The position numbers were made by a program, and so were the translations under genes. 64,000 bases of DNA from Candidatus Tenderia electrophaga (GTDB taxonomy: Bacteria; Pseudomonadota; Gammaproteobacteria; Tenderiales; Tenderiaceae). The first letter of the stretch is position 1. Every line of letters begins with the position of its first letter. Under the pieces are notes generated by a model that made no database searches, had not been told where the DNA came from, and saw nothing but the letters and a program-made list of their open reading frames with translations. The DNA lies in assembly GCA_001447805.1 (NCBI GenBank), contig CP013099.1, positions 62,001 through 126,000 on the forward strand, read 5' to 3'. This document shows positions 1 through 64,000 of this stretch, one piece after another.

Positions 1-500
1 AAGACGAATATACGGAAGAAATGCCGGCGGCCATGACCACCGGGCGGGCTGTGTTTTGGCTGTTGTTCGGCATCGTCGTGATGCTGCTGGCCTCGCGCCT
101 GTTGGTATGGGGGGCGGTGAATATCGCCCAGGCCTTCGGTGTCAGTGACCTGGTGATCGGTCTGACCATCGTCGCCATCGGTACCAGCATGCCGGAACTC
201 ATGGCCACTCTCATGAGTGCGCGCAAAAACGAGCATGACCTCGCCCTGGGCAATATCATCGGCTCCAATATGTTCAATCTGCTCGGCGTGCTGGGGCTGC
301 CGGGCCTGATCGCCCCCGACGCCTTTCTGCCCGAGGTGATCATGCGTGATTTTCCCTGGATGATCGGCCTGACCTTGGCCCTGTTCGTGATGTCTTTCGG
401 CTTTCGCGGGCCGGGGCGCATCAGCCGTATCGAAGGCGGTCTGCTGGTGGCGGCTTATGGTGCCTACATGGTCATGTTATATTTTTCGGCCATAAGCTGA
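1..500 (+). CDS. Na+/Ca2+ antiporter, CaxA/YrbG family, C-terminal half (5' end outside window)
   Basis: Membrane calcium/cation antiporter fragment. The reading frame is open back to base 3, so the gene starts before the window; about 165 residues remain of a family usually near 320. The second alpha-repeat is visible: a G-L-T-I-V-A-I-G-T-S-M-P-E-L stretch followed by G-N-I-I-G-S-N-M-F-N, the paired motifs that bind cations in this family. About five hydrophobic helices follow. In many Gammaproteobacteria yrbG sits directly before kdsD, as here, so the placement supports the call. Confidence 0.9.
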   Translation, partial: DEYTEEMPAAMTTGRAVFWLLFGIVVMLLASRLLVWGAVNIAQAFGVSDLVIGLTIVAIGTSMPELMATLMSARKNEHDLALGNIIGSNMFNLLGVLGLPGLIAPDAFLPEVIMRDFPWMIGLTLALFVMSFGFRGPGRISRIEGGLLVAAYGAYMVMLYFSAIS

Positions 501-516
501 GTTGAGGGGTGTTGGG

Positions 517-720
517 ATGGAAATGCTGGAATTAAATGTCGCCAACGTCAAATGCGACGGCTGCGCCGCCAATATCAAGCAAGGCCTGAGTGCCATGGAG
601 GGTGTCGAAGCCATTGAGGTGGATGTGCTTGACGGCCGCGTCCGCGTCAGCGGTGAGGCCTTGGACCGCGCGGCCATCGCCGCCAAGTTGGCCGAGCTGG
701 GTTATCCCGCAGCCGCCTAA
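517..720 (+). CDS. Small heavy-metal-associated (CopZ-like) protein
   Basis: Predicted soluble metal-binding domain of 67 residues with the HMA ferredoxin-like fold. The metal motif is K-C-D-G-C (Cys13 and Cys16 from the chosen start), near the N terminus as in CopZ/Atx1 chaperones, though the usual M-x-C-x-x-C is changed to V-K-C-x-x-C. An upstream TTG at 502 is possible, but the ATG at 517 has a G-rich ribosome site before it and matches the family start. It lies 16 bases after the antiporter and 9 bases before kdsD. Copper or zinc are both possible ligands. Confidence 0.85.
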   Translation: MEMLELNVANVKCDGCAANIKQGLSAMEGVEAIEVDVLDGRVRVSGEALDRAAIAAKLAELGYPAAA

Positions 721-729
721 GGAGATCTT

Positions 730-1737
730 GTGAAGTCGGACCAGCAGCCCGTTAAACTCGCCCCGGATGAGGGCGCCAAGCTCAAGCAACTGGGCACCGC
801 GGTGGTGGAGACCGAGGCCGCCGCCGTGGCGGCGCTGACGGCGCGTATCGACGATAATTTTATCCATGCCTGTGAGTTGATGCTGGCCTGCGAGGGGCGC
901 ATCGTGGTCATCGGCATGGGCAAGTCGGGCCACATCGGCAGCAAGATCGCCGCGACGCTGGCCAGCACCGGCAGCCCCGCGTTTTTCGTCCATCCCGGCG
1001 AGGCCAGTCACGGCGATCTGGGCATGATCACCCCCAAGGATGTGGTGATGGCCTTTTCCAACTCGGGCGAGACCGATGAAATCCTCACCATCCTGCCCCT
1101 GATCACGCGCCTGGGGGTGCCGCTGATCGCCCTCACCGGCAATGCGAATTCCAGTCTGGGCAAGGCCGCCGATGTGCATATCGACGTCAGTGTCGAACAG
1201 GAAGCCTGTCCGCTCGGCTTGGCCCCCACCTGCAGCACGACGGTGGCCCTGGTGATGGGCGATGCCCTGGCCGTGGCCCTGCTGGAACAGCGCGGTTTCA
1301 CCGCCGAGGATTTCGCCCGGTCCCATCCCGGCGGTCGTTTGGGGCGGCGACTGTTGCTGTTGATTCGTGACATCATGCATAGCGGCGACGCGCTGCCGCA
1401 GGTCGATGACGACGTGCTGCTGGTGGACGCCTTGATGGAGATGAGCCGCAAGGGGCTGGGGATGACCGCGGTGATCGACAAGCAGGGCCGGCTGGCGGGC
1501 ATTTTCACCGACGGCGACCTGCGCCGCGCCGTGGATCAAGGGGTGGATATCTATCACGCCCGCGTGGGCGAGCTGATGACCCGCAATGGCCGCAGCGTCG
1601 GGCCGGACGAGCTGGCCGCCGAGGCCCTGCGCCTGATGGAAACCCACAAGATCAACGCCCTATTGGTGGTCGACGAACGGCAGCACTTGGTGGGCGCGCT
1701 TAATATGCACGATCTGTTGCGTGCCGGTGTGGTGTAA
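730..1737 (+). CDS. kdsD: D-arabinose-5-phosphate isomerase
   Basis: Interconverts ribulose-5-phosphate and arabinose-5-phosphate, the first step of Kdo synthesis for lipopolysaccharide. The 335 residues hold an N-terminal SIS domain (G-M-G-K-S-G-H-I-G near residue 62 and S-N-S-G-E-T-D-E further on) and two CBS domains in the C-terminal third. Length matches the family (about 325-335). The GTG start is set by TAAGGAG nine bases upstream. It is followed after 23 bases by kdsC, the phosphatase of the same pathway. Confidence 0.97.
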   Translation: MKSDQQPVKLAPDEGAKLKQLGTAVVETEAAAVAALTARIDDNFIHACELMLACEGRIVVIGMGKSGHIGSKIAATLASTGSPAFFVHPGEASHGDLGMITPKDVVMAFSNSGETDEILTILPLITRLGVPLIALTGNANSSLGKAADVHIDVSVEQEACPLGLAPTCSTTVALVMGDALAVALLEQRGFTAEDFARSHPGGRLGRRLLLLIRDIMHSGDALPQVDDDVLLVDALMEMSRKGLGMTAVIDKQGRLAGIFTDGDLRRAVDQGVDIYHARVGELMTRNGRSVGPDELAAEALRLMETHKINALLVVDERQHLVGALNMHDLLRAGVV

Positions 1738-1760
1738 GGCTTGGCAGGAGAGGACGGACA

Positions 1761-2288
1761 ATGAAAGACATCATGGCCCGCGCGGCACGCATTAAACTGG
1801 TGGTCTTCGATGTCGACGGCGTGCTCACCGACGGCGGCCTGTTCATGGATAAGGACGGCCACGAGTACAAGATGTTTCACTCGCGCGACGGCCACGGTAT
1901 GAAAATGTTACTCAATACCGGCGTGGAGATCGCCATCATCACCGGTCGCAGCTCCACCGTGGTGGAGCATCGCATGAGCGGCCTGGGGATCAAATATGTG
2001 TATCAGGGACAGGCGGATAAACGCGTGGCCTTCAAGCAGTTGCTGGATGAAATGCAGCTCGGCGCCGACCAGGTTGCCTACGTGGGCGACGACGTGGTGG
2101 ACCTGCCGGTGATGCGCAAAGTCGGCTTGGCGGTGGCGGTGCAGGATGCCCACGAGCTGGCCAAGAAACACGCCCATTGGCAGACCCCCAGCGGCGGCGG
2201 TCGCGGCGCGGCGCGCGATCTGTGCGAGCTGATCATGGAAGCCCAGGGCACCCTGGCGGGGCAGATGGCCAATTACCTCGATGGCTAG
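1761..2288 (+). CDS. kdsC: 3-deoxy-D-manno-octulosonate 8-phosphate phosphatase
   Basis: HAD-family phosphatase releasing Kdo from Kdo-8-phosphate. The F-D-V-D-G-V-L-T-D-G motif (Asp17 nucleophile, Asp19 acid/base) and the later G-D-D-V-V-D-L-P metal motif are intact. At 175 residues it is the usual small, capless tetrameric type. Start ATG has GGAG eleven bases upstream; an internal ATG at 1776 is possible. It forms the Kdo/Lpt transport unit with the genes on either side. Confidence 0.96.
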   Translation: MKDIMARAARIKLVVFDVDGVLTDGGLFMDKDGHEYKMFHSRDGHGMKMLLNTGVEIAIITGRSSTVVEHRMSGLGIKYVYQGQADKRVAFKQLLDEMQLGADQVAYVGDDVVDLPVMRKVGLAVAVQDAHELAKKHAHWQTPSGGGRGAARDLCELIMEAQGTLAGQMANYLDG

Positions 2289-2522
2289 CCCGCATTTTTC
2301 AGCGGGCGGCCAAGGGCTGTGGTGTAGATGACTGCAACGGATGGAGAACTATCAAGCATGTCGACCGACCAGGCAATGACACAGTGTTCACGCCCTGGGT
2401 CTAGCGGGAATCAGGCGGGTCTGCGCGTCCCTAGGCCGGCGCTTTACTCAGGCACCACGATGCCTTTTACCCCAAAGGGCAGAAGCGCTCCAGCGCGCCT
2501 GCCGCCGCGATCCCGGTGAGAC
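2289..2522 (+). other. Intergenic gap between kdsC and lptC
   Basis: kdsC and lptC usually abut or overlap in Gammaproteobacteria, but here 234 bases separate them. The gap holds a short inverted repeat (CCCGC / GCGGG, about 2289-2307) without a T-run and no convincing gene. A 63-codon frame at 2328-2519 has no recognisable domain and atypical composition. Confidence 0.4.
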
Positions 2523-3101
2523 ATGCGGGCTAAGGCGATCAAAAAACGTTATATCACCCTCTGGATGGTGTTGTTGCTGGCCCTGTTGGGCTGGTGGATG
2601 CAACGCCAGGAGGGGCAGGGGCCGATTCAGCCGCAGGCGCAGCAGACGCCGGTGAGCGATTACTCACTGGCGGATTTCGTCATTACCGCTATGGATGATC
2701 AGGGGGTGCCCAAACATCGCCTGCGCGGCCAGTCCATGGTCCACTACGCCGACACGGATTATGCTGAACTGGTACAACCGCAGCTGGAGGTTTACGCTGA
2801 ACAGTCTGAGCCGCCGGTGACGCTGGATGCGCCGCTGGCCAGGGTCTACCAAGGCGGTGAGTCGGTGCTGCTGGAAGGCGACGTACTGATGTTGCGGCCG
2901 GGCACGGCGCGGCAGTCCGCCATGCAGGTGCAGACCCGCGACTTATGGTTGTTCACCGAGCGCGAATACGCCGAGACCGGTGCCGAGGTCACCATCCGGG
3001 ACGGCTTGGGCGTCACCACGGCCAAGGGTATGACCATCGACATGCAGACGGGTGTTGTCAATTTGCTGGCCTCGGTAAGAGGTGAATATGTGCTGGACTA
3101 A
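2523..3101 (+). CDS. lptC: LPS export inner-membrane protein LptC
   Basis: Bitopic component of the Lpt bridge passing LPS from LptBFG to LptA. The 192 residues begin with a basic stretch and one membrane helix (about residues 10-27) and continue as a beta-rich periplasmic domain with the usual D-x-x-G-x-P-x-H-R-L-x-G segment near residues 55-65. GGTGAG lies six bases before the ATG. Its end overlaps lptA by 20 bases. Confidence 0.93.
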   Translation: MRAKAIKKRYITLWMVLLLALLGWWMQRQEGQGPIQPQAQQTPVSDYSLADFVITAMDDQGVPKHRLRGQSMVHYADTDYAELVQPQLEVYAEQSEPPVTLDAPLARVYQGGESVLLEGDVLMLRPGTARQSAMQVQTRDLWLFTEREYAETGAEVTIRDGLGVTTAKGMTIDMQTGVVNLLASVRGEYVLD

Positions 3102-3621
3102 GCGAGGATTAGCGGGCTTATGGTTGGTGCTGACGGCCCTGCCGCTGGCGGCGGCCGAACCGACGCCAGAACCCCCCATCTATATCGAATCGGACAGTCT
3201 CAAAATCGACGATAGCAAGGGCATTAGTATCTACCAGGGCAATGTGATTTTCCGCCAGGGCCCCGACACCCTGTGGGCCGACAAGCTGGTGATACACTCC
3301 ACGGCGCGCCAGGAGGTCGATAAGATCGTCGCCAGCGGTGAGCCGGCCCGCTTCGATCACGATGCGGAGGTGGAGGACGAGAAGTCCTGGGGCGAGGCGC
3401 AGACCATCGAATATCACGCCGGAGAGTCGCTGTTGATTCTCAATGGCGCGGCGCGCTTTCAGCAGGGCGACAACCTGTTCTCCGGTAACCGCATTGAATA
3501 TGAGGCCGACAAAGAACTGGTTCGGGCGGGCAAGGCCGTGGCCGGTGAAGGGCGGGTACAGATCGTGATCCAACCGCGCAGTAAGGATACGGAGCAACAA
3601 CCTGAAGCATCACCGCAGTAA
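3082..3621 (+). CDS. lptA: LPS transport periplasmic protein LptA
   Basis: Periplasmic bridge protein binding LPS between LptC and LptD. A signal peptide (hydrophobic stretch about 9-23, cleavage after A-A-A) is followed by an OstA-type beta-jellyroll repeat with I-Y-x-G-N-V and A-D-K-L motifs. The 179-residue length is normal. It overlaps lptC and ends on the base where lptB starts, showing translational coupling. Confidence 0.95.
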
Positions 3622-4346
3622 TGAGTATTCTCGGCGCCGAGGCCATCTTTAAATCGTATCGCGCCCGCCAAGTGGTGAACGGCGTATCGCTGCAGGTCAA
3701 TAGCGGTGAAGTGGTGGGCCTGCTCGGTCCCAACGGCGCCGGCAAGACCACCTGTTTTTACATGATCGTGGGGCTGGTGCCTTGCGACAGGGGGCGGTTG
3801 TTCATCGACGATCACGATATTACCGCCCTGCCCATGCATGCCCGCGCCCGGCTCGGTATCGGCTATCTGCCCCAGGAGGCGTCGGTATTCCGCAAACTGA
3901 GCGTGGAAGACAACATCATGGCCATCCTCCAGGTACAATCGGAGCTGGGTAAGGCGCAGCGCGAGGAAATGCTGGAGAACCTGTTGCACGAGCTGCATAT
4001 CGGCCATATCCGCGAGACCCTGGGGATGAGTCTGTCAGGGGGCGAGCGGCGTCGCGTGGAGATAGCGCGTGCCCTGGCCATGCGCCCCGAGTTCATTCTG
4101 CTGGACGAGCCCTTCGCCGGCGTCGATCCCATTTCCGTGATCGATATTCAGCGCATCATCAGCCAATTGCAGGAAAAGGGCATCGGCGTGCTGATTACCG
4201 ATCACAATGTCCGCGAAACCCTCGGGATATGCGAACGCGCCTATATCATGAGCGAAGGCCAGGTGATCGCCCAGGGTACGCCGCAGGAGGTATTGGCGAA
4301 TGACCACGTGCGCAAAGTCTATTTGGGGGAGCACTTTCGGCTTTGA
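3621..4346 (+). CDS. lptB: LPS export ABC transporter ATPase LptB
   Basis: Cytoplasmic ATPase driving LPS extraction with LptFG (not in this window). All ABC motifs are intact: Walker [10 protein letters not shown] near residue 36, signature L-S-G-G-E-R-R-R, Walker [12 protein letters not shown], and the switch His in T-D-H-N-V-R-E-T. At 241 residues it is full length. The ATG overlaps the last base of the lptA stop codon. Confidence 0.98.
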
Positions 4347-4394
4347 ATTGCAATACTGATATCAAAGCGCTATCTGCGTTAAAATTTAATCTTT

Positions 4395-4423
4395 GGCAGC
4401 GGGGTTCGATGAACCTCTCTGCC
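4395..4423 (+). promoter_or_regulatory. Stem-loop in rpoN leader
   Basis: The bases GGCAG...GGTTC-GAT-GAACC...CTGCC can fold into an interrupted hairpin about 28 bases before the rpoN start. There is no T-run, so it is not a standard terminator; it could be a leader structure or a processing site between lptB and rpoN. Function is not shown by sequence alone. Confidence 0.3.
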
Positions 4424-4450
4424 ACAAGAGATAATGAGTAGTCCCGAGGT

Positions 4451-5992
4451 ATGAAACAGTCACTTCAGCTCCGTTTGGGTCAGCACCTGACGATGACGCC
4501 GCAGCTGCAGCAGGCGATTCGGCTGTTGCAGCTGTCTACGCTCGACCTGCAGGCCGAGATCCAGGAGGCCTTGGAGACCAATCCCCTGCTGGAGGTCAAA
4601 GAGGACGGCGATGCCGACGCCGGCGCCGGGGAGCAGGGCTGGGAGGAAGGCAGCGGCGAGCGGGTCAACGGCAATGACACGTTGGGGGCGGGCGATTACG
4701 GCGGTGATACCCCGGCTGAAGATTTGGCCCCCGCGGCCCAGTCGCAGGACTCCTCCGTGGACATGCAGGACCCGGGTATGCCCGAAGACCTGCCGGTGGA
4801 CAGCAATTGGGACGATGTCTACGACAGCGTATTGCCCGCCACCAGCCCCGCCGGTCCGGCGGGCGACGACGATTACCGCGCCTACGAAAACCAGAGCGGC
4901 GGCGAGGAGAGTCTGCAGCAACATCTGCACTGGCAGATGAACCTGACCCCTTTCAGCGACACCGACCGCCTCATCGCCGAGGCCCTTATCGATTCCATCA
5001 ACGACGACGGGTATCTGTCCAGCAGCCTGGAGGAGATCCTGCAGGGCCTGGGCATGGACGAGGACGTGGGCTTTGAGGAGATGGAGGCGGTGCTGCACCA
5101 AGTGCAGAATTTCGATCCCATCGGCGTCGGTGCGCGTGATCTGCGCGAGTGCCTGCTGTTACAGCTCAGACAGTTCGATGCCGCGCACCAGGATGTGGCC
5201 GATGCCATCACCCTAGTGGACAAGCATCTTGATCTGCTCGGCAACCGCGACTATAACCAGCTGATGCGGCGTATGAAGCTGTCACGCGAGGCCTTGCAGC
5301 AGGCCATCGCCGTGGTGCAGACCGTCAATCCGCGCCCCGGCGGGGTGATTGCCTCGGCGCCGGCCGAATACATCGTGCCCGACGTCAATGTGAAAAAACA
5401 CAAGGGCACGTGGCGGGTGGAATTGAATTTCGAGGCGGTGCCGCAGCTCAAGGTCAACACCCACTATGCAGGTCTCATCCGGCGCGCCGACAGCAGCGCC
5501 GACAACACCTATCTGCGCAATCAATTGCAGGAGGCGCGCTGGTTCATCAAGAGCCTGGCCAGTCGTAATGAGACCCTGCTCAAGGTGGCCAGCGCCATCG
5601 TCGAGCGGCAGCGCGGTTTTCTCGAGCACGGCGAGGAGGCCATGAAGGCGCTGGTGCTGAACGACATCGCCGAAGAGCTGGGCATGCATGAGTCGACCAT
5701 TTCGCGGGTGACCACGCGCAAGTACATGCATACCCCGCGCGGCATTTTTGAATTGAAATATTTTTTCTCCAGCCATGTCTCTACCGCCGCCGGTGGGGCA
5801 TGTTCATCGACGGCCATCCGCGCCTTGATCAAAAAGTTGATTGCGGCGGAAAACCAGGCCAAACCATTGAGCGACAGTAAAATCGCCAAGATCTTGGAGG
5901 AGGAGGGAATCAACGTGGCGCGCCGGACCGTGGCCAAGTATCGCGAGGCATTATCGATACCGCCGTCCAACGAGCGCAAGCGTTTGATTTAA
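4451..5992 (+). CDS. rpoN: RNA polymerase sigma-54 factor
   Basis: Alternative sigma factor for -24/-12 promoters. The N-terminal Gln/Leu-rich activator region (residues 1-50) is followed by an acidic linker (about 50-140), the core-binding domain, a helix-turn-helix and the RpoN box [10 protein letters not shown] near the C terminus. 513 residues is at the long end of normal because of the acidic linker. The order lptA-lptB-rpoN-ptsN is the conserved gammaproteobacterial one, except that hpf is missing after rpoN. Confidence 0.98.
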
Positions 5993-6034
5993 GCTTTGGG
6001 GATATATAAAAACATAAAACAAAGAAGAGTCACT

Positions 6035-6520
6035 ATGAATATTTCAGATTTGTTATCCGCCGACCGCATTGTCTGCGGTCTGGCCCTGGGCAGCAAAAAG
6101 CGCGCCCTGGAAGCGCTCAGCCAACTCCTTTCGCAGGCAACCGAGGTGAGTCTGTCGGATACCCAGATTGTCGACGGACTGTTGGCCCGCGAGCGCTTGG
6201 GCAGTACCGGCCTGGGGCACGGTGTCGCCATTCCCCACGGTCGTTTCAAGGACGTGGACCAGGCGGTGGGTGCCTTCGTCAGACTGGAAGAGGGCGTCGA
6301 TTTCGATGCCATTGACGGCGATCCAGTGGATTTGATGTTCGCCCTCATCGTGCCGGAGGAATCGACTGAAGAACACCTGCAGTTGCTTGCCTCCCTGGCC
6401 GAGATGTTCAGTGACGCCACTATCCGCGAAGGCCTGCGGCGCTGCGGTTCGGCGCAGGATATCGAAAAGGTTGTCAGTCACTGGCGCGCCGGCGGTAACA
6501 GGGTGGCTTCATCGCGTTAA
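6035..6520 (+). CDS. ptsN: Nitrogen-type PTS EIIA component (EIIA-Ntr)
   Basis: Phosphoryl-acceptor protein of the regulatory PTS. The EIIA fold of the mannitol/fructose class has its phosphorylated His at about residue 68 in G-H-G-V-A-I-P-H-G-R. I chose the ATG at 6035 because AAGAAGAG lies just upstream and the protein (161 residues) then begins at the family start M-N-I-S-D-L-L; an upstream in-frame start at 5996 adds residues unlike the family. It follows rpoN directly and precedes hprK. Confidence 0.95.
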   Translation: MNISDLLSADRIVCGLALGSKKRALEALSQLLSQATEVSLSDTQIVDGLLARERLGSTGLGHGVAIPHGRFKDVDQAVGAFVRLEEGVDFDAIDGDPVDLMFALIVPEESTEEHLQLLASLAEMFSDATIREGLRRCGSAQDIEKVVSHWRAGGNRVASSR

Positions 6521-6533
6521 TCGCAGCCGCGGC

Positions 6534-7067
6534 ATGAGCGATTCCATCCTGTCCCGCCCCGGTGTCTTGCTCGACGTGCACGGCCATGGTGTATTGCTGC
6601 AAGGCGACAGCGGAGTGGGCAAGAGCGATCTGGCGCTGGGGCTGGTGGCGCGCGGCCATCGCCTGGTGGCCGATGACCTGGTCGAATTCCAATGCTGTGG
6701 CGGCGAGTTGCATGGCCGCTGTCGCAGCGGTTTCGAAGGCATGCTCGAGATCAGTGGTCTGGGACTGATCAATCTAAAACAACTTTACGGCGAGGGTGCT
6801 GTGTGCGCCTCGGTCGCCCTGACGCTGGTGTTGACCTTGGAGCCGGGCTTGTCTCGCGATTACGACGGCCTGCAACCGGTGGCCATCGACTGGCGCTTGC
6901 TGGATGTCGCCGTGCCGGCCTGGCGCCTGCCCTATTCAAATCAGCGCGATATGCCCTTGCTTGTGGAAACGGCGCTGCGCTTGAACCGCGCCCGGCAGCA
7001 GGGCTATGATGCCTGTTCCGATCTGCAATCGCGCTTGTCTTCTCTACTTCACAAGGGGGCCGCATGA
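6534..7067 (+). CDS. hprK: HPr kinase/phosphorylase, short form
   Basis: Phosphorylates a serine of HPr and can reverse it. The P-loop G-D-S-G-V-G-K-S is at about residue 25, and the HprK signature segment (I-S-G-L-G-L-I-N followed by G-E-G-A-V) lies near residue 80. Only about 177 residues are present, i.e. the catalytic domain; the frame extends just 49 codons further upstream, inside ptsN, so the N-terminal domain of full-length enzymes (about 310) is absent. Such short forms are known mainly from Alphaproteobacteria. The partner HPr downstream retains Ser46. Confidence 0.9.
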   Translation: MSDSILSRPGVLLDVHGHGVLLQGDSGVGKSDLALGLVARGHRLVADDLVEFQCCGGELHGRCRSGFEGMLEISGLGLINLKQLYGEGAVCASVALTLVLTLEPGLSRDYDGLQPVAIDWRLLDVAVPAWRLPYSNQRDMPLLVETALRLNRARQQGYDACSDLQSRLSSLLHKGAA

Positions 7068-7918
7068 AGCTGGTGATTGTCAGCGGCCTGTCCGGTTCAG
7101 GCAAAAGTATCGTATTGCACGCCCTGGAAGACCTGGGCTTTTACTGTATCGACAACCTCCCCCTGAGTCTGTTGCCGGCCTTTGCCGGCCAGATATCCAA
7201 TTCGCCGCGACGCGATTACGAACATGCCGCGGTGGGCATCGATGCGCGTAACCTGACCGAGGATTTCGATAACTTTCCCGACGTGTTGGCGGAGATTAAA
7301 TCTCTGGGGCTGGGCTGCGAAATACTGTTTCTGCAGGCCGACGACAACACCCTGATCAAGCGTTTCAGCGAGACCCGGCGCAAGCATCCGCTGACCCGCG
7401 CCGGCATCTCCCTGGCCGAGGCCATTCAGCGCGAACGTAAGCTATTGGGCGCGCTGGCGGTGAACGCCGACTGGTGTATCGATACCAGTCGCACCAATGT
7501 GCACCAGCTGCGCGATCTGGTGCGCGAGCGTATGCTGAAGGAGGCGCGTTCGCTGACCCTGACCTTCATGTCTTTCGGTTTCAAACACGGTGTGCCGGTG
7601 GATGCCGACTTTGTCTTCGATGTGCGTTGTCTGCCCAATCCCCATTGGGTGCCGCAGCTGCGTGCCCTGACCGGCCTCGATCACGAGGTGAAACAGTTCC
7701 TTGAACAACAGCCACTGGTGGGGGAGATGGTCGATGATCTAACAGATTTTATCGAGCGCTGGATGCCGCGCTTCCAGGCCGACAACCGTGCCTACATGAC
7801 CATCGCCATCGGCTGTACCGGCGGCCAGCACCGCTCAGTGTACTTGTCGCAGCGCCTGGCGGCCTACTTCGACGACAGCGAATTGGAAGTGCTGGTGCGT
7901 CACCGGGAGTTGTCATGA
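7064..7918 (+). CDS. rapZ: RNase adapter protein / nucleotide-binding protein RapZ
   Basis: RapZ in enteric bacteria guides RNase E to the sRNA GlmZ to control GlmS. The protein has Walker A G-L-S-G-S-G-K-S at residues 8-15 and the C-terminal G-C-T-G-G-Q-H-R-S motif of the RNA/metabolite-sensing domain. Length 284 is standard. It overlaps hprK by four bases (ATGA) and the next gene by four. Whether a GlmY/GlmZ system exists here is not visible. Confidence 0.96.
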   Translation: MKLVIVSGLSGSGKSIVLHALEDLGFYCIDNLPLSLLPAFAGQISNSPRRDYEHAAVGIDARNLTEDFDNFPDVLAEIKSLGLGCEILFLQADDNTLIKRFSETRRKHPLTRAGISLAEAIQRERKLLGALAVNADWCIDTSRTNVHQLRDLVRERMLKEARSLTLTFMSFGFKHGVPVDADFVFDVRCLPNPHWVPQLRALTGLDHEVKQFLEQQPLVGEMVDDLTDFIERWMPRFQADNRAYMTIAIGCTGGQHRSVYLSQRLAAYFDDSELEVLVRHRELS

Positions 7919-8313
7919 GTGCCGGCCTGCTGATCATCGCCCATGACAATGTCGGCCAGTCGCTGATGGAAACCGCTTCAGAGATTCTCGGCATGTGTCC
8001 CATGGCGTTGGAAATCATATCCGTGTGTGCGGGCTGTGAACCGGATGACATGATCGAGAGCGCTCGCAGTGCGGTAAGACGCCTGGATTCGGGCGGCGGC
8101 GTGTTGATCCTGACCGATATGTACGGTTCCACGCCTAGTAACGTGGCTAACCGGCTCGGCGATGGCGTACCCATCAAGGTAGTGGCGGGGCTGAATATGC
8201 CCATGTTGGTACGGGTGTTGAACTATCCTAGCTTGAGTCTCGATGAGCTGGTCTACAAGGCCATTACCGGCGGCCAGGACGGGATTTTCGTTTGTGATCA
8301 GGATGATTCGTGA
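7915..8313 (+). CDS. PTS EIIA component of the mannose/sorbose class
   Basis: Single-domain EIIA-Man-type protein of 132 residues with the phosphorylatable His10 (L-I-I-A-H) and the T-D-M-Y-G-S-T-P-S-N loop. No EIIB, EIIC or EIID genes lie nearby, so it probably acts as a phosphorylation-dependent regulator, as in many Beta- and Gammaproteobacteria with this gene order. It overlaps rapZ and ptsH by four bases each. Confidence 0.92.
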   Translation: MSAGLLIIAHDNVGQSLMETASEILGMCPMALEIISVCAGCEPDDMIESARSAVRRLDSGGGVLILTDMYGSTPSNVANRLGDGVPIKVVAGLNMPMLVRVLNYPSLSLDELVYKAITGGQDGIFVCDQDDS

Positions 8314-8579
8314 TTCAAAAAAGCGTGACCATTGTCAACAAACTCGGTCTGCACGCGCGGGCGGCATCGAAATTCGTCAAGCTGGCGGGCCGCTTCGAAA
8401 GCAATATACTGCTGCGCAAGGGCGATCGTGAGTCCAACGGCAAGAGCATTATGGGGGTGATGATGCTGGCGGCCAGCCAAGGCAGTGAGCTGGAGCTGGT
8501 AGTGGAAGGCGGAGATGAAGAGCAGGCGATGCAGGCCTTGGAGGCCCTAATCGCCGACCGGTTTGGCGAAGGGGAGTAA
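8310..8579 (+). CDS. ptsH: Phosphocarrier protein HPr
   Basis: Phosphocarrier between enzyme I and EIIA proteins. His15 (G-L-H-A-R) and Ser46 (G-K-S-I-M-G) are both in the expected places, giving both EI-dependent and HprK-dependent phosphorylation sites. GTG start overlaps the preceding gene's TGA. 89 residues. The neighbours hprK and ptsI supply the two modifying enzymes. Confidence 0.96.
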   Translation: MIQKSVTIVNKLGLHARAASKFVKLAGRFESNILLRKGDRESNGKSIMGVMMLAASQGSELELVVEGGDEEQAMQALEALIADRFGEGE

Positions 8580-8758
8580 TCCTCCATGTCCCATCAGGCG
8601 GTCGAATGTAATGAAGCGTTCAGGGAAGGACGGACTGTTATGCAATTTCCGCGATGCGTCGCGCGGGGGGCTCACCGCCGTGGGTGGCGAGAAATCCGGG
8701 CTAATTCATTCTCGACGGCGGCCACGGGCGGCGCTAGTCAACACTACAGGCTGATTAC

Positions 8759-10510
8759 ATGGCGAGCCTGAGTCTAAAAGGCGTCGGCGTTTCCCGTGGC
8801 ATTGCCGTGGGCAAGGCCTACCTGTTGCAGCGTGATCAGCTTAAGGTGCGGGAATACTTGATACCGCCGAGCCTGGTCGAGGCGGAGCAGGAGCGTTTCA
8901 AGCAGGCGGTGGCCACCGCCAAGCAGCAGCTCGCCGAGGTGCGTCAACGTATTCCCCAGTCGACGCCGGTGGACATCGTCTCCTTCATCGACACCCACCT
9001 GTTGATGCTCAATGACAAGGCCCTGGCGCAGGCGCCTTTGAGTCTAATCCGCGAACGCGGTTGCAATGCCGAATGGGCGCTGAAGCTGCAGCGCGACGCC
9101 CTGGTGGCGGTGTTCGAGGACATGGACGACGCCTATCTGCGCACGCGCCGTGACGACGTCGACCATGTGGTCGACCGCATCCAGCGCATCCTGTTGAACC
9201 AGGTCGATAACATCCAGGTGATGATGGACGGCCGTCTCAAGGGCAAGGTCATCATCGCCGACGATCTTTCGCCGGCCGATACGGTCACCATGCAGAACGA
9301 AGGCATTGTCGCCTTTGTGACCGAATTCGGCGGCCCCAATTCCCACACCACCATCCTGGCGCGCAGTCTCGGCATTCCCGCCGTGGTCGGCGTGAAGAAC
9401 GCCCTGCGTTATCTGCGTCAAAGTGAGATGCTGGTGGTGGACGGCTATCAGGGGGTGCTGCTGGCAGCGCCGGATGCACGCGGCCTGGCCCACTACGCAC
9501 AGCGCCAGCGCGAGGAAAAGCGCCATCAGTCGGAACTCAACAAGCTCAAGGAGCTGCCGGCCGTCAGCCGCGACGGGCTGGCCATCTCTTTGCAGGCCAA
9601 TGTGGAGATACCCGAAGACCTGGCCGTGATGAACAAGGTGGCGGCCAAGGGGGTCGGTTTGTATCGCACCGAATACCTGTTCATGAATCGCGATCAACCC
9701 CCCGACGAAGAGGAGCAGTACCAGACCTACCGCGAGGTGGTGAAACGCCTGCGTGGCCGGCCCTTGACCATCCGCACCCTCGACCTGGGGGCGGATAAGA
9801 CGCCGGGCTACGAAGCGCGTCCCGAGGTGCGTGGCGTGGTCACCAATCCGGCGCTGGGATTGCGCGCCATTCGTCTGTGTCTACGCGATACCGCCCTGTT
9901 TCTTACTCAACTGCGCGCTATTCTGCGCGTCTCGGCCGAAGGCCCCATCAACATGATGATCCCCATGCTGGCCAGTGTGCAGGAGTTGCAACAGGCCATG
10001 GTGCTGATCAATCAGGCCAAGGAGGAGCTACTGCGCGAAGGCAAACCCATTGATGAAAATGTTCCCGTCGGCGGTATGATCGAGGTGCCGGCGGCGGCCT
10101 TGCTGGCGCACGTGTTTGCCAAACAGCTGGATTTTCTGTCCATCGGCACTAACGATCTGGTGCAGTACACCATGGCAGCGGACCGCCTCGACAATGCCGT
10201 CAACTATCTCTATCAGCCCACTCACCCCGCCGTGCTGCGCCTCATCGACATGACCATCAAGGCGGGACGCAAGGCCGGTATTCCGGTGGCCATGTGCGGC
10301 GAGATGGCGGGCGAGTCGCGCTATACCCGTTTGTTGCTAGGGTTGGGACTGACCGAATTCAGCATGCAGCCGGCCATGTTGCCGGAGGTCAAAAGCATCA
10401 TTCAGGAATCGGATGTGGAACAGCTCACTAAACGGGTGCGCCGGGTGTTGCGCATGTCATCCGCCCCGGAGGTGGATGCCTTTCTCGAAAAACTTAACGA
10501 TTTAGTTTGA
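8759..10510 (+). CDS. ptsI: PTS enzyme I (phosphoenolpyruvate-protein phosphotransferase)
   Basis: Transfers phosphate from PEP to HPr. The 583 residues show the swivelling His domain (G-G-P-N-S-H-T-T, His about residue 196) and the PEP-binding barrel with G-V-G-L-Y-R-T-E-Y-L-F-M and the C-terminal catalytic C-G-E-M-A-G. No GAF domain is present, so it is the plain EI rather than PtsP. About 180 bases before it hold no gene. No strong ribosome site is seen. Confidence 0.97.
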   Translation: MASLSLKGVGVSRGIAVGKAYLLQRDQLKVREYLIPPSLVEAEQERFKQAVATAKQQLAEVRQRIPQSTPVDIVSFIDTHLLMLNDKALAQAPLSLIRERGCNAEWALKLQRDALVAVFEDMDDAYLRTRRDDVDHVVDRIQRILLNQVDNIQVMMDGRLKGKVIIADDLSPADTVTMQNEGIVAFVTEFGGPNSHTTILARSLGIPAVVGVKNALRYLRQSEMLVVDGYQGVLLAAPDARGLAHYAQRQREEKRHQSELNKLKELPAVSRDGLAISLQANVEIPEDLAVMNKVAAKGVGLYRTEYLFMNRDQPPDEEEQYQTYREVVKRLRGRPLTIRTLDLGADKTPGYEARPEVRGVVTNPALGLRAIRLCLRDTALFLTQLRAILRVSAEGPINMMIPMLASVQELQQAMVLINQAKEELLREGKPIDENVPVGGMIEVPAAALLAHVFAKQLDFLSIGTNDLVQYTMAADRLDNAVNYLYQPTHPAVLRLIDMTIKAGRKAGIPVAMCGEMAGESRYTRLLLGLGLTEFSMQPAMLPEVKSIIQESDVEQLTKRVRRVLRMSSAPEVDAFLEKLNDLV

Positions 10511-10600
10511 TTATTTTGTCTGCAGGGCTGGCGCCGTTTTCGCCGCGCCCTTAAAATCCTCGCTTATGCTCGACCACGCATAACCCGGTTCACTGACGTC

Positions 10601-11959
10601 ATGGCTGAAACTCAAGAACAAGAAAAATCGCAAACGCGCTTGCAGAGTTTTGCCGAGGCGTTGGAGAGTGGCCGCCTGGTCACGATCCGCCGCATGGTGA
10701 ACGAGTTGCATGCGGCGGAAATCGCCCACTTGCTCGAATCCCTGCCGCCCTCCGAGCGCGAACTGGTGTGGGAGATGGTGGAGCCGGACAAGGACGGCGA
10801 CATCCTCAGCTACGTCAACGACGATGTGCGCGCCAAGCTGATTCACCAGATGGAGACCGACGAGCTGGTGGCGGCGGCCGAGAGTCTCGACACCGACGAC
10901 CTGGCCGACATCCTCCAGGATCTGCCCGACATGGTGATCCACGAGGTGCTGCAGTCCATGAGCGAGCAGGATCGCTTCCGGCTCGAGGCGGTACTGTCCT
11001 ATCCGGAAGACACCGCCGGCGGCTTGATGAACATCGATACCGTCACGGTGCGGCCCAATGTCACCATCGACGTGGTATTGCGCTACCTGCGCCTGCGCGG
11101 TCAACTGCCGGAGATGACCGATTACTTGTACGTGGTCAACCGCAACGACAAGTTTCTCGGCCTGCTGTCGCTGGCCGACATCGTCACCAAGGACCCCGGC
11201 CTGATGGTGGGCCAGGTGATGATTCACGATTTCGAGCCCATTCCCGCCAACATGTCGGCCAGGGAGGTGGCGGGCCTGTTCGAACGCCGCGACCTGATCA
11301 CGGCGCCGGTGGTGGACGACGACGGCAGGCTGCTGGGCCGTATCACCATCGACGACGTGGTCGACGTCATTCGCGAAGAGGCCGAGCACTCCATCATGAG
11401 CATGGCGGGCCTGGACGAGGAGGACGACATCTTCGCGCCGGTGGTGGTCAGCTCGCGCCGCCGCGGCATTTGGCTCGGCATCAATCTGATCACCGCCCTG
11501 ATCGCCTCCTGGGTCATTGGCCTGTTCGACGCCACCATAGAAAAGGTGGTAGCACTGGCGGTGCTGATGCCCATCGTCGCCAGCATGGGCGGTATCGCCG
11601 GCAGTCAAACCCTTACCCTGGTGATTCGCGGCATGGCGTTGGGCCATATCGGCTCGGCCAATGCCAAGCGCATCCTCACCAAGGAGCTGGCGGTGGGCGG
11701 TCTCAACGGGCTGCTGTGGGCCCTGGTAGTGGCCGTGGTCTCCACCCTCTGGTTCGGCAACTACATGATCGGTGTGATTATCGCCGCCGCCATGCTCATC
11801 AACCTGGTGGCCGCCGCCCTGGCGGGCGCCACCATCCCCCTGTTCATGCGGCGCATGGGTATCGACCCCGCGCTGTCCTCCTCGGTGGTGCTCACTACCG
11901 TCACCGATGTGGTTGGTTTCTTTGCCTTTTTGGGGCTGGCGACAGTGGTTCTACTGTAA
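10601..11959 (+). CDS. mgtE: Magnesium transporter MgtE
   Basis: Mg2+-gated channel/transporter. Order of parts: N-terminal alpha-solenoid (residues about 10-130), two CBS domains (about 135-255), connecting helix, then five membrane helices in the C-terminal 180 residues with the conserved P-x-x-x-x-x-G-G-x-x-G-x-Q segment (I-V-A-S-M-G-G-I-A-G-S-Q). 452 residues is standard. mgtE after a PTS phosphocarrier gene is a recurrent arrangement in Proteobacteria. Confidence 0.97.
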   Translation: MAETQEQEKSQTRLQSFAEALESGRLVTIRRMVNELHAAEIAHLLESLPPSERELVWEMVEPDKDGDILSYVNDDVRAKLIHQMETDELVAAAESLDTDDLADILQDLPDMVIHEVLQSMSEQDRFRLEAVLSYPEDTAGGLMNIDTVTVRPNVTIDVVLRYLRLRGQLPEMTDYLYVVNRNDKFLGLLSLADIVTKDPGLMVGQVMIHDFEPIPANMSAREVAGLFERRDLITAPVVDDDGRLLGRITIDDVVDVIREEAEHSIMSMAGLDEEDDIFAPVVVSSRRRGIWLGINLITALIASWVIGLFDATIEKVVALAVLMPIVASMGGIAGSQTLTLVIRGMALGHIGSANAKRILTKELAVGGLNGLLWALVVAVVSTLWFGNYMIGVIIAAAMLINLVAAALAGATIPLFMRRMGIDPALSSSVVLTTVTDVVGFFAFLGLATVVLL

Positions 11960-12072
11960 TTGTCGCAGGGCTCGCAACATCCCCCTGATAAGACTCATTG
12001 ATAATGAATGGCGTGGCGGTGACGATATATAAAGATGTCATTGCCAATTAGTCTTGTTGTTTCAAGGAAATC

Positions 12073-13278
12073 ATGCCCGAGCTGTTCGTCGCCCGCCAAC
12101 CCATTTATAACCGTACCCAGCATGTGTACGGTTATGAGCTGTTGTATCGCCATGGCGCCGACGAGGCGCAGGCCGAGGGCGATGCCGCCACCTCGCAGGT
12201 GATCCTCAACGCCATGACCGAAATCGGCTTGGACAGCCTGGTCGGCGCGCGTGTGGCCTGCATCAATCTGACGCGTGGCTTTGTCGTCGGCCAGTATTCT
12301 TTACCCCTCCCTGCCGATCGGGTGGTGATCGAGGTGCTGGAGGATATAGCCGTCGATGATGAGCTGCTCGCCGGAGTGAAACACTTGGTCAAGCAGGGCT
12401 ATACCATCGCTTTGGATGATTTTATTTATCAGGAGTCGATGTTGCCCCTGTTGGCGCTGGCCCATATTGTTAAGCTCGATGTGCAGGCCATAAGTGAAGA
12501 GGAGCTGCGCGCCCATGTGCACGCCCTGAGGGAGTATCCCCACCTCAAGTTGTTGGCTGAGAAGATCGAGATTCCCGAGGAATACGAGGTCTGCCGCGAG
12601 CTGGGTTTTGACTATTTTCAGGGGTACTTCTTTTCCCGGCCCAAGATCATCCGCCGCACCCGTCTGCCGTCCAATCAGCTGGCCTTGATGCAGTTGTTGG
12701 CCGAGGTGCAGCGCCCCGATACCACCATTCCCAAACTCGAAACCCTGATCACCCAGGATGTAGGCTTGAGTTACAAGCTGCTGCGTTACATAAACTCGGC
12801 CTTTTTCGCCATGCCCAAGTCGGTGGACAGCATCCAACGGGCGGTACTGCTGCTCGGCACCAAGGTGATTCAGAAATGGGCGACCCTGCTGGTATTGGCG
12901 CGGGTGGAAGACAAACCCAGCGAGCTGATGGTCACCGCCGTGGTGCGCGCCAAGATGTGCGAAATCCTGGCCAAGGCGGTGAATTACGAAGCCGAGGACA
13001 CCTGCTTTACCGTCGGCCTGTTGTCTGTGCTGGAGGCCCTGCTGGATATGCCCATGGAAAAGGTGCTCGGCATGCTGGCCCTTTCCGACGAGGTCAACCA
13101 GGCGCTGTTACGCTATGAAGGCACGCCCGGCAAGTTGCTGCAATTGGCCCTGCACTACGAATACGGGGAATGGGACCAGCTCGATTATCCGGAGCTGGAA
13201 GAGGACGTCATCCTTGACGCCTATCTGCAGTCCATCGCCTGGGCCACGGAGGCCTGTCGCAGTCTATTGGGGGAATAA
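12073..13278 (+). CDS. EAL and HDOD domain signalling protein (YuxH-like)
   Basis: Cytoplasmic 401-residue protein. The N-terminal half is an EAL-type domain opening with F-V-A-R-Q-P-I-Y; the EAL signature reads Y-E-L-L-Y-R, with L-D-D-F, V-K-L-D and A-E-K-I-E present, so cyclic-di-GMP binding is plausible but hydrolysis is uncertain. The C-terminal half is an HDOD domain (D-V-G-L-S-Y-K-L-L-R-Y-I-N-S). A ribosome site AAGGAAA precedes the ATG. It is monocistronic between mgtE and a convergent gene. Confidence 0.9.
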   Translation: MPELFVARQPIYNRTQHVYGYELLYRHGADEAQAEGDAATSQVILNAMTEIGLDSLVGARVACINLTRGFVVGQYSLPLPADRVVIEVLEDIAVDDELLAGVKHLVKQGYTIALDDFIYQESMLPLLALAHIVKLDVQAISEEELRAHVHALREYPHLKLLAEKIEIPEEYEVCRELGFDYFQGYFFSRPKIIRRTRLPSNQLALMQLLAEVQRPDTTIPKLETLITQDVGLSYKLLRYINSAFFAMPKSVDSIQRAVLLLGTKVIQKWATLLVLARVEDKPSELMVTAVVRAKMCEILAKAVNYEAEDTCFTVGLLSVLEALLDMPMEKVLGMLALSDEVNQALLRYEGTPGKLLQLALHYEYGEWDQLDYPELEEDVILDAYLQSIAWATEACRSLLGE

Positions 13279-13457
13279 CGCCCCGCTACGCAATCTTCCC
13301 CAGCGGCCGATGCCCGGCACATCGATTTCGTTTTCGTTCTGCGAGTACGAGGTTCTCACGGTGAAAAATACGTGCGCTGATGACGCCGAGAACGTGCACT
13401 GCCACCCGCCACAACAGCGTCAATATTCCCGGCCACCGCAACGGACCGGGTAGGGGA
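13279..13457. other. Convergent intergenic stretch
   Basis: About 180 bases between the EAL/HDOD gene and the end of the hydantoinase gene. I see no gene and no clear terminator. Confidence 0.4.
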
Positions 13458-15431
13458 TTATCCCGATCGCCGGTGTTGTCGCGTGAGCAGCAGATTGCCG
13501 TAGTCATCGACGCGACAGCGCCAGTGGTCGGCAATTAAGGTCGTCGCCACGGTCTCGGTAATCAAGGCGGGCCCGTCGATTTGCTGCCCCGCCGCGAGCC
13601 GCGCTCGATCCAATACGCTGACCGGCTGGCTGATGCCGTGCAATCTGGCCTCATCGGAGGCGGCGCCGGGCGCGGCGTTTTTAGCCAAGACCGGAATATG
13701 TAACTCGGGTGCCGGACCGTGCGCGCGCAGACGAATATTCACCAGTTCCACCGCGTGCTGTAGACGGTGGCCGTAGCGTTGTTCATGCGTCTGGTGAAAC
13801 GCTGCGCCGCTGTGTGCCAGGCCCTGCCAGGGGATATTGAGGCTGAAGGCCTGGCCGCGATAGCGCAGGTCCAGTGAGCGCTCCAGGCTGACCTGCCCGG
13901 CAGCAATGCCTTCATCGGCCAAGGCCGCCAAGGCCTTCTGTTCCAGGTTTTGAAATTCCTGTTCCAGCGTTTGCGCGTGTATGTGCTCCAGCTCGGCGGC
14001 GATGGTGTGCGACAGCTCGCGGCTGCGCCGCGCCACCAGCATGCCGAAGGCCGACAGCACGCCGCCCTGGATCGGCACCAGGGCGCGGTCCATGCCCAGC
14101 GCCTCGGCCAGGGCGCAGACATGCAGCCCGCCAGCGCCGCCGAAGGGCATTAAGGTGAATGCTCGCGGATCCATGCCACGCTGGATGGAGATGACCCGCA
14201 AGGCCTGGCCCATGTGTTCGTCGGCGATGCGGATGATACCTTCGGCGGTGTCCTCTATGCTGAGTTTGAGTTGATGCGCCAGTTGTCGGACCGCGGCATG
14301 GGCGGCGTCCGGATCGAGTGGCATCTCGCCGCCGAGAAAGGCGTCGGGGCGCAGTCGCCCGAGCAGCAGGTTGGCGTCGGTGACGGTGGCGTGCGCGCCA
14401 CCGCGGCCGTAACAGGCGGGACCGGGATCGGCGCCGGCCGATTCGGGGCCCACCTGCAGCAGACCGCCGGCGTCGATCCAGGCGATGGAGCCGCCGCCGG
14501 CGCCGATGGTATGCATGTCCACCATGGGCACCGCCACCGGATAGGGACCGATATGGCCCTCACTGGTGAGGCGCGGTTCGCCGTCGATCAGGGCGACGTC
14601 GGTGGAGGTGCCGCCCATGTCGAAGGTGAGCAAGCGTTCATGCCCGGCCAGGGCACCGATATAGCGTGCCCCGGCCAGGCCGCCCGCCGGTCCGGAGAGC
14701 AGCATGTGCACCGCCAGCCGGCCGGCCTGCGCCGCGGCGAGGGTGCCGCCGGAGCTTTGCATCACGGCGATGGGCGTTTGCGGCAGGCCGTGTTGCAGGC
14801 GCTGCAGATACTGTTCCACCCGTGGCCCGATCCAGGCGTTGAGCCAGGTGGTGATGCCGCGCTCGTATTCCTTGTATTCGGGCAGGATGGCGGAAGACCG
14901 GGATACAAAAATATCTTTTGGCACGATGTCCTCAATGGCCTGCTCGGCGCGCGCGTCGATAAAGGAGAACAGCAGGTTGATGGCCACCGCCTCGGGCTTG
15001 AGTTGCTGCAGTTGCTCGCGCAAATGCTTCAGGTCATCGGCGCTCAGCGCTTCGAGCAACGTGCCGTCGGCAGCGATGCGCCCGCCCGTTTCCAGACACA
15101 GATCGGGCGGCACCGGCGGGGCGACGGGCTCGGGCTGCAGATCATAGAGTTCACGCCGCGCCTGGCGGCCGATGCTGAGCATGTCGCCGAAACCGCGGTT
15201 GGTGATGAACGCGGTGCGCACCCCCTTGCCCTCCAAGGCCGCGTTGGTGGCCACGGTGGAGCCGTGGATGATGGTCAGTTGGGCGGGATCGAGGCCCAGG
15301 TCGGCTATGCCGCCGAGGATCGCTTCTTCCGGGGCCTGGGGCGTGGAGAGACGTTTGTGCAGGCGCAGCGCGCGACCGTCGAAGAGGACGAAATCGGTAA
15401 AGGTGCCGCCGGTGTCGATGCCGAGTAGCAT
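13458..15431 (-). CDS. Hydantoinase/oxoprolinase family protein, subunit A (HyuA-like)
   Basis: ATP-dependent amidohydrolase subunit of the hydantoinase/5-oxoprolinase family. It begins G-I-D-T-G-G-T-F-T-D-F, the actin-like ATP-binding motif, and has a second one, L-T-F-D-M-G-G-T-S-T-D-V, in the middle. I chose the ATG at 15431 (657 residues) because AAAGGA lies upstream and the family starts there; the frame is open to 15554. HyuA normally needs HyuB, which is not adjacent. The substrate cannot be assigned. Confidence 0.92.
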   Translation of the reverse strand: MLLGIDTGGTFTDFVLFDGRALRLHKRLSTPQAPEEAILGGIADLGLDPAQLTIIHGSTVATNAALEGKGVRTAFITNRGFGDMLSIGRQARRELYDLQPEPVAPPVPPDLCLETGGRIAADGTLLEALSADDLKHLREQLQQLKPEAVAINLLFSFIDARAEQAIEDIVPKDIFVSRSSAILPEYKEYERGITTWLNAWIGPRVEQYLQRLQHGLPQTPIAVMQSSGGTLAAAQAGRLAVHMLLSGPAGGLAGARYIGALAGHERLLTFDMGGTSTDVALIDGEPRLTSEGHIGPYPVAVPMVDMHTIGAGGGSIAWIDAGGLLQVGPESAGADPGPACYGRGGAHATVTDANLLLGRLRPDAFLGGEMPLDPDAAHAAVRQLAHQLKLSIEDTAEGIIRIADEHMGQALRVISIQRGMDPRAFTLMPFGGAGGLHVCALAEALGMDRALVPIQGGVLSAFGMLVARRSRELSHTIAAELEHIHAQTLEQEFQNLEQKALAALADEGIAAGQVSLERSLDLRYRGQAFSLNIPWQGLAHSGAAFHQTHEQRYGHRLQHAVELVNIRLRAHGPAPELHIPVLAKNAAPGAASDEARLHGISQPVSVLDRARLAAGQQIDGPALITETVATTLIADHWRCRVDDYGNLLLTRQHRRSG

Positions 15432-15563
15432 ACTGTTATCCTTTGCTGACACAATGCCGGGGATGGTGCGTGGCTTGAGCCATCTGTTGAGAAAAAATAT
15501 TATAAGCCGGTCACTGTAATTCACACACCGTTTAGCCAAACAAGGACGAGACAAGCGAACCTT

Positions 15564-16526
15564 ATGACATTGTCGGATGCGTTGATACAGGTCGATCAGG
15601 TCAGCCGTTTTTACGGCCCCTTATGCGCTCTGAAGGAAATCAGTTTCGAGGTGCAAAAGGGCGAAGTGCTGGGCTTCTTGGGGCCCAACGGCGCCGGCAA
15701 ATCCACCACCATGCAAATCCTCAGCGGCAATCTGGCGCCCAGCGCCGGGCGGGTGATGATCTGCGGCATCGACCTGTTGGACAAGCCCAAACAAGCCAAG
15801 GCCCTGCTCGGTTACCTGCCCGACCAGCCGCCGGTGTATCGCGAACTCACGGTGGATGAGTATCTGCTTTATTGTGCCCGACTCAACCGTATCCCGGCGG
15901 CGCAGCGGCGCCAGGCCCTAGACCTGGCCAAGCAGCGTTGCGGGCTTGCCGACGTGGGCCGGCGCTTGATCGGCAATCTCTCCAAGGGCTACCGCCAGCG
16001 CGTCGGCATCGCCCAGGCGATAATTCATGCCCCGGCGGTGGTGATCCTGGACGAGCCCACGGTCGGCCTCGATCCCATCCAGATCCGCGAGATTCGTGCC
16101 CTCATCCGCGAGCTGCGCACCGATCACAGTGTGATTCTGTCCACGCACATCCTGCCCGAGGTGCAGGCGGTGTGCGACCGGGTGCAGATTATCAACAAGG
16201 GCGAACTGGTGCTCAGCGACAGCATCGCCGGTCTGCAACAGCGTATGCGCGGCGACAGCCTGTTGCTGACGCTGCGCAATCCGCCGGCAGTGCCGGCCTT
16301 GGAGCAGGTGGCCGGCGCGGGCCAGGTGGAGGCGCTGGGCGACGGCCGTTTTCGTGTGCATGCCCCCGACTTGGAAGCCCAGGGCGAGTCCTTGGTGATG
16401 GCGGCGGTGCAACACGGCTGGGGGCTGTATGAGCTGAGTCCCGAACGTTTGACCCTGGAGCAGATCTTCGTCGACATCACCACCACCGAGCAGGCCCACG
16501 ACGCCAACGCGGAGGCGGCGGCATGA
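15564..16526 (+). CDS. ABC transporter ATP-binding protein (GldA-like)
   Basis: Cytoplasmic ATPase of an ABC-2 type exporter. Walker A G-P-N-G-A-G-K-S-T-T, signature L-S-K-G-Y-R-Q-R-V-G and Walker B V-V-I-L-D-E-P-T-V-G-L-D-P are intact; a C-terminal domain of about 90 residues follows, as in GldA/NatA proteins. The next gene, a permease, overlaps by four bases. Together with the GldG-like and DUF4340 genes this is a complete ABC-2 auxiliary operon of unknown substrate. Confidence 0.95.
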   Translation: MTLSDALIQVDQVSRFYGPLCALKEISFEVQKGEVLGFLGPNGAGKSTTMQILSGNLAPSAGRVMICGIDLLDKPKQAKALLGYLPDQPPVYRELTVDEYLLYCARLNRIPAAQRRQALDLAKQRCGLADVGRRLIGNLSKGYRQRVGIAQAIIHAPAVVILDEPTVGLDPIQIREIRALIRELRTDHSVILSTHILPEVQAVCDRVQIINKGELVLSDSIAGLQQRMRGDSLLLTLRNPPAVPALEQVAGAGQVEALGDGRFRVHAPDLEAQGESLVMAAVQHGWGLYELSPERLTLEQIFVDITTTEQAHDANAEAAA

Positions 16527-17281
16527 TGATCTTCACCATCGCCGGGCGCGAACTGCGCAGCCTGTTTATCTCACCGTTGGCCTGGTCCATCCTGGCGGTG
16601 GTGCAGTTGATCCTGGCCTACATGTTTCTCACCCAGCTGGATCTGTTCATGAACCTGCAGTCGCGCCTGCTGGGCATGGCAGGGGCGCCCGGCGTGACCG
16701 AGATCATCGCCGCGCCGCTGTTCGGCAATGCCGCGGTGGTGTTGTTGCTGGTGGTGCCCATGCTGACCATGCGCCTGGTGAGCGAGGAGCGTCGCAGCCA
16801 GACCCTGAGTCTGTTGTTTTCGGCGCCCCTGTCCATGACGGAGATTGTGCTGGGTAAGTTTCTCGGTGTGATGGGGTTTCTGCTGATCATGGTGTTGCTG
16901 ATCGTGCTCATGCCGCTGTCGCTGTTGTTGGGCGGCGGCCTTGACTTCGGTATGCTGGCGGCGGGGGCGTTGGGATTGATCCTGTTGCTGGCTGCCTTCG
17001 CCGCCGTCGGTCTGTTCATGTCCACCCTGACCGTGCAGCCCACCATCGCCGCGGTGAGCAGTTTCGGGGTGCTGTTGCTGCTTTGGATTATCGATTGGGC
17101 CGGCAACACCGGGTCCGGCCAGGCCAGCGAACTGTTCGCCTATGTGTCGCTGTTGCGCCACTTCGAGTCGTTGCTCAAGGGGGTGTTCGACAGCGCGGAT
17201 GTGCTCTATTACCTGCTCTTCGTGACCCTGTTTCTGGTCCTGAGTATCCGCCGGCTCGATGCCGAGCGGCTGCAGCATTGA
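16523..17281 (+). CDS. ABC-2 type transporter permease (GldF-like)
   Basis: Six hydrophobic segments across 252 residues, with the E-E-R-R-S-Q-T-L segment between helices 2 and 3 that is typical of ABC-2 permeases in gliding-type clusters. It overlaps the ATPase gene. It most likely dimerises and couples to the ATPase upstream. No substrate can be read from the sequence. Confidence 0.92.
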   Translation: MMIFTIAGRELRSLFISPLAWSILAVVQLILAYMFLTQLDLFMNLQSRLLGMAGAPGVTEIIAAPLFGNAAVVLLLVVPMLTMRLVSEERRSQTLSLLFSAPLSMTEIVLGKFLGVMGFLLIMVLLIVLMPLSLLLGGGLDFGMLAAGALGLILLLAAFAAVGLFMSTLTVQPTIAAVSSFGVLLLLWIIDWAGNTGSGQASELFAYVSLLRHFESLLKGVFDSADVLYYLLFVTLFLVLSIRRLDAERLQH

Positions 17282-17300
17282 ACCTAAATTAGGTCCCGCA

Positions 17301-18668
17301 ATGAAAGTGACGCAACGTTCCAAACGTCAGATCCGGCTGCAGAATGTGCTGTTCGTGCTGCTGTTCACGGTGCTCATCGGCCTGTTGGGCTGGCTCAGCG
17401 AACACTATTCCTTCCAGGCCGACTGGACCGCCAATAACCGCAATACCCTGTCGCCGGCCAGCGTGGCGGTACTGGAACAAATGCCGGAACCGATTGAGGT
17501 GAGCGCCTTCACCGCGGACAGCGGCACCTTGAAACAGCATATCCAGGATCTGCTGGCCCGCTATCAGCGCTACAAGTCGGATGTGCGCCTCCACTTCGTC
17601 AATCCCGACACCGAGCCGCAGCAAGTGCGCGAGCAGGGGATTACCACCGACGGTGAGCTGGTGCTTGAATATCAGGGGCGCAGCGAAAAGGTCTCCGAAC
17701 TCAATGAGCAAAGCATTACCAACAGCCTGCAACGGCTGTCACGCAGTGCCGAACGCTGGATCGTCTTCGTCGAGGGGCATGGCGAGCGCAGTCCCTTCGG
17801 CCAGGCCAATCACGATCTGCAGTCCTGGGCGCAGCAGCTACAGGCCAAGGGCTTGCGCGTGCAGGGGCTGAATCTGGCCACGGCCGGGACGGTGCCGGAC
17901 AACACCAGCGTGCTGGTCATCGCCGGACCCCAGGTGAATTATCTGCCCGGCGAGGTGAGGTTGATCGAAGACTACGTGGCACGCGGCGGCAATCTGCTGT
18001 GGCTGGCCGACCCCGACGGCCTGTACGGCCTGGAGCCGCTGGCGGAGCAGTTGGGCATCACCTTCGAGCCGGGGGTGATCGTCGATCCCACCGCGCAGAT
18101 GTTCGCCATCGACGATCCGACCTTCGCCATCGTCGGCGATTACGGCCTCCATCCCCTGGTGGAAGGCTTTAATACCCTGACTATTTTCCCCTACGCCGCC
18201 GGTGTGGAGTTGGAGCTGCAGGGCGACTGGCAGGGCGAGACTCTGCTGTTGACCACGGCGCGCAGCTGGTCCGAGACCGGTGTGCTGGCGGGCGAAATCG
18301 GCTTCGACGAGTTGCAGGATGTGCCCGGTCCGCTGAGCCTGGCCGCCGCCCTGAGGCGCACCCTGGACGATGCCTCGGGCGCAACGGCGGACGGCGCCGA
18401 GCAGCGCGTAGTGGTGATGGGCGACGGTGATTTCCTCTCCAACGCCTATCTCGGCAACGGCGGCAATCTGGACCTGGGCATGAACATGGCCAATTGGCTC
18501 AGCAGCGATGACCAGCTCATCGCCATCCCGGCCAAGACAGCGCTGGACAGTTCCCTGACCCTGTCCCAGACCCAGTCCATGATCATCGGCTTCGGTTTTC
18601 TGCTGGTGCTGCCGGCGCTGCTGCTGATCAGCGGCCTGATCATCTGGCTGAAACGACGCAAGGCGTGA
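17301..18668 (+). CDS. GldG-like ABC-2 auxiliary protein
   Basis: Membrane-anchored protein of 455 residues: a cytoplasmic basic start, one helix (about 15-35), a large periplasmic GldG/DUF-type domain (L-S-P-A-S-V-A-V-L-E near the start, W-L-A-D-P-D-G in the middle) and a C-terminal helix followed by K-R-R-K-A. I chose ATG 17301; a TTG further upstream overlaps the permease. Homologues accompany ABC-2 transporters in many non-gliding bacteria. Confidence 0.88.
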   Translation: MKVTQRSKRQIRLQNVLFVLLFTVLIGLLGWLSEHYSFQADWTANNRNTLSPASVAVLEQMPEPIEVSAFTADSGTLKQHIQDLLARYQRYKSDVRLHFVNPDTEPQQVREQGITTDGELVLEYQGRSEKVSELNEQSITNSLQRLSRSAERWIVFVEGHGERSPFGQANHDLQSWAQQLQAKGLRVQGLNLATAGTVPDNTSVLVIAGPQVNYLPGEVRLIEDYVARGGNLLWLADPDGLYGLEPLAEQLGITFEPGVIVDPTAQMFAIDDPTFAIVGDYGLHPLVEGFNTLTIFPYAAGVELELQGDWQGETLLLTTARSWSETGVLAGEIGFDELQDVPGPLSLAAALRRTLDDASGATADGAEQRVVVMGDGDFLSNAYLGNGGNLDLGMNMANWLSSDDQLIAIPAKTALDSSLTLSQTQSMIIGFGFLLVLPALLLISGLIIWLKRRKA

Positions 18669-19543
18669 TGGGCAAGCGCGGTTGGCTCAATCTAGCCCTG
18701 CTGCTGGCGGTGGCGGTGCTGGCGGCTGTGGTCTATTGGCAGCCGGGCAAGCAAAGCGAGCCGGCGAGTCCGTTGACCCCGCTCGATCCGACGGCCGTGC
18801 AAAGGATGACCATTGAGCGCCCGGCTGCCGAGACCATTGTGCTGCAGCGTCAGGATAAGCAATGGCGCATGATCGAACCGCTGGCCGTAGCGGCCAACAG
18901 CTTTCAGGTCCGGCGTGTGTTGGAGCCGCTCACGCAGCAAAGCCTGCAGCGCTATCCGGCCGCAGGTTTGGAGCTGACGAAATACGGTTTGCGGCCGCCG
19001 CGCGCGAAACTGACGGCGGACGGCGTCGAGCTCAGCTTCGGCAAGGTCAATCCGCTCAACAGCCGTCTGTATGTACGGGTGGATGATGTGATGCATATGG
19101 TGGCGCAGAATGATATTTCGTTTCTAACGGCGCCGTGGCTGGAGTTTGTCTCTACCGCCCCACTGCCCGATGCGCCGCTGGCGGGATTGACGTTGCCTGG
19201 TTTGGGGACCATTACCAAAGATCAGGCGGGTTGGCGCTATGAAGGTCCCAGTGCGCCGCAATCGGCCGATCAGCTGCAGGCCCTGGTGGATAACTGGCGC
19301 CATCTTCGTGCCCTGCGCGTCCGGCCGCTGCAGGCGGCCGATATCTCACAGCAGGTCGAGGTGCGACTTGCGTCAGGCGCGACACTGCAGTTTGCCCTGC
19401 AAAGCGATGCCGATGCCTTGGTGTTGCAGCGCCGCGACCTGGGTTTGGAGTATGTGTTCGATGGCGATCAATCCCAGCGCTTGCTGGCCTGGCCGCCCTT
19501 GCACGGCGCTGATGGTTCACTGCCCGCCAATGAAGGTGATTGA
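18668..19543 (+). CDS. DUF4340 domain protein
   Basis: One N-terminal helix (about residues 5-21) then a beta-rich periplasmic region with W-R-M-I-E-P and Y-G-L-x-x-P-x segments typical of DUF4340. It starts in a TGATG overlap with the GldG-like gene, so it belongs to the same unit. Its role is unknown; in this family it always travels with GldG-like proteins. A GTG three bases upstream is an alternative start. Confidence 0.85.
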   Translation: MGKRGWLNLALLLAVAVLAAVVYWQPGKQSEPASPLTPLDPTAVQRMTIERPAAETIVLQRQDKQWRMIEPLAVAANSFQVRRVLEPLTQQSLQRYPAAGLELTKYGLRPPRAKLTADGVELSFGKVNPLNSRLYVRVDDVMHMVAQNDISFLTAPWLEFVSTAPLPDAPLAGLTLPGLGTITKDQAGWRYEGPSAPQSADQLQALVDNWRHLRALRVRPLQAADISQQVEVRLASGATLQFALQSDADALVLQRRDLGLEYVFDGDQSQRLLAWPPLHGADGSLPANEGD

Positions 19544-19546
19544 TTG

Positions 19547-20362
19547 ATGCCTGAATTACCCGAAGTCGAAACCACGCGCAGCGGGATTGCGCCCAATGTC
19601 GAGGGCCGGGCGGTGGCCGAGGTGGTGCTGCGGCGCCGCAAGTTGCGCTATCCCGTGCCCAGGGCCCTGCTGGTGGAGCTGCCCGGCCAGGTGATCGAGC
19701 AGGTCGAGCGACGCGCCAAATATCTACTGCTGCGCAGCGCGGCGGGCACGGTATTGATCCATCTGGGTATGTCGGGCAGTTTGCGCCTGATGGCGGCCGC
19801 CACACCGGCCGAGAAGCATGACCATATCGACATCGTTTTGGACAACGGACAGGCGCTGCGGCTGCGCGATCCACGGCGCTTCGGCGCCGTACTATGGCTG
19901 AGCGGCGATCCCCTGCAGCACAGATTGCTGGCCAGTTTGGGGCCCGAGCCCTTGTCTGAGGGCTTCGACGCGGACTATCTCTATCAGCGCTCACGCCGGC
20001 GCAAACAGGCAGTGAAGCAGTTCATCATGGACAGCCATACCGTGGTGGGGGTGGGGAATATTTATGCCAGCGAGGCCCTGTTTCGCGCCGGTATCCGGCC
20101 GCAACTGGCGGCCGGACGTTTGTCACGTCTACGTTGCGAGGCGCTGGTGGCGGCGATCAAGGCGGTGCTGGGCCTGGCCATCGAGCAGGGCGGTACGACC
20201 TTGCGCGATTTCGTCGACGGCGGCGGTAAGCCCGGCTATTTCAAGCAGCGCTTACAGGTCTACGGCCGGGTGGGCGAGCCGTGTCTGCAGTGCGAAAAAC
20301 CCATAAAACAGCTGCGCCAGGGCCAGCGGGCCAGCTATTACTGTCCCGCCTGTCAGCGCTAA
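19547..20362 (+). CDS. mutM: Formamidopyrimidine-DNA glycosylase
   Basis: Removes 8-oxoguanine and other oxidised purines. Starts M-P-E-L-P-E-V-E with the catalytic Pro2/Glu3 intact, has the Lys of the beta-hairpin near residue 58, the H2TH helix region ([10 protein letters not shown]) and a C-terminal zinc finger with C-x-x-C ... C-x-x-C. 271 residues, full length. A TTG three bases earlier is not used because Pro2 must follow the initiator. Confidence 0.98.
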
Positions 20363-21774
20363 AGGGTCGGGCTCGGCTCGCTGTCTTGGCGTTTGACTTT
20401 GACGATCACACCGTCCGCCTGTTGGATCAGTGTTTCCATGGTTTCGGGCAAGTTCGCGAGCTGATCGCGTAAGTGTTTATTGGTCGGGTCGAAGGGATCG
20501 AAGGCGATGAAGTCGACCTGGCCGATGCTTGCCAAGAGGTCTTCTGGAGTTTCATATTTCGGCGGCAATGGGAACACCGGGCGTTTCAGTGCCAGCATGG
20601 TGCGCGCCGGCCATTGGCTGATGGTATAGAAGTTTTCGTCCAGGGCTTCGGTTTCAACGGCCAGAGCCTTGATAATTTGGTCGTGCGGATCCAGGCTGCC
20701 GTTGATGATGCTGCTGCGATAGGCTCGGTCACCGAGCATGAAAAGGGTAGCGAGGATGAAGATCGCCGCCATTACCAGGCCGCGCTGGCCGACGAAGCTG
20801 TGCGCGCCCATGCTGCTGTTCAGCCGGATCAGCAGCGGCGTGCCGCAGTACAACACCAGTGCCAGGATAATCATGGCCCAGCCGAAGTCGGCGGCCACCA
20901 GGCCCAGCAGACCGCCCAGTAACAGCATGCGCGGCAGCATTTCGCTGAGGAGAGTCTTGCGGTAGCCGACGATTACGGCGGCAATGATCAGTGCCGGCAG
21001 GATGCCGGCAGTGGACAGTATCGGAGACGGGTCGCCGGGGACTCGGCCGAAGGCGGCGGCGCCCAAGGTGGTCAAAGGATTGAGTCCCCAATCGATGGCG
21101 GGATTGCCGAATACATAGCTGAACAGCAGGGCGAAGACGGTGGCGATGCCGATGCCGATATGCATCTGTTTGCGCTGGAGTGGGTTAAGCGGGTTGCTGC
21201 GCCACTCCCAGGCCAGGGCCAGCGGATACGCCAGGCCGGCTGGATGGATGGTGACCACGGTCACAACCAGCAATAGTTGCATGAAGTACCAACCGCCGAG
21301 TTGTTTGCCGACATTGCGGTAGCGTCGGTCCAGCCACCATCCCAGGCCGAAGCCGAGTAGCAGAAACGGGCCGGCGCCTACCGAGTTGATCTGCATCAGC
21401 GACAGCGGTGCGATTAGCAGCAGGCCCGAGGCAATCAGGGCCGTCTCGCCGTCGTGGTGTTGTTTGCTCCACAAATGGAGCAGGGTCATTGCGGCAAATA
21501 GCGCCAGCAGCATAAATACCTTCAGGGCGATGAAGCTGCCGGACCAGTACGCCCCTAGCGGCAGAAACAGCAGGGCACGGAAATCGGGCGCGCCCAGGGT
21601 AACAATGGGGTTGACGACGCGGTCGGCCACGGTCCAATTAATCAGCAGGGCCCGTGCCGCGGCCTCGTCGATGCCGTAGGCGTCAAATCGCAACAGGTTC
21701 AGTCCAATAATGGCCGCGCCCCAGGCCAGCAACGCCAATATGCCCCAGTACCGATAGATCTTTGCCGTATCCAT
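20359..21774 (-). CDS. Multipass membrane protein, possible GT-C-type glycosyltransferase
   Basis: 471 residues with roughly ten hydrophobic helices and a soluble C-terminal domain of about 100 residues. The first periplasmic loop has G-I-D-E-A-A-A-R, resembling the acidic motif that follows helix 1 in GT-C transferases of the PMT/ArnT fold, but no other family motif is clear. It ends four bases inside mutM, tail to tail. I do not recognise it with confidence; the transferase idea is inference. Confidence 0.6.
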
Positions 21775-22022
21775 TAAAAATTCACCAATTTCAGGGTGCT
21801 CCCCGACCGCAAAAGCGGCAAATCATAGCCTAATTTGTCGCTGAGTGCATCCCGCCGCAAACAGCGCGTATTCACTTGGACCGCGGCGCGGTATGGATGT
21901 TGTGAGGGGGCTGTAAAGCTTGCAATCGGCTTCTGTGTCGTGATATATATCTTCACCAGCTGTACATTTTTGGGTTGCGATAAGAACAAGTTAAATACTG
22001 AAACTGCTTGGGAGGCAAAATC

Positions 22023-22115
22023 ATGTTGGAAACAGGTCAGGTTCTCACTCTTTACGTACTTTGGTTCGTCTTTGCATTTGCGCTGGCAGCGTTTGTGCTG
22101 AAGAAGAATTCCTGA
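22023..22115 (+). CDS. 30-residue single-helix microprotein
   Basis: An ATG preceded by GGGAGG at a good distance opens a 30-codon frame, M-L-E-T-G-Q then about 20 hydrophobic residues (L-T-L-Y-V-L-W-F-V-F...) and a K-K-N-S tail. This is the shape of a one-helix oxidase subunit such as CcoM of Pseudomonas stutzeri, CcoQ or CydX. It stands at the head of the oxidase cluster, before the diheme cytochrome. Two further microproteins of the same form occur downstream on the same strand and one on the other strand. Confidence 0.7.
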   Translation: MLETGQVLTLYVLWFVFAFALAAFVLKKNS

Positions 22116-22203
22116 AGTAAAGGGATATACCGAATTAATTTTTCATTAAGGCGGCCTGCTGCGTGTACCATGTCTGTGTAGCGCGGGAGCGGTGCTTTAT
22201 TTC

Positions 22204-22233
22204 TTGACGTCTGGGCTGGCCTAAGTGTAGGTT
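22204..22233 (+). promoter_or_regulatory. Candidate promoter for the diheme cytochrome c gene
   Basis: TTGACG at 22204-22209 and TAGGTT at 22228-22233, separated by 18 bases, resemble -35 and -10 boxes. The predicted start would leave a 5' leader of about 50 bases with the ribosome site GGGAGG near 22274. Confidence 0.4.
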
Positions 22234-22289
22234 ATGCCGCCGGGAGACGAAGGTTTACAAAGACAAGAATCTGGGAGGGTGTCTTTACT

Positions 22290-23078
22290 ATGCGCACTTA
22301 TTTAAAGAAATTGGGGTCGGTGTCAATCGTGGCAATGTCGGTGGTCGCGTCAGCGGCGTTTGCCGGCGAAAAGGTGGGCGGGGCGGATTACGACAACGGT
22401 AAATCCATATTTGAAAACGGCAAGGGCGACGTCCCTGCCTGTACGTCGTGTCACGGAGCCGATGGAATGGGGAATGATGCTCTGGGCACGCCGCGTCTGG
22501 CCGGCCAGATTTACCAGTTTTTGCATAAGCAGCTGGACGATTATGCCAATGACAGACGCCAGGACACCACCATGTTTGTCATGAATGCGAATGCCAAGGG
22601 TTTGAGTCCGCAGGACCGTGTCGACGTTGCAGCCTATCTGAATTCTCTCGGTCGGAGCTTTGCCGGGGCGCAGCTGCAAGAGGCGTCCGGCGGTTCAGAT
22701 ATCGGCGCGCTCAAAGAGGGCGGCACTGAGGTCGGCGCCGCGCATCTGGGCAAGGTGCTGGTACTGTACGGCGACATCAAGCGCACCATTCCCGCGTGTA
22801 AGTCCTGTCACGGTTATAATGGCCGCGGTGTTGACCCGATCTATCCGCGTATCGGTGAGCAGAAATTCAACTATCTGGTAAGCCAGCTCAAGAAATGGCG
22901 TGATGGTTCCCGTGCCAATGATTTTATGGGGCAAATGCGTGCGGTCGCTGAGAAACTGACGGATGAGGATATCCTCAATGTCGCGACCTACCTGACCCAG
23001 GCGCCTCCGACGACCATGGGTAATACGCGCATGCCGGTTGAGCACCTACCGCCAAATGAGGCGTATGATTTGGAATAA
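22290..23078 (+). CDS. Diheme cytochrome c (c4-like)
   Basis: Periplasmic electron carrier of 262 residues with a signal peptide (cleavage likely after A-F-A, residue 25) and two cytochrome c domains. Heme sites are C51-T-S-C54-H55 and C170-K-S-C173-H174, with possible axial Met residues in each half. The two-domain form matches cytochrome c4, a known electron donor to cbb3 oxidases. GGGAGG precedes the start. It has its own promoter and terminator, so it may be expressed separately from the oxidase genes. Confidence 0.9.
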   Translation: MRTYLKKLGSVSIVAMSVVASAAFAGEKVGGADYDNGKSIFENGKGDVPACTSCHGADGMGNDALGTPRLAGQIYQFLHKQLDDYANDRRQDTTMFVMNANAKGLSPQDRVDVAAYLNSLGRSFAGAQLQEASGGSDIGALKEGGTEVGAAHLGKVLVLYGDIKRTIPACKSCHGYNGRGVDPIYPRIGEQKFNYLVSQLKKWRDGSRANDFMGQMRAVAEKLTDEDILNVATYLTQAPPTTMGNTRMPVEHLPPNEAYDLE

Positions 23079-23086
23079 ACACTACG

Positions 23087-23113
23087 CCGGGATGCAACTT
23101 TGTTGCATCCCGG
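23087..23113. repeat. Perfect 12-bp hairpin after the cytochrome c gene
   Basis: CCGGGATGCAAC and GTTGCATCCCGG flank a 3-base loop. It has no T-run but sits just before the terminator, so it may stabilise the 3' end of the cytochrome mRNA or form a double-hairpin terminator. Confidence 0.6.
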
Positions 23114-23122
23114 TGATCTAAG

Positions 23123-23149
23123 AAAGGCGGGTTAACCCGCCTTTTTTTT
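23123..23149 (+). terminator. Rho-independent terminator
   Basis: AAAGGCGGGT is followed at once by its reverse complement (an uninterrupted 22-base palindrome, 23123-23144), which runs into eight T residues. It ends the diheme cytochrome transcript. Confidence 0.9.
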
Positions 23150-23207
23150 CGTGGCTGGTTGTTTACTTTTCTAATTCATTCAGCCGATTAGTGGTGAAAA
23201 ATACGTT

Positions 23208-23780
23208 ATGGCAGGGAAACAATCTTTAAAGCAGGGCGAAAAGGTGATGTTCGGAATTTTCGGGGCCTTTATCGTCGCCGCGGTCATTGGTTACGTAGTG
23301 CTGGAAGTGGTGCGTCTCAACTCCGACACGCCGATATTCGAAGTCAAAACCCGCTATGAGCTTACTGAAGAGGGTCGGCGAGGATCACAGATTTTTCGCG
23401 AGGCCCGCTGTACCTCGTGCCATCGAGCCATGCGCAATGGTACGAATATGGGGCTGTCGCTCGATGGTCTGGGCTCAAAGCGCAGCTACGACTACATCTA
23501 TTCCTTCCTGAAGCGTCCCGAAGAGACGTACCCTGCGGTCACGCTTGACCACGGTATGCCGCCCAAGGAAGCGGCCTATGTTTCGGCCATGTCTGACGAG
23601 GACCTGCAAGCCGTCGCCGCGTTTCTGTTCGGGCTCAAGGCGGAACGGGGCTCGGCCCAGTCCGCGATCCCGCCGGAAGGCAAATCTCAATTTATTGATG
23701 ACGTCCTGAAAATGGTGACTCCTGAAAGTTGGAAAGACAAATATCAGGATGTGCGCGAAAAAGAAGCGGCAACAGAGTAG
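23208..23780 (+). CDS. Membrane-anchored monoheme cytochrome c
   Basis: 190 residues: a short cytoplasmic start, one uncleaved helix (about 15-35) and a periplasmic cytochrome c domain with C68-T-S-C71-H72 and a likely axial Met117 in H-G-M-P-P. This resembles one heme domain of CcoP placed on its own anchor. No CcoP is found in the window, so it could deliver electrons to the CcoN/CcoO pair (inference). The next gene starts 17 bases after its stop. Confidence 0.88.
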   Translation: MAGKQSLKQGEKVMFGIFGAFIVAAVIGYVVLEVVRLNSDTPIFEVKTRYELTEEGRRGSQIFREARCTSCHRAMRNGTNMGLSLDGLGSKRSYDYIYSFLKRPEETYPAVTLDHGMPPKEAAYVSAMSDEDLQAVAAFLFGLKAERGSAQSAIPPEGKSQFIDDVLKMVTPESWKDKYQDVREKEAATE

Positions 23781-23797
23781 TAGGAAGAGGTGATAGC

Positions 23798-24322
23798 GTG
23801 ACAGGTCAAGGGCAACCCTGGGCAGAAGACAAAGTCTATATTCGTTATACTCTTTGGTTTGTTTATGCTTGTATAATATATAGCATTATCGGGTTTTCCT
23901 GGGGGGCCTTGATGGGCGGGATTACCGACTTCCGCCACTTTGTCGATCACCGCTTACACGGCAACCTGATCGTGCGTGCCCATACCCACATCAACTTGCT
24001 TGGTTGGGTGGAAATGGCTATATTTGCCGGTGTTTATTATATAATTCCCCGTCTTGTAAAGCGCCATATCTATAGTGTCACCTTGGTAAAGGTCCATTTT
24101 TGGATCCACAATATCGGGTTGATAGGCATGGTGTTGCTGTTTACGATTGCCGGGGTTCTCGGGGGGTCCGCCAGCGTCTCCATGTCGCCTGACGAGGTGG
24201 AGCAGATTGTGAAACCCTGGTTGGCTGCTATGGGTATGTTCGGAACACTCGTATTGCTGGCCAATTGTATCTGGGCGTATAATTTGGCCAGGACCTGTAT
24301 TGGCTGGGAAAAGAACTACTAG
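23798..24322 (+). CDS. Half-length CcoN-like membrane protein A
   Basis: 174 residues, four helices. The stretch R-A-H62-T-H64-I-N-L-L-G-W-V-E-M, then V-Y-Y-I-I-P-R-L and V-H-F-W, aligns by eye with the helix pair of CcoN that carries the heme-ligand motif G-H-x-H and the following Y-Y-x-x-P-K-L ... W-H-F-W. The CuB-ligand half is missing. GTG start with AGGAAGAGG upstream. It may be a heme-binding partner of the oxidase; a second such protein lies at 38664-39182. Confidence 0.75.
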   Translation: MTGQGQPWAEDKVYIRYTLWFVYACIIYSIIGFSWGALMGGITDFRHFVDHRLHGNLIVRAHTHINLLGWVEMAIFAGVYYIIPRLVKRHIYSVTLVKVHFWIHNIGLIGMVLLFTIAGVLGGSASVSMSPDEVEQIVKPWLAAMGMFGTLVLLANCIWAYNLARTCIGWEKNY

Positions 24323-24333
24323 GAGAACGGGTT

Positions 24334-24828
24334 ATGCGTCAGGGTGTTTTGTGTGTGGGGTTGTTGCTGCTTCTCGTTGGGTGTGGTGCGCAGCCGGGAA
24401 ACGGACTTCAGGTTGGGGCTAAGGCGCCTATGGTCAAAACCAAGACCCTGGCCGATGTGGATGGGGATTTTAGTCGCATTACCAGTTATCGTTATCCGGA
24501 CAAGGGTATGTACCAATATTCCCTCGATGATGCGTTGGAGCAGGGTAAGCCGATTGTGCTTGAATTCGCCACGCCGGGGCATTGTACTGTCTGTGACAAA
24601 CAGCTCCAGATGCTGAAGGGGTTCATGGCGGAATATGGTGATGATGTGATTTTTCTGCATATGGATCAGTATCAGAATCCTGAGGCCTTTAAAGCCTTTA
24701 ATGTCATGGGTGATCCCTGGACCTATATAATCGACCAAAACCGGGTTGTGGCTTACAAGCAGTCGGGTCGAATGCTTTATGGCGAGCTGGAGTTCGCCGT
24801 TAAAAAGGTGCTCGGGGTGGCGGGTTAG
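24334..24828 (+). CDS. Thioredoxin-fold lipoprotein
   Basis: 164 residues with a lipoprotein signal (L-V-G-C, Cys17) and a thioredoxin-like domain bearing C84-T-V-C87 after F-A-T-P-G-H, and a cis-Pro region G-D-P-W-T-Y. It should be attached in the periplasm. Its position 11 bases after the half-CcoN gene suggests a role in copper insertion or thiol reduction for heme attachment in the oxidase, but this is inferred from context. Confidence 0.8.
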   Translation: MRQGVLCVGLLLLLVGCGAQPGNGLQVGAKAPMVKTKTLADVDGDFSRITSYRYPDKGMYQYSLDDALEQGKPIVLEFATPGHCTVCDKQLQMLKGFMAEYGDDVIFLHMDQYQNPEAFKAFNVMGDPWTYIIDQNRVVAYKQSGRMLYGELEFAVKKVLGVAG

Positions 24829-24836
24829 CTTAGGTA

Positions 24837-25292
24837 ATGGCAGGTATTGATAATTATCGTTTGGCGCCGGACAAGCGCGGCGCCATGTGGGATGCGTTGC
24901 TGTATATTCCCGTCGTGCTTCTGTTGAGTTCATATTCCGCCAAAAGCTGGTACGGCGGCGATCAGACATTTGCTTATGTCTTACTCTTTTTGGTGACCTT
25001 TATTTTCCTTATCGGTGCTAATCGGATCCTGGGTACTCGTCTAATGCTGTTGCCAAATTCGCCTAGGGGGTTGGAGCTGGGCAAAAAATCGGTTGCGGTT
25101 ATCGGTAAAGCGGGCGAGCGCACCGAGTTGGTCAAGGATCTGCGCTATTATCCTGACTATGCCGCTAAGTCTTTCGGTTTGGTGGGTGTGGATCTGTCTG
25201 GCAAAAAGCGCCAATATGTTTTTCATCGCGGCCAGTTCGAGCGAGAATCCGATTTTATGGATCTGCGCTCCCGGATGTCTGTGTATAAGTAA
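24837..25292 (+). CDS. Unknown two-helix membrane protein
   Basis: 151 residues: soluble start, two helices (about 19-35 and 44-62), then a cytoplasmic beta-rich domain of about 85 residues, a layout resembling small bacterial proteins with a PH-like domain. No motif that I recognise. It is 8 bases after the thioredoxin lipoprotein and likely co-transcribed. Confidence 0.6.
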   Translation: MAGIDNYRLAPDKRGAMWDALLYIPVVLLLSSYSAKSWYGGDQTFAYVLLFLVTFIFLIGANRILGTRLMLLPNSPRGLELGKKSVAVIGKAGERTELVKDLRYYPDYAAKSFGLVGVDLSGKKRQYVFHRGQFERESDFMDLRSRMSVYK

Positions 25293-25300
25293 GTAGGTGC

Positions 25301-25498
25301 TTATCGGTTGCGTCGGCTCTTGATAACATCCCAGGCCAGAATACCAATCCCCCCGGCTGCCAGAATACAGCCCGCCGCAATAATTGTTGTTTCGGTTTCC
25401 GGTGCCACAAGGCCGCCGATGAACATGTGGATCGAATAGCCGAATAGGGTGATGGCGGCGATCGCCGCTAAGCCATAGATCAGAATTTCTTTTTTCAT
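25301..25498 (-). CDS. Unknown small two-helix membrane protein
   Basis: 65 residues from the ATG at 25498, which has AGGAGA upstream; a longer frame starting at 25540 lacks one. Two helices (about 5-25 and 36-55) with a K-S-R-R-N-R tail. It is transcribed against the surrounding oxidase genes, away from the divergent control region at 25499-25808. No family recognised. Confidence 0.6.
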   Translation of the reverse strand: MKKEILIYGLAAIAAITLFGYSIHMFIGGLVAPETETTIIAAGCILAAGGIGILAWDVIKSRRNR

Positions 25499-25808
25499 TT
25501 CTTTATGTTCTCCTGGTGCGAAAAAATAGTTTTGCGTCAATCTGTTATGCGGGGATTATACGGAATCAGTGCTGTCTTTGTCGCCCTTGTTCGGTGCGCT
25601 ATTGGATTCCGTTCTTGCAGGAAAAAAGTCTTGACTGAATTGCAAAATATATGCAACTATTCTGAGTCAGAATTGGCTTCCAATATTGCAATAATAATCT
25701 GGGCCTGATGCGAACCTGAAAGGGGTTCGAGGGCTAAACAGCTCGGGATAATTGGGGGGCAGCAGTGATGAAATTTGGGTTGACCAAGCTTAAACACGGA
25801 GGGGAATC
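25499..25808. promoter_or_regulatory. Divergent control region with paired inverted repeats
   Basis: 310 bases without a gene between the small minus-strand protein and the main oxidase genes. It holds TTGCA-N7-TGCAA (25640-25656), the perfect palindrome ATTCTGA-G-TCAGAAT (25659-25673), an A+T-rich possible -10 (AATAAT, 25693-25698) and a hairpin CGAACC/GGTTCG (25711-25729). If transcription starts near 25705, the second palindrome is centred near -40, where class II activators bind. It does not match the FNR consensus. Confidence 0.45.
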
Positions 25809-26090
25809 ATGGAAAATAAATTGACACCGAGGAATACCTTTGTATTGGCTCTCATTGGGGGCGTCACCACCGGCATGGGTAACGGCAGTGTATTCGGTGC
25901 GGCACTCATGTGCGCGCTGGGCCGTGGACGCTTCGAAACCTGGGGCGGCTGGGGCATGCAGGCCTACGATCCGAGCACGTTCCAAGGGTTCGTTAATTGG
26001 TGTATGCTCATTTTTGGTGCGGCATTTATGATCATCTTGCTGATCGCGTTGAATCGCCACGGTAAGCTGGAAGCGGCAACTGCAAAATAA
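25809..26090 (+). CDS. Unknown small two-helix membrane protein
   Basis: 93 residues with helices at about 11-34 and 61-82, joined by a Trp/Gly-rich loop (F-E-T-W-G-G-W-G). GGAGGGG precedes the ATG. First gene of the unit leading to ccoN; a structural or assembly part of the oxidase is likely from position. No family recognised. Confidence 0.65.
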   Translation: MENKLTPRNTFVLALIGGVTTGMGNGSVFGAALMCALGRGRFETWGGWGMQAYDPSTFQGFVNWCMLIFGAAFMIILLIALNRHGKLEAATAK

Positions 26091-26152
26091 TGTTTGCCGC
26101 CACCGTCCCGGTGGCTCGTTAAGTATTCGCTAAACTTGGAGGGATATAAAAA

Positions 26153-26248
26153 ATGTTAACGATGTTTGCGACGATGATGGGGATTCTCCTTGCGTTTTCC
26201 AGTATGTGGTTCGCGTGGTATCTGTTGATGCCCGGTAAACACGATTAG
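26153..26248 (+). CDS. 31-residue single-helix microprotein
   Basis: ATG preceded by GGAGGG opens a 31-codon frame: M-L-T-M-F-A-T-M-M-G-I-L-L-A-F-S-S-M-W-F then A-W-Y-L-L-M-P-G-K-H-D. One helix with a charged tail, placed 51 bases before ccoN. It resembles the one-helix subunits of cbb3 oxidases (CcoM, CcoQ) in size and place but has no clear sequence match. Confidence 0.7.
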   Translation: MLTMFATMMGILLAFSSMWFAWYLLMPGKHD

Positions 26249-26298
26249 TCTCTAGTTATAAATTATTGTTCTTCGAAAGAAGGGGGAGGTTGTAAGTC

Positions 26299-27705
26299 AT
26301 GTTGAAATACTTGTTCACGAGAAGTGAGGATATCCCGCCAGGCACGGCTGCGGTATACTTTGGTTTCTCGTCTATTATCTGGTTTGTGGTCGGCACAGGC
26401 CTGGGTTCATTTAATGCGGCGAAGCTCGCGTTCCCTGATTTTGTAACGGGGTCGGAGCTCTTTTCGTTTGGCCATATGCGCCAAGTTCACGTGTTGGCGG
26501 TAGTCTTCGGCTGGATTTCCATGGCGTTTGCCATGACGATGATGTATATCACGCCGGCATTGGGTAATACCAAGCTGTGGTCCGAAAAGCTGGCTGTGTG
26601 GAACTGCTTCCTGTGGAACATAGGCCTGTCTCTCGGCTTGACTATGCTGTGGGGCGGCATGAGTTCAGGTCGTGAATATTCCGATTTTCCCTGGATTGTC
26701 GATCTGGCTATCGTCGCCTTTGTCTTCATGCCTTTGATGATCAATGTGTTGATGACCATCGTTACGCGTCGTACGCAGGGTATCTATGTCACCAACTGGT
26801 TCTTCGGTGGCAGCATTTTCGCGGTTACGATTGTGTTTTTGGTGGGTAACAGCCCGGAGTGGTTCAATCTGACGGGTTTGAGTGAGGCCTATCTGACTTG
26901 GTGGTTCGCTCATAACGTGCTGGGTCTTTGGATTACCCCGGTTGCGGCCGCGATTGCGTATTACACCGTTCCTAAGGTAACCGGTAATCCGCTGTATTCG
27001 CATCGTATCGGCCATTTGCACTTCTGGTCTATTATAGTGTTTTATTCGACGCCCGCCGCTCACCATCTCATGTCATCGCCGCTGCCTGAGTGGCTGAAAT
27101 CATTCGCATCTGTAGAAGGGGTGTTGATTCTGGTGCCTGCAATCGCGTTTGTGTCCAACATTCTCCTGACAATGGCGGGTAAGTGGCATATGTTCGTCGA
27201 GAACATTGAAATCAAATTCACCATTACCGGTGTTCTGTTGGCGATTCCCTTGAACATGCAGGGCGGTTTTCAGCAGACTCGCGCCATTAACTGGTATGTG
27301 CACGGGACCGGCTGGATCGTCGCGCATGCCCATCTGGCGTTGCTGGGCATGTCTACATTCCTGGAAATTGCGGCAGTGTATTTCGGTCTGCAGACCGTTC
27401 TGCGTCGTAAGGTGTATTCCCTGGCACTGGCCAACTTCCACTTCTGGTTCGTATTGATCGGGTTCGTGATTTACTGGGTGTCTATGACCATCGCAGGTTT
27501 GATCCAGGGCGCGGGAAAGATCTATGAGGTTCCCTATATCGACGTCGTAATCGCCGAGCATCCGTATATGATCGCTCGTTGGATCGGCGGCACGATGGTG
27601 TTCACAGGCAATATAGTCTGGCTGTACAACATGTACATGACAGCCAAGGCTGGTACTGAAATCCCAGAAGGCCGTCTGCCGCACGAACTGGCTTACGAAC
27701 GTTAA
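26299..27705 (+). CDS. ccoN: cbb3-type (C-family) heme-copper oxidase catalytic subunit I
   Basis: 468 residues, about 12 helices. By-eye alignment with Pseudomonas stutzeri CcoN puts every ligand in place: His64 and His345 for low-spin heme b, His343 for heme b3, His205, His255 and His256 for CuB, and Tyr249, 44 residues after His205, at the position of the His-Tyr crosslink. The A-H-N-V-L-G and A-H-H-L motifs replace G-H-N-A-V-G and P-H-H-L. Retention of Tyr and three His argues for O2 reduction. Overall sequence is divergent from typical CcoN. Confidence 0.95.
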   Translation: MLKYLFTRSEDIPPGTAAVYFGFSSIIWFVVGTGLGSFNAAKLAFPDFVTGSELFSFGHMRQVHVLAVVFGWISMAFAMTMMYITPALGNTKLWSEKLAVWNCFLWNIGLSLGLTMLWGGMSSGREYSDFPWIVDLAIVAFVFMPLMINVLMTIVTRRTQGIYVTNWFFGGSIFAVTIVFLVGNSPEWFNLTGLSEAYLTWWFAHNVLGLWITPVAAAIAYYTVPKVTGNPLYSHRIGHLHFWSIIVFYSTPAAHHLMSSPLPEWLKSFASVEGVLILVPAIAFVSNILLTMAGKWHMFVENIEIKFTITGVLLAIPLNMQGGFQQTRAINWYVHGTGWIVAHAHLALLGMSTFLEIAAVYFGLQTVLRRKVYSLALANFHFWFVLIGFVIYWVSMTIAGLIQGAGKIYEVPYIDVVIAEHPYMIARWIGGTMVFTGNIVWLYNMYMTAKAGTEIPEGRLPHELAYER

Positions 27706-27732
27706 TAATATTAAGTAGGGAGGAACTTAACA

Positions 27733-28683
27733 GTGGCGTTTAGAGAATACAAAATTGGGGCGCGCCTTTTCGGCGTAGCCCTGGGTGGCTCGATGGTTAT
27801 CACCCTATACATGCCCACAGTGGACATGACCTCTGTGCAGGTAACCGAAACCGGCCTTAAGAAGCAGTTGTCATATGGTCGTATCGGCGGGTTTTCTTAC
27901 GAAGATCCATTCCTGCAGGGTGAAGGGAAACCCAAGACGGTTGTCTTGAACAAGGATCCAAAGACCGGCGAGTCGATGGAAACTGTTGAGGCATACGTCT
28001 ATGAAAAAGGAGTTCCGTTTGCCGGCGGTATTAACCATCCCCGGATTCTCGGGAAGGGTGTGACCGAGCTGAGTAAGGAGAAAGGGCGTGTCACCGAGGC
28101 CGACGATAGCCAAGGGGCTGTATTTTTAGTGCAGCGTGGTACCTACCAAGGGGAAACTGTCAACTACATCGAAAATGCGACGGCGACACGCGGATGGCAG
28201 CCCCAGCAGGTTCTAAAGGCGGGCGGAGATGCCAACACGCACTACATCGGCTCGGGCAAAATCATGTTTGTCCGGGAAGGGTGTTGGTGGTGTCACACAC
28301 TGCTGCCGGAACAGACCCAGGATTGGCAGGCCTTCGGTATTCCGCCGCGCCTGGGTGACTTTAACGGCGAATCGCCAACCGCCTTCGGGTCGGACCGCAA
28401 GGCCCCCGATCTGCTACACGTGGGGTCACGCAATTCGTCTAAAGAGTGGATGATGATGCACTTCTTTAACCCCCGTCTGGTCCAGCCGCATTCAATCATG
28501 CCGCGTTTCGACTACCTATGGGGCGAGAAAGACGCGGATGGCAATCCGATTGACTTTGCTGCCTGGCGAACCGCATATAATAAGTACAAAGATGGCCAAA
28601 CCGTCTATCCGCCGGAAATACCAAGCTACGCGCCGGATAGCGAGATCCGTTATCTGATTGACTTTGTGCTTAGCTTGAAGTAA
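27733..28683 (+). CDS. ccoO: CcoO-like monoheme cytochrome c subunit with large insertion
   Basis: 316 residues against about 200 in usual CcoO. A helix at about 12-28, then about 145 residues not found in standard CcoO, then the CcoO heme domain: R-E-G-C184-W-W-C187-H188, A-P-D-L-L-H-V-G-S-R, F-N-P-R and H-S-I-M256-P with Met256 the probable axial ligand. GGGAGG precedes the GTG start. It follows ccoN after 27 bases and should carry electrons to heme b. Confidence 0.88.
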   Translation: MAFREYKIGARLFGVALGGSMVITLYMPTVDMTSVQVTETGLKKQLSYGRIGGFSYEDPFLQGEGKPKTVVLNKDPKTGESMETVEAYVYEKGVPFAGGINHPRILGKGVTELSKEKGRVTEADDSQGAVFLVQRGTYQGETVNYIENATATRGWQPQQVLKAGGDANTHYIGSGKIMFVREGCWWCHTLLPEQTQDWQAFGIPPRLGDFNGESPTAFGSDRKAPDLLHVGSRNSSKEWMMMHFFNPRLVQPHSIMPRFDYLWGEKDADGNPIDFAAWRTAYNKYKDGQTVYPPEIPSYAPDSEIRYLIDFVLSLK

Positions 28684-28698
28684 GGGGAGGAGAAGAAA

Positions 28699-29322
28699 AT
28701 GGCATGGAAAATTGATAAACCGCTGTATTCACTGAGCGATGAGCAGCAGAATAATGCAGCGACCAAGTTGTGGGAAGACGAAAAAATGGGAGGTGTTGGG
28801 GTGCTTAACGGTCGCTTGCCCGTGCCCATCATCTTTCTCATAGGGGTCGTGATCGTTACTGCGTTCTTGATCACGAATCCCCTCTGGGGGCAGCGTCCGA
28901 CGGCTGAGATATATGCGCCCTATGTTCAGATGATGGATAGCCAGGCGGTTCAGTCGATCGAGAGTGATGAAAAGAAGATGGCGTATCTGCGCGACAATGC
29001 GCAAGATCCCAGACTGAAATCGGAGCAGGCTCGTCATCCCATCACTATGGATGACTTGCGTTTGATCAAGGACCAGGTGATCGAGCTACAGCGTAAGGGG
29101 GTGGATCTGGCTGAATACACCGTGGTCGGTCCCGACGTCGTATTGGCCAACTTTGAAGGTGAATTGAAGGCTGATGGCACGCGCTCGCGCGTGCAGCCCC
29201 GGTGGGATAAAGGGTATACCATCGATATCTTCTACGTTTCCTATTTCTTAATTGCAATGTTTATTGTGATCAAGCGCCTGCCACATTATAGCTGGCAGCC
29301 TGATTACAGCGATGACAAATAA
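28699..29322 (+). CDS. P-x-W-G-x-R-P motif membrane protein 1 (oxidase-associated)
   Basis: 207 residues: cytoplasmic start, helix at about 42-60, the motif N-P-L-W-G-Q-R-P-T-A-E at 60-70, a periplasmic loop of about 110 residues without heme motif, and a second helix near 176-193. The first helix and motif match a shorter protein at 37052-37486, so the two are paralogues. The segment recalls the second helix of CcoP (L-P-x-W-W ... Y-P-G-L-G), which may mean it replaces CcoP's membrane part (inference). Confidence 0.65.
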   Translation: MAWKIDKPLYSLSDEQQNNAATKLWEDEKMGGVGVLNGRLPVPIIFLIGVVIVTAFLITNPLWGQRPTAEIYAPYVQMMDSQAVQSIESDEKKMAYLRDNAQDPRLKSEQARHPITMDDLRLIKDQVIELQRKGVDLAEYTVVGPDVVLANFEGELKADGTRSRVQPRWDKGYTIDIFYVSYFLIAMFIVIKRLPHYSWQPDYSDDK

Positions 29323-29344
29323 AATCTAATTCGGAGGTACGATA

Positions 29345-29470
29345 ATGATTGATATTGATAATCCACCGTTAATATTGGCCTGCATTATTGCTTTGGTGTT
29401 TGTCGCGCCAACTATCTATAGCTTTTTTGTGGATAATTACGACAAGGACAAGCCGAAGATTAAGTCGTAA
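29345..29470 (+). CDS. 41-residue single-helix microprotein
   Basis: ATG with GGAGGT seven bases upstream opens M-I-D-I-D-N-P-P, a helix (L-I-L-A-C-I-I-A-L-V-F-V-A-P-T) and a tail rich in Asp and Lys. It is the last gene before a strong terminator, in the same unit as ccoN and ccoO, which supports a role as a small oxidase subunit. Confidence 0.72.
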   Translation: MIDIDNPPLILACIIALVFVAPTIYSFFVDNYDKDKPKIKS

Positions 29471-29521
29471 GGCACAGCGCCTGCTTTCCCGGAGCGTGAG
29501 CTCGGGGAAGGTCGAAAGAAG

Positions 29522-29555
29522 AAATGCCGCTCCTGTATTGAGCGGCATTTTTTTT
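29522..29555 (+). terminator. Rho-independent terminator after the ccoNO unit
   Basis: AAATGCCGCTC and GAGCGGCATTT pair over 11 bases around a 7-base loop, followed by a run of T to 29555. Confidence 0.9.
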
Positions 29556-29745
29556 CAGGTACAATACATAATTGCTATGTTTTCAGGGTAGCGGCGCTGA
29601 CGACCTGTGTTGCAAAGCAATGCCCTGCTGTTTCTTTCCTTTCAAGGCAGGGAGCATGTGCGCGCGTCCTGGCTCTCTTCCCTGGTATGTGTATCCGTTT
29701 TTTGGACGTTTGGTTGGTATTGGATACGGTTGAGTACTTAGATAA

Positions 29746-30069
29746 ATGAATTACCTAGAATCATTGGCAACTTTTTTTCTCTCTGGCGGTCTATCAGTTG
29801 AGGCTATTACCGACGATCGCGGGGGGGTTGAGGGTCTATACAGCCAGCAGTTTAGTGTTGGTATTTTCTTTTTTTTGTTGATAAGCATTATTTTATTTAC
29901 CGTTATCGTCTTTAGGTTCATGAGTAGCAGTCCACGTGATGCGTCGCCGAATCAACCGGGTAAACGGCTTAAAACCGGTGAAAAGATAATGTTTTTTTTC
30001 ATATACTGCGGGATCGTCGTAGCCGTGATTATGGCGGCGGTACAATTGCTGCAGGGCTACCTGTTTTAA
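29746..30069 (+). CDS. Unknown two-helix membrane protein
   Basis: 107 residues with helices at about 38-58 and 80-103 separated by a loop with S-S-S-P-R-D and K-R-L-K-T-G-E-K-I-M. No ribosome site stands out. First gene after the terminator of the ccoNO unit, in a row with the CcoS-like and cytochrome genes. No family recognised. Confidence 0.6.
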   Translation: MNYLESLATFFLSGGLSVEAITDDRGGVEGLYSQQFSVGIFFFLLISIILFTVIVFRFMSSSPRDASPNQPGKRLKTGEKIMFFFIYCGIVVAVIMAAVQLLQGYLF

Positions 30070-30080
30070 AGGAGAGTTCG

Positions 30081-30359
30081 ATGGATTTGGATAACTTACC
30101 AGACGGCTGGACTATTTATATATGGCTGATTGCCGGCGCAATGATTATTGTTGCCGCCATCTATGGGCTGCGTTGGGCGAAACGCAATGATCAGTTTGAT
30201 GAGGACATTAAGTACCTGGTTTTCGATGAAAACGATAAGAATAAGATGACGCCTGAGGAGTTTAAGAAAAGCCAACAGGTCCTGGAAACGCAGATGAACC
30301 GGCGCGAGGAGTTCTTGAAGGAAAAGGCCGAAGCCGAACAGCTGGAAAAAGGAAGCTGA
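30081..30359 (+). CDS. ccoS: CcoS-like cbb3 oxidase assembly protein with extended tail
   Basis: 92 residues. One helix (about 11-27) followed by G-L-R-W-A-K-R-N-D-Q-F-D-E-D-I-K-Y-L-V-F-D-E-N-D, which matches the CcoS pattern W-A-x-x-x-x-Q-F-D-D ... L-F-D-D. CcoS is needed for cofactor insertion in cbb3 oxidases. A charged, probably coiled-coil tail of about 45 residues is added beyond the usual length. AAAGGAGAG precedes the ATG. Confidence 0.7.
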   Translation: MDLDNLPDGWTIYIWLIAGAMIIVAAIYGLRWAKRNDQFDEDIKYLVFDENDKNKMTPEEFKKSQQVLETQMNRREEFLKEKAEAEQLEKGS

Positions 30360-30366
30360 AAGCTAG

Positions 30367-30864
30367 ATGCGTAAAGGTGAAAAGGGTATCCTCGTTGCAA
30401 TTGTGGTCATAGTGTTGGTGTTTATGGGGATTAATACCTATCGCCACTCCCAGGTTGCCGAGGACAAGGGGATACCGTTTTACACCACGGCATCGACTGA
30501 ACTGCAAAATAAAGGCGCCGAACTATTGCGCGTTTATCAATGTCGCAATTGTCACACGTTGTGGGGGTTTCGTAATCCCATGCAATCGGTTCCATCGCCG
30601 GCGCTTGACGGTATTGGGTCGATTCGGGATGAGTCGTGGTTGTATGAGTATCTTTCGGCAGCGGACCCTCAGAACATTCTGCCAACGCGCTTAAAGGCGG
30701 AATATCAGATGCCGTCGTATGCGCATTTGCCAGAGCACGAGCGTAGAACGCTTGCTGCCTACCTTGCCAGTTTGAAGGTGGAGGATTGGTATTTGGACGA
30801 GGTTAAGCGCAGCGAACAGGAGAAACTGACGGGGGAATCCCCTCCCGAAGACGGCCATGAATAA
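30367..30864 (+). CDS. Membrane-anchored monoheme cytochrome c
   Basis: 165 residues: an uncleaved helix (about 7-22) and a cytochrome c domain with C59-R-N-C62-H63 and probable axial Met115 (Y-Q-M-P-S-Y). Second anchored single-heme cytochrome of the cluster. Along with the one at 23208 it could stand in for the two heme domains of the absent CcoP. It overlaps the next gene by eight bases. Confidence 0.88.
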   Translation: MRKGEKGILVAIVVIVLVFMGINTYRHSQVAEDKGIPFYTTASTELQNKGAELLRVYQCRNCHTLWGFRNPMQSVPSPALDGIGSIRDESWLYEYLSAADPQNILPTRLKAEYQMPSYAHLPEHERRTLAAYLASLKVEDWYLDEVKRSEQEKLTGESPPEDGHE

Positions 30865-31321
30865 TCGTCTGTTAACAGTCATCATGGGTACGGTGGCAAT
30901 CGGTGCCGGCGTTCTCGTTAATTTTTTCGGCGACAAACTATTGGGTGTCCGGCTCGAATTGTTTTGGGGCGTCGGCACCTTCAGTCCTCTGTGGGTGCTG
31001 GATCTATTTCTGGTGCCGTTTATTGCGGGTGCCGTTGTGTCATTCGTGTATGGACTGGGCGGTAAGTTGCTTTGTTATTTCGTGCCGATTATTGTACGCG
31101 GGGCAAGCTATATTCAAATGGCGTACTATGACGGGCTGCCGGAAGGTATGGTATTGCTGCCGCTGGGGTATTGGGTGTTGATATTGATTGTCGCTATCGA
31201 GGCGGCCGCCTTCGGTGGGGTGTTTGGCGAGATTATGGTCAAAAAGACATATGGGCGACGTCCCAAACATCTACTTTATAAACAGCGGTCCGATAATGGT
31301 CCGGTGAGCTCTGACAAGTAA
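30857..31321 (+). CDS. Unknown multipass membrane protein
   Basis: 154 residues with three to four helices (about 5-24, 46-67, 70-85, 97-125) and a basic, hydrophilic tail (Y-G-R-R-P-K-H). No motif recognised. It overlaps the cytochrome gene before it and is followed with no gap by the next gene, so it is part of the oxidase-associated unit. Confidence 0.6.
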   Translation: MNNRLLTVIMGTVAIGAGVLVNFFGDKLLGVRLELFWGVGTFSPLWVLDLFLVPFIAGAVVSFVYGLGGKLLCYFVPIIVRGASYIQMAYYDGLPEGMVLLPLGYWVLILIVAIEAAAFGGVFGEIMVKKTYGRRPKHLLYKQRSDNGPVSSDK

Positions 31322-32395
31322 ATGGTCAAGCGGTACCAAAACAAGCGCCGGCTCAGTGACGCGGATCGGGCGAAACGCAAACGCTTCCTGGCAGCCACCC
31401 TGGTAACTTGCGCCGCACTGGCGATGGTCGGGGGCTCCCTGCACGTGGTAGATCTGGGCCACACGCGTGTATTTCAGGAGATGCCGGGCAAGGCCACCTA
31501 CGATATCGCCAAGATGGAGTCACGCATTCGCGCCGCGGGAGAGGACATAACGCGGCACGCGCGACATGAGGCCGGTAAGCTGGAGCTGGTTAAATACAGT
31601 CCTGATGATGTTGAGGCAATGCTCGCGCCCGACATCTGGGCTGAGATCGACACCATGGTCACCATTCCCGAGGGTCCTTTTTTGATGGGCTCGGACCGCA
31701 TCAGAACCGGCGCCCAGAACCGGCCGCGACATGAAGTGACATTGCCTGCATACAAGATCGACAAATACCCTGTCACCAACGCCCAGTACGCTCGTTTCGT
31801 CGCCGCGCAGGACTATCGTGCCCCGCTGGATTGGGAGCAGGGCCAGATCCCCGAAGGCTTGGAGCTGCACCCGGTTACCATGGTCTCCTGGTACGACGCC
31901 AGCAATTATTGCGGCTGGGCAGGCAAGCGCCTGCCGCGCGAGGCGGAATGGGAAAAGGCGGCGCGCGGTGAAGACGCTCGCCGTTGGCCGTGGGGACAAC
32001 AGATGGAGCCGGATCGTCTGAACACCTATTACGGCGTCGGGTCGACGACCCCAGTCACCGCCTATCCCGAAGGTGCCAGTCCGTACAGCGTGATGGATAT
32101 GGCCGGGAATGTTTCCGAATGGATTGAAGACGACTTCTTGCCCTATGAGGGAACGGATGCCGGCAAGGAGCTGTTTCAGGGCAAGATCGCGGTTGCGTCC
32201 ACCCCCACCGATCGCGCCATGAAGGTGGTTGATCTGGTCGGGGTCGATGCCAAATACAAGGTGCTACGCGGCGGGTCGTGGAAAAGCGATCCTTTTTCCA
32301 CCACCACCTATCACCGCAATTATTCATGGCCGCATTATGCATCCGACTTTTTTGGTTTTCGCTGTGCGGCGGATACGAGTGAACAGGGGGGGTGA
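31322..32395 (+). CDS. Formylglycine-generating-enzyme-fold protein without catalytic cysteines (NirV-like)
   Basis: 357 residues: one helix (about 22-42), a linker of about 80 residues, then an FGE/SUMF1-type domain beginning I-P-E-G-P-F-L-M-G-S and showing P-V-T-N-A-Q-Y, V-S-W-Y-D-A, L-P-R-E-A-E-W-E-K-A-A-R-G, D-M-A-G-N-V-S-E-W and L-R-G-G-S-W. The C-terminal region that carries the copper-binding cysteine pair in true FGE has only one Cys (F-G-F-R-C), so formylglycine formation is unlikely. Similar proteins (NirV) accompany denitrification genes. Likely a periplasmic assembly or structural part. Confidence 0.85.
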   Translation: MVKRYQNKRRLSDADRAKRKRFLAATLVTCAALAMVGGSLHVVDLGHTRVFQEMPGKATYDIAKMESRIRAAGEDITRHARHEAGKLELVKYSPDDVEAMLAPDIWAEIDTMVTIPEGPFLMGSDRIRTGAQNRPRHEVTLPAYKIDKYPVTNAQYARFVAAQDYRAPLDWEQGQIPEGLELHPVTMVSWYDASNYCGWAGKRLPREAEWEKAARGEDARRWPWGQQMEPDRLNTYYGVGSTTPVTAYPEGASPYSVMDMAGNVSEWIEDDFLPYEGTDAGKELFQGKIAVASTPTDRAMKVVDLVGVDAKYKVLRGGSWKSDPFSTTTYHRNYSWPHYASDFFGFRCAADTSEQGG

Positions 32396-32396
32396 G

Positions 32397-32624
32397 ATGA
32401 AAAGGATACTGGCTGGTTGGATTGGAATTTCTGTGTTGACGCTGTTTACGCCGGAGGCGATGGCGGATACTTACCGCTACATGCATGTAACCATCGATAC
32501 GCCATGGATGATCTTTGTATTTTTATTGTTTGCGGTGCTGTCGCCCTTCATCTTGATGGCCATACTTTACTGGCATAACGCTGTGCGCAAGAGCCGCGAG
32601 GAAGACGCGCGAGGCGAGGAATAG
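32397..32624 (+). CDS. Unknown small membrane protein
   Basis: 75 residues: an N-terminal hydrophobic segment resembling a signal peptide ending E-A-M-A-D, then a helix (about 34-55) and a charged tail (V-R-K-S-R-E-E-D-A-R). Starts one base after the preceding stop, at an ATG with a G-rich stretch upstream. Part of the oxidase cluster by position; no family recognised. Confidence 0.65.
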   Translation: MKRILAGWIGISVLTLFTPEAMADTYRYMHVTIDTPWMIFVFLLFAVLSPFILMAILYWHNAVRKSREEDARGEE

Positions 32625-32626
32625 GC

Positions 32627-33016
32627 ATGTCACTCGCAATTCGGTCGAGCCCCCGTTTAACAAAACTATTTTTTGCCTGCTGCCTTCCCCTCTTCCTTCT
32701 GCTGTTGGCGCCGATGGCGCCAGCTCAGGAACCGCCGGAACCCAGTGACGATGCAGTGGAAATCATGGAGACCTTCAATCAGCAGTCGGCGGCAGAACAG
32801 CGGGGCTACGAGCTCACTGAAGAGGATAAGCACAAGATTCTCTTTTTTATGGGGCTCGGCCTGTTGTTATTGCTCGGCAGCACCGCCTATCTTGGTATCA
32901 ACATGGCGATCTTCGGCAAACAGGTGTTTGTCGCCCACATGGTTTGTGCGGGGCTTACCGTGACTCTGGGTCTGGCCCATGCGGTGGCGGCCATGGTGTG
33001 GTTCTTTCCCTTTTGA
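32627..33016 (+). CDS. Unknown small membrane protein with signal peptide
   Basis: 129 residues: signal peptide (cleavage likely after A-P-A-Q), a periplasmic segment of about 30 residues, then two helices (about 67-88 and 98-122) including an A-H-M ... G-L-A-H-A-V-A pair of His residues that could bind heme or metal. It starts two bases after the previous stop. No family recognised. Confidence 0.65.
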   Translation: MSLAIRSSPRLTKLFFACCLPLFLLLLAPMAPAQEPPEPSDDAVEIMETFNQQSAAEQRGYELTEEDKHKILFFMGLGLLLLLGSTAYLGINMAIFGKQVFVAHMVCAGLTVTLGLAHAVAAMVWFFPF

Positions 33017-33066
33017 TTTAGCGATGCGGCGCGTACAGTTTGCTGCGGGCATCAGAGCTTGAGCTG

Positions 33067-35706
33067 ATGTCCGTCGAGGTTTCGACAGTGAATGCTGCGC
33101 GGCCATCCTATGTGAGCGGGGTGGCCGCGCTTTATTTTTTTTCCGGGGGCATCGGGCTGGCGTACCAAGTGCTGTGGGCGCGCATGCTGTCGCTGCAGTT
33201 CGGGGTCAGTATCTTCGGCGTGGTGGTGACCGCCGCCGCCTTTATGCTGGGCCTGGGGATGGGGGCCCTGCTGGGCGGCCACATCGGTCGAGGACGCCGA
33301 CATCCGCTGCGCCTGTTCGCCTTGATCGAAATCTTGATCGCTGTGTATGCCCTGCTGTTACCCATGGTGCTGCGTGGTGTCGACGACGTTGTAATGTGGC
33401 TGGCGTCCGACAGCCTCGGGTTCTGGTACGCCCTGCAACTGAGCGCGGCATTGCTGCTGATCACCTTGCCCGCCACCCTCATGGGTGTGGGGTTTCCCCT
33501 GATATTAAAGGCCGTGCAGCATACGCCGCTGAGTCTGGCGCGACTTTACGGATTGAACACTTGCGGCGCGGCCGTGGGTGCCTTGCTGCCCCTGGTGTTG
33601 TTGCCGGCGCTGGGATGGGTCGCTGGGGTCTGGCTGGTGGCGACAGCGGGGATGGTGGTGGCGGTGGCCGCCTGGGCGCTGTCACGGCAAGCGCAGACTG
33701 AGACCGTCATCACTACAGAGCCCGTTTCGTGGCGTTCGGTGCCGCCCTTTACCTTGCTCGCCTATGCCGGCGTCGGCGCCGCGGCGCTGATGCTGGAGGT
33801 GGGTTGGACACGCCTGTTTGGCATGCTGCTGCTGCGCACCGAATACGTGATGGCGGTGATCCTGGCGGTATTTCTTTTGGGGATCGGGCTGGGCAGCCTG
33901 GTGGCTCGGCGTCTTAACGGACGTATCTGGTTTGATGTCTTGCCCGTTGCCGCAGCGCTGTTCGCGCTGCTAAGCCTGTGGGCCATTCCGGCACTGGCGG
34001 GCTGGGCCGAGCGCAGCGACTTCGACTCGTTAGCGGCGGCCATGTGGGCCCAGGGCCTGGCGATCGCCCTGCTGACCCTGCCGGTGACCTTGTTGCTGGG
34101 GGCCTGGCTGCCCCTGTTGAGCGCGCGTTTTGGGCGGAACAAGGCCCTCGGCGCCATGCTCTACGGCGCCAATTCCATCGGCGCCGCGGCGGGCGCCCTG
34201 TTGGCGGGGTTTGTCTTGGTGCCCTGGCTCGGCACGACGGGGGCGGTGGTGGCGGCTGCGCTACTGTTGTTTTTCGCCGGCATGGCCTGGGCGGCGCGGC
34301 ACAGCTGGCTGGCCTTGCCGCTGCTGCTGGGGCTGGCGTGGCCGGTATGGCACCTGCCGGCGGTGAATCAGCTATTGCCCCATACGCAGGGCGGCAGTCG
34401 CGATTTGTTCGTGCATGAAGACGCCCTGAGTATTACCCATGTGATTGAACGAGCTGACGGTCAGCGACTCTTGCTGGCCGATCTGCAACGCATGGACGCC
34501 TCCTCCGATCCGCTGGCGGTGGTGTCGCAACAAAATCAGGTGCGTCTGGCCCTGTTACTGCACCCCGACCCGAAGCAGGTATTGTTCCTTGGTCTGGGCA
34601 CCGGTATTTCGGCCGCGGCATCGTTGCCCTATCCGGGCTTGGAGCGCACCGCCGTGGAATTATCCCAGGGTGCCATCGCCGCGGCACGGCACTGGTTTGC
34701 TCCCGTCAACGATAATATCAGCGACAACATGAACATCGTGCGTGACGATGCCCGCCGTTTTCTGCAGACCGCCCCCGACAGCTACGATGTGATTATCGGT
34801 GATCTGTTCCATCCCGATCTGGTCGGGCGCAGCGCCTTGCTTTCGCTGCAGCAGTTCAAACGCGCGCGTTTGCGACTGAAGCCGGGCGGTGTGTTTGTCC
34901 AGTGGCTGGCCCTGAACCAGTTCGATGCCGACTCGCTGCAGGTGGTGTTGCGCACCTTTCAGCGGGTATTTCCCCGGGCGGTGCTGTTTGTCGACGGCTT
35001 TCGTCTGGCCCTGGTGGGCGGGCAGGATTGGCGGCTTTCGGCCCGCCTCGTGCAGCATAATCTGGCACGGCTGGCGCCCGCGGCGCGTAGTGAGGCGACC
35101 GGCGGCGAAGGGGTATGGAGTTGGCTGGGGCGTTATTGGGGTCCCATCCGTCCCAGCGAGGGCGCGCTGCAGAGCGAGTGGGCGCCAGTGATTGAATATC
35201 ATCTGCCGCGTGCCCGTTATCGTGGCGAGATGGATGTGGTGGCATTGGTGGAGTGGCTACTGCGGCAACGCCCTCATCTCGCCGAGGCGGGCCAGGCCTT
35301 GCGCATCGCTGATGATGAAGTGGATGCATTCGAGCGCGGTTACGCCGCTACAGAGCTGGCCTTACGCGCCTGGGTGGCGGAATTGAAAGGTGATGTGCGC
35401 CAGGCCCAACGTCTGTTGCGGCTGGCCTACCAGGCCAATCCCCGCGACCGCTGGGTGAGCGGCGCTCTGGCCGATCGCATGTACGCCGGCTTGCAGGCCA
35501 TGAGCTCGCAGGCAGCGGACCGGCGGCGGGCGCTGGAGGCGATCTTGTTCGTGCGCCCTGATCATGCCGATGCCCTGCGTGAACTGTGGCGCCTGGAACG
35601 GGTCCAAGGCAATATGGAGCGTGCTGCGGAGTATCGTCATATGTTGCGGCGTTACAGCCCTCTGGATGCGGCCTTGGAACAAATTTCGGAGTCCGATCGC
35701 GGATGA
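33067..35706 (+). CDS. Fused MFS-type membrane / spermidine-synthase-like protein
   Basis: 879 residues. About 12-14 helices (1-430), then a Rossmann methyltransferase-like spermidine synthase domain (L-G-L-G-T-G-I-S-A-A, V-E-L-S, D-A-R-R-F-L, I-I-G-D-L-F) and a helical, TPR-like C-terminal 180 residues. Proteins of this layout are widespread but mostly unstudied; aminopropyl transfer is not proven. It sits between oxidase-associated genes and ccoG. I chose ATG 33067 over an upstream TTG. Confidence 0.85.
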   Translation: MSVEVSTVNAARPSYVSGVAALYFFSGGIGLAYQVLWARMLSLQFGVSIFGVVVTAAAFMLGLGMGALLGGHIGRGRRHPLRLFALIEILIAVYALLLPMVLRGVDDVVMWLASDSLGFWYALQLSAALLLITLPATLMGVGFPLILKAVQHTPLSLARLYGLNTCGAAVGALLPLVLLPALGWVAGVWLVATAGMVVAVAAWALSRQAQTETVITTEPVSWRSVPPFTLLAYAGVGAAALMLEVGWTRLFGMLLLRTEYVMAVILAVFLLGIGLGSLVARRLNGRIWFDVLPVAAALFALLSLWAIPALAGWAERSDFDSLAAAMWAQGLAIALLTLPVTLLLGAWLPLLSARFGRNKALGAMLYGANSIGAAAGALLAGFVLVPWLGTTGAVVAAALLLFFAGMAWAARHSWLALPLLLGLAWPVWHLPAVNQLLPHTQGGSRDLFVHEDALSITHVIERADGQRLLLADLQRMDASSDPLAVVSQQNQVRLALLLHPDPKQVLFLGLGTGISAAASLPYPGLERTAVELSQGAIAAARHWFAPVNDNISDNMNIVRDDARRFLQTAPDSYDVIIGDLFHPDLVGRSALLSLQQFKRARLRLKPGGVFVQWLALNQFDADSLQVVLRTFQRVFPRAVLFVDGFRLALVGGQDWRLSARLVQHNLARLAPAARSEATGGEGVWSWLGRYWGPIRPSEGALQSEWAPVIEYHLPRARYRGEMDVVALVEWLLRQRPHLAEAGQALRIADDEVDAFERGYAATELALRAWVAELKGDVRQAQRLLRLAYQANPRDRWVSGALADRMYAGLQAMSSQAADRRRALEAILFVRPDHADALRELWRLERVQGNMERAAEYRHMLRRYSPLDAALEQISESDRG

Positions 35707-35738
35707 AATATGCCCCCCTTTTATGGTAAATTATAATA

Positions 35739-37055
35739 ATGAGCGGCAATAAAACCTTAGGCAAGATACCGGTGGTCATCGAAGCGCGCCGGCCCAGTTA
35801 TAAACTGCACTGGCAACGCCGTGCCTTCCAGCTGTCCGTGCTGGCCTTGTTGGTGATTATCCCCGTCAGCGGTCTGTTTCGCATTGACCCGATGCAAGGC
35901 GCGTTTGCGATGCTGGGCCGCCAGATCTGGTTTTCCGACTTCGGTATGGTGTTCGGTTTCTGGATGGTGGTGGCCTGCCTGTTGGCCATGCTCTATTCGA
36001 TGATGGGCACGGTCTTTTGCGGTTGGGCCTGTCCCCAGAACACCCTCTCGGAATTGGCCAACATGGCGACCCAGAAACTGCTCGGCCGGCGTGCCGAGGT
36101 CAGCCTGGATGGCACCCCCATGAAGCTCTCCAGCGCCAAGAACAGGCCGCTTAACTGGACCGTGCTGGTGCTACTCTGTGCTGCGGTGTCCGGGGCGGTG
36201 GCCTTGATCCCGCTGTTTTATTTCTACGAGCCGGCGCTTGTCTGGAAATTCATTACCTTTCAACACGACCCGGGTCTGGCGCCGTCGCTGCATTGGATTT
36301 ACACCGTGTTCTTTTTGGTGATCTTGGTGGACATCACCATGATTCGCCATTTCATGTGCCGCTTCATGTGCATCTACAAGGTCTGGCAACACACCTTCAA
36401 GACCCGCCAGACCTTGCATGTGGCCTATGACGACAGCCGCGCCGACGAGTGCACCAAGTGCAACTATTGCGTCAGCTCCTGCTTTCTCGGTATCGACCCG
36501 CGCCGCACCGATGTCTATGACACCTGCATCAATTGCGGCGAATGCATCACCGCCTGCGACAATCTTCAGGTGCGCAAACAGAGCGACCGCGAGGGCCTGT
36601 TGAAATTCGCCATGGGCGAGCGTCAGGGACAGAACTTCGATCGTTTCAAGACCAATGTCAGTGACCTGTTTTCGCGGGTCTCGTGGGCCTTTCCTCTCTT
36701 TCTGATCGGGGTGTTGTTGGTGGCCTGGGGGGCTTGGAGTTATGATCGTTACCATCTCACGGTGTACCGCGCCGAAACCTTGCAAGGGGCGCAGATTTCG
36801 GACTATCGCATCTCGGTGGCCAATAAGTTCTACCAGCCGACCCGGCTCTATGTCGCGGTGGAAGGCCTGCCGGACAGTGCCTATAGCTTGGCAAGCGACA
36901 AGGTGGATTTCATTACCGCGGGACGCCTCGATGTCGGTCTGCACATCAGTCCCGACCTGGCCAAGGGGCTGTATCCGGTGACGGTCCGGGTTCAGTCGGA
37001 AGACGGTTGGGAAGAAAGCTTCCGCATCCAACATTTCTCAGGAGGTGGCGTATGA
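35739..37055 (+). CDS. ccoG: Cytochrome cbb3 oxidase accessory protein CcoG
   Basis: 438 residues of the FixG/RdxA family: four to five helices, ferredoxin-type clusters (C-T-K-C-N-Y-C-V-S-S-C near residue 240 and C-I-N-C-G-E-C-I-T-A-C further on), the F-C-G-W-A-C-P motif near residue 93 and a C-terminal Ig-like domain. CcoG is a cupric reductase needed for copper supply to cbb3 oxidases. Its presence supports the assignment of the cluster. The stop overlaps the next start (ATGA). Confidence 0.95.
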   Translation: MSGNKTLGKIPVVIEARRPSYKLHWQRRAFQLSVLALLVIIPVSGLFRIDPMQGAFAMLGRQIWFSDFGMVFGFWMVVACLLAMLYSMMGTVFCGWACPQNTLSELANMATQKLLGRRAEVSLDGTPMKLSSAKNRPLNWTVLVLLCAAVSGAVALIPLFYFYEPALVWKFITFQHDPGLAPSLHWIYTVFFLVILVDITMIRHFMCRFMCIYKVWQHTFKTRQTLHVAYDDSRADECTKCNYCVSSCFLGIDPRRTDVYDTCINCGECITACDNLQVRKQSDREGLLKFAMGERQGQNFDRFKTNVSDLFSRVSWAFPLFLIGVLLVAWGAWSYDRYHLTVYRAETLQGAQISDYRISVANKFYQPTRLYVAVEGLPDSAYSLASDKVDFITAGRLDVGLHISPDLAKGLYPVTVRVQSEDGWEESFRIQHFSGGGV

Positions 37056-37486
37056 GTGAGCAAAAGCATCAACCCTTGCCCAAGGAGGAGTTGACCTCGA
37101 TTGAGAGCAAGTGGGGCAAACAGCCCGACGATCACTTTGGCTATGCCAGCGACGAGGAGCGTCGCGCCAAACGAGGTATGGAGGATTGGGAGATGGTCGA
37201 ATCCATTCCCGAGTCGCAAAAAGGCATTCCCAAATGGTTTCTCGGTGTGGTGATCGTGGTGCTATTGGTGGCCATCGGACTCAGCTTCCCCTTTTGGGGC
37301 GACCGTCCCGGTTATGAACGTGAATGGGTCAACTGGGGCTTCGGGCTCGCTCTGATCTACATCGCCGTGGCCGCGACCTTTGTCTATTTCATGGTGAATC
37401 TGTACGGTTCCAAGTACGGCGGCCGCCTCGACCTGGATAACAGCGAAACAGAACGACAAGGGGCGGACAAACACAAGCATGACTAG
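37052..37486 (+). CDS. P-x-W-G-x-R-P motif membrane protein 2 (oxidase-associated)
   Basis: 144 residues: hydrophilic start of about 58 residues, K-G-I-P-K-W-F leading into a helix (about 62-80), the motif F-P-F-W-G-D-R-P-G-Y-E, a second helix (about 96-117) and a charged tail. It shares the helix and motif with the 207-residue protein at 28699 but lacks its loop. It resembles the N-terminal part of CcoP in layout and lies just before a cytochrome c lipoprotein. GGAGG is seven bases before the ATG. Confidence 0.65.
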   Translation: MSEQKHQPLPKEELTSIESKWGKQPDDHFGYASDEERRAKRGMEDWEMVESIPESQKGIPKWFLGVVIVVLLVAIGLSFPFWGDRPGYEREWVNWGFGLALIYIAVAATFVYFMVNLYGSKYGGRLDLDNSETERQGADKHKHD

Positions 37487-37772
37487 GTGGTTCGTCCTGC
37501 CGTTGCTGCCGCTGTTACTCATCGCCTGTGAATTGCCGCAGCAGAGCTCCCACACCGTATTGCCGGCATCCGATTCAAAGGGCGCGCAGCTGATGAAAAA
37601 GTACTGCTCCGATTGTCACGCGCCGCCCAGTCCGGCGGCACATACCGCCAAGGAGTGGCCCAACGTGATTTATCGTATGCAGGAGCGACGTCGCATGAAG
37701 GCCTACACCCTGATAGATGAAAACGAAGAGCGTCTGTTGCTCGATTATCTCAAGGAATTTGCCAAGAGCTAA
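37479..37772 (+). CDS. Monoheme cytochrome c lipoprotein
   Basis: 97 residues with a lipobox (L-I-A-C, Cys17) and one heme site C43-S-D-C46-H47. The axial sixth ligand is unclear; Met66 or Met72 are candidates. It overlaps the preceding gene by eight bases, giving an anchor-plus-heme pair that could act as a split CcoP (inference). Confidence 0.85.
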   Translation: MTRWFVLPLLPLLLIACELPQQSSHTVLPASDSKGAQLMKKYCSDCHAPPSPAAHTAKEWPNVIYRMQERRRMKAYTLIDENEERLLLDYLKEFAKS

Positions 37773-37775
37773 GCC

Positions 37776-38168
37776 ATGCGTAGTTTGATCGTCGTATTGA
37801 TTATGTTGCTGCTGAGCGCTTGCAGCGAACCCGATCCGCGTTTTTTGATGGTGCCGCAGCAATGGAACGATACCGTAGTCCAGATAGAAAGCCGGCCGAC
37901 ACCGATACGTCCCGGCATGAACGAATTCCTGATTATGGCCACCACCGAGCGCGGCAGGCCCGTGCCGGACCTAGTGGTGTCGCTGCGCGCCGCGACCGAT
38001 GATGAATGGCAGCAGGCGATACAGGACGGTCACAGCGGCGTTTATCGCCGCGCGCTGCGCGTACCGCCGGGTGCGCCAAGCGTGCTCGTGCAGCTGCGCA
38101 AGACGCATTCGGATGAAGAGGCGGTATTGGAATTCCCCATTGTATATGCGGACGAGCTTAAGTCTTAA
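37776..38168 (+). CDS. Small lipoprotein, YtkA/FixH-like fold possible
   Basis: 130 residues with lipobox L-L-S-A-C (Cys16) and a beta-rich domain including R-P-G-M-N-E-F-L-I and G-V-Y-R-R-A-L. This arrangement recalls YtkA/FixH-type domains found beside CcoG in cbb3 gene sets, but the match is weak. Start three bases after the cytochrome stop. Its last bases overlap the end of the opposite-strand gene. Confidence 0.55.
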   Translation: MRSLIVVLIMLLLSACSEPDPRFLMVPQQWNDTVVQIESRPTPIRPGMNEFLIMATTERGRPVPDLVVSLRAATDDEWQQAIQDGHSGVYRRALRVPPGAPSVLVQLRKTHSDEEAVLEFPIVYADELKS

Positions 38169-38667
38169 GGCGTTTGCTCAAACGGCCGCTTTGTTCCCAG
38201 CGGCGCAGTAGTAATATCTTGGCGCCGCCGCGCTGCTCCTGGCACAAAGGACAGGTCAGATAGCTGAGATATAATTCTTTCGGCATGCGTCCGGCATCAA
38301 GCAGTTTCGCCTGCATTTCCCGTACGCTGTTTTTGATGGTGCCGATGTCTCCTTGGTGCAGTTTGCCGCGCAGTTGAAACGGGTAGGGCAGTCGCTTAAC
38401 GTGGCGTGACGGTGAATCGGCCGAGCTCAGCGGAGCAAGAATCCGGCCGCGCAACCAACCGGTCCGGGTGAGGTAGAAATCGGGCCAGCGCGGTTCCAAT
38501 TCCAGCTGGCTGACCAGATGGCGCGCCCGACCCAGATAGACCTCGTATCCCATGGGCATGTGCAAAAAGCTGGGAATGGGCAACTCCAGCATCGCCGCGC
38601 CGCCCAAGTCGACATCCTCATTGTCCCAGTCAGGGAAATGTTCGGGGCAGCCGCACTCCAGGGTCAT
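38158..38667 (-). CDS. Unknown soluble protein with two Cys pairs
   Basis: 169 residues, no helix. It starts M-T-L-E-C-G-C-P-E-H and has C-P-L-C near residue 138, a possible zinc or iron site. Its ATG overlaps the stop of the half-CcoN gene (ATGA), so the two are translationally coupled. No family recognised. Confidence 0.65.
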   Translation of the reverse strand: MTLECGCPEHFPDWDNEDVDLGGAAMLELPIPSFLHMPMGYEVYLGRARHLVSQLELEPRWPDFYLTRTGWLRGRILAPLSSADSPSRHVKRLPYPFQLRGKLHQGDIGTIKNSVREMQAKLLDAGRMPKELYLSYLTCPLCQEQRGGAKILLLRRWEQSGRLSKRLKT

Positions 38668-39182
38668 GCGTCGTCGTTATGTCGGGCTTTGTAAATCGTC
38701 ATGGCGCTGTTGGTGAGAAACAGCCATAAGCCGATGCCCATGATGGTGGCGGAAACGGCGCCGATGGGGATATAGATATCATGGACCTCTTTCACCGATT
38801 CGGCACCGTATTCAAGCAGCAGGATTCCTTCCCATACACCAAATAAAATCAGGCTGCCGTAGAAACAGATTACCCCCATCAGGGTCATCCAAAATGAGAC
38901 GTCTTCCAGCTTACGCGACCAGATCTGGCTACCGGTGAAGCGCGGTAACAGATAGTAGGTGACCGCCATGGCCAGCATCATCACGCCGCCGATGAGATTG
39001 ACATGGGCGTGGGCCAGTGGGTCAATCATGTGCCCCGGTCCGCCGTAGGGGCTGCCGATGCTGTCCAGCCAGGCGCGCACGGGGGGTAGCATCTGCAGGA
39101 CTCCCTGGATACTTCCGATGAAGAAAAAGGTGACTGAGGCGGCGAGAAATTTGGTCAGGTGTCTGTGTTGTCTATCCGGCAT
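38664..39182 (-). CDS. Half-length CcoN-like membrane protein B
   Basis: 172 residues, four helices. L-A-H58-A-H60-V-N-L-I-G-G-V-M-M, then T-Y-Y-L-L-P-R-F and an S-F-W segment, follow the same CcoN stretch as the protein at 23798-24322, though the third-helix W-H-F-W becomes V-S-F-W. The two half-CcoN genes flank the oxidase cluster. Small C-family subunit I homologues exist in databases under oxidase names; their function is unknown. Confidence 0.75.
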   Translation of the reverse strand: MPDRQHRHLTKFLAASVTFFFIGSIQGVLQMLPPVRAWLDSIGSPYGGPGHMIDPLAHAHVNLIGGVMMLAMAVTYYLLPRFTGSQIWSRKLEDVSFWMTLMGVICFYGSLILFGVWEGILLLEYGAESVKEVHDIYIPIGAVSATIMGIGLWLFLTNSAMTIYKARHNDDA

Positions 39183-39257
39183 GCGTAAGTCCTACCCGTA
39201 CTGTCTGGTAAAACATAGACAGTCGTAATTCGAATTAATTCGGGAGATTCTACAATA

Positions 39258-39284
39258 AAAAAGCCCGGCAGGCCCGGGCTTTTT
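39258..39284 (-). terminator. Bidirectional-looking terminator
   Basis: AAAAAGCCCGG and CCGGGCTTTTT form an 11-base stem with a 5-base loop, with A- and T-runs on both sides. It separates the 41-residue microprotein gene from the half-CcoN gene. Confidence 0.88.
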
Positions 39285-39305
39285 CGCATCCAGATGAGTT
39301 GTTGC

Positions 39306-39431
39306 TTAGTCTGGTTGCTTCTTGTGTTCGATGTTCTTAAGCGCAGTCCCCGCCATCACGGCGGACAACACTACGGTCAGCCCAAAGAAGATTGTCAGTG
39401 GAACCAACATGCCGATGCTAAATATTGCCAT
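39306..39431 (-). CDS. 41-residue single-helix microprotein
   Basis: From the ATG at 39431, preceded by GGGAGGG, a 41-codon frame encodes M-A-I-F-S-I-G-M-L-V-P-L-T-I-F-F and a helix ending in a basic tail (N-I-E-H-K-K-Q-P-D). The longer frame upstream is less likely because that start has no ribosome site. Fourth microprotein around the oxidase cluster, with its own terminator. Confidence 0.7.
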   Translation of the reverse strand: MAIFSIGMLVPLTIFFGLTVVLSAVMAGTALKNIEHKKQPD

Positions 39432-39529
39432 TATTCCCTCCCGAATGAATGTTGTATAAAAATGCTTGACGCTATTAAATATCTGTCGCTCGAGTCTAGA
39501 ACAATTCGCCAGGCGGTGCAAGCCCAGGC

Positions 39530-41239
39530 TCAATGCTCCCTAAGCCGTGCCGCGCCGCCGCCGCGCGGATCGCTGGCCGCCGCTACCCGGCCGGCCTGTA
39601 CGTGCCACAGGATGGACTGCATGTCGCCGTAGCGGCGCGTCATGGGTTTCAGCTCATGGCCCAGGCGTTCGAGTTGTGCCTGTTGTCCAGCGCTGATGGC
39701 GCCCGGCTCGAATTGAATGGCGTCGGGCAGATATTGATGATGGAAGCGGGGCCGGCTGACCCAGTCCAAGGGCGGCCTGCCGGCGGCGAATTCCAGCGCG
39801 CCCAGTAGCACCATGGTGATGATGCGACTGCCGCCGGGGGTGCCGAGAATCGCCACCCGGTCTTCGGTTTCCAGAAAGGTGGGGCTCATGCTCGACAGGG
39901 GGCGTTTGCCGGGGGCGATGGCATTGGCCTCGGCGCCCACCAGGCCGTAGGCGTTGGGCACCGTGGGTTTGGCGGAAAAATCATCCATTTCGTTGTTCAG
40001 CAACACCCCGGTGCCGGGCGGGATAAACACCGCACCGAAGGGATAATTGATGCTCAGGGTGGCGGCGACGCGGTTGCCGTCTTGGTCGAGAATAGAAAAG
40101 TGGGTGGTGTCCTGGCCGGGGGTGTTGTGATCGATCCCCGGCAGCAGACGGCTGGGGGTGGCGCGATCCAGGCGGATGCTGTTGCGCAGTCCGGCGGCAT
40201 ACAGGGGATGGGTCAGCATGGCCACCGGCACCTCGACGAAATCGCTGTCGCCCAGGTATTCGGCACGGTCGCGATAGGCGCGCCGCATGGCCTCGACAAT
40301 GGTATGGATGCGCGTCGTCTCATCCATCTGGTCCAGCTCGAAGCCAGCCAGGATATTGAGCATGGTCACCAAGGCGATGCCGCCGGAGGAGGGCGGCGCG
40401 GCGGAGCTGATGCGCATGCCGCGATAGTCGCCGCGGATGGGCGCCCGTTCCACGACCTGGTATTGCCGCAGGTCCTCCAGGGTCCAGATGCCGCCGCCCC
40501 GGCGCACGCCGTCGACCAATCTTTGCGCGAGCTTCCCGGCGTAGAAACCGTCACGGCCGTGTTCGGCGATGGCCGTCAGTGTCTCGGCCAGTTCCGGCTG
40601 TTTGATGACGTGTCCCGGCGGCGGCAGCTCATTGTCGTGCAGAAAGATGCGCGCCGTCTCGGCGTCGTCTTGCAGGTGTTTGAGGCGGAAGCGGGCCAAT
40701 ACGCGATAATGCTCGTCTACGGCGAAGCCCTCGCGGGCGGCACGGATGGCCGGGGCCAGACTTTGCTTGAGCGGCAGGCGGCCATATTTATCAGCGATAT
40801 GCACCAGGGCCGCCGGCTCACCGGGAATGCCCGCCGCCAACGGGCCGTTCATGGACAGGCCGGGCACGACCTCGCCTGCGGCGTCCAGATACATATCCCG
40901 ATGGGCCGCCAGCGGTGCGCGCTCACGGCCGTCCACCATGGTTTCGAAACCGTCCGCGGCGCGATGCAGCAGCCAGAAGCCGCCGCCGCCCAAGCCGGAG
41001 CCGGTGGGCTCCACCACCGCCAGGGTGGCGCTCACGGCCACGGCGGCGTCGAAGGCGTTGCCGCCGGCGGCGAGGATCTCGTGGCCGGCAGCGGTGGCCA
41101 AGGGATGGGCGCTGGCCACGGCGGCGGCGGGTGGTGTTTGCGCCTGGGCGCCGCCCATAAACGACAACAGCAGGGTCAGAAGCCCCGCTGTCAGATGTTG
41201 CCGCGAAAAATCGCCGGCGTATGAGAAGCTGATCCTCAT
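39530..41239 (-). CDS. ggt: Gamma-glutamyltransferase
   Basis: Periplasmic Ntn-hydrolase that cleaves glutathione and transfers gamma-glutamyl groups. Start at ATG 41239 gives a signal peptide (L-T-A-G-L-L-T-L-L-L-S-F). The autoprocessing Thr lies in D-T-T-H-F-S-I-L-D at about residue 380, with S-M-S-P-T and G-T-P-G-G-S-R downstream. 569 residues, full length. It begins 12 bases after the ferredoxin stop. Confidence 0.95.
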   Translation of the reverse strand: MRISFSYAGDFSRQHLTAGLLTLLLSFMGGAQAQTPPAAAVASAHPLATAAGHEILAAGGNAFDAAVAVSATLAVVEPTGSGLGGGGFWLLHRAADGFETMVDGRERAPLAAHRDMYLDAAGEVVPGLSMNGPLAAGIPGEPAALVHIADKYGRLPLKQSLAPAIRAAREGFAVDEHYRVLARFRLKHLQDDAETARIFLHDNELPPPGHVIKQPELAETLTAIAEHGRDGFYAGKLAQRLVDGVRRGGGIWTLEDLRQYQVVERAPIRGDYRGMRISSAAPPSSGGIALVTMLNILAGFELDQMDETTRIHTIVEAMRRAYRDRAEYLGDSDFVEVPVAMLTHPLYAAGLRNSIRLDRATPSRLLPGIDHNTPGQDTTHFSILDQDGNRVAATLSINYPFGAVFIPPGTGVLLNNEMDDFSAKPTVPNAYGLVGAEANAIAPGKRPLSSMSPTFLETEDRVAILGTPGGSRIITMVLLGALEFAAGRPPLDWVSRPRFHHQYLPDAIQFEPGAISAGQQAQLERLGHELKPMTRRYGDMQSILWHVQAGRVAAASDPRGGGAARLREH

Positions 41240-41250
41240 GGCTACGGCAC

Positions 41251-41508
<258 letters not shown>

Positions 41509-41564
41509 CTACCTTCTTCTCTAAAACTACGGTTAGCGATATGTTCAGCCGGTTTAATGTCGAC

Positions 41565-42050
41565 CTATTTTATCGCAAGTTTGTTCCTGAGTGCCCGAAA
41601 AACCGCCTCATGGACAAAACCGCTGACATCGCCGCCCAGCCGGCCCACTTCTTTCACTAAACTGGAAGAAATGTAGGTGTATTGCTCGGCCGGCATCAAA
41701 AACAGCGTCTCGATCTGCGGCGCCAGCTTACGGTTCATGCCGGTGAGCTGGAATTCGTACTCGAAATCGGATACCGCGCGCAGGCCGCGCAGGATGACAT
41801 CGGCCCGTTTCTGGCGGGCGAAATCCACCAGCAGGGTGTCGAAACCGCATATCTCCACCTTGTCCATATCCGCCAGCACCTGCTCGGCCAGGGCGATGCG
41901 CTCCTGCAATTCAAACGCCGGTTGCTTGCCGCTGTGCGCGGCGATCGCCACGATGACCTTGTCGAACAGCCGGCTGGCACGCTGGATCAGGTCGGTGTGT
42001 CCGTTGGTGATCGGGTCAAAGGTGCCCGGATAGATGGCGGTTTGAGTCAT
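41565..42050 (-). CDS. coaD: Phosphopantetheine adenylyltransferase
   Basis: Penultimate step of coenzyme A synthesis. [10 protein letters not shown] at the N terminus is the nucleotidyltransferase motif, and [10 protein letters not shown] appears near residue 130. 161 residues, full length. Confidence 0.98.
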
Positions 42051-42106
42051 GGCTGTGCTCCCCGGTTTACGGTGCCCGACCAGTAGGCCTAAAGGCTTGA
42101 ATCATA

Positions 42107-42670
42107 TCATGAACCTGGCGCCGCTGCGGCCAGATGGTAGCCCACGTCACCGGCCTTCTTGCTGCGCAACAACTGCCACTGGGCGGGCAGCGCGGGGGGC
42201 GGCCGTTGGCTCAGGTCTTCCAGATAGATATAGGCCTTGGGCGCCAGCCAGCCGCCTTGTTCAAGCAGGGCGCAGCACTGTGCCAGGCAGTCGAGCCGGT
42301 AGGGCGGATCGAGGAACACCACATCAAACGCCGCGGCGGGGCCTTGCAAAAATGCAAAGACGTCGGCCTGAATTACCCGCCCCGCCCGGCCATGCAAGGT
42401 CTGCAGGTGCTGGCGAATCTGTGCCGCCGCCTGGGCATTCTCCTCCACCATCAGCACCTCGGCGGCACCGCGTGATAAGGCCTCCAGCCCCAGCGCGCCG
42501 CTGCCGGCGAACAGATCGAGACAGCGGGCGCCGGCGATGTCAGCCTGCAACCAGTTGAACAGGGTTTCGCGCACCCGGTCGGCGCTGGGGCGCAGGTCGG
42601 CGACGCTGGGAAAGCTCAGTCTGCGGCCGCGCCACTGGCCGCCGATGATGCGCAGTTGGCCCCTGCTCAA
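42107..42670 (-). CDS. rsmD: 16S rRNA (guanine966-N2)-methyltransferase
   Basis: 187 residues with S-adenosylmethionine-binding D-L-F-A-G-S-G-A-L-G-L-E-A and catalytic D-P-P-Y. Starts in a four-base overlap with the M16 peptidase gene upstream, as in many Gammaproteobacteria. Confidence 0.96.
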   Translation of the reverse strand: MSRGQLRIIGGQWRGRRLSFPSVADLRPSADRVRETLFNWLQADIAGARCLDLFAGSGALGLEALSRGAAEVLMVEENAQAAAQIRQHLQTLHGRAGRVIQADVFAFLQGPAAAFDVVFLDPPYRLDCLAQCCALLEQGGWLAPKAYIYLEDLSQRPPPALPAQWQLLRSKKAGDVGYHLAAAAPGS

Positions 42671-43992
42671 CTGCCCTCGGCCTCGCCGCCCACCATGATC
42701 GTGACCATGGTGTCCGGATCCAAGTGACGGGCGAAGGCCTGCTTGATTTGCTCGATGGTGACGGCATCGACGTTGTCTGTAAAGCTGTCGAGATAATCCA
42801 GCGGCAACTCGTAAAAGCCGATCATGGCGATGTTTTCAATGATCTTGCTGTTGCTGTCCAGGTTCAGGGCGAAGCCGCCGGTAATGTTCTTTTTGGCCGC
42901 CTCCAGCTCATCCCCGCTGGGACCGTTCTGCATGAATTTCACCAGGGTCTGTTTGAGGATGTCCAAGGCCTCTTCGGCCTGGTCGTTGCGGGTCTGCAGA
43001 CCCATGCGGAACGGGCCGCGCCGGGTCATAGGGCTGAAGTAGCTGTAGCTGCTGTAGGCCAGGCCGCGCTTGTCGCGGATTTCTTCGCTCAGTTGCGACA
43101 CCAGGCCGCTGCCGCCCAGGACGTGGTTGCCGACATAGAGCGGGAAGTAATCGTCATCACCGCGCCTGAGGGCCGGCTGACCCACCAGCAGGTGGGTTTG
43201 GCTGGACGGGAAGTCCTTCTTGATGAGCTGGGCCTGTTTCAAAGGCTCGACCTTGGGCAGGGGCGGGGCGGCCTCGCCGGCGGGCAGCCGGCCGAGCAGG
43301 GTCTCGGCCAATTGCGCCGCCTGCTCCCGGTCCACCGCGCCGACGATGGCGATAATGGCGTTGTTGCCGACGTAGTAGCGCCGATGGTGTTCCACCAGGT
43401 GTTTGCGTTTGATCTGCTTGACCGAGTCCTCGGTGCCGTTGGCGTCCGTGGCGTAGGGGTGGTCGCCATAGGCGGCGGCGAAAAAGGCATCGCTGGCGAT
43501 GGCCCCCGGCGATTGTTTTTCGGCCTGCAGGGCGATCAGCAGGCGCTTGCGCTCCCGTTCCAGCGCCTGTTTGGAAAAGGTCGGCTGGCTGATGACCCGG
43601 GTGGCGGTGGCCACCGCCGGGTCGAGCAATTCAGGCCGTGTCAGACTGCGCAGGCTGACCACCGACATATCCTGATGCGAGCTGGTGCTGAATTGGGCGC
43701 CCACCGCGGCGAAGGCGTCGGCGATCTCGTCGGCGTCCATGTCGCCCGCGCCCTCGGCCAGCAGGGCGTTGGTCATCAACGCCGTGCCGGGGATCTTGTC
43801 GCGCGCCCCGGCGGCGTCGAAGATGACGCGCACGTCCACCATGGGCAGTTCGGGGGCGGGCACGTAATATACCCGTGCGCCGTTGTCGGTGCGCCAGTGT
43901 TGGATTTCGGGGGCGGCCTGAGCCAGGCCGCCGCCGATGCATAAAAGGGCGGCGCAGAGCCAATGAAAGAGTCTGAGTTCTCGCTTGAGCAT
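42667..43992 (-). CDS. M16-family peptidase partner without zinc site
   Basis: Signal peptide then two M16 domains in 441 residues. The expected H-x-x-E-H is absent in the first domain (the region reads T-A-L-M-T-N-A-L-L-A-E-G), so this is the non-catalytic half of a heterodimer. Its partner with an intact zinc site lies 30 bases upstream. Periplasmic. Confidence 0.93.
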   Translation of the reverse strand: MLKRELRLFHWLCAALLCIGGGLAQAAPEIQHWRTDNGARVYYVPAPELPMVDVRVIFDAAGARDKIPGTALMTNALLAEGAGDMDADEIADAFAAVGAQFSTSSHQDMSVVSLRSLTRPELLDPAVATATRVISQPTFSKQALERERKRLLIALQAEKQSPGAIASDAFFAAAYGDHPYATDANGTEDSVKQIKRKHLVEHHRRYYVGNNAIIAIVGAVDREQAAQLAETLLGRLPAGEAAPPLPKVEPLKQAQLIKKDFPSSQTHLLVGQPALRRGDDDYFPLYVGNHVLGGSGLVSQLSEEIRDKRGLAYSSYSYFSPMTRRGPFRMGLQTRNDQAEEALDILKQTLVKFMQNGPSGDELEAAKKNITGGFALNLDSNSKIIENIAMIGFYELPLDYLDSFTDNVDAVTIEQIKQAFARHLDPDTMVTIMVGGEAEGS

Positions 43993-44021
43993 GATACGAA
44001 TCCTGTTCTGTTTTTGTTCGA

Positions 44022-45395
44022 TTAGTGACGCAGGCCGGGGGCGGGGCGGGGCGCTTGCTTGCCGTCCAGCGGCTGGGGCTTCAGCACCGCCACAGTCAGG
44101 TGTTCGTCGACCAGATATTTGCGCGCCACCGCGCGCACCTGCTCGGCCGTGACTTGCTGGATGCGTTCGGCGTATTCATCGGCCAGGCGCCAATCCAGGC
44201 CCACGCTCTCGAGGCGGCCGATCTGCATGGCTTGGTAGAACACCGAGTCTAGTTGATAGACCTCGCCGGCGATCACCTGGGCCTTGATGCGGGCCAGTTC
44301 GTCGGTGCTCACCAGCTCGTTCTTGACCTTGTCGATCTCCTTGCGAATGGCCGTTTCCAGCTCGGGGATGGTGTGTCCCTGGGCCGGATTGCCGTCGAAC
44401 AGGAACAGAGTTTCCAGGCGCGAAAAGGCGCTGTAGCCGGCGCCGGCATTGGCGGCCACCTGCTGGCCGCGCACCAGGTTCTTGGCGAAGCGGGCGCTGT
44501 TGCCGCCGTCGAGAATGCTGGCCAGCACGTCCAGGGCGTAGGGCTCGTAATCGTCGTCGTCGCCGGGTTCTACCACCGGCGCCTTGTAGCCCATGATGAG
44601 ATAGGGGAGTTCGGCCGGGACCTTGACGCTGATACGGCGCTCGCCGCGTTGCGGCGCCTCTTCACGCGGTTTGGGCGGGGTAAGGTTGGACATGGGCTGC
44701 AGCGGCCCGAAGTGTTTCTGCGCCAGGGCGAAGACCTGGTCCGGATCCACGTCGCCGGCCACCACCAGGGCGGCATTGTTGGGGGCGTACCAGACCTGGT
44801 ACCAGGCGCGGATGTCGTCGGCGGTCATGTGTTCCAGATCGTTCATCCAGCCGATCACCGGCCAGCGATAGGGGCTGGTGAGGAAGGCACTGGCGTTAAA
44901 GGCCTCGTAGGTCAAGGCCTCGGGATTGTCCTCGGTGCGCATGCGGCGTTCCTCCATGACCACCTGGATCTCCTTGGCGAATTCCTCATCCAACACCTTC
45001 ATGTTGCGCATGCGGTCGGCCTCCAGCTTCATGCTGATCTCGAGGCGGTCCTTGTGCAGGCGCTGAAAATAGGCGGTGTAATCGCGGCTGGTGAAGGCGT
45101 TTTCCTTGCCGCCGTTCTCGGCGATGATGCGCGAGAACTCGCCCGGGCCGTACTTTTCCGTACCCTTGAACATCATGTGTTCCAGCACGTGGGACACGCC
45201 GGTGATGCCGTTGTACTCGTAACTGCTGCCGACCCGGTACCAGACCATGGTGGCCACTACCGGGGCGCGGTGATCTTCCTTGACGAACACCTTCATGCCG
45301 TTATCCAGGCTGTATTCGTGGACCTCGGCGGCGGCGCCGGCAGGGACCGCGAAAACGGCGCACAACAGCGCCAAACAGGTCACTTTTATTTTCAT
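44022..45395 (-). CDS. M16-family zinc peptidase, catalytic subunit
   Basis: 457 residues from the ATG at 45395, with a signal peptide and the inverted zinc motif H-V-L-E-H near residue 59, then the second Glu ligand region. Forms a pair with the zinc-less gene downstream. Periplasmic peptide degradation is the likely role. Confidence 0.95.
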   Translation of the reverse strand: MKIKVTCLALLCAVFAVPAGAAAEVHEYSLDNGMKVFVKEDHRAPVVATMVWYRVGSSYEYNGITGVSHVLEHMMFKGTEKYGPGEFSRIIAENGGKENAFTSRDYTAYFQRLHKDRLEISMKLEADRMRNMKVLDEEFAKEIQVVMEERRMRTEDNPEALTYEAFNASAFLTSPYRWPVIGWMNDLEHMTADDIRAWYQVWYAPNNAALVVAGDVDPDQVFALAQKHFGPLQPMSNLTPPKPREEAPQRGERRISVKVPAELPYLIMGYKAPVVEPGDDDDYEPYALDVLASILDGGNSARFAKNLVRGQQVAANAGAGYSAFSRLETLFLFDGNPAQGHTIPELETAIRKEIDKVKNELVSTDELARIKAQVIAGEVYQLDSVFYQAMQIGRLESVGLDWRLADEYAERIQQVTAEQVRAVARKYLVDEHLTVAVLKPQPLDGKQAPRPAPGLRH

Positions 45396-45539
45396 GCATG
45401 CTTCCCTTTGTTGATCTGCTTGCGTGTCTGGGGTGAAGGACACTTGTGGTAGCATATCCTATCCCAGCGTGGTCCAGGTTTCGACCGCGGGACCAATCAA
45501 GAATTCATTCAACGACATGCTCTTAAAACCAGGGGTTTT

Positions 45540-46679
45540 ATGTTTGGTTTTCTAAAAAAGGATAAAGGTGACGACGCGGCCAAGCCGGTCGATACCGAGT
45601 CGAACGCGGCCGCTGCCGACACCGCAGCGCCAGTCGAAACGTCGGCACAGGAAGAATCAACCGGCGCACCCGCGCCGCAAGCGGTGCACGCACCGGCGGA
45701 AGAACACCGCAGCGCCGAATCCGCCGACCCGCCGAAGCCCGCCAAAACGGGTTTTTTCGGCCGTTTGAAGGAACGTCTCAGCCGTACCAGCAGCAACATC
45801 AGTGAAGGCGTCGCCAGCCTGGTGATGGGTAAGAAGACCATCGACGCCGAGGTGCTGGATGAGCTGGAAACCCAGCTGCTCAGCGCCGATGTGGGCGTGG
45901 AGGCCACCATGGCGATCATCGAGGACCTCACCGCGCGCATGAAGCGTAAGCAGCTCAACGATGTGGATGCCTTGTTCGCCGCATTGCGCGACAATATGCT
46001 CGAGATCCTGCAGCCGGTAGAACGGCCGCTGAGCTTGGAGGCGCAGACCCAGCCCTATGTCATCCTCATGGTCGGCATTAACGGTGCCGGCAAGACCACC
46101 ACCATCGGCAAGCTGGCCAAGCGTTTCCAGAGCGAGGGTAAGTCCGTCATGCTGGCGGCCGGCGACACCTTCCGCGCCGCGGCGGTGGAACAACTGCAGA
46201 CCTGGGGTGAGCGCAATAACGTGCCGGTGGTGGCGCAGCAGCGCAATGCCGATCCGGCCTCGGTGGCCTTCGATGCGGTGCAGGCAGCCAAGGCGCGTCA
46301 GGTCGATGTGCTCATCGTCGATACCGCCGGCCGCCTGCATACCCAGTCCAACCTGATGGAAGAGCTGAAGAAGATCAAACGGGTGATGGGCAAGCTGGAC
46401 GAACAGGCCCCGCATGAGGTGTTGCTGGTGCTGGACGGCGGCATCGGTCAGAACGCCGTGGCCCAGGCCGAGCAGTTCCACCAGGCCGTGGGGGTCAGCG
46501 GCCTGGCGCTGACCAAGCTCGACGGCACCGCCAAGGGCGGCGTGGTATTTGCCATTGCCAAGAAGCTGGGACTGCCCATCCGCCTGATCGGCGTGGGCGA
46601 GGGCATCGACGACCTGCGCGATTTCAAGGCCGATGAATTTGTCGACGCGCTATTGGTCAGACCCGAGACGGAGGCCTAG
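45540..46679 (+). CDS. ftsY: Signal recognition particle receptor FtsY
   Basis: 379 residues: acidic, low-complexity A domain (1-75), then the NG GTPase with G-I-N-G-A-G-K-T-T-T, D-T-A-G-R and T-K-L-D-G-T-A-K-G-G. Transcribed divergently from the M16 pair, at the head of ftsY-ftsE-ftsX-rpoH. Confidence 0.98.
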   Translation: MFGFLKKDKGDDAAKPVDTESNAAAADTAAPVETSAQEESTGAPAPQAVHAPAEEHRSAESADPPKPAKTGFFGRLKERLSRTSSNISEGVASLVMGKKTIDAEVLDELETQLLSADVGVEATMAIIEDLTARMKRKQLNDVDALFAALRDNMLEILQPVERPLSLEAQTQPYVILMVGINGAGKTTTIGKLAKRFQSEGKSVMLAAGDTFRAAAVEQLQTWGERNNVPVVAQQRNADPASVAFDAVQAAKARQVDVLIVDTAGRLHTQSNLMEELKKIKRVMGKLDEQAPHEVLLVLDGGIGQNAVAQAEQFHQAVGVSGLALTKLDGTAKGGVVFAIAKKLGLPIRLIGVGEGIDDLRDFKADEFVDALLVRPETEA

Positions 46680-46712
46680 TCCGCAGTTCTCACCGGGATC
46701 GCGGCAGCCGGC

Positions 46713-47402
46713 ATGATTCATTTCAGTAATGTCACCAAGCGCTATACCAATGGCTACGAGGCCCTGAACGAGGTCAGTTTTCACGTCGGGCGGGGTGAGA
46801 TGGTGTTTCTCACCGGCCACTCGGGCGCCGGCAAAAGCACCCTGCTGAAAATGATCCCCCTCATTGAACGCCCCAGCGCCGGTCAGGTGATCATTGACGA
46901 CAAACACCTGGGCCGGGTCAAACGCCGTCATATCCCCGCGCTGCGGCGCGACATCGGCATCATCTTCCAGGACAGCAAGCTGCTCAACGACCGCAATGTC
47001 TTCGACAACGTGGCCCTGCCGCTGCTGGTCTCGGGGGATCATCATCCGCGTGAGGTGGGCCGGCGGGTGCGGGCCGCGCTGGACAAGGTGGGCCTGCTGA
47101 GCCGCGAGCATGATTTTCCCATATCCCTCTCCGGCGGCGAGCGTCAGCGCGTCGGCATCGCCCGCGCAGTGGTCAATCGCCCCAAGCTGCTGCTCGCCGA
47201 CGAACCCACCGGTAATCTGGACCCGGCCCTGTCGCGCGAGATCATGGCCCTGTTCGAGCAGTTCAACCAAGTGGGGGTGACCGTGCTGATCGCCTCTCAT
47301 GATCTGGAGTTGATCGGGCGCCTGGAAAAACGCATCCTCGCCCTGCGCCGCGGGCGGATGGTGGCGGACCAAGGAGGCGAGCTTGGCGCGCAGACGGGTT
47401 AA
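46713..47402 (+). CDS. ftsE: Cell division ATP-binding protein FtsE
   Basis: 229 residues; Walker A G-H-S-G-A-G-K-S-T, signature L-S-G-G-E-R-Q-R and Walker B L-L-A-D-E-P-T-G-N-L-D. Partner of FtsX in regulating peptidoglycan hydrolases at the septum. Overlaps ftsX by 20 bases. Confidence 0.98.
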   Translation: MIHFSNVTKRYTNGYEALNEVSFHVGRGEMVFLTGHSGAGKSTLLKMIPLIERPSAGQVIIDDKHLGRVKRRHIPALRRDIGIIFQDSKLLNDRNVFDNVALPLLVSGDHHPREVGRRVRAALDKVGLLSREHDFPISLSGGERQRVGIARAVVNRPKLLLADEPTGNLDPALSREIMALFEQFNQVGVTVLIASHDLELIGRLEKRILALRRGRMVADQGGELGAQTG

Positions 47403-48420
47403 CACGGGGGCGAGTCGCTCGGCGCCCAAGCGCGAGGCCAAGCCGGCGCCGCTCAAGCGCGGCCCGGCCGCTAAGCGCAGCGGCCGCGTCGGTATCGGGC
47501 GACGGCTGCGCAATTATTTCGGCCTCCATTTTCACGTCCTGACCACGTCCCTGGCCCAGCTGGGCCGCTCCCCGGGCGGCAATCTCATGACCGCCCTGGT
47601 GATCGGCATCGCCCTGGCCCTGCCCGCCACCCTGCATGTATTTCTCGACAAGATCGCCGGTCTGGGCGCCTCGTGGCAGGAATCGGCCCAGGTCTCCCTG
47701 TTCCTCAAGCCCGACGTCTCCGAGCGGCGCGCCGCCCAATTGATGCAGGAATTGGGCGCTTGGCCCGAGATCGGTCGTCTGGACTACATCAGCCCGCAGC
47801 AGGCCCTGAGCGACTTCAAGCAAAACTCCGGCCTGGGCGACGCCCTGGCCCTGCTCGACGACAATCCCCTGCCCGGCGTCGTGGTCGTGGCCCCGGCCAT
47901 GGCCCACCAGGCCCCGGCCGCCGCCGAGGCCTTGCTGGCGCGCCTGAGCCAGCTGCCCGAGGTGGAGCTGGCCCAGCTCGATCTGGAATGGGTGCAGCGC
48001 CTGCACAGCCTGATCGGCCTGGCCCAGCGCGCCGTGTTGCTGCTCGGCGGCCTGTTGGCCCTGACCGTGCTGTTCGTTATCGGCAATACCATCCGCCTGG
48101 CGATCCAGAGCCGGTATGACGAGATCGAGGTGGTCAAGCTGATCGGCGGCAGCGACGCCTTTGTGCGCCGCCCGTTTCTCTACAACGGCATGTGGTTCGG
48201 GCTATTTGGCAGCCTGTTGGCCTGGCTGTTCGTGAATCTGTTGTTGTTCAGCCTGAACGGTCCGGTGCGGCAGCTGGCGCGGCTCTACGGCAGCGACTTC
48301 TCCCTGGGGCTGGTGGATATCAGGACCACTCTATTATTATTGCTGCTCGGCCCGCTGCTCGGCCTGCTCGGCGCCTGGCTCGCCACCGGACGTCGCTTGC
48401 GCGCCATAGAGCCCGCCTAA
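47383..48420 (+). CDS. ftsX: Cell division protein FtsX
   Basis: 345 residues: basic cytoplasmic start, helix near 65-85, periplasmic domain, then three helices. I chose the TTG start because AAGGAGG sits six bases before it, inside the end of ftsE; no ATG is well placed upstream of the first helix. Order ftsE-ftsX-rpoH is the conserved one. Confidence 0.95.
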   Translation: MARRRVNTGASRSAPKREAKPAPLKRGPAAKRSGRVGIGRRLRNYFGLHFHVLTTSLAQLGRSPGGNLMTALVIGIALALPATLHVFLDKIAGLGASWQESAQVSLFLKPDVSERRAAQLMQELGAWPEIGRLDYISPQQALSDFKQNSGLGDALALLDDNPLPGVVVVAPAMAHQAPAAAEALLARLSQLPEVELAQLDLEWVQRLHSLIGLAQRAVLLLGGLLALTVLFVIGNTIRLAIQSRYDEIEVVKLIGGSDAFVRRPFLYNGMWFGLFGSLLAWLFVNLLLFSLNGPVRQLARLYGSDFSLGLVDIRTTLLLLLLGPLLGLLGAWLATGRRLRAIEPA

Positions 48421-48463
48421 GATTTTGATTTTGCGAGATTAATCGTCGGAACTTTGGGGTCGG

Positions 48464-48490
48464 TTAGCACTCATAGGGATTGAGTGCTAG
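48464..48490 (+). promoter_or_regulatory. CIRCE operator (HrcA site) before rpoH
   Basis: TTAGCACTC (48464-48472), nine bases, GAGTGCTAG (48482-48490) differs from the CIRCE consensus TTAGCACTC-N9-GAGTGCTAA by one base. A possible -10 (TAGAAT, 48488-48493) overlaps it, as is typical for repression by HrcA. It lies 115 bases before the rpoH start. Confidence 0.9.
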
Positions 48491-48605
48491 AATATTTTGC
48501 AAGCAATTCTTGGAGTGGCAGCAGTGGATTCGCACTGGCAATATGCCGGCTCGGGGTCTACATTTCTAAACTCGGAAAACTTATTCAAAGGGGTATCACA
48601 TCGAT

Positions 48606-49472
<867 letters not shown>

Positions 49473-49501
49473 TCCGCACCCCCTACATCATCAAACGACT
49501 G

Positions 49502-49525
49502 CCGGGCCCGCGCCCGGTTTTTTTT
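49502..49525 (+). terminator. Rho-independent terminator after rpoH
   Basis: CCGGGC and GCCCGG flank a four-base loop and are followed by eight T residues. Confidence 0.88.
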
Positions 49526-49596
49526 GGCCGATCAAAATACAAGCCGCCTCGGTTACAATGCCGGGCATTCTGAAACAACCGTTGGGAGTAACAAGC

Positions 49597-50439
49597 ATGA
49601 GTGTGGACGCCCTGGGCTGGAGAGCGCGTTTTCTCATCATCCGCAGCAACAAATTCTTCGAAATCGCCGTGATCAGTATCATCATCCTGTCGGCCATGAT
49701 GGTCGGGGTGACCACTTACGACATCGGTCCCGGCTGGATGGGCGTGCTGAAATTTTTCGATATTGCCGTCACGGTGTTTTTTCTCGTCGAGTTATTGATT
49801 CGTATGGCGGCGGAAAAGCGCTTTCGAGACTTTTTCAAAAACGGCTGGAACATTTTCGATTTTCTGGTGGTGAGCGCTAGCCTGATCCCGGTGGACGAAA
49901 GCGAAATGGTGTTGGTGGCACGGCTGTTGCGCATCTTCCGGGTCTTGCGTCTGGTCTCCATGATCCCCGAGCTGCGCATACTCATGGATGCCCTGGTCAA
50001 GGCCGTGCCGCGTATCGGTTATGTGGCCCTGCTGATGTTTATTATCTTTTACATCTACGGCGCCATCGGCAGCTTCTGGTTCGAAAAGATCAATCCGGTG
50101 CTGTGGGGGGATGTGAGCATCGCCATGCTGACCCTGTTTCGCGTCGCCACCTTCGAGGATTGGACCGATGTCATGTACGAGACCATGGAGGTCTATTCCT
50201 TCAGTTGGGTCTATTATCTGACCTTCATCTTTCTCACCGCCTTCGTGTTTCTCAATATGATGATTGGCGTGGTCTTGGATGTGATGCAGAAGGAACACGA
50301 CAAGCTCAGCGTCGAACAGGGCGAGGGCGAGGCCGGCGAGGTGCATTGGATACGGGAACACACTGCCGAGATGGAACAGCGCCTGGAACGCATGGAGGGC
50401 ATGCTGGAGCAGTTGACCCAGGATCAGCCACGCCGCTGA
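49597..50439 (+). CDS. Single-domain voltage-gated cation channel, filter of calcium type
   Basis: 280 residues from the ATG with GGGAGTAA upstream: six helices, S4 with Arg109, 112, 115 and 118 every third residue, pore filter T-F-E-D-W-T-D (185-191), and a C-terminal coiled coil (about 250-275) as in NaChBac/NavAb. NavAb has T-L-E-S-W-S-M and the engineered calcium-selective CavAb has T-L-D-D-W-S-D, so Asp188 and Asp191 suggest calcium permeation. Monocistronic. Confidence 0.9.
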   Translation: MSVDALGWRARFLIIRSNKFFEIAVISIIILSAMMVGVTTYDIGPGWMGVLKFFDIAVTVFFLVELLIRMAAEKRFRDFFKNGWNIFDFLVVSASLIPVDESEMVLVARLLRIFRVLRLVSMIPELRILMDALVKAVPRIGYVALLMFIIFYIYGAIGSFWFEKINPVLWGDVSIAMLTLFRVATFEDWTDVMYETMEVYSFSWVYYLTFIFLTAFVFLNMMIGVVLDVMQKEHDKLSVEQGEGEAGEVHWIREHTAEMEQRLERMEGMLEQLTQDQPRR

Positions 50440-50500
50440 TGCGCACGGACAATCTTTGTTAAGCTGATCCCCCAGCCAGGCGAACAGGCGGTTTGTCATT

Positions 50501-51523
50501 ATGAAGCGGTTTCAATGTCACTGCGGTCAAGAGGTCTTTTTCGAAAACAGGCGGTGCCAGCGCTGTGGTCGTCATCTGGGCTACGATCCGCAGCGCGGCA
50601 CCATGGTCGCCCTGGCACAGAGGGGAGGGGACGGCTGGTGGTGCGAGGAAAACGGGGTGGCCTATCGCCTCTGCGGCAACCGACTCAACTACGGTGTCTG
50701 CAACGGCCTGGTGGAGGTGGGCGACAGCAATCCACTGTGTGTCGCCTGTCGCCTCAATCGCACCATCCCCAACATCTCCATCCCGCAAAACCTGGAGCGC
50801 TGGGGCCGTATCGAGCAGGCCAAACGCCGTCTCATCTACGGTCTGTTGGAACTGGGCCTGCCCTTAGAGGCGCCGGTGGCCGGTTATCCACGCGGCCTGA
50901 GTTTTGATTTTCTCGAAGACCAACGCAGCAATCCGGCCGTGCCTCAGGAATTTGTCACCACCGGCCATTTCAAGGGCGTGATTACCCTCAATGTCTTGGA
51001 GGCCGACGATGTGCAACGGGTCTGGCAGCGTGAGCTGAGCAGCGAACGCTATCGCACCGTGCTGGGTCATTTCCGCCACGAGTCGGGACACTATTATTTC
51101 GAACTGCTGGTGCCTGATCGCCAGGGCTTCATGGCCCTGTTCGGTGACCCCGGCCAGCCCTACGGCCAGGCCTTGCAGCGCTACTACAATCAAGGCGCCC
51201 TGGCGGGCTGGGAGAACGACTACATCAGCGCCTATGCCAGTGCCCATCCCATCGAGGACTGGGCCGAATGCTTCGCCCACTATCTGCACATGCTGGATAC
51301 CCTGGAGACCGCCGCCGCGCGTGGGATTATAGTGCCCTTGTCGGATGTCGAGCCCATCGACCGTCTGTTGCAGCGCTGGGACACGTTGGCAGTCAGCGTC
51401 AATGAACTCAATCGCAGTCTGGGCCTGCAGGACGCCTATCCCTTCGTTGTGACCCCGGCGGTGGCGGACAAGCTGCGCTTTGTAGATGCCGCCATCGGCC
51501 GCTACGAGGCTGTCCCGACTTAA
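50501..51523 (+). CDS. Putative zinc-dependent peptidase with N-terminal zinc ribbon
   Basis: 340 residues. Four cysteines in C-x-C ... C-Q-R-C near the start form a zinc ribbon; the middle holds R-H-E-S-G-H-Y-Y-F-E, an H-E-x-x-H metallopeptidase motif, with D-W-A-E-C-F-A-H-Y-L as a possible third-ligand region. Found widely as an unstudied putative zinc-binding metallopeptidase. Cytoplasmic, no signal. Confidence 0.88.
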   Translation: MKRFQCHCGQEVFFENRRCQRCGRHLGYDPQRGTMVALAQRGGDGWWCEENGVAYRLCGNRLNYGVCNGLVEVGDSNPLCVACRLNRTIPNISIPQNLERWGRIEQAKRRLIYGLLELGLPLEAPVAGYPRGLSFDFLEDQRSNPAVPQEFVTTGHFKGVITLNVLEADDVQRVWQRELSSERYRTVLGHFRHESGHYYFELLVPDRQGFMALFGDPGQPYGQALQRYYNQGALAGWENDYISAYASAHPIEDWAECFAHYLHMLDTLETAAARGIIVPLSDVEPIDRLLQRWDTLAVSVNELNRSLGLQDAYPFVVTPAVADKLRFVDAAIGRYEAVPT

Positions 51524-51553
51524 GTCCTGTTGCCATCTCCCGATAGAGTGGGG

Positions 51554-52141
51554 ATGATCCCACTGTATCCCTATTGCCGCCTATTCCTGCTCCTGCTGAC
51601 GTGCCTGAGCTATCCGACGTTGGGCAGTGCCCAGACCCCGCTCAAGGTCCATGATAAGTGGGGCGGGGAATTCACCCTCACCGATCAACACGGCCAGGCG
51701 CTGAGCCTGTCGGACTACGCCGGCAAGGTGGTGTTGCTGAGCTTTGGCTATACCCATTGCCCGGATATCTGTCCCACCACCCTGTTCACCCTGAAGCGCC
51801 TGGTCCATGCCCTGGACGAAGATGGGGAGCGAGTTCAGGTGTTGTTTATCACCCTGGACCCGGCGCGTGACACCCCCGAGCGCCTGCGCGAGTACATGGC
51901 CTATTTCGACCCCGGCTTCGTCGGCCTCAGCGGCAGCATGGCCGAGACAAGGCAGGTGGCCGAGCAATACGGCACTCGCTTTGAAAAGGAAGCGGGGGAA
52001 ACGGCGGGGGAATACAGTCTTGCGCACACCGCCATCATCTATCTCATCGACCCTCAAGGGCGAATCCGCGCCTTCTACAAGCTCAACGCCCCCCTGCAGA
52101 CCCTGGCGGTCGATGTGCGACGTCTGCTGGCGGGTGAGTGA
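51554..52141 (+). CDS. Sco/SenC family copper chaperone
   Basis: 195 residues from the ATG at 51554, with a signal peptide or anchor helix (about 9-25) and a thioredoxin fold carrying G-Y-T-H-C69-P-D-I-C73-P and the copper-binding His in S-L-A-H-T-A. Sco proteins metallate CuA or CuB sites; it could serve the oxidase cluster 12 kb upstream. Confidence 0.95.
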   Translation: MIPLYPYCRLFLLLLTCLSYPTLGSAQTPLKVHDKWGGEFTLTDQHGQALSLSDYAGKVVLLSFGYTHCPDICPTTLFTLKRLVHALDEDGERVQVLFITLDPARDTPERLREYMAYFDPGFVGLSGSMAETRQVAEQYGTRFEKEAGETAGEYSLAHTAIIYLIDPQGRIRAFYKLNAPLQTLAVDVRRLLAGE

Positions 52142-52205
52142 CCGGTCACGCCGGTGTGCCAGCGGGATGGGCGAGAAAAAAATTTATCGCATAATGCGAA
52201 AAAAT

Positions 52206-52553
52206 CTAATCTTCTGACAAGAGTCGGACCCGGGCGGCGCCCGTCTGTTTGTCGATAATAAACTCAAGCTCGCAGTATTCCGGCTGCACTGCCGCCGGTG
52301 TGGGGTCGTCTGCACAGCTGCAGCCGGCGACCGTGCCGGCATAAAAGATCCCCGCCTTCACGCCGACAACTGCGCCGCGATCCGACACGGCGTTGACCAT
52401 CACCTGGAACGGTTGATCCAGGGCATAGCTGCTGCTGGACAGGGCTTGTTGCAAGGGCAGCTGCGCCACCGACAACTGCTCGATCTCCGACTTCAGGGTG
52501 TCTTCGAAGTCGGCTGTTCCCCAGCGCGCCATGGCATTGCTAAGCTTGAGCAC
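52206..52553 (-). CDS. Unknown small protein
   Basis: 115 residues, soluble. A C-S-C motif lies near residue 79 (A-G-C-S-C-A-D-D) and another Cys near 94. It follows the 348-residue unknown gene by nine bases and is probably its partner. No family recognised. Confidence 0.65.
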   Translation of the reverse strand: MLKLSNAMARWGTADFEDTLKSEIEQLSVAQLPLQQALSSSSYALDQPFQVMVNAVSDRGAVVGVKAGIFYAGTVAGCSCADDPTPAAVQPEYCELEFIIDKQTGAARVRLLSED

Positions 52554-52562
52554 GCTTGCCGC

Positions 52563-53609
52563 CTAAAAGTTCGGTGTGCCCCACTCGCCATGGCTGGCGT
52601 TGAGCCGGCTGTTGCCGGTGGGGGCGGTGTCCGCCGTCACCAGGCGGTAATGGGTGTTGACCGTACCGCCCGGCAGACTGTGCTCCAGTTCCAGCATGCG
52701 CCGGTCCAGGATGGGTGGGGCGCCGTAACTGCGTACCCCGGCCCCGGCGAGCACCTCGCCCAGGGCGGCGCCTACGGCATTCATGTCGCTGCCCAGGGTG
52801 GCGAGCTGGGTCGTGCCCTTCACCGCATTGCGCGCCCAGGAGCGCTTTTCCAGCTGACGGGTCAGTATGCGCAGATCTCGCTTCAGGGCGGCCTTGTTAG
52901 TTTGAATGCTGAAGAATTTTTTCAGCTTCGACGAGGCCTCCAGCAGATAGGCGTCTTCCAGGATCTCGGCGAGCCGTTCACCGATCAGCAGATTGCGGTT
53001 CGGTGCGATGCTTAGGCCCGGCACCTCTTCCACGCGCGTATAAGCCGAGAATATGGATTCCAACAGCGCCAGGCGGGCCCCGGCCTCGCCCTTGACCTTG
53101 CGCGCCTCCAGCCGGGCGAAATTCTGGCGCGGCACATCCAGGTTGAAGGTGACGCCGGCACCGCTGCGCGAGGCGACGATCATCAGATACAGCGGCCAGG
53201 CGATGAAATCCAGATACGCCGGCCGCGCCACCGCCTGCTGGATGGGCTGGAAATATTTTTGCACCGCCTTCCAAACATTCTCGCTGCGATCGGCGAAGCC
53301 GGTGTGCTTGCGCAGGGTCGGTGAGAGCGTCGCGCGAATGCGCCGCGGCTGCATCCACAGGGTTGGATGGGGGCGGGGAATGGTGAGCTTGGTGGAGAGG
53401 GTGGCCACTAAGGCGCGCGCGTGCAGTTCAAAGGCGTCGCTGTAGCGCTTGAGAAAATGGTCGCGCCACTGGGGCAGCGGCGGCTTGCGGGTGAGGAAGT
53501 TGACATTCCATTGGCTGAATCGCTCGTCCTCTTCCGTTTCTTTTTCGTCGCCGGACGGTGGTGGGGGCTCCCACAAGGTCAATGTGCTTACCAGCCGGTG
53601 ATCGCTCAT
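52563..53609 (-). CDS. Unknown soluble protein
   Basis: 348 residues, mostly helical, without signal or helix anchors; Pro- and acid-rich start. No motif recognised. Probably co-transcribed with the 115-residue gene downstream. Atypical domain content for the neighbourhood, and composition similar to flanks. Confidence 0.7.
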   Translation of the reverse strand: MSDHRLVSTLTLWEPPPPSGDEKETEEDERFSQWNVNFLTRKPPLPQWRDHFLKRYSDAFELHARALVATLSTKLTIPRPHPTLWMQPRRIRATLSPTLRKHTGFADRSENVWKAVQKYFQPIQQAVARPAYLDFIAWPLYLMIVASRSGAGVTFNLDVPRQNFARLEARKVKGEAGARLALLESIFSAYTRVEEVPGLSIAPNRNLLIGERLAEILEDAYLLEASSKLKKFFSIQTNKAALKRDLRILTRQLEKRSWARNAVKGTTQLATLGSDMNAVGAALGEVLAGAGVRSYGAPPILDRRMLELEHSLPGGTVNTHYRLVTADTAPTGNSRLNASHGEWGTPNF

Positions 53610-53672
53610 GGTTGAGGCGTCCCTGAATCCTTTAATTCAGTAACTATAGTGCAAACACCTCAATACCGCGCC

Positions 53673-56600
53673 TCACGTCGTCGACGGCGCCGCGTGCCGC
53701 TGCGCCCGCCCGCCGTGCACCAGGGAGTAGACCACCGGGATCAGCGCCAGGGTGATCAAGGTCGAGGAGAGCAGACCGCCCACCACCACGCGCGCCAGCG
53801 GCGCCTGAGCGTCGGCCCCTTCGCCGATGCCCAGGGCCAGGGGCAGCAGGGCCAGGATGGTGGTGCACGTGGTCATCAGCACCGGGCGCAGCCGCCGCCG
53901 CCCCGCCTCGGCCACGGCGGCGTCGATGGCCAAGCCCTCGCGCCGCAGCCGTCCGGCCTGGTCCACCAGCAGGATGGCATTGTTCACCACGATGCCGCCC
54001 AGCATGATGCAGCCGATGCCGGATTGCAGATTCAGGGTCGTGCCGGTGAGAAACAGGGTCAGCAGCACGCCGATGGCCGCCAGGGGCACGGTGAGCATGA
54101 CGATGAGCGGGTCGATGAAGGACTCGTACTGCGCCGCCAGCACCATGTAGACCAGCGCCAGGGCCAGGATCAGGGCCGCCAGCATCTCACCAAAGGCCTT
54201 CTGCTGCTCCTCGACGTTGCCGGCGATGGTCAGGTCGTAGCCCTCGGGCCGGGGGATGCGGTCCAGGCGGTCCTGGATGGCCGCGGCCACCGAGCCCAGG
54301 TCGCGCCCGGCGACATTGCCGCTGACCGTCACCACGCGCTGCTGGGCCTGGCGCTGGATGGTGACCGGGCCGGTGCCGGCCGCGCTGCTAACCAGGTTGC
54401 GCAGCGCCACCAGACCCTCCTCCGGGGTGCGCAGGGTGAGGTCGAGTATTTCATCCAGGGAGCGCTGCTCGGCGTCGGCCAATTGCACCAGGATGCGATA
54501 GGAATTGCCCGCCACGCGGTACTCGCTGGCCTTGGCCCCGGCCACGGCGATCTGGATGGCCTCGCTGACGTCGCGCACGCTCAGGCCCAGGTCGGCCACT
54601 TTGGCCCGGTCCACCTCGATCTCTTGCTGCGGGATGCCGGCCTCGCGGCTCAGCGCCACGTCGGTGATGCCGTTCACACCTTGCATGGCCTCGGCCACCT
54701 GGCGCGCCAGCAGGTCCAGGGTCTCCAGTTCGAAGCCGCGCACCTCCACCGTCACCCCTTCCTCGCTGCTGAGCAGCCGCTCCAGCAGGAACTGGCCCTG
54801 GGGGGCGCGGGTGCGGATGGTCATGCCCGGGATCTGGCCCTCCAGTCGTTGACGCAGGGCCTCGGCGATCTGTGTGTTGGAACGCTCACGCGCCTTGGCC
54901 GGCACCAGGGAGAGGCGGATCTCCGTTTCCGCCTTGGCGCTGCCGCGGGTGCCTGAGGCGGTGATGCTCACCACCGAGGAGACCGCCTCGGGCACGTGGG
55001 CGAAGACGATCTGCTCCATGAGGCGCGACTGGCGGTCGATCAGCTCCAGCCGCGTGCCCACCTCCATCTCGCCGCTGACGCGCACCTCGCCCTCGTCGCT
55101 GGGCGGGATGAACTCGGTACCCAGCAGCGGTGCCAGCGGCAGGCTGGCGGCGAACAGCAGCAGGGCCACCAGCAGGGTCGGCCAGCGCCGCCGCAGCAGG
55201 CGGGCGAGCAGAGCGCCATAGCCGGTCTCCAGCGCCGCCAGACCGCGGCCGCTGGTGGCCGCCAGGCGCGCGCGCCAGCCCTGGCGTTGGGGCTTTGCGC
55301 CGCGGCGCAACAGGCGCGCCGCCAGCATGGGCACCAGGGCCAGGGCCACCAGCAGGGCGCAGGCCAGGGAGAACATGATGACGTAGGCCAGCTCCTTGAA
55401 CAGCACCCCCGAGACCCCTTGGATGAAGATCAGCGGCAGAAAGATCACCAGGGTGGTGAGGGTGCCGGCCAGCACCGCTGAGGCCACGCCGTCGCTGCCG
55501 CGCACCGCCGCCTCTTCAGGGGGTTCGCCGCGCTCGCTGTGGTGGCGGAAGATGTTCTCCAGCACCACCACCGAGCTGTCCACCATCAAGCCCACCCCCA
55601 GGGCCAGGCCGCCCAGGGACATGAGATTGAGGGTGAAGCCGCCGAAATAGAGCAGCCCGAAGGTGGCGATGAGCGAGATGGGGATGGCCAGGGCGATCAC
55701 CAGGGTGCTGCGCAGATTGCCGAGAAAGAACAGCAGCACCAGCACCGCCAGCAGGCCGCCGTAGAGCAAGGACTGGGCCACGTTGGCGATGGCCCGTTCG
55801 ATGAAATTGCCCTGGTTGATCACCGGCACCACCTGGATCTGGGGAAAGGCGCGGTTGATGGCCTCCACCTCGGCCAGGATGCCCTGGGCTACCTCCACGG
55901 TGTTGGCCCCCGGCTGTTTGCGGATGGCCAGGCGCAGGCCGCGCTCGCCATTGATGCGGATGATGCGGGTCAAACGTTCGTAGGTGTCTTGCACTGCGGC
56001 GACCTGTCCCAGGGTCACCGGCACGCCGTCGCGGCGGGTGATCACCGTGGCGCGGATCTGGTCCAGATTACGGAACTCGGCCGGGGCGCGCAGGGTGACT
56101 TCGTATTGGCCTGCCTCGATCTTGCCCGCCGGCAGGTCCAGGTTGGCGTCCTCGATGGCGGCGGTGATGTCGTTGAGCGGCAGGCCCAGGGCGTTGAGCT
56201 TGACCGGGTCCAGGGCCACGCGCACCTCGCGCGTGAAGCCGCCCCAGGGGTCCACCTGGGCCACGCCGGGCACGCGCGCGAAGCGGTAGCGGATCTGGTC
56301 CTCCACCAGCTGGGTGAGTTCCACCGGGTCGAGGCGGCTGGAGATGCCCAACAGCACCACCGGAAAGGTGTCCACGTCGAACTTGCTCACGCGCGGGCCG
56401 ATGATGTCGTCCGGCAGTTCGCTGACCTCGTCCTCCAGGGTGGCCTGCACGTCCATCGCCGCGGCGTTGATGTCGGTGCCCCACTCGAAGCTGACCCGTA
56501 CCCGGCTGTTGCCCTCGTAGGACTCGGAGGTGAGCTCCTCCACCCCGGGCACGGTGGCGATGATCTCCTCCACGATTTGGGTCACCAGGCGCTCCATTAC

Positions 56601-56771
56601 CACCGGATCGGCGCCCGGGTATTCGGTGCGCACGGTGATGGTGGGCAGCTCGATGCTGGGTAGCAGGTCGATCTGCAGTCGGCTCAGGGCCATGCTGCCC
56701 AGCACCACCACCATCAGGGTCACCATGGTGGCGAACACCGGGCGGCGCACGCTGGCACGGGCCAGATTCAT
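53673..56771 (-). CDS. RND-family efflux transporter, inner-membrane pump
   Basis: 1032 residues with 12 helices and two large periplasmic loops, the AcrB/HAE1-type plan. The helix 4 region reads [13 protein letters not shown]. It overlaps the adaptor gene by four bases, and no outer membrane channel gene follows. Substrate unknown; drugs or hydrophobic compounds more likely than metals because heavy-metal marker residues are not evident. Confidence 0.95.
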
Positions 56772-57946
56772 TCGGCGCCGCTGCGGGTGATGGCGCTGCC
56801 GTCGTCCAGCAGCTGCTGGCCCAGGGTGACCACCCGGCCGCTCAGCCGCTCACCTGTGATCTGGACCCTGCCGGCGTCGCTGATGCCCACCGTTACCGGC
56901 CGCCAGTGTGCCCGCCGGCCGTCGGCGCCGACGACGAACACCCCGGTCTGACCGTCGCGCTTGGTCAGGGCCTGTTCCGGGACCACCCTGGCCTCTGCCA
57001 CCGACGCCAGTATCACCTGGGCGCGGGCGAACATGCCGGGCTTGAGGCGCAGGTCGGGATTGGCCACGTGCACCTCCACCCGCGCCTGACGGGTGTTTTC
57101 GCGAAACACCGGGGCGATGCGGGCGATCCGGCCGGAAAAGGTCTCACCGGGGTAGGCGTCGGTGCTCAATGCCACGGCCTGTTGCGCTTGCAGCCGGGCG
57201 TAGTCGCGTTCGGTGACGAAGAACACGGCGGTGACGGGGTCGAACTCGACGATGCGCAGCAGCGGGGCGTTGGCCGACACTGTCTCGCCCTCGTCCAGAA
57301 AGCGTTCGGCCACCACGCGACTGTCGTTGCCGCCGCGCCAGGCGGCGCGCACCTGGGTGTAGCCCAGGCGGATGCGTGCCGCCTCCAGTTGCGACTCGGC
57401 GCGCATCACCTGGGCCTGGGTGACCTGGACGTGGGCCTCACGGGCCAGTTGCGCCGCCTTGGCCACGTCGCGCTGGGAGGCGGAGCTGACGCCGCGTTCG
57501 CTGAGCTGGTCGAGACGCTCCAGCTCGCGCTCGGCGATCACCCGCTGGCTGCGCGCCTCGGCCAGATTGGCACGCGCCACCGCCAGGTCGGCCTCGGCCT
57601 GGGCCACGCTCTGGCGATACTCGGCGTCATCCAGGCGCGCCACCACCTGGTCGCGGCGGACGGCGTCGCCCAGGTCCACCTCCAATTCGACCAAGCGACC
57701 GTCGACCTTGGGCGAGACGGTGAACTCGGCGTGCGCCTCCAGGGAGCCGGTGAAACCGCGCCGCAGGGCGATGGGACGCTGTTCGATGAGGGCGGTTTCC
57801 ACCGGCACGGGGCGTGTCTCGTCACCCCCGGCGGGTTTGGCGTCGCCATCATCAGGGGCCTGCAAGCGCGGGTAGGCGAGCCAGCCGAGACCCCCGACCA
57901 CCAGGACCAGCAACAGGGTCGTCGGTAACAGTTTTTTGAAAGGCAT
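56768..57946 (-). CDS. RND efflux periplasmic adaptor (membrane fusion protein)
   Basis: 392 residues from the ATG at 57946: N-terminal anchor helix, biotinyl-lipoyl-like hairpin domain with a long coiled coil rich in Ala, Glu and Arg (about 100-190), then beta-barrel domains ([11 protein letters not shown]). A TTG at 57967 is an alternative start. Partner of the pump. Confidence 0.94.
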
Positions 57947-58056
57947 GCGGGTTCCGGGTAACTCCAAAGTGACGTGCCTGGCAAGATAACCGGAGTGGGG
58001 CGGTTTGTTAAGCGTTTGTCCGAACCGGTCACAGGGGCCGGGCGACCCATATATCT

Positions 58057-58078
58057 CCTCTCCCCCTTGAGGGAGAGG
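58057..58078. repeat. REP-like hairpin
   Basis: CCTCTCCC and GGGAGAGG flank a six-base loop. This type of short G/C hairpin is dispersed in many proteobacterial genomes; only one copy is seen here. Confidence 0.6.
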
Positions 58079-58101
58079 GGCACCCGCTAGCCGGTGGCAT
58101 A

Positions 58102-58130
58102 GGATGGGTGGCGCGCAGCGTCACCCATCC
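58102..58130. repeat. REP-like hairpin (terminator candidate)
   Basis: GGATGGGTG and CACCCATCC enclose an 11-base loop that can pair further (CGC/GCG). It lies just downstream of the transglutaminase gene end and between two minus-strand genes. No T-run. Confidence 0.6.
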
Positions 58131-58133
58131 GAC

Positions 58134-61100
58134 TCAGCCTGGCCGGTAACGCAGATCCAGGGTGCAGGGAAATTCGGGATTGGGCAGTTCTTCGCGCGGC
58201 AACAGGGGGCCGGTGGAATGGCCGTGATCCCAGAAGCGGGCGATGCGACGCGCCTCGGCCTCATTGGCATTGACCGGCAGGCGTTCGTAGTTGCGGCCGC
58301 TGGGGTGGGCGACGTGATAGGTGCAACCGCCGATGCTTTTCCGGTTGGCCAGATCGACAATGTCGAACACCAGCGGGGCGTCGGCGGGCAGGCGCGGATG
58401 CAGGCCGAAGGTGGGCTGCCAGGCCTTGAAGCGTACCCCGGCGACGTATTCGCCGTTGACCTCGGTGGCCTGCAGCGGCACGCGCCGGCCGTTGCAGGCG
58501 ATGCAATAGCGCTCCGGGTTGAAACGGCTCACCTTGACCTGCAGCCGTTCCACCGACGAGTCGACGAAGCGCGCCGTGCCCTGGGAGGTGACCTCTTCGC
58601 CGAGCACGTGCCAGGGTTCGATGGCGCCGTGCAGTTGCAGCTCCATGCCCTGTCGTCGCAGTTCGCCGTAGTGGGGAAAGCGGAATTCGAAAAAGGGGGC
58701 GAACCAGGCCGGGTCGAAGTTGAAGCCCGCCTGTTTTAAATCCTCCAGCACCTGATGAAAATCCTGCTGCACGTAGTGGGGCAGCATGAAACGATCGTGC
58801 AGGGTCGTGCCCCAGCGCGCCGGACGTTGCCGGAAAGGCCTGTGCCAGAAGCTTGCCACCAGGGCGCGCAGCAGCAGCATCTGCACTGCGCTCATGCGCC
58901 AGTGGGGCGGCATCTCGAAGGCGCGGAATTCCAGCAGGCCCTGGCGACCGTGGGGGCCGCCGGGGTTGTAGAGCTTGTCGATGCAGAACTCGGCGCGGTG
59001 GGTGTTGCCGGTGATGTCCACCAGGAGGTTGCGGAACAGACGGTCCACCAGCCAGGGTTCGGTGACCTCGCCGGGTGCCAGCTGCTGGACGGCGATTTCC
59101 AATTCATACAAGGCATCGTCGCGCGCCTCGTCCACCCGCGGCGCCTGCGAGGTGGGTCCGATGAACATGCCGGAAAAGAGATAGGAGAGCGCGGGGTGGT
59201 GCTGCCAGTAGAGCGCCAGGCTGGCCAACAGATCGGGGCGGCGCAGAAACGGGCTGTCGACCGGGGTGGCCGCGCCCAGGGTGACGTGATTGCCCCCGCC
59301 GGTACCGGTGTGGCGGCCGTCGAGCATGAATTTTTCCGTGCCCAGGCGGGTCAGGCGTGCCTCTTCGTAAAGGGTCGCGGTGTTTTCCACCAGTTCGCGC
59401 CAGTGGTGGGCGGGGTGGATGTTGACCTCGATCACGCCCGGATCGGGGGTGACGGCCAGCTTGCGCAGGCGTGGGTCGTGGGGTGGCTCGTAGCCTTCCA
59501 GGTCGATGGCGAGATTGCACTGGCGTGCCGTCGCTTCGAGGGCGCCCATGAGCTCGATCCAGTGTTCCAGATGGGTGAGCGGCGGTAAAAATATCCACAA
59601 GCGGCCGTCGCGGGGTTCGACGCAGAGGGCGGTGGGCGGGATTTCCTCCAAATCATCAACATCCGCCGCGGCTTGCTCGCTGAGGGGCTGGGTCACGGGC
59701 GCCGTGGGTTGGAACAGGCTGTAGCGCCGCGCGATCTCGCTGGCCGAGACCAGCGGTGTGCGTGCCTCGAAGCCGTCGCGCGGCGGCTCGGTCTTGCGCC
59801 GCGTCTGTTTGGGCAGGGCGTCCAGCGGCAGGCGCAAACCCATGGGCGAGTCGCCGGGCAACAGGGTGAGACGCTCATTGCGCAGCGGCCAGCGGGCGCT
59901 GTGCCAGCGCCCATGTGCGCTGGCACAGCGCAACGGCAGGGCGTAGCCGGCGACCGCGTCCAGGCCCCGGTTGAGTAGCCGTGCCAGGCGCCGCCGTTCC
60001 AGCGGGTCCTTAAGGTCGGCCCGGTGCGGGTCCATGTCTACGGGCAGTGAATTTTCGGCGTGCAGGTAGTGGGCGGCGTCCTCATAGGCGGGCATGAGTG
60101 CGGCGTCGCTCACGCCCAATGTGCGCGCCAGGGTCTGGGCGAAGCGGCGCGCCTCGCCGATCCCGATCTTACGCGTGTCGGCCGGTGACAGCAGCGCCGT
60201 GTCATGCCACAGCGCTTCGCCGTCGCTGCGGAAAAAACAGCTGTAGGCCCAGCGCGGCAGCGCCTCACCCGGGTACCACTTGCCCTGGCCGTGGTGCAGC
60301 ACACCGTGGGCGGCGAAGCGCCGGCTCAGCCGTTGCAACAGTTCGCGCGCCAGGCGCTCCTTGCGCGCTCCCAGGGCGGCGGTGTTCCACTCGGCGCCGT
60401 CCGGGTCGTCGATGGAAACGAAGGTGGGCTCGCCGCCCTGGGTCAGGCGTACATCCTGATCCTGCAGGCGCTGATCGACCTGCTCGCCCAGGGCCATCAC
60501 CTGTTGCCACTGCGCCTCGGTGTAGGGCTTGGTGACGCGTGGGTCCTCGTGGATGCGGGTGACACGGTTGTCGAAGTGAAACACGGTCTCACAGGGTTCC
60601 ACCAGGCCGGTGACCGGTGCGGCGGCGCCGGGGTCCGGGGTGCAGGAGAGGGGAATGTGACCCTCGCCGGCGAACAGGCCCGAGGTGGGGTCCAGCCCCA
60701 GCCAGCCGGCGCCGGGGACGAAGACTTCGGCCCAGGCGTGCAGGTCGGTGAAATCCGTGTCAGTGCCGGAGGGGCCGTCGAGGGATTTGACATCGGCGGC
60801 GAGCTGCACCAGATACCCGGAGACGAAACGCGCCGCCAGGCCCAGGTGGCGCAGGATCTGCACCAGCAGCCAGCCGCTGTCGCGGCACGAGCCGGTGGCG
60901 GTTTGCAGGGTCTGTTCGCAGCTTTGCACGCCCGGTTCCATGCGGATCAGGTAGCCGATCTCCTGCTGCAGGCGCTGATTGAGGTGGACCAGAAAGTCCA
61001 CGGTGGGCGTCGCCTCGCGTTTGACGCTGGCGACCCACGCGCGCAGCAGGGGGCCGTCCTCGCGAATCTTGAGATAGGGGGACAGTTGGTGGCCCAGCTG

Positions 61101-61424
61101 TTCGTCGTATTCAAAGGGCCAGTTGTCGGCGTACTCCTCGACGAAAAAGTCGAAGGGATTGATCACCGTCATCTCGGCGATCAGCTCCACATCGACGCTC
61201 AGACGGGTGATCTTTTCCGGGAACACGTAACGGGCGACGAAGTTACCGAAGGGGTCCTGCTGCCAGTTGACGAAGTGGCTTGAAGGCTCGACCTTGAGGC
61301 TATAGCTGTGGATCGGTGTGCGGCAGTGGGCCGCGGGACGCAGTCGGATCAGGTGGGGCGACAGGCGTACCGGCCGGTCGTAGTCGTAACGGGTCTGGTG
61401 ACGAATGGCGACGCGGATCGACAT
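58134..61424 (-). CDS. Transglutaminase-like / DUF2126 protein
   Basis: 1096 residues. N-terminal bacterial transglutaminase-like domain (catalytic Cys in G-S-C-R-D-S-G-W, His in D-L-H-A-W-A-E-V-F, Asp in L-D-P-T-S-G), then the large DUF2126 domain. Length is standard for this fusion. Homologues often cluster with an alpha-E domain protein, an ATP-grasp-like protein and Anbu; of these only the Anbu gene is adjacent. Confidence 0.93.
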   Translation of the reverse strand: MSIRVAIRHQTRYDYDRPVRLSPHLIRLRPAAHCRTPIHSYSLKVEPSSHFVNWQQDPFGNFVARYVFPEKITRLSVDVELIAEMTVINPFDFFVEEYADNWPFEYDEQLGHQLSPYLKIREDGPLLRAWVASVKREATPTVDFLVHLNQRLQQEIGYLIRMEPGVQSCEQTLQTATGSCRDSGWLLVQILRHLGLAARFVSGYLVQLAADVKSLDGPSGTDTDFTDLHAWAEVFVPGAGWLGLDPTSGLFAGEGHIPLSCTPDPGAAAPVTGLVEPCETVFHFDNRVTRIHEDPRVTKPYTEAQWQQVMALGEQVDQRLQDQDVRLTQGGEPTFVSIDDPDGAEWNTAALGARKERLARELLQRLSRRFAAHGVLHHGQGKWYPGEALPRWAYSCFFRSDGEALWHDTALLSPADTRKIGIGEARRFAQTLARTLGVSDAALMPAYEDAAHYLHAENSLPVDMDPHRADLKDPLERRRLARLLNRGLDAVAGYALPLRCASAHGRWHSARWPLRNERLTLLPGDSPMGLRLPLDALPKQTRRKTEPPRDGFEARTPLVSASEIARRYSLFQPTAPVTQPLSEQAAADVDDLEEIPPTALCVEPRDGRLWIFLPPLTHLEHWIELMGALEATARQCNLAIDLEGYEPPHDPRLRKLAVTPDPGVIEVNIHPAHHWRELVENTATLYEEARLTRLGTEKFMLDGRHTGTGGGNHVTLGAATPVDSPFLRRPDLLASLALYWQHHPALSYLFSGMFIGPTSQAPRVDEARDDALYELEIAVQQLAPGEVTEPWLVDRLFRNLLVDITGNTHRAEFCIDKLYNPGGPHGRQGLLEFRAFEMPPHWRMSAVQMLLLRALVASFWHRPFRQRPARWGTTLHDRFMLPHYVQQDFHQVLEDLKQAGFNFDPAWFAPFFEFRFPHYGELRRQGMELQLHGAIEPWHVLGEEVTSQGTARFVDSSVERLQVKVSRFNPERYCIACNGRRVPLQATEVNGEYVAGVRFKAWQPTFGLHPRLPADAPLVFDIVDLANRKSIGGCTYHVAHPSGRNYERLPVNANEAEARRIARFWDHGHSTGPLLPREELPNPEFPCTLDLRYRPG

Positions 61425-61436
61425 ACCCTAAGCGCG

Positions 61437-62219
61437 CTATGTGTTGTTTTCGTTGCTGATGGCCTGCAGCGGTGGGATCTCTTCGCTGCGCTCCTCCCAG
61501 TCCAGTTGGGGCAGTTCGGCAAAGGACAGTTTGAGCGCCTCATTCCAGGCCTGGCGGATGTCACGCAGGTATTCGTCGTCCTCGTCCAGGCGCATGTAAT
61601 GATTTCCCTCGAAGGTGTCGCTTTCGTAGACCAGCAGTTCGATGGGCGGGCCCACCGTGGCATTGGACTTGATGGTGGAATCCATGGAGACGATGCTGCA
61701 ACGCGCCGCGTCACCCAATGAGGTCTCGCGCGTCAGGATGCGATCCAGAATGGGTTTGCCGTACTTGCTTTCGCCCACCTGAAGAAAGGGATTTTCGTCC
61801 GAATCGGTGATGAAGTTGCCGGCCGGGTAGATCATATAGATGGCCGGCGCAAAGCCCTTGATCTGGCCGCCGAAGATCAGGGTGCAGGAGGTGTCCACAT
61901 TGCTGCCGGCGGCGGACGACTTGGCGCTGGCCTGCTCCTCGCCGCTGATCTTGCTGACATAGCGCGCCGCTTCCACCATTTTTTTGCAACTCAGCAAATT
62001 GGTGGTGTCGGGCTCTTCCAACTCGTGCTCGATACGGCTGATGATGGCCTGGGTGGTGGCCAGATTGCCCGCGGTCAGGATGACGAACATGCGGTCCGCC
62101 GCCGGGTTGTAGACATGCATCTTGCTGTAGGTCGAGATCATGTCCGGCCCGGCATTGGTGCGCGAGTCAGAACAAAACACCAGCCCGTCGTTGACCGAAA
62201 TGGCAACACAATAGGTCAT
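61437..62219 (-). CDS. Anbu-type proteasome homologue (Ntn hydrolase)
   Basis: 260 residues starting M-T-Y-C-V-A, giving the N-terminal nucleophile Thr after Met removal; S-D-S-R-T-N-A-G near residue 20 and the Lys in S-T-Y-S-K-M-H are in the usual places. Anbu forms ring or helical assemblies of unknown activity. Paired with the transglutaminase/DUF2126 gene 13 bases downstream. Confidence 0.9.
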   Translation of the reverse strand: MTYCVAISVNDGLVFCSDSRTNAGPDMISTYSKMHVYNPAADRMFVILTAGNLATTQAIISRIEHELEEPDTTNLLSCKKMVEAARYVSKISGEEQASAKSSAAGSNVDTSCTLIFGGQIKGFAPAIYMIYPAGNFITDSDENPFLQVGESKYGKPILDRILTRETSLGDAARCSIVSMDSTIKSNATVGPPIELLVYESDTFEGNHYMRLDEDDEYLRDIRQAWNEALKLSFAELPQLDWEERSEEIPPLQAISNENNT

Positions 62220-62503
62220 CGCAACATCCCTAAATTCGTATGTCGGGCTAGTTTAGCCGACTTCGGCAGGCCATGCCGCAGGTTTTTGCATAGCCACATG
62301 CCTGGCCGGGGATCCGGGGAATTTTCTAATGCGCTGAATGAATTGGATAAATTTGACTGATTTGGGCGGATATCGGCATGCAAATTTTTTCCATGCTGCG
62401 TCGCAATTGAGCTGTTATGATTTGCCCCAGGCCATGGGAGTCATGTGGATGGCAAGGCTATAGAGTCTTGCGCTTTGTTCAACCAAAAACAGGATCATTT
62501 GCC

Positions 62504-62713
62504 ATGAGTGACACGCCTAAATCCGATGCCGGGAGAGATGTGCATGACAGCGTCATTGAATCGCTGGCCATGCAATACCAGTTGGACGAACACCATATCC
62601 GGCGCCTGTACGAACAAGAACTGAGCAAGCTCATGTCAGATAGTCGCGTCACGTCGTTTCTGCCGGTGCTTTGCAGTCGGCACGTGAAAGAGAGATTGAC
62701 CACGGATAGTTAG
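62504..62713 (+). CDS. Small helical protein, DUF3562-like
   Basis: 69 residues from the ATG at 62504. Pattern I-E-S-L-A ... V/I-R-R-L-Y-E-Q-E-L-S-K-L ... S-F-L-P-V-L-C-S-R-H-V-K-E matches the DUF3562-type three-helix domain with its F-L-P-V-L motif. Function unknown. Flanked by 284 bases upstream without a gene. Confidence 0.65.
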   Translation: MSDTPKSDAGRDVHDSVIESLAMQYQLDEHHIRRLYEQELSKLMSDSRVTSFLPVLCSRHVKERLTTDS

Positions 62714-62809
62714 AGTGGCTTCGGTGTGCGCAGTAACGCCGAGACATACACATGAGGCGCGCTTAGCCCGCGCCCTGTTATTGTGAGAAAATGCGCCGTT
62801 CGCCCATGA

Positions 62810-63706
62810 ATGTCACCGCGATTTTCTTACATGACCGACAACACGCACAGTGCCGCCAAGGGAATAGTTTTATCGCTGCTGGGCTTTAGCCTGCTCTCCT
62901 TCGGCGATACCACCATCAAGTACCTGAGCAGTTATTATTCGACGTATTCCATCGTCTTCTACAATTCATTGTTCGGCTTGATCGTTCTGCTGTTGCTGTC
63001 GCCGTGGTTGGGCGGGATCAAGAACACGCTCAAGGACGGACGTCGCGGTTTGCATGTATTGCGCGGCGTGTTGGTATTCGCGCAGCTGTCTCTGATCGTC
63101 TATGCCTTCACGCAACTGTCCCTGGCCACGGCCTACGCCATGGCCTTTATGGCGCCCATTTTCTCCGCCCTCTTGGGCATACCCTTATTGAAAGATCGGG
63201 TCAGCCTGCGTCATGTGTTGGCCATCGTGCTGGGTTTTGCCGGGGTGTTGATCATTTTGCGTCCCGGCCTGATCCCCTTGGAGCCGGCCTCGCTGGCGGC
63301 GCTGGCCTCGGCGCTGTTCTTTTCCCTGGTCAATATCACCGCGCGCTACATGCGCGACAGCAATCACACCCTGCTCTCCTGGGCCTTTTATCCGCACCTG
63401 GTCATCATCGCCATCCTGATGCTGGTCTTTTTCGACAAGCTGCAGGGGCCTCGTTTGCAGGACCTGGGCTATCTGGCCTTCATGGGCGGGGTCTCCGCCT
63501 TCGGCGCCATCGCCATCGCGCGCGCCTTTGCCCATGCCCGCACCGCCACGGCGGCCTCGTTCCATTATGTGCAGATGGTTTGGGGGGTGGTGCTGGGTTA
63601 TTTCTTCTTTGGCGACCGCATCGATCTGTGGACCGCCGTGGGGGCGCTGGTGATCATTGCCAGCGGCCTGTGGTTGATGCGGGTGGAGCGCAGTGTGGTG
63701 GTTTAG
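62810..63706 (+). CDS. DMT/EamA-family transporter
   Basis: 298 residues with ten helices in two EamA repeats. Start ATG 62810; ATG 62831 is an alternative, and neither has a clear ribosome site. Substrate unknown. Overlaps the end of bioD on the other strand by four bases. Confidence 0.92.
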   Translation: MSPRFSYMTDNTHSAAKGIVLSLLGFSLLSFGDTTIKYLSSYYSTYSIVFYNSLFGLIVLLLLSPWLGGIKNTLKDGRRGLHVLRGVLVFAQLSLIVYAFTQLSLATAYAMAFMAPIFSALLGIPLLKDRVSLRHVLAIVLGFAGVLIILRPGLIPLEPASLAALASALFFSLVNITARYMRDSNHTLLSWAFYPHLVIIAILMLVFFDKLQGPRLQDLGYLAFMGGVSAFGAIAIARAFAHARTATAASFHYVQMVWGVVLGYFFFGDRIDLWTAVGALVIIASGLWLMRVERSVVV

Positions 63707-64000
63707 ATGGCCCAGTCCGGTCTGAGCGTATTGCGCGCCGGCGGCAAGCTCAGCCGGTCGGCGATGGCATTTACATCCAAGTGTTCGAGATAGGGGATCC
63801 GACCCAACAGCGGGGCTTCGATCATGCGCTCCAGGGTGGCTATATTCTCATCCAGACGAGCCATTTCCGGCGTGAGTTGATTGGCCACCCAGCCGGCCAG
63901 CGGCAGGCCGCTGGCGCGGATCGATGCCACCGTAAGTAGGGCGTGATTGAGGCAGCCCAGACGCAGGCCGACGACCAGGCACACCGGTAACGCCAATCGT
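63703..64000 (-). CDS. bioD: Dethiobiotin synthetase, C-terminal part (5' end outside window)
   Basis: About 99 residues remain: V-V-G-L-R-L-G-C-L-N-H-A-L-L-T and L-P-L-A-G-W-V-A-N followed by a C-terminal region with L-L-G-R-I-P-Y-L, as in BioD. The frame runs off the window end. Biotin synthesis. Confidence 0.85.
   Translation of the reverse strand, partial: RLALPVCLVVGLRLGCLNHALLTVASIRASGLPLAGWVANQLTPEMARLDENIATLERMIEAPLLGRIPYLEHLDVNAIADRLSLPPARNTLRPDWAI

Follow-up and report, generated by a model that had tools for sequence, protein, structure and literature searches.

Four-helix units of the heme-copper oxidase fold were reportedly described as independent genes by Pei, Li, Kinch and Grishin in 2014; these units are said to be nearest to oxidase helices 9-12 and related to all three repeats, to have been proposed as homo- or heterotrimers, and to have been linked to NO metabolism. 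The catalytic subunits NorB and qNOR possess all 12 helices of the core as well as an FeB site. According to PMC4602095, in which Pei et al. 2014 is cited, a homotrimer model of the four-helix protein YgdD has the core topology of heme-copper oxidases, with only weak oxidase similarity. In current models of iron oxidation by Zetaproteobacteria and of cathode oxidation by Tenderia, the route runs from Cyc2 through Cyc1 to a cbb3 oxidase; PMC5371394 reports high expression of Cyc1 and of the oxidase named complex IV-2 in Candidatus Tenderia electrophaga, and the presence of Cyc2 is taken from this paper and from PMC7029218.

The DNA analysed here (the window, 64,000 nucleotides) is part of a complete 3.76-Mb gammaproteobacterial genome and encodes a protein of 174 amino acids, protein A (23798..24322, + strand), which has four helices and is homologous, as a single repeat, to helices 9-12 of CcoN. 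Its gene starts with GTG, is preceded by a Shine-Dalgarno-like GAGGTGA (23787..23793, + strand), and lies 17 bases after the end of the cytC190 gene and 11 bases before the start of a thioredoxin-like gene. Among named relatives, the closest is a MAG of Candidatus Tenderia sp., whose A is 94% identical. Protein A falls among the stand-alone single-unit homologues already in the literature, and its setting is what is new. Indeed, like the units of Pei et al. 2014, it has its own gene, four transmembrane helices, a best match to helices 9-12 and kinship to all three repeats; unlike them, it is bound to one iron/cathode-oxidizer oxidase cluster, in a module with cytC190, a thioredoxin-fold lipoprotein and the protein D. 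It is also four-helix like YgdD (PMC4602095), but has clear oxidase homology and an HxH pair. No mention of A was found in the searchable literature passages, and in the available texts no trace was found of its module, of its strict pairing with the oxidase of iron oxidizers, or of the pair that it forms with a second homologue (B, below).

A first, sequence-only reading had called this ORF CcoN-like, and this was confirmed. Indeed, (i) the Pfam profile COX1 (PF00115) matches residues 26-148 on profile positions 311-433 of 436 (E 3.7e-18) with 66 bits against a curated cut-off of 34.8, which places A in the heme-copper oxidase superfamily, (ii) the window's own CcoN is matched at E 1e-13, and (iii) CcoN chains of the PDB are matched at a best E of 8.8e-8, NOR chains being matched by sequence as well. 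TIGR00780 (CcoN, cbb3 subunit I) aligned over profile positions 340-460 of 474 only and gave, at this partial length, 51.5 bits against a cut-off of 583, so that A is not a member of that family. By the values for COX1, TIGR00780 and the window's own CcoN, the resemblance to CcoN is not due to chance. The match, which had been placed at residues 60-102, covers all four helices. In the alignment, R60-A-H62-T-H64 pairs with V-A-H343-A-H345 of the window's CcoN, as the claim of a retained heme-ligand pair had it; in cbb3 oxidases, as is established, the former residue ligates heme b3 and the latter the low-spin heme b. The CcoN CuB ligands H205, H255 and H256 and the helix-2 heme ligand H64 (CcoN numbering) have no counterpart in A. 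The absence of the CuB ligands had thus been seen correctly, but A corresponds to the last third of CcoN and not to a half. Other searches yielded no family: PHROGs gave no match, and DUF2871 (PF11070, a short membrane family with a profile of 134 positions) was rejected at 23 bits (E 1e-4), under its cut-off of 27.4.

An AlphaFold2 model (37 sequences) has four helices (pLDDT 81, pTM 0.76), the number claimed beforehand, with low confidence at residues 48-60, the loop just before the HxH. A predicted fold unrelated to CcoN would have spoken against the sequence-only reading; instead, every one of the nine best Foldseek matches is a chain of CcoN or NOR (probability 0.91-1.00), with E-values that are weak, from 0.03 for the best to 1.8. 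The VIA-align Z of 11.5 against CcoN is no proof by itself, unrelated helical bundles scoring 10-11. Because of these weak E-values and of the proximity of this Z to that of unrelated bundles, the fold assignment leans mainly on homology. Compared with CcoN (PDB 3mk7, 5djq, 6xkw, 9g6b), A has helices 9-12, the HxH, the YYxxP...YS..L...HFW signature and the fold (Foldseek probability 1.00, rmsd 1.7-2.7 A), but it lacks repeats 1 and 2 and hence the CuB site, the cross-linked tyrosine and the helix-2 heme ligand. NorB and qNOR (PDB 4xyd, 3ayf), of the same superfamily, also match A in sequence and fold, whereas A has neither their 12-helix core nor their FeB site.

The window's CcoN was cut into repeats 1 (helices 1-4), 2 (helices 5-8) and 3 (helices 9-12), and these were compared with A by hhalign, the E-values being those of pairwise comparisons and not of database searches. 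Repeat 3 is the best match (2.6e-24), and repeats 1 (1.4e-9) and 2 (1.6e-8) also match; the CcoN repeats resemble one another (4.9e-8 for repeats 1 and 3, 1.6e-8 for repeats 2 and 3). The repeats have in common an H-x-H, a YYxxP located 22 residues past the first His, a YS..L and an HFW. Judged by these alignments, A is one repeat ("evolutionary unit") of the heme-copper oxidase fold that stands alone and corresponds to CcoN helices 9-12. This rules out A as half of CcoN: the protein that had been called half-length is one of three four-helix repeats, that is, 4 of 12 helices. Of the two His positions, CcoN keeps the first alone in repeat 1 (heme b), the second alone in repeat 2 (CuB) and both in repeat 3 (heme b3, heme b); heme b is thus gripped between the first position in one repeat and the second in the adjacent repeat. 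Since A carries both positions, a ring of A could in principle, going by this repeat anatomy, hold hemes at each interface.

The conservation of A was analysed in 97 homologues (59-99% identical), in all of which H62 and H64 (codons H62-T63-H64, 23981..23989, + strand) are present, so that A holds the conserved His ligand candidates of a b-type cytochrome. The earlier reading, which would have been weakened by variation of these two residues, was therefore borne out for the CcoN-like fold and the invariant HxH, its half-length description being the part that fell. Also invariant are E72 (24011..24013, + strand) in helix 2, H100 and H104 (codons H100-F-W-I-H104, 24095..24109, + strand) and N105; H100 belongs to the HFW signature, and E72, H104 and N105 are A-specific and lie within predicted membrane helices. 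The residues R46, D50, R52 and R60, located ahead of the HxH, are 99-100% conserved and could be heme propionate contacts. In 49 loci with both A and CcoN, the HxH-carrying helix 2 of A is invariant at 21 of its 29 positions, with a mean entropy (0.17 bits) below that of the corresponding helix 10 of CcoN (0.28 bits), while in A one face of helix 1 and of helix 3 is variable (moments 0.57 and 0.62); the all-round constraint of helix 2 suggests burial within a larger assembly. The invariance of E72, H104 and N105 inside the membrane would also suit a heme-free subunit with a structural or proton-handling role, in which E72, H100, H104 and N105 outweigh the HxH, but the HxH is just as invariant and is retained in B, which is without the H100/H104 histidines, and we regard such a role as improbable.

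In 40 complete loci, A has 77% identity to the window and is surpassed among the cluster proteins only by CcoN (82%), with CcoO (67%), the thioredoxin-fold lipoprotein (63%) and cytC190 (56%) behind it. The restriction of its best match to the last third of CcoN could be taken as the mark of a decaying fragment of a duplicated ccoN. This is refuted by 97 genes of similar length with the same invariant residues in two bacterial classes, and we give it practically no credence.

Protein A is encoded within a Cyc1/cbb3-like oxidase cluster. In brief, this cluster comprises, on the + strand: a diheme cytochrome c4 with two Cytochrom_C stretches (22290..23078), which we infer to be Cyc1-like from synteny with PMC5371394; cytC190, with one N-terminal transmembrane helix and a monoheme cytochrome c (23208..23780; Cytochrom_C, 1.1e-9), which adjoins A on its 5' side in the loci that extend that far; A; a thioredoxin-fold lipoprotein with a conserved HCTxCD (24334..24828; AhpC-TSA/thioredoxin matches; C17, C84 and C87 conserved); D151 (D), with two transmembrane helices and a predicted mostly-beta domain (24837..25292; AlphaFold2 pLDDT 90) and no match among Pfam and TIGR profiles; the membrane protein F93 (25809..26090), directly 5' of ccoN and kept in 40 of 40 complete loci; CcoN (26299..27705; COX1, 3.9e-76); a CcoO-like monoheme subunit with CWWCH (27733..28683; FixO, 5.4e-17); and G207, H107, a FixS-like protein, cytC165, I154 and an FGE-domain protein (28699..32395), assigned to the operon by synteny in related loci. 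The CcoN is a full 12-helix subunit I with the heme and CuB ligands H64, H205, H255, H256, H343 and H345, and with Y249, 44 residues after H205, the spacing of the cross-linked pair in cbb3 oxidases. The order c4, cytC190, A, thioredoxin-fold lipoprotein, D, E (on the - strand), F, CcoN, CcoO, G, H, FixS, cytC165, I, FGE is maintained in Tenderia-like Gammaproteobacteria and in many loci of iron-oxidizing Zetaproteobacteria. A CcoG-like polyferredoxin (35739..37055, + strand; Fer4_18, Fer4_5), which is near B in related loci, lies further downstream; its position near 35.7 kb is matched by Tel_00495-Tel_00510 (polyferredoxin and hypotheticals) in PMC5371394.

Some further features of the cluster were observed. 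The predicted beta domain of D151 ends in a helix and is PH/PTB-like, with only weak structural matches. A 31-amino-acid single-helix peptide (MLTMFATMMGILLAFSSMWFAWYLLMPGKHD; 26153-26248, + strand) is encoded just 5' of ccoN and kept in 57 loci; it is probably a very small subunit of the oxidase, comparable to CcoQ or CcoM, and easy for annotation to miss. Another single-helix peptide, of 30 amino acids (22023-22115, + strand), is encoded 5' of the cytochrome c4 gene and kept in about 29 loci. The FGE-sulfatase-domain protein (31322-32395, + strand; PF03781, 1.6e-55) has a hydrophobic N-terminal stretch and is consistently part of the oxidase operon.

In some Zetaproteobacteria (loci L025, L050, L051, L053, L058, L066 and L074), the genes for cytC190, A, the thioredoxin-fold lipoprotein and D lie between unrelated genes, with ccoNO not adjacent. 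As it stands apart in this way, the four-gene set looks like a functional module. Its thioredoxin-fold lipoprotein with a conserved CxxC, its separability from ccoNO combined with co-occurrence, and the position of B beside a CcoG-like gene, whose family includes a protein known for cbb3 assembly, all speak for the chief rival to a role in electron transfer, namely that A is an assembly factor. Such a factor would mimic CcoN helices 9-12, briefly hold heme b or copper at the HxH or at E72/H100/H104, and pass it to the oxidase with the aid of the lipoprotein. However, assembly factors usually evolve faster than their enzyme, whereas A is conserved almost like CcoN, and the module is headed by a membrane c-type cytochrome for which assembly has no obvious need. 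An assembly role is accordingly judged unlikely, though it deserves serious weight.

The co-occurrence of A and CcoN was analysed in 239 genomes at least 90% complete, CcoN being counted as of this type at E <= 1e-80 and 70% identity or more. Both are present in exactly the same 25 of the 239 genomes, a count inflated by common descent. All mismatches are in less complete MAGs; in one of these (G228), the contig stops inside D, just short of where the thioredoxin-fold lipoprotein and A would follow. The distances of A follow those of CcoN more loosely (r 0.56) than do the distances of CcoO, F93 and G207 (r about 0.88), which counts against the reading favoured below, with the reservation that A is a short protein. 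Protein A is a constant companion of a divergent cbb3-like oxidase in iron- and cathode-oxidizing bacteria, and we are highly confident of its homology, of its single-repeat nature and of its functional tie to this oxidase. This strict pairing with one oxidase type tells against another rival, in which A (and B) serve detoxification or sensing by binding a small gas ligand, for example NO, O2 or cyanide, to a high-spin heme held by H62, as proposed for other single-unit homologues. H62 is aligned with the residue that is the proximal ligand to heme b3 in the active site, which would suit such a site, and superfamily proteins of this sort are mentioned as tied to NO metabolism in PMC11218638, but no recognised denitrification or NO genes were found in the module, and gas binding is considered quite improbable.

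A second single-repeat homologue, protein B (172 amino acids; 38664..39182, - strand; COX1, 2.9e-14), closes the cluster near the CcoG-like gene. Its HxH (H58, H60) is retained in the B homologues of these clusters, the H100/H104 histidines of A being missing from B, and the genomes with B are nearly the same as those with A.

Taken with the conservation and the setting of A, these data lead us to favour, at slightly under even chances, a b-heme electron-transfer subunit, oligomeric and acting with cytC190 near the oxidase. The homology, the four-helix fold, the invariant HxH, the conserved module and the co-occurrence with CcoN come from computation; that A binds heme, forms an oligomer and transfers electrons is what we infer. 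We prefer electron transfer to assembly, since the conservation of A comes close to that of the catalytic subunit and its module also holds a membrane-anchored c-type cytochrome. Heme binding by A is plausible from its residues; a lone four-helix A would be without the canonical second axial ligand for H62/H64, so that an oligomer or a partner would be required for heme, a point that the sequence-only reading had not considered. Most likely as a homotrimer, or as a mixture with B, A would rebuild a ring of 12 helices. A b-type heme would be ligated there, close to the periplasm, by H62 from one unit and H64 from the adjacent one, and be shared by A units as heme b is by repeats 1 and 3 of CcoN, and A with the membrane-anchored cytC190 would form a small periplasm-facing electron relay from Cyc1-type carriers to the oxidase. 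A more specific version, a three-fold symmetric 12-helix A complex (possibly with B) having a bis-histidine heme b (H62 and the next unit's H64) at each interface and serving as the oxidase's dedicated electron entry in iron/cathode oxidation, is rather doubtful; if true, this complex would be an extant counterpart of the oligomer that has been proposed as the ancestor of heme-copper oxidases. Its conservation, little below that of the catalytic subunit, and its strict pairing with CcoN make A a strong candidate for a component missing from the scheme that runs from Cyc2 through Cyc1 to cbb3, probably as a dedicated heme-carrying partner of the enzyme. It also offers a test system for the assembly and heme binding of single heme-copper-oxidase repeats.

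Furthermore, in a distant relative (G045), a B-like unit (42% identical to B) is encoded directly 5' of an F-like gene, CcoN (57%) and CcoO, and is preceded by two c-type cytochromes. The presence of this unit beside CcoNO in so distant a genome indicates that single units near this oxidase type are a recurrent arrangement. Upstream of it on the same strand, G045 encodes a 511-amino-acid protein (L180:4848-6383, - strand) with one CXXCH near the N terminus, a barrel-like remainder and no Pfam match, which is possibly a fused cytochrome-porin tied to this oxidase. In another genome (G056), a B-like unit (L174:3714-4250, - strand) is without the first His of the HxH (LALGHIF) and retains the second.

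Follow-up and report, generated by a model that had tools for sequence, protein, structure and literature searches.

Gene content of the oxidase cluster

The analysed window is a stretch of 64,000 nucleotides from the genome of Candidatus Tenderia electrophaga (contig CP013099.1, positions 62,001 to 126,000). It harbours the genes of a cbb3-type oxidase, and two small genes related to ccoN, encoding proteins A and B, are located on either side of the oxidase genes, as the first-pass annotation had pointed out. The gene encoding protein B overlaps with the gene of a further protein, K. The following features, with positions counted along the window, are considered here.

23798..24322, forward strand, protein A, a second one-third CcoN; the GTG start at 23798 is predicted from a AGGAAGAGG-like site
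23981..23989, forward strand, HTH motif (HxH) of protein A; H69, H71, and N73 are invariant in 22 sequences
26299..27705, forward strand, full-length cluster CcoN, of a divergent clade; COX1 E 3.9e-76, 238 bits against the NCBIfam ccoN cut-off of 583
27733..28683, forward strand, CcoO-like cytochrome subunit; the FixO match covers residues 174-266 only
35739..37055, forward strand, CcoG-like ferredoxin-type accessory protein; TIGR02745 129 bits, below the cut-off of 316.7
37055..38168, forward strand, three genes encoding H1, a small cytochrome, and a FixH-like lipoprotein, convergent with the B and K genes
38158..38667, reverse strand, protein K, 169 aa, member of PF20603, SOUL/GyrI fold in the model
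38242..38253, reverse strand, C-terminal CPxC motif of K, CPLC (C139, C142); both Cys are invariant in 63 sequences
38647..38655, reverse strand, N-terminal CxC motif of K, CGC (C5, C7); invariant in 63 sequences
38664..38667, reverse strand, ATGA overlap of four bases between the stop of B and the start of K
38664..39182, reverse strand, protein B, 172 aa, a four-helix relative of the CcoN C-terminal third
39003..39032, reverse strand, residues H51-H60 of B, HMIDPLAHAH, equivalent to CcoN HYTDWTIGHVH (P. stutzeri H337/D340/H345/H347, counted on the alignment with 3mk7_A)

The open reading frame of A, delimited mechanically, spans 23729-24322. The name FixH-like is our own, and the protein matched no family. 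The gene of protein A adjoins two cytochrome c genes and the CcoN operon. The genes of B and K form a separate two-gene operon of opposite orientation, outside the structural operon, and this operon lies beside and convergent with the CcoG-like gene and other cluster genes in the window and in many other loci.

A scan of named genomes revealed 217 B loci, from which the best 80 were kept; these 80 were found by motifs including HxxDPLAH, and conservation among them is partly by construction. Their hosts (best 80 of 217 loci) are Ca. Tenderia, uncultured Gammaproteobacteria, Mariprofundus and other Zetaproteobacteria, and Gallionella and relatives. The cluster genes found most often near B in the best 80 of the 217 loci are those of the FixH-like lipoprotein (53/80), H1 (50/80), the CcoG-like protein (47/80), and the spermidine-synthase-like protein (46/80); that of the small cytochrome is present in 30/80. 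Protein B is 45-89% identical in its relatives, and K adjoins B in 62 of these 80 loci (best 80 of 217), so that the arrangement seen in the window is far beyond chance.

Protein B is related to the C-terminal third of CcoN

Protein B matches Pfam COX1 (PF00115) with an E-value of 2.9e-14 and 53.2 bits (gathering threshold 34.8), over profile positions 309-423 of 436, and all 36 aligned B members match this profile at E<=0.01. The NCBIfam ccoN model gives 39.9 bits against a cut-off of 583, with residues 8-127 of B aligned to model positions 304-414 only; thus B does not pass as a full-length CcoN. The comparison of profiles with CcoN and NorB, which the first-pass annotation had proposed as a check, was carried out with the B alignment against solved chains, and it places B clearly nearer to CcoN (best, E 4.5e-11) than to NorB (E 8.4e-4). 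A plasmid search gave no match.

The structure model of B (pLDDT 90) consists of four long helices and shows the four-helix repeat fold of subunit I according to Foldseek and VIA-align. The top Foldseek matches were CcoN chains, with a TM-score of 0.71 by query and modest E-values (1.4e-3 to 5e-3). VIA-align gave Z 13.4 to CcoN, 13.8 to qNOR, and 9 to unrelated four-helix proteins; the fold is therefore common to B and to NorB/qNOR, with tied Z scores, and it is the sequence profile that sets B nearer to CcoN. Weak alignments of the same B region to the other two thirds of CcoN were also obtained (first third, i-Evalue 0.76; second third, 0.56; chain 8smr_E). Subunit I of the oxidases has an internal threefold repeat, so these weak alignments are expected.

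Protein B is thus a true relative of CcoN, corresponding to one third of an oxidase subunit I with four helices. The earlier description as a half-CcoN was right about the relationship and has to be corrected in extent, since both model and profile indicate the last third. Similar to CcoN, the catalytic subunit I of cbb3 oxidases (PDB 9g6b, 8smr, and 3mk7), B shows the corresponding profile, fold, and HxH and HxxD positions. However, B has four helices and CcoN twelve, B lacks the CuB ligands and the heme ligand of transmembrane helix II, and its motif is HxHxN, whereas CcoN has HxHxG/A.

Heme-ligand positions in protein B

Counting along the profile alignment, H58 and H60 of B fall on H345 and H347 of P. 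stutzeri CcoN, and H51 and D54 fall on H337 and D340. In CcoN, H345 and H347 are the ligands of heme b3 and heme b. Therefore, B carries the paired heme ligands (HxH) of the next-to-last helix group of CcoN. Residues D54, H58, H60, and N62 are invariant in 29 B sequences and H51 is conserved in 28 of them, with R in locus L159; this set, consisting of 28 loci and the window, was collected with BLAST and not with motifs. In CcoN, the middle third bears the CuB ligands and the cross-linked Tyr. Protein B has no such middle third and hence neither of them, and it likewise lacks the third of CcoN with the heme ligand of helix II.

The outer loop of B, residues 36-62, is nearly invariant. Within it, residues 41-60 combine the highest conservation (means 0.89 and 0.98) with the lowest model confidence (pLDDT 54 and 62), which fits a loop ordered by a cofactor or a partner. 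Protein B may hold heme b via H58 and H60, probably at the outer face of the membrane.

Protein A and its relation to B and CcoN

Similar to B, protein A is a four-helix one-third CcoN with an HxHxN motif, present in the same genomes. COX1 matches A with an E-value of 3.5e-18 at profile positions 311-433. Protein A is 31% identical to the cluster CcoN over 131 aa (E 1e-15) and 40% identical to B over 60 aa (BLASTP, E 1e-10). The absence of similarity between A and B had been named in the first-pass annotation as the outcome that would speak against it, and similarity was found, both in this comparison and in the common match to COX1. The H-x-H that it reported in both proteins is present as AHAH (H58, H60) in B and AHTH in A. 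The Y-Y-L-L-P-R pattern holds for B (YYLLPR), and A has the close, not identical YYIIPR. In contrast to these likenesses, the identity of A and B is confined to 60 aa, their operon partners differ, and A has the additional invariant residues H107 and H111.

In the sequence set used for the phylogeny, HxHxN was found in 36 of 36 B sequences, at the first match in seven of eight A sequences (the eighth gives another first match), and in no CcoN sequence. The maximum-likelihood tree of C-terminal thirds (68 sequences before duplicate removal, unrooted, with long branches) places all CcoNs on one side with support 93, and A and B outside. This separation indicates that neither A nor B was copied recently from the cluster CcoN, and recent duplication of this gene is rejected as the origin of B. 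The scores of B point the same way: the cluster CcoN gave 21 bits, and the other CcoN-type genes of the genome gave more (42.3 and 31.0 bits). Of the proposed duplication, the relatedness of A and B therefore stands, and recent copying of the cluster CcoN does not. The HxHxN motif common to A and B favours them as possible sisters, and the unrooted, long-branched tree is read solely for their separation from the cluster CcoN.

DUF2871 (PF11070), a small Pfam family of unknown function, matches A weakly (E 1.2e-4, positions 23777-24319 of the window) and one of the 36 B members (E 0.0028), below the Pfam cut-off. By these matches, DUF2871 is possibly another stand-alone one-third oxidase family. 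Proteins A and B are two separate families kept in the same genomes, which fits distinct roles.

Protein K and its coupling to B

The coupled protein K possesses the C-G-C and C-P-L-C motifs noted in the first-pass annotation (C5/C7 and C139/C142), and the overlap between the stop of B and the start of K described there is the four bases ATGA at 38664-38667. Translational coupling of B and K is likely. Among the 62 B-K pairs in the best 80 of 217 loci, the four-base overlap occurs in 29 and the genes are 30 bases apart or less in 60, with starts chosen by script.

Besides the four Cys, M37 and P38 are invariant in 63 K sequences and H36 is conserved in 97%. A signal peptide or membrane helix is not obvious in K, as judged by eye. 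PF20603, named 'Bacterial hydrolase', matches K with 30.9 bits (gathering threshold 27) and all 35 aligned K members. The core members of PF20603 have the Cys pairs, the W, and the H-x-P in common with K, but their genomic surroundings are unrelated to those of K. The literature search found no paper naming the accession PF20603.

A sequence search of solved structures with K revealed nothing significant. The K model (pLDDT 91) shows the SOUL/GyrI fold by VIA-align, with Z 13.8 to CTR107, 11.8 to SOUL, 11.1 to p22HBP, and 10.9 to SbmC; 41 rows of this fold have Z 6.6-13.8, and the next, unrelated rows about 5. The match covers the whole domain, yet identity of these proteins to K is 5-15% and a four-Cys feature is not what their structures are named for. 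Some proteins of this fold bind heme and others bind drugs, and the model suggests that K may have a tetrapyrrole ligand.

The 18 of the best 80 loci (of 217) without an adjoining K include the Gallionella-type loci. A K-like gene was found in six of 19 genomes searched, namely those of 18 K-less loci and strain PV-1. Twelve of thirteen Gallionella-type genomes have no K, and the thirteenth has only a weak relative (E 8.8e-15). Conservation of the Cys-pair gene in other genomes, a further point raised in the first reading, was thus found outside the Gallionella group and does not extend to it. It follows that K is not always needed and cannot be essential to B.

Distribution and co-occurrence of A, B, K, and CcoN

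Across 229 gammaproteobacterial genomes, sampled evenly, 22 carry B, 21 carry A, 21 carry K, and 20 carry the cluster CcoN, all within the same 22 genomes (thresholds: B E<1e-30, A E<1e-60, K E<1e-60, CcoN E<=1e-120). No A, K, or cluster CcoN was detected at these thresholds in the other genomes of this class sample. Of the 22, G045 alone has neither A nor K; its B and CcoN are divergent, and its match to A is its CcoN, left out of the A count. CcoN is absent only from the fragmented assemblies G330 and G438. Distant K relatives in G403 and G461 (E 2e-11 and 5e-10) were left out of the K count. The 22 genomes belong to 15 families, and the Fisher tests take no account of kinship.

In the phylum sample of 249 genomes, B was found in 40 and CcoN in 38, with 35 genomes having both; none of the eight genomes with one and not the other is more than 93% complete. 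PF20603 was present in 45 genomes, the same 40 with B and five others. The class sample is the better test, because most positives of the phylum sample form one clade (family f73). Furthermore, CcoN was present in 35 of 37 genomes reached via B loci, with the genes unlinked in many; apart from PV-1, which was added, these genomes were selected because K or the cluster genes were missing near B, and the exceptions are G476 (locus L044) and G501 (L072). A dedication of A and B to the cbb3-type oxidase of the cluster is well supported.

Second copies of B without K were found at L043:8808-10507, L044:2857-5010, L047:8433-10495, and L053:247-2048, away from oxidase genes and divergent from NhaR-type LysR regulators. 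In all four loci, which are those inspected, the LysR neighbour passes the NCBIfam NhaR cut-off. Hence, B is not solely an oxidase-operon gene.

Relation to published work

Excerpts of PMC5371394 describe a region syntenous between Ca. Tenderia electrophaga and Mariprofundus ferrooxydans, with a polyferredoxin followed by three hypothetical genes (Tel_00495-00510) and also Cyc1. This region is very probably the present cluster, because the gene order matches that of the CcoG-like protein, H1, the small cytochrome, and the FixH-like protein. According to the same excerpts, the three hypothetical genes were higher at 310 mV and 'complex IV-2' was among the most expressed; A, B, and K go unmentioned in them. 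In the excerpted part of PMC3179512, ccoNOP is listed in PV-1. What is new is that this partly published cluster carries two conserved mini-CcoN proteins; neither these nor K were found described in the excerpts of the literature on small CcoN proteins, PF20603, SOUL proteins with oxidases, and cbb3 clusters of iron-oxidising bacteria.

Proximal and distal cbb3 types are distinguished in the excerpts of PMC7029218, PMC10734462, and PMC8788666. With 238 bits against the 583-bit ccoN cut-off, the cluster CcoN is at least divergent, and it is suspected to be of the distal type ('distal' clade of Ducluzeau et al., the label being taken from these three sources). In Sideroxydans ES-1, according to the excerpt of PMC8788666, the distal ccoN and ccoO were up on thiosulfate and the proximal set was up on Fe(II)-citrate. 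Most genomes with B are metagenome-assembled genomes of unknown physiology. Given these and the thiosulfate data excerpted from PMC8788666, a role restricted exclusively to iron oxidation is unsupported.

Gene lists are the main source of knowledge on the terminal oxidase of neutrophilic iron oxidisers and of the cathode bacterium Ca. Tenderia. Relatives of iron-oxidising and electrode-oxidising bacteria encode a small membrane protein corresponding to one third of a respiratory oxidase, paired with a soluble protein of heme-binder-like fold, and both accompany one oxidase type. The set of A, B, and K, which tracks one CcoN clade across Gamma- and Zetaproteobacteria, provides candidates for the special features of this oxidase and markers for it. 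Oxidase thirds that stand alone and retain intact heme-ligand positions are also a simple system for studying how the core binds or obtains heme b and the evolution of its threefold repeat.

Possible roles of A, B, and K

Protein B is homologous to CcoN with the ligand positions retained, is coupled to K, and co-occurs with A and one oxidase clade. Our tentative preference, held at somewhat less than even confidence, is that B and its relative A are heme-b-binding accessory proteins for the assembly of the cbb3-type oxidase, with K as cytoplasmic partner. Protein B would hold heme b via its HxH pair at the outer side of the inner membrane and, alongside A, would hold or hand on heme b during the assembly of CcoN. 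Protein K would be made from the transcript of B by coupled translation, would probably be the cytoplasmic partner of B, and may bind a cofactor or metal through its SOUL/GyrI-type pocket and four-Cys site. This assembly role is backed by the occurrence of B, A, K, and the cluster CcoN in the same genomes, by the invariance of the heme-ligand positions, and by the fold of K, which includes the heme-binding SOUL and p22HBP. Nevertheless, a B monomer gives only one side of a bis-His site, the four K-less B copies stand alone beside NhaR genes and one such genome (G476) has no CcoN, and a structural subunit would give identical co-occurrence. As to K, ligands other than heme, drugs among them, are also bound by proteins of the SOUL/GyrI fold.

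A serious alternative, in our estimation somewhat less likely, is that B and A are permanent subunits, in which homo- or hetero-oligomers would carry low-spin heme b at their interfaces and serve as an extra electron path or as a docking module on the oxidase or supercomplex for periplasmic cytochromes. The tight co-occurrence of A, B, and CcoN agrees with this, as do the position of A next to the two cytochrome c genes and the CcoN operon and the near invariance of residues 36-62 in the outer loop of B, which would suit a surface for docking or for a cofactor; ligands on two faces of one helix would be available from HxH. However, B and K are in their own oppositely oriented operon and not in the structural one, it is hard to see where K would fit in a respiratory complex, and second B copies lie away from any oxidase gene. 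The assembly role is preferred, by a small margin, to that of a permanent subunit because the B-K pair is a separate convergent unit beside the CcoG-like gene and other likely accessory genes, and because K resembles a ligand-handling protein.

Rather improbable is a more far-reaching proposal, that A and B are living single-repeat units of heme-copper oxidases. They would form four-helix oligomers with heme b between copies via HxHxN, like the building block of the pseudo-threefold core, and would now be heme-carrying partners of the terminal oxidase in extracellular-electron-consuming bacteria.

That B is a membrane heme sensor for O2, NO, or redox state, with K as cytoplasmic output domain, appears improbable. 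The fold of K is that of the effector-binding domains of BmrR, EcmrR, and Rob, and in all four loci inspected the K-less B copy is oriented divergently from an NhaR-type regulator, but K has no DNA-binding part, the B of Gallionella has no K, and strict coupling to one oxidase would be unexpected for a general sensor. Very improbable is that B is itself a small catalyst, for example an NO- or peroxide-reacting heme protein. By alignment, H58 occupies the position of H345 of CcoN, the high-spin heme ligand. However, B is without the two thirds of CcoN that bear the CuB ligands and the helix II heme ligand, and no data point to a substrate. Finally, that B is a mere remnant of a CcoN gene or the product of an accidental truncation, as the match to only the last third of the COX1 profile might suggest, can be dismissed. 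An intact B is conserved in 22 of the 229 genomes of the class sample and in 40 of the 249 of the phylum sample, which refutes decay; its ligand residues are invariant, and its clade is separate from all CcoNs.

Further genes in the cluster and the genome

The CcoO-like subunit (27733-28683) possesses a long extra N-terminal part of some 170 residues ahead of the FixO match. Inside the oxidase cluster, a protein with an FGE-sulfatase domain (PF03781, E 1.6e-55) is encoded at 31322-32395, and the gene is present in 32 of the best 80 B loci (of 217). The spermidine-synthase-like gene found near B in 46 of these loci is part of the cluster and encodes, at 33040-35706, a membrane protein of 888 aa with a spermidine-synthase domain. 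Upstream of B, at 39258-39533, a gene S for a small one-helix protein (likely about 42 aa) was found, with a terminator-like GC hairpin between S and B; it occurs in nine of the best 80 loci (of 217), mostly in near relatives. A further COX1 gene of the genome (G000:C1:1943093-1944355, locus L003) lies inside an open frame of 976 codons, probably the CcoN-CcoO fusion mentioned in the excerpts of PMC5371394.
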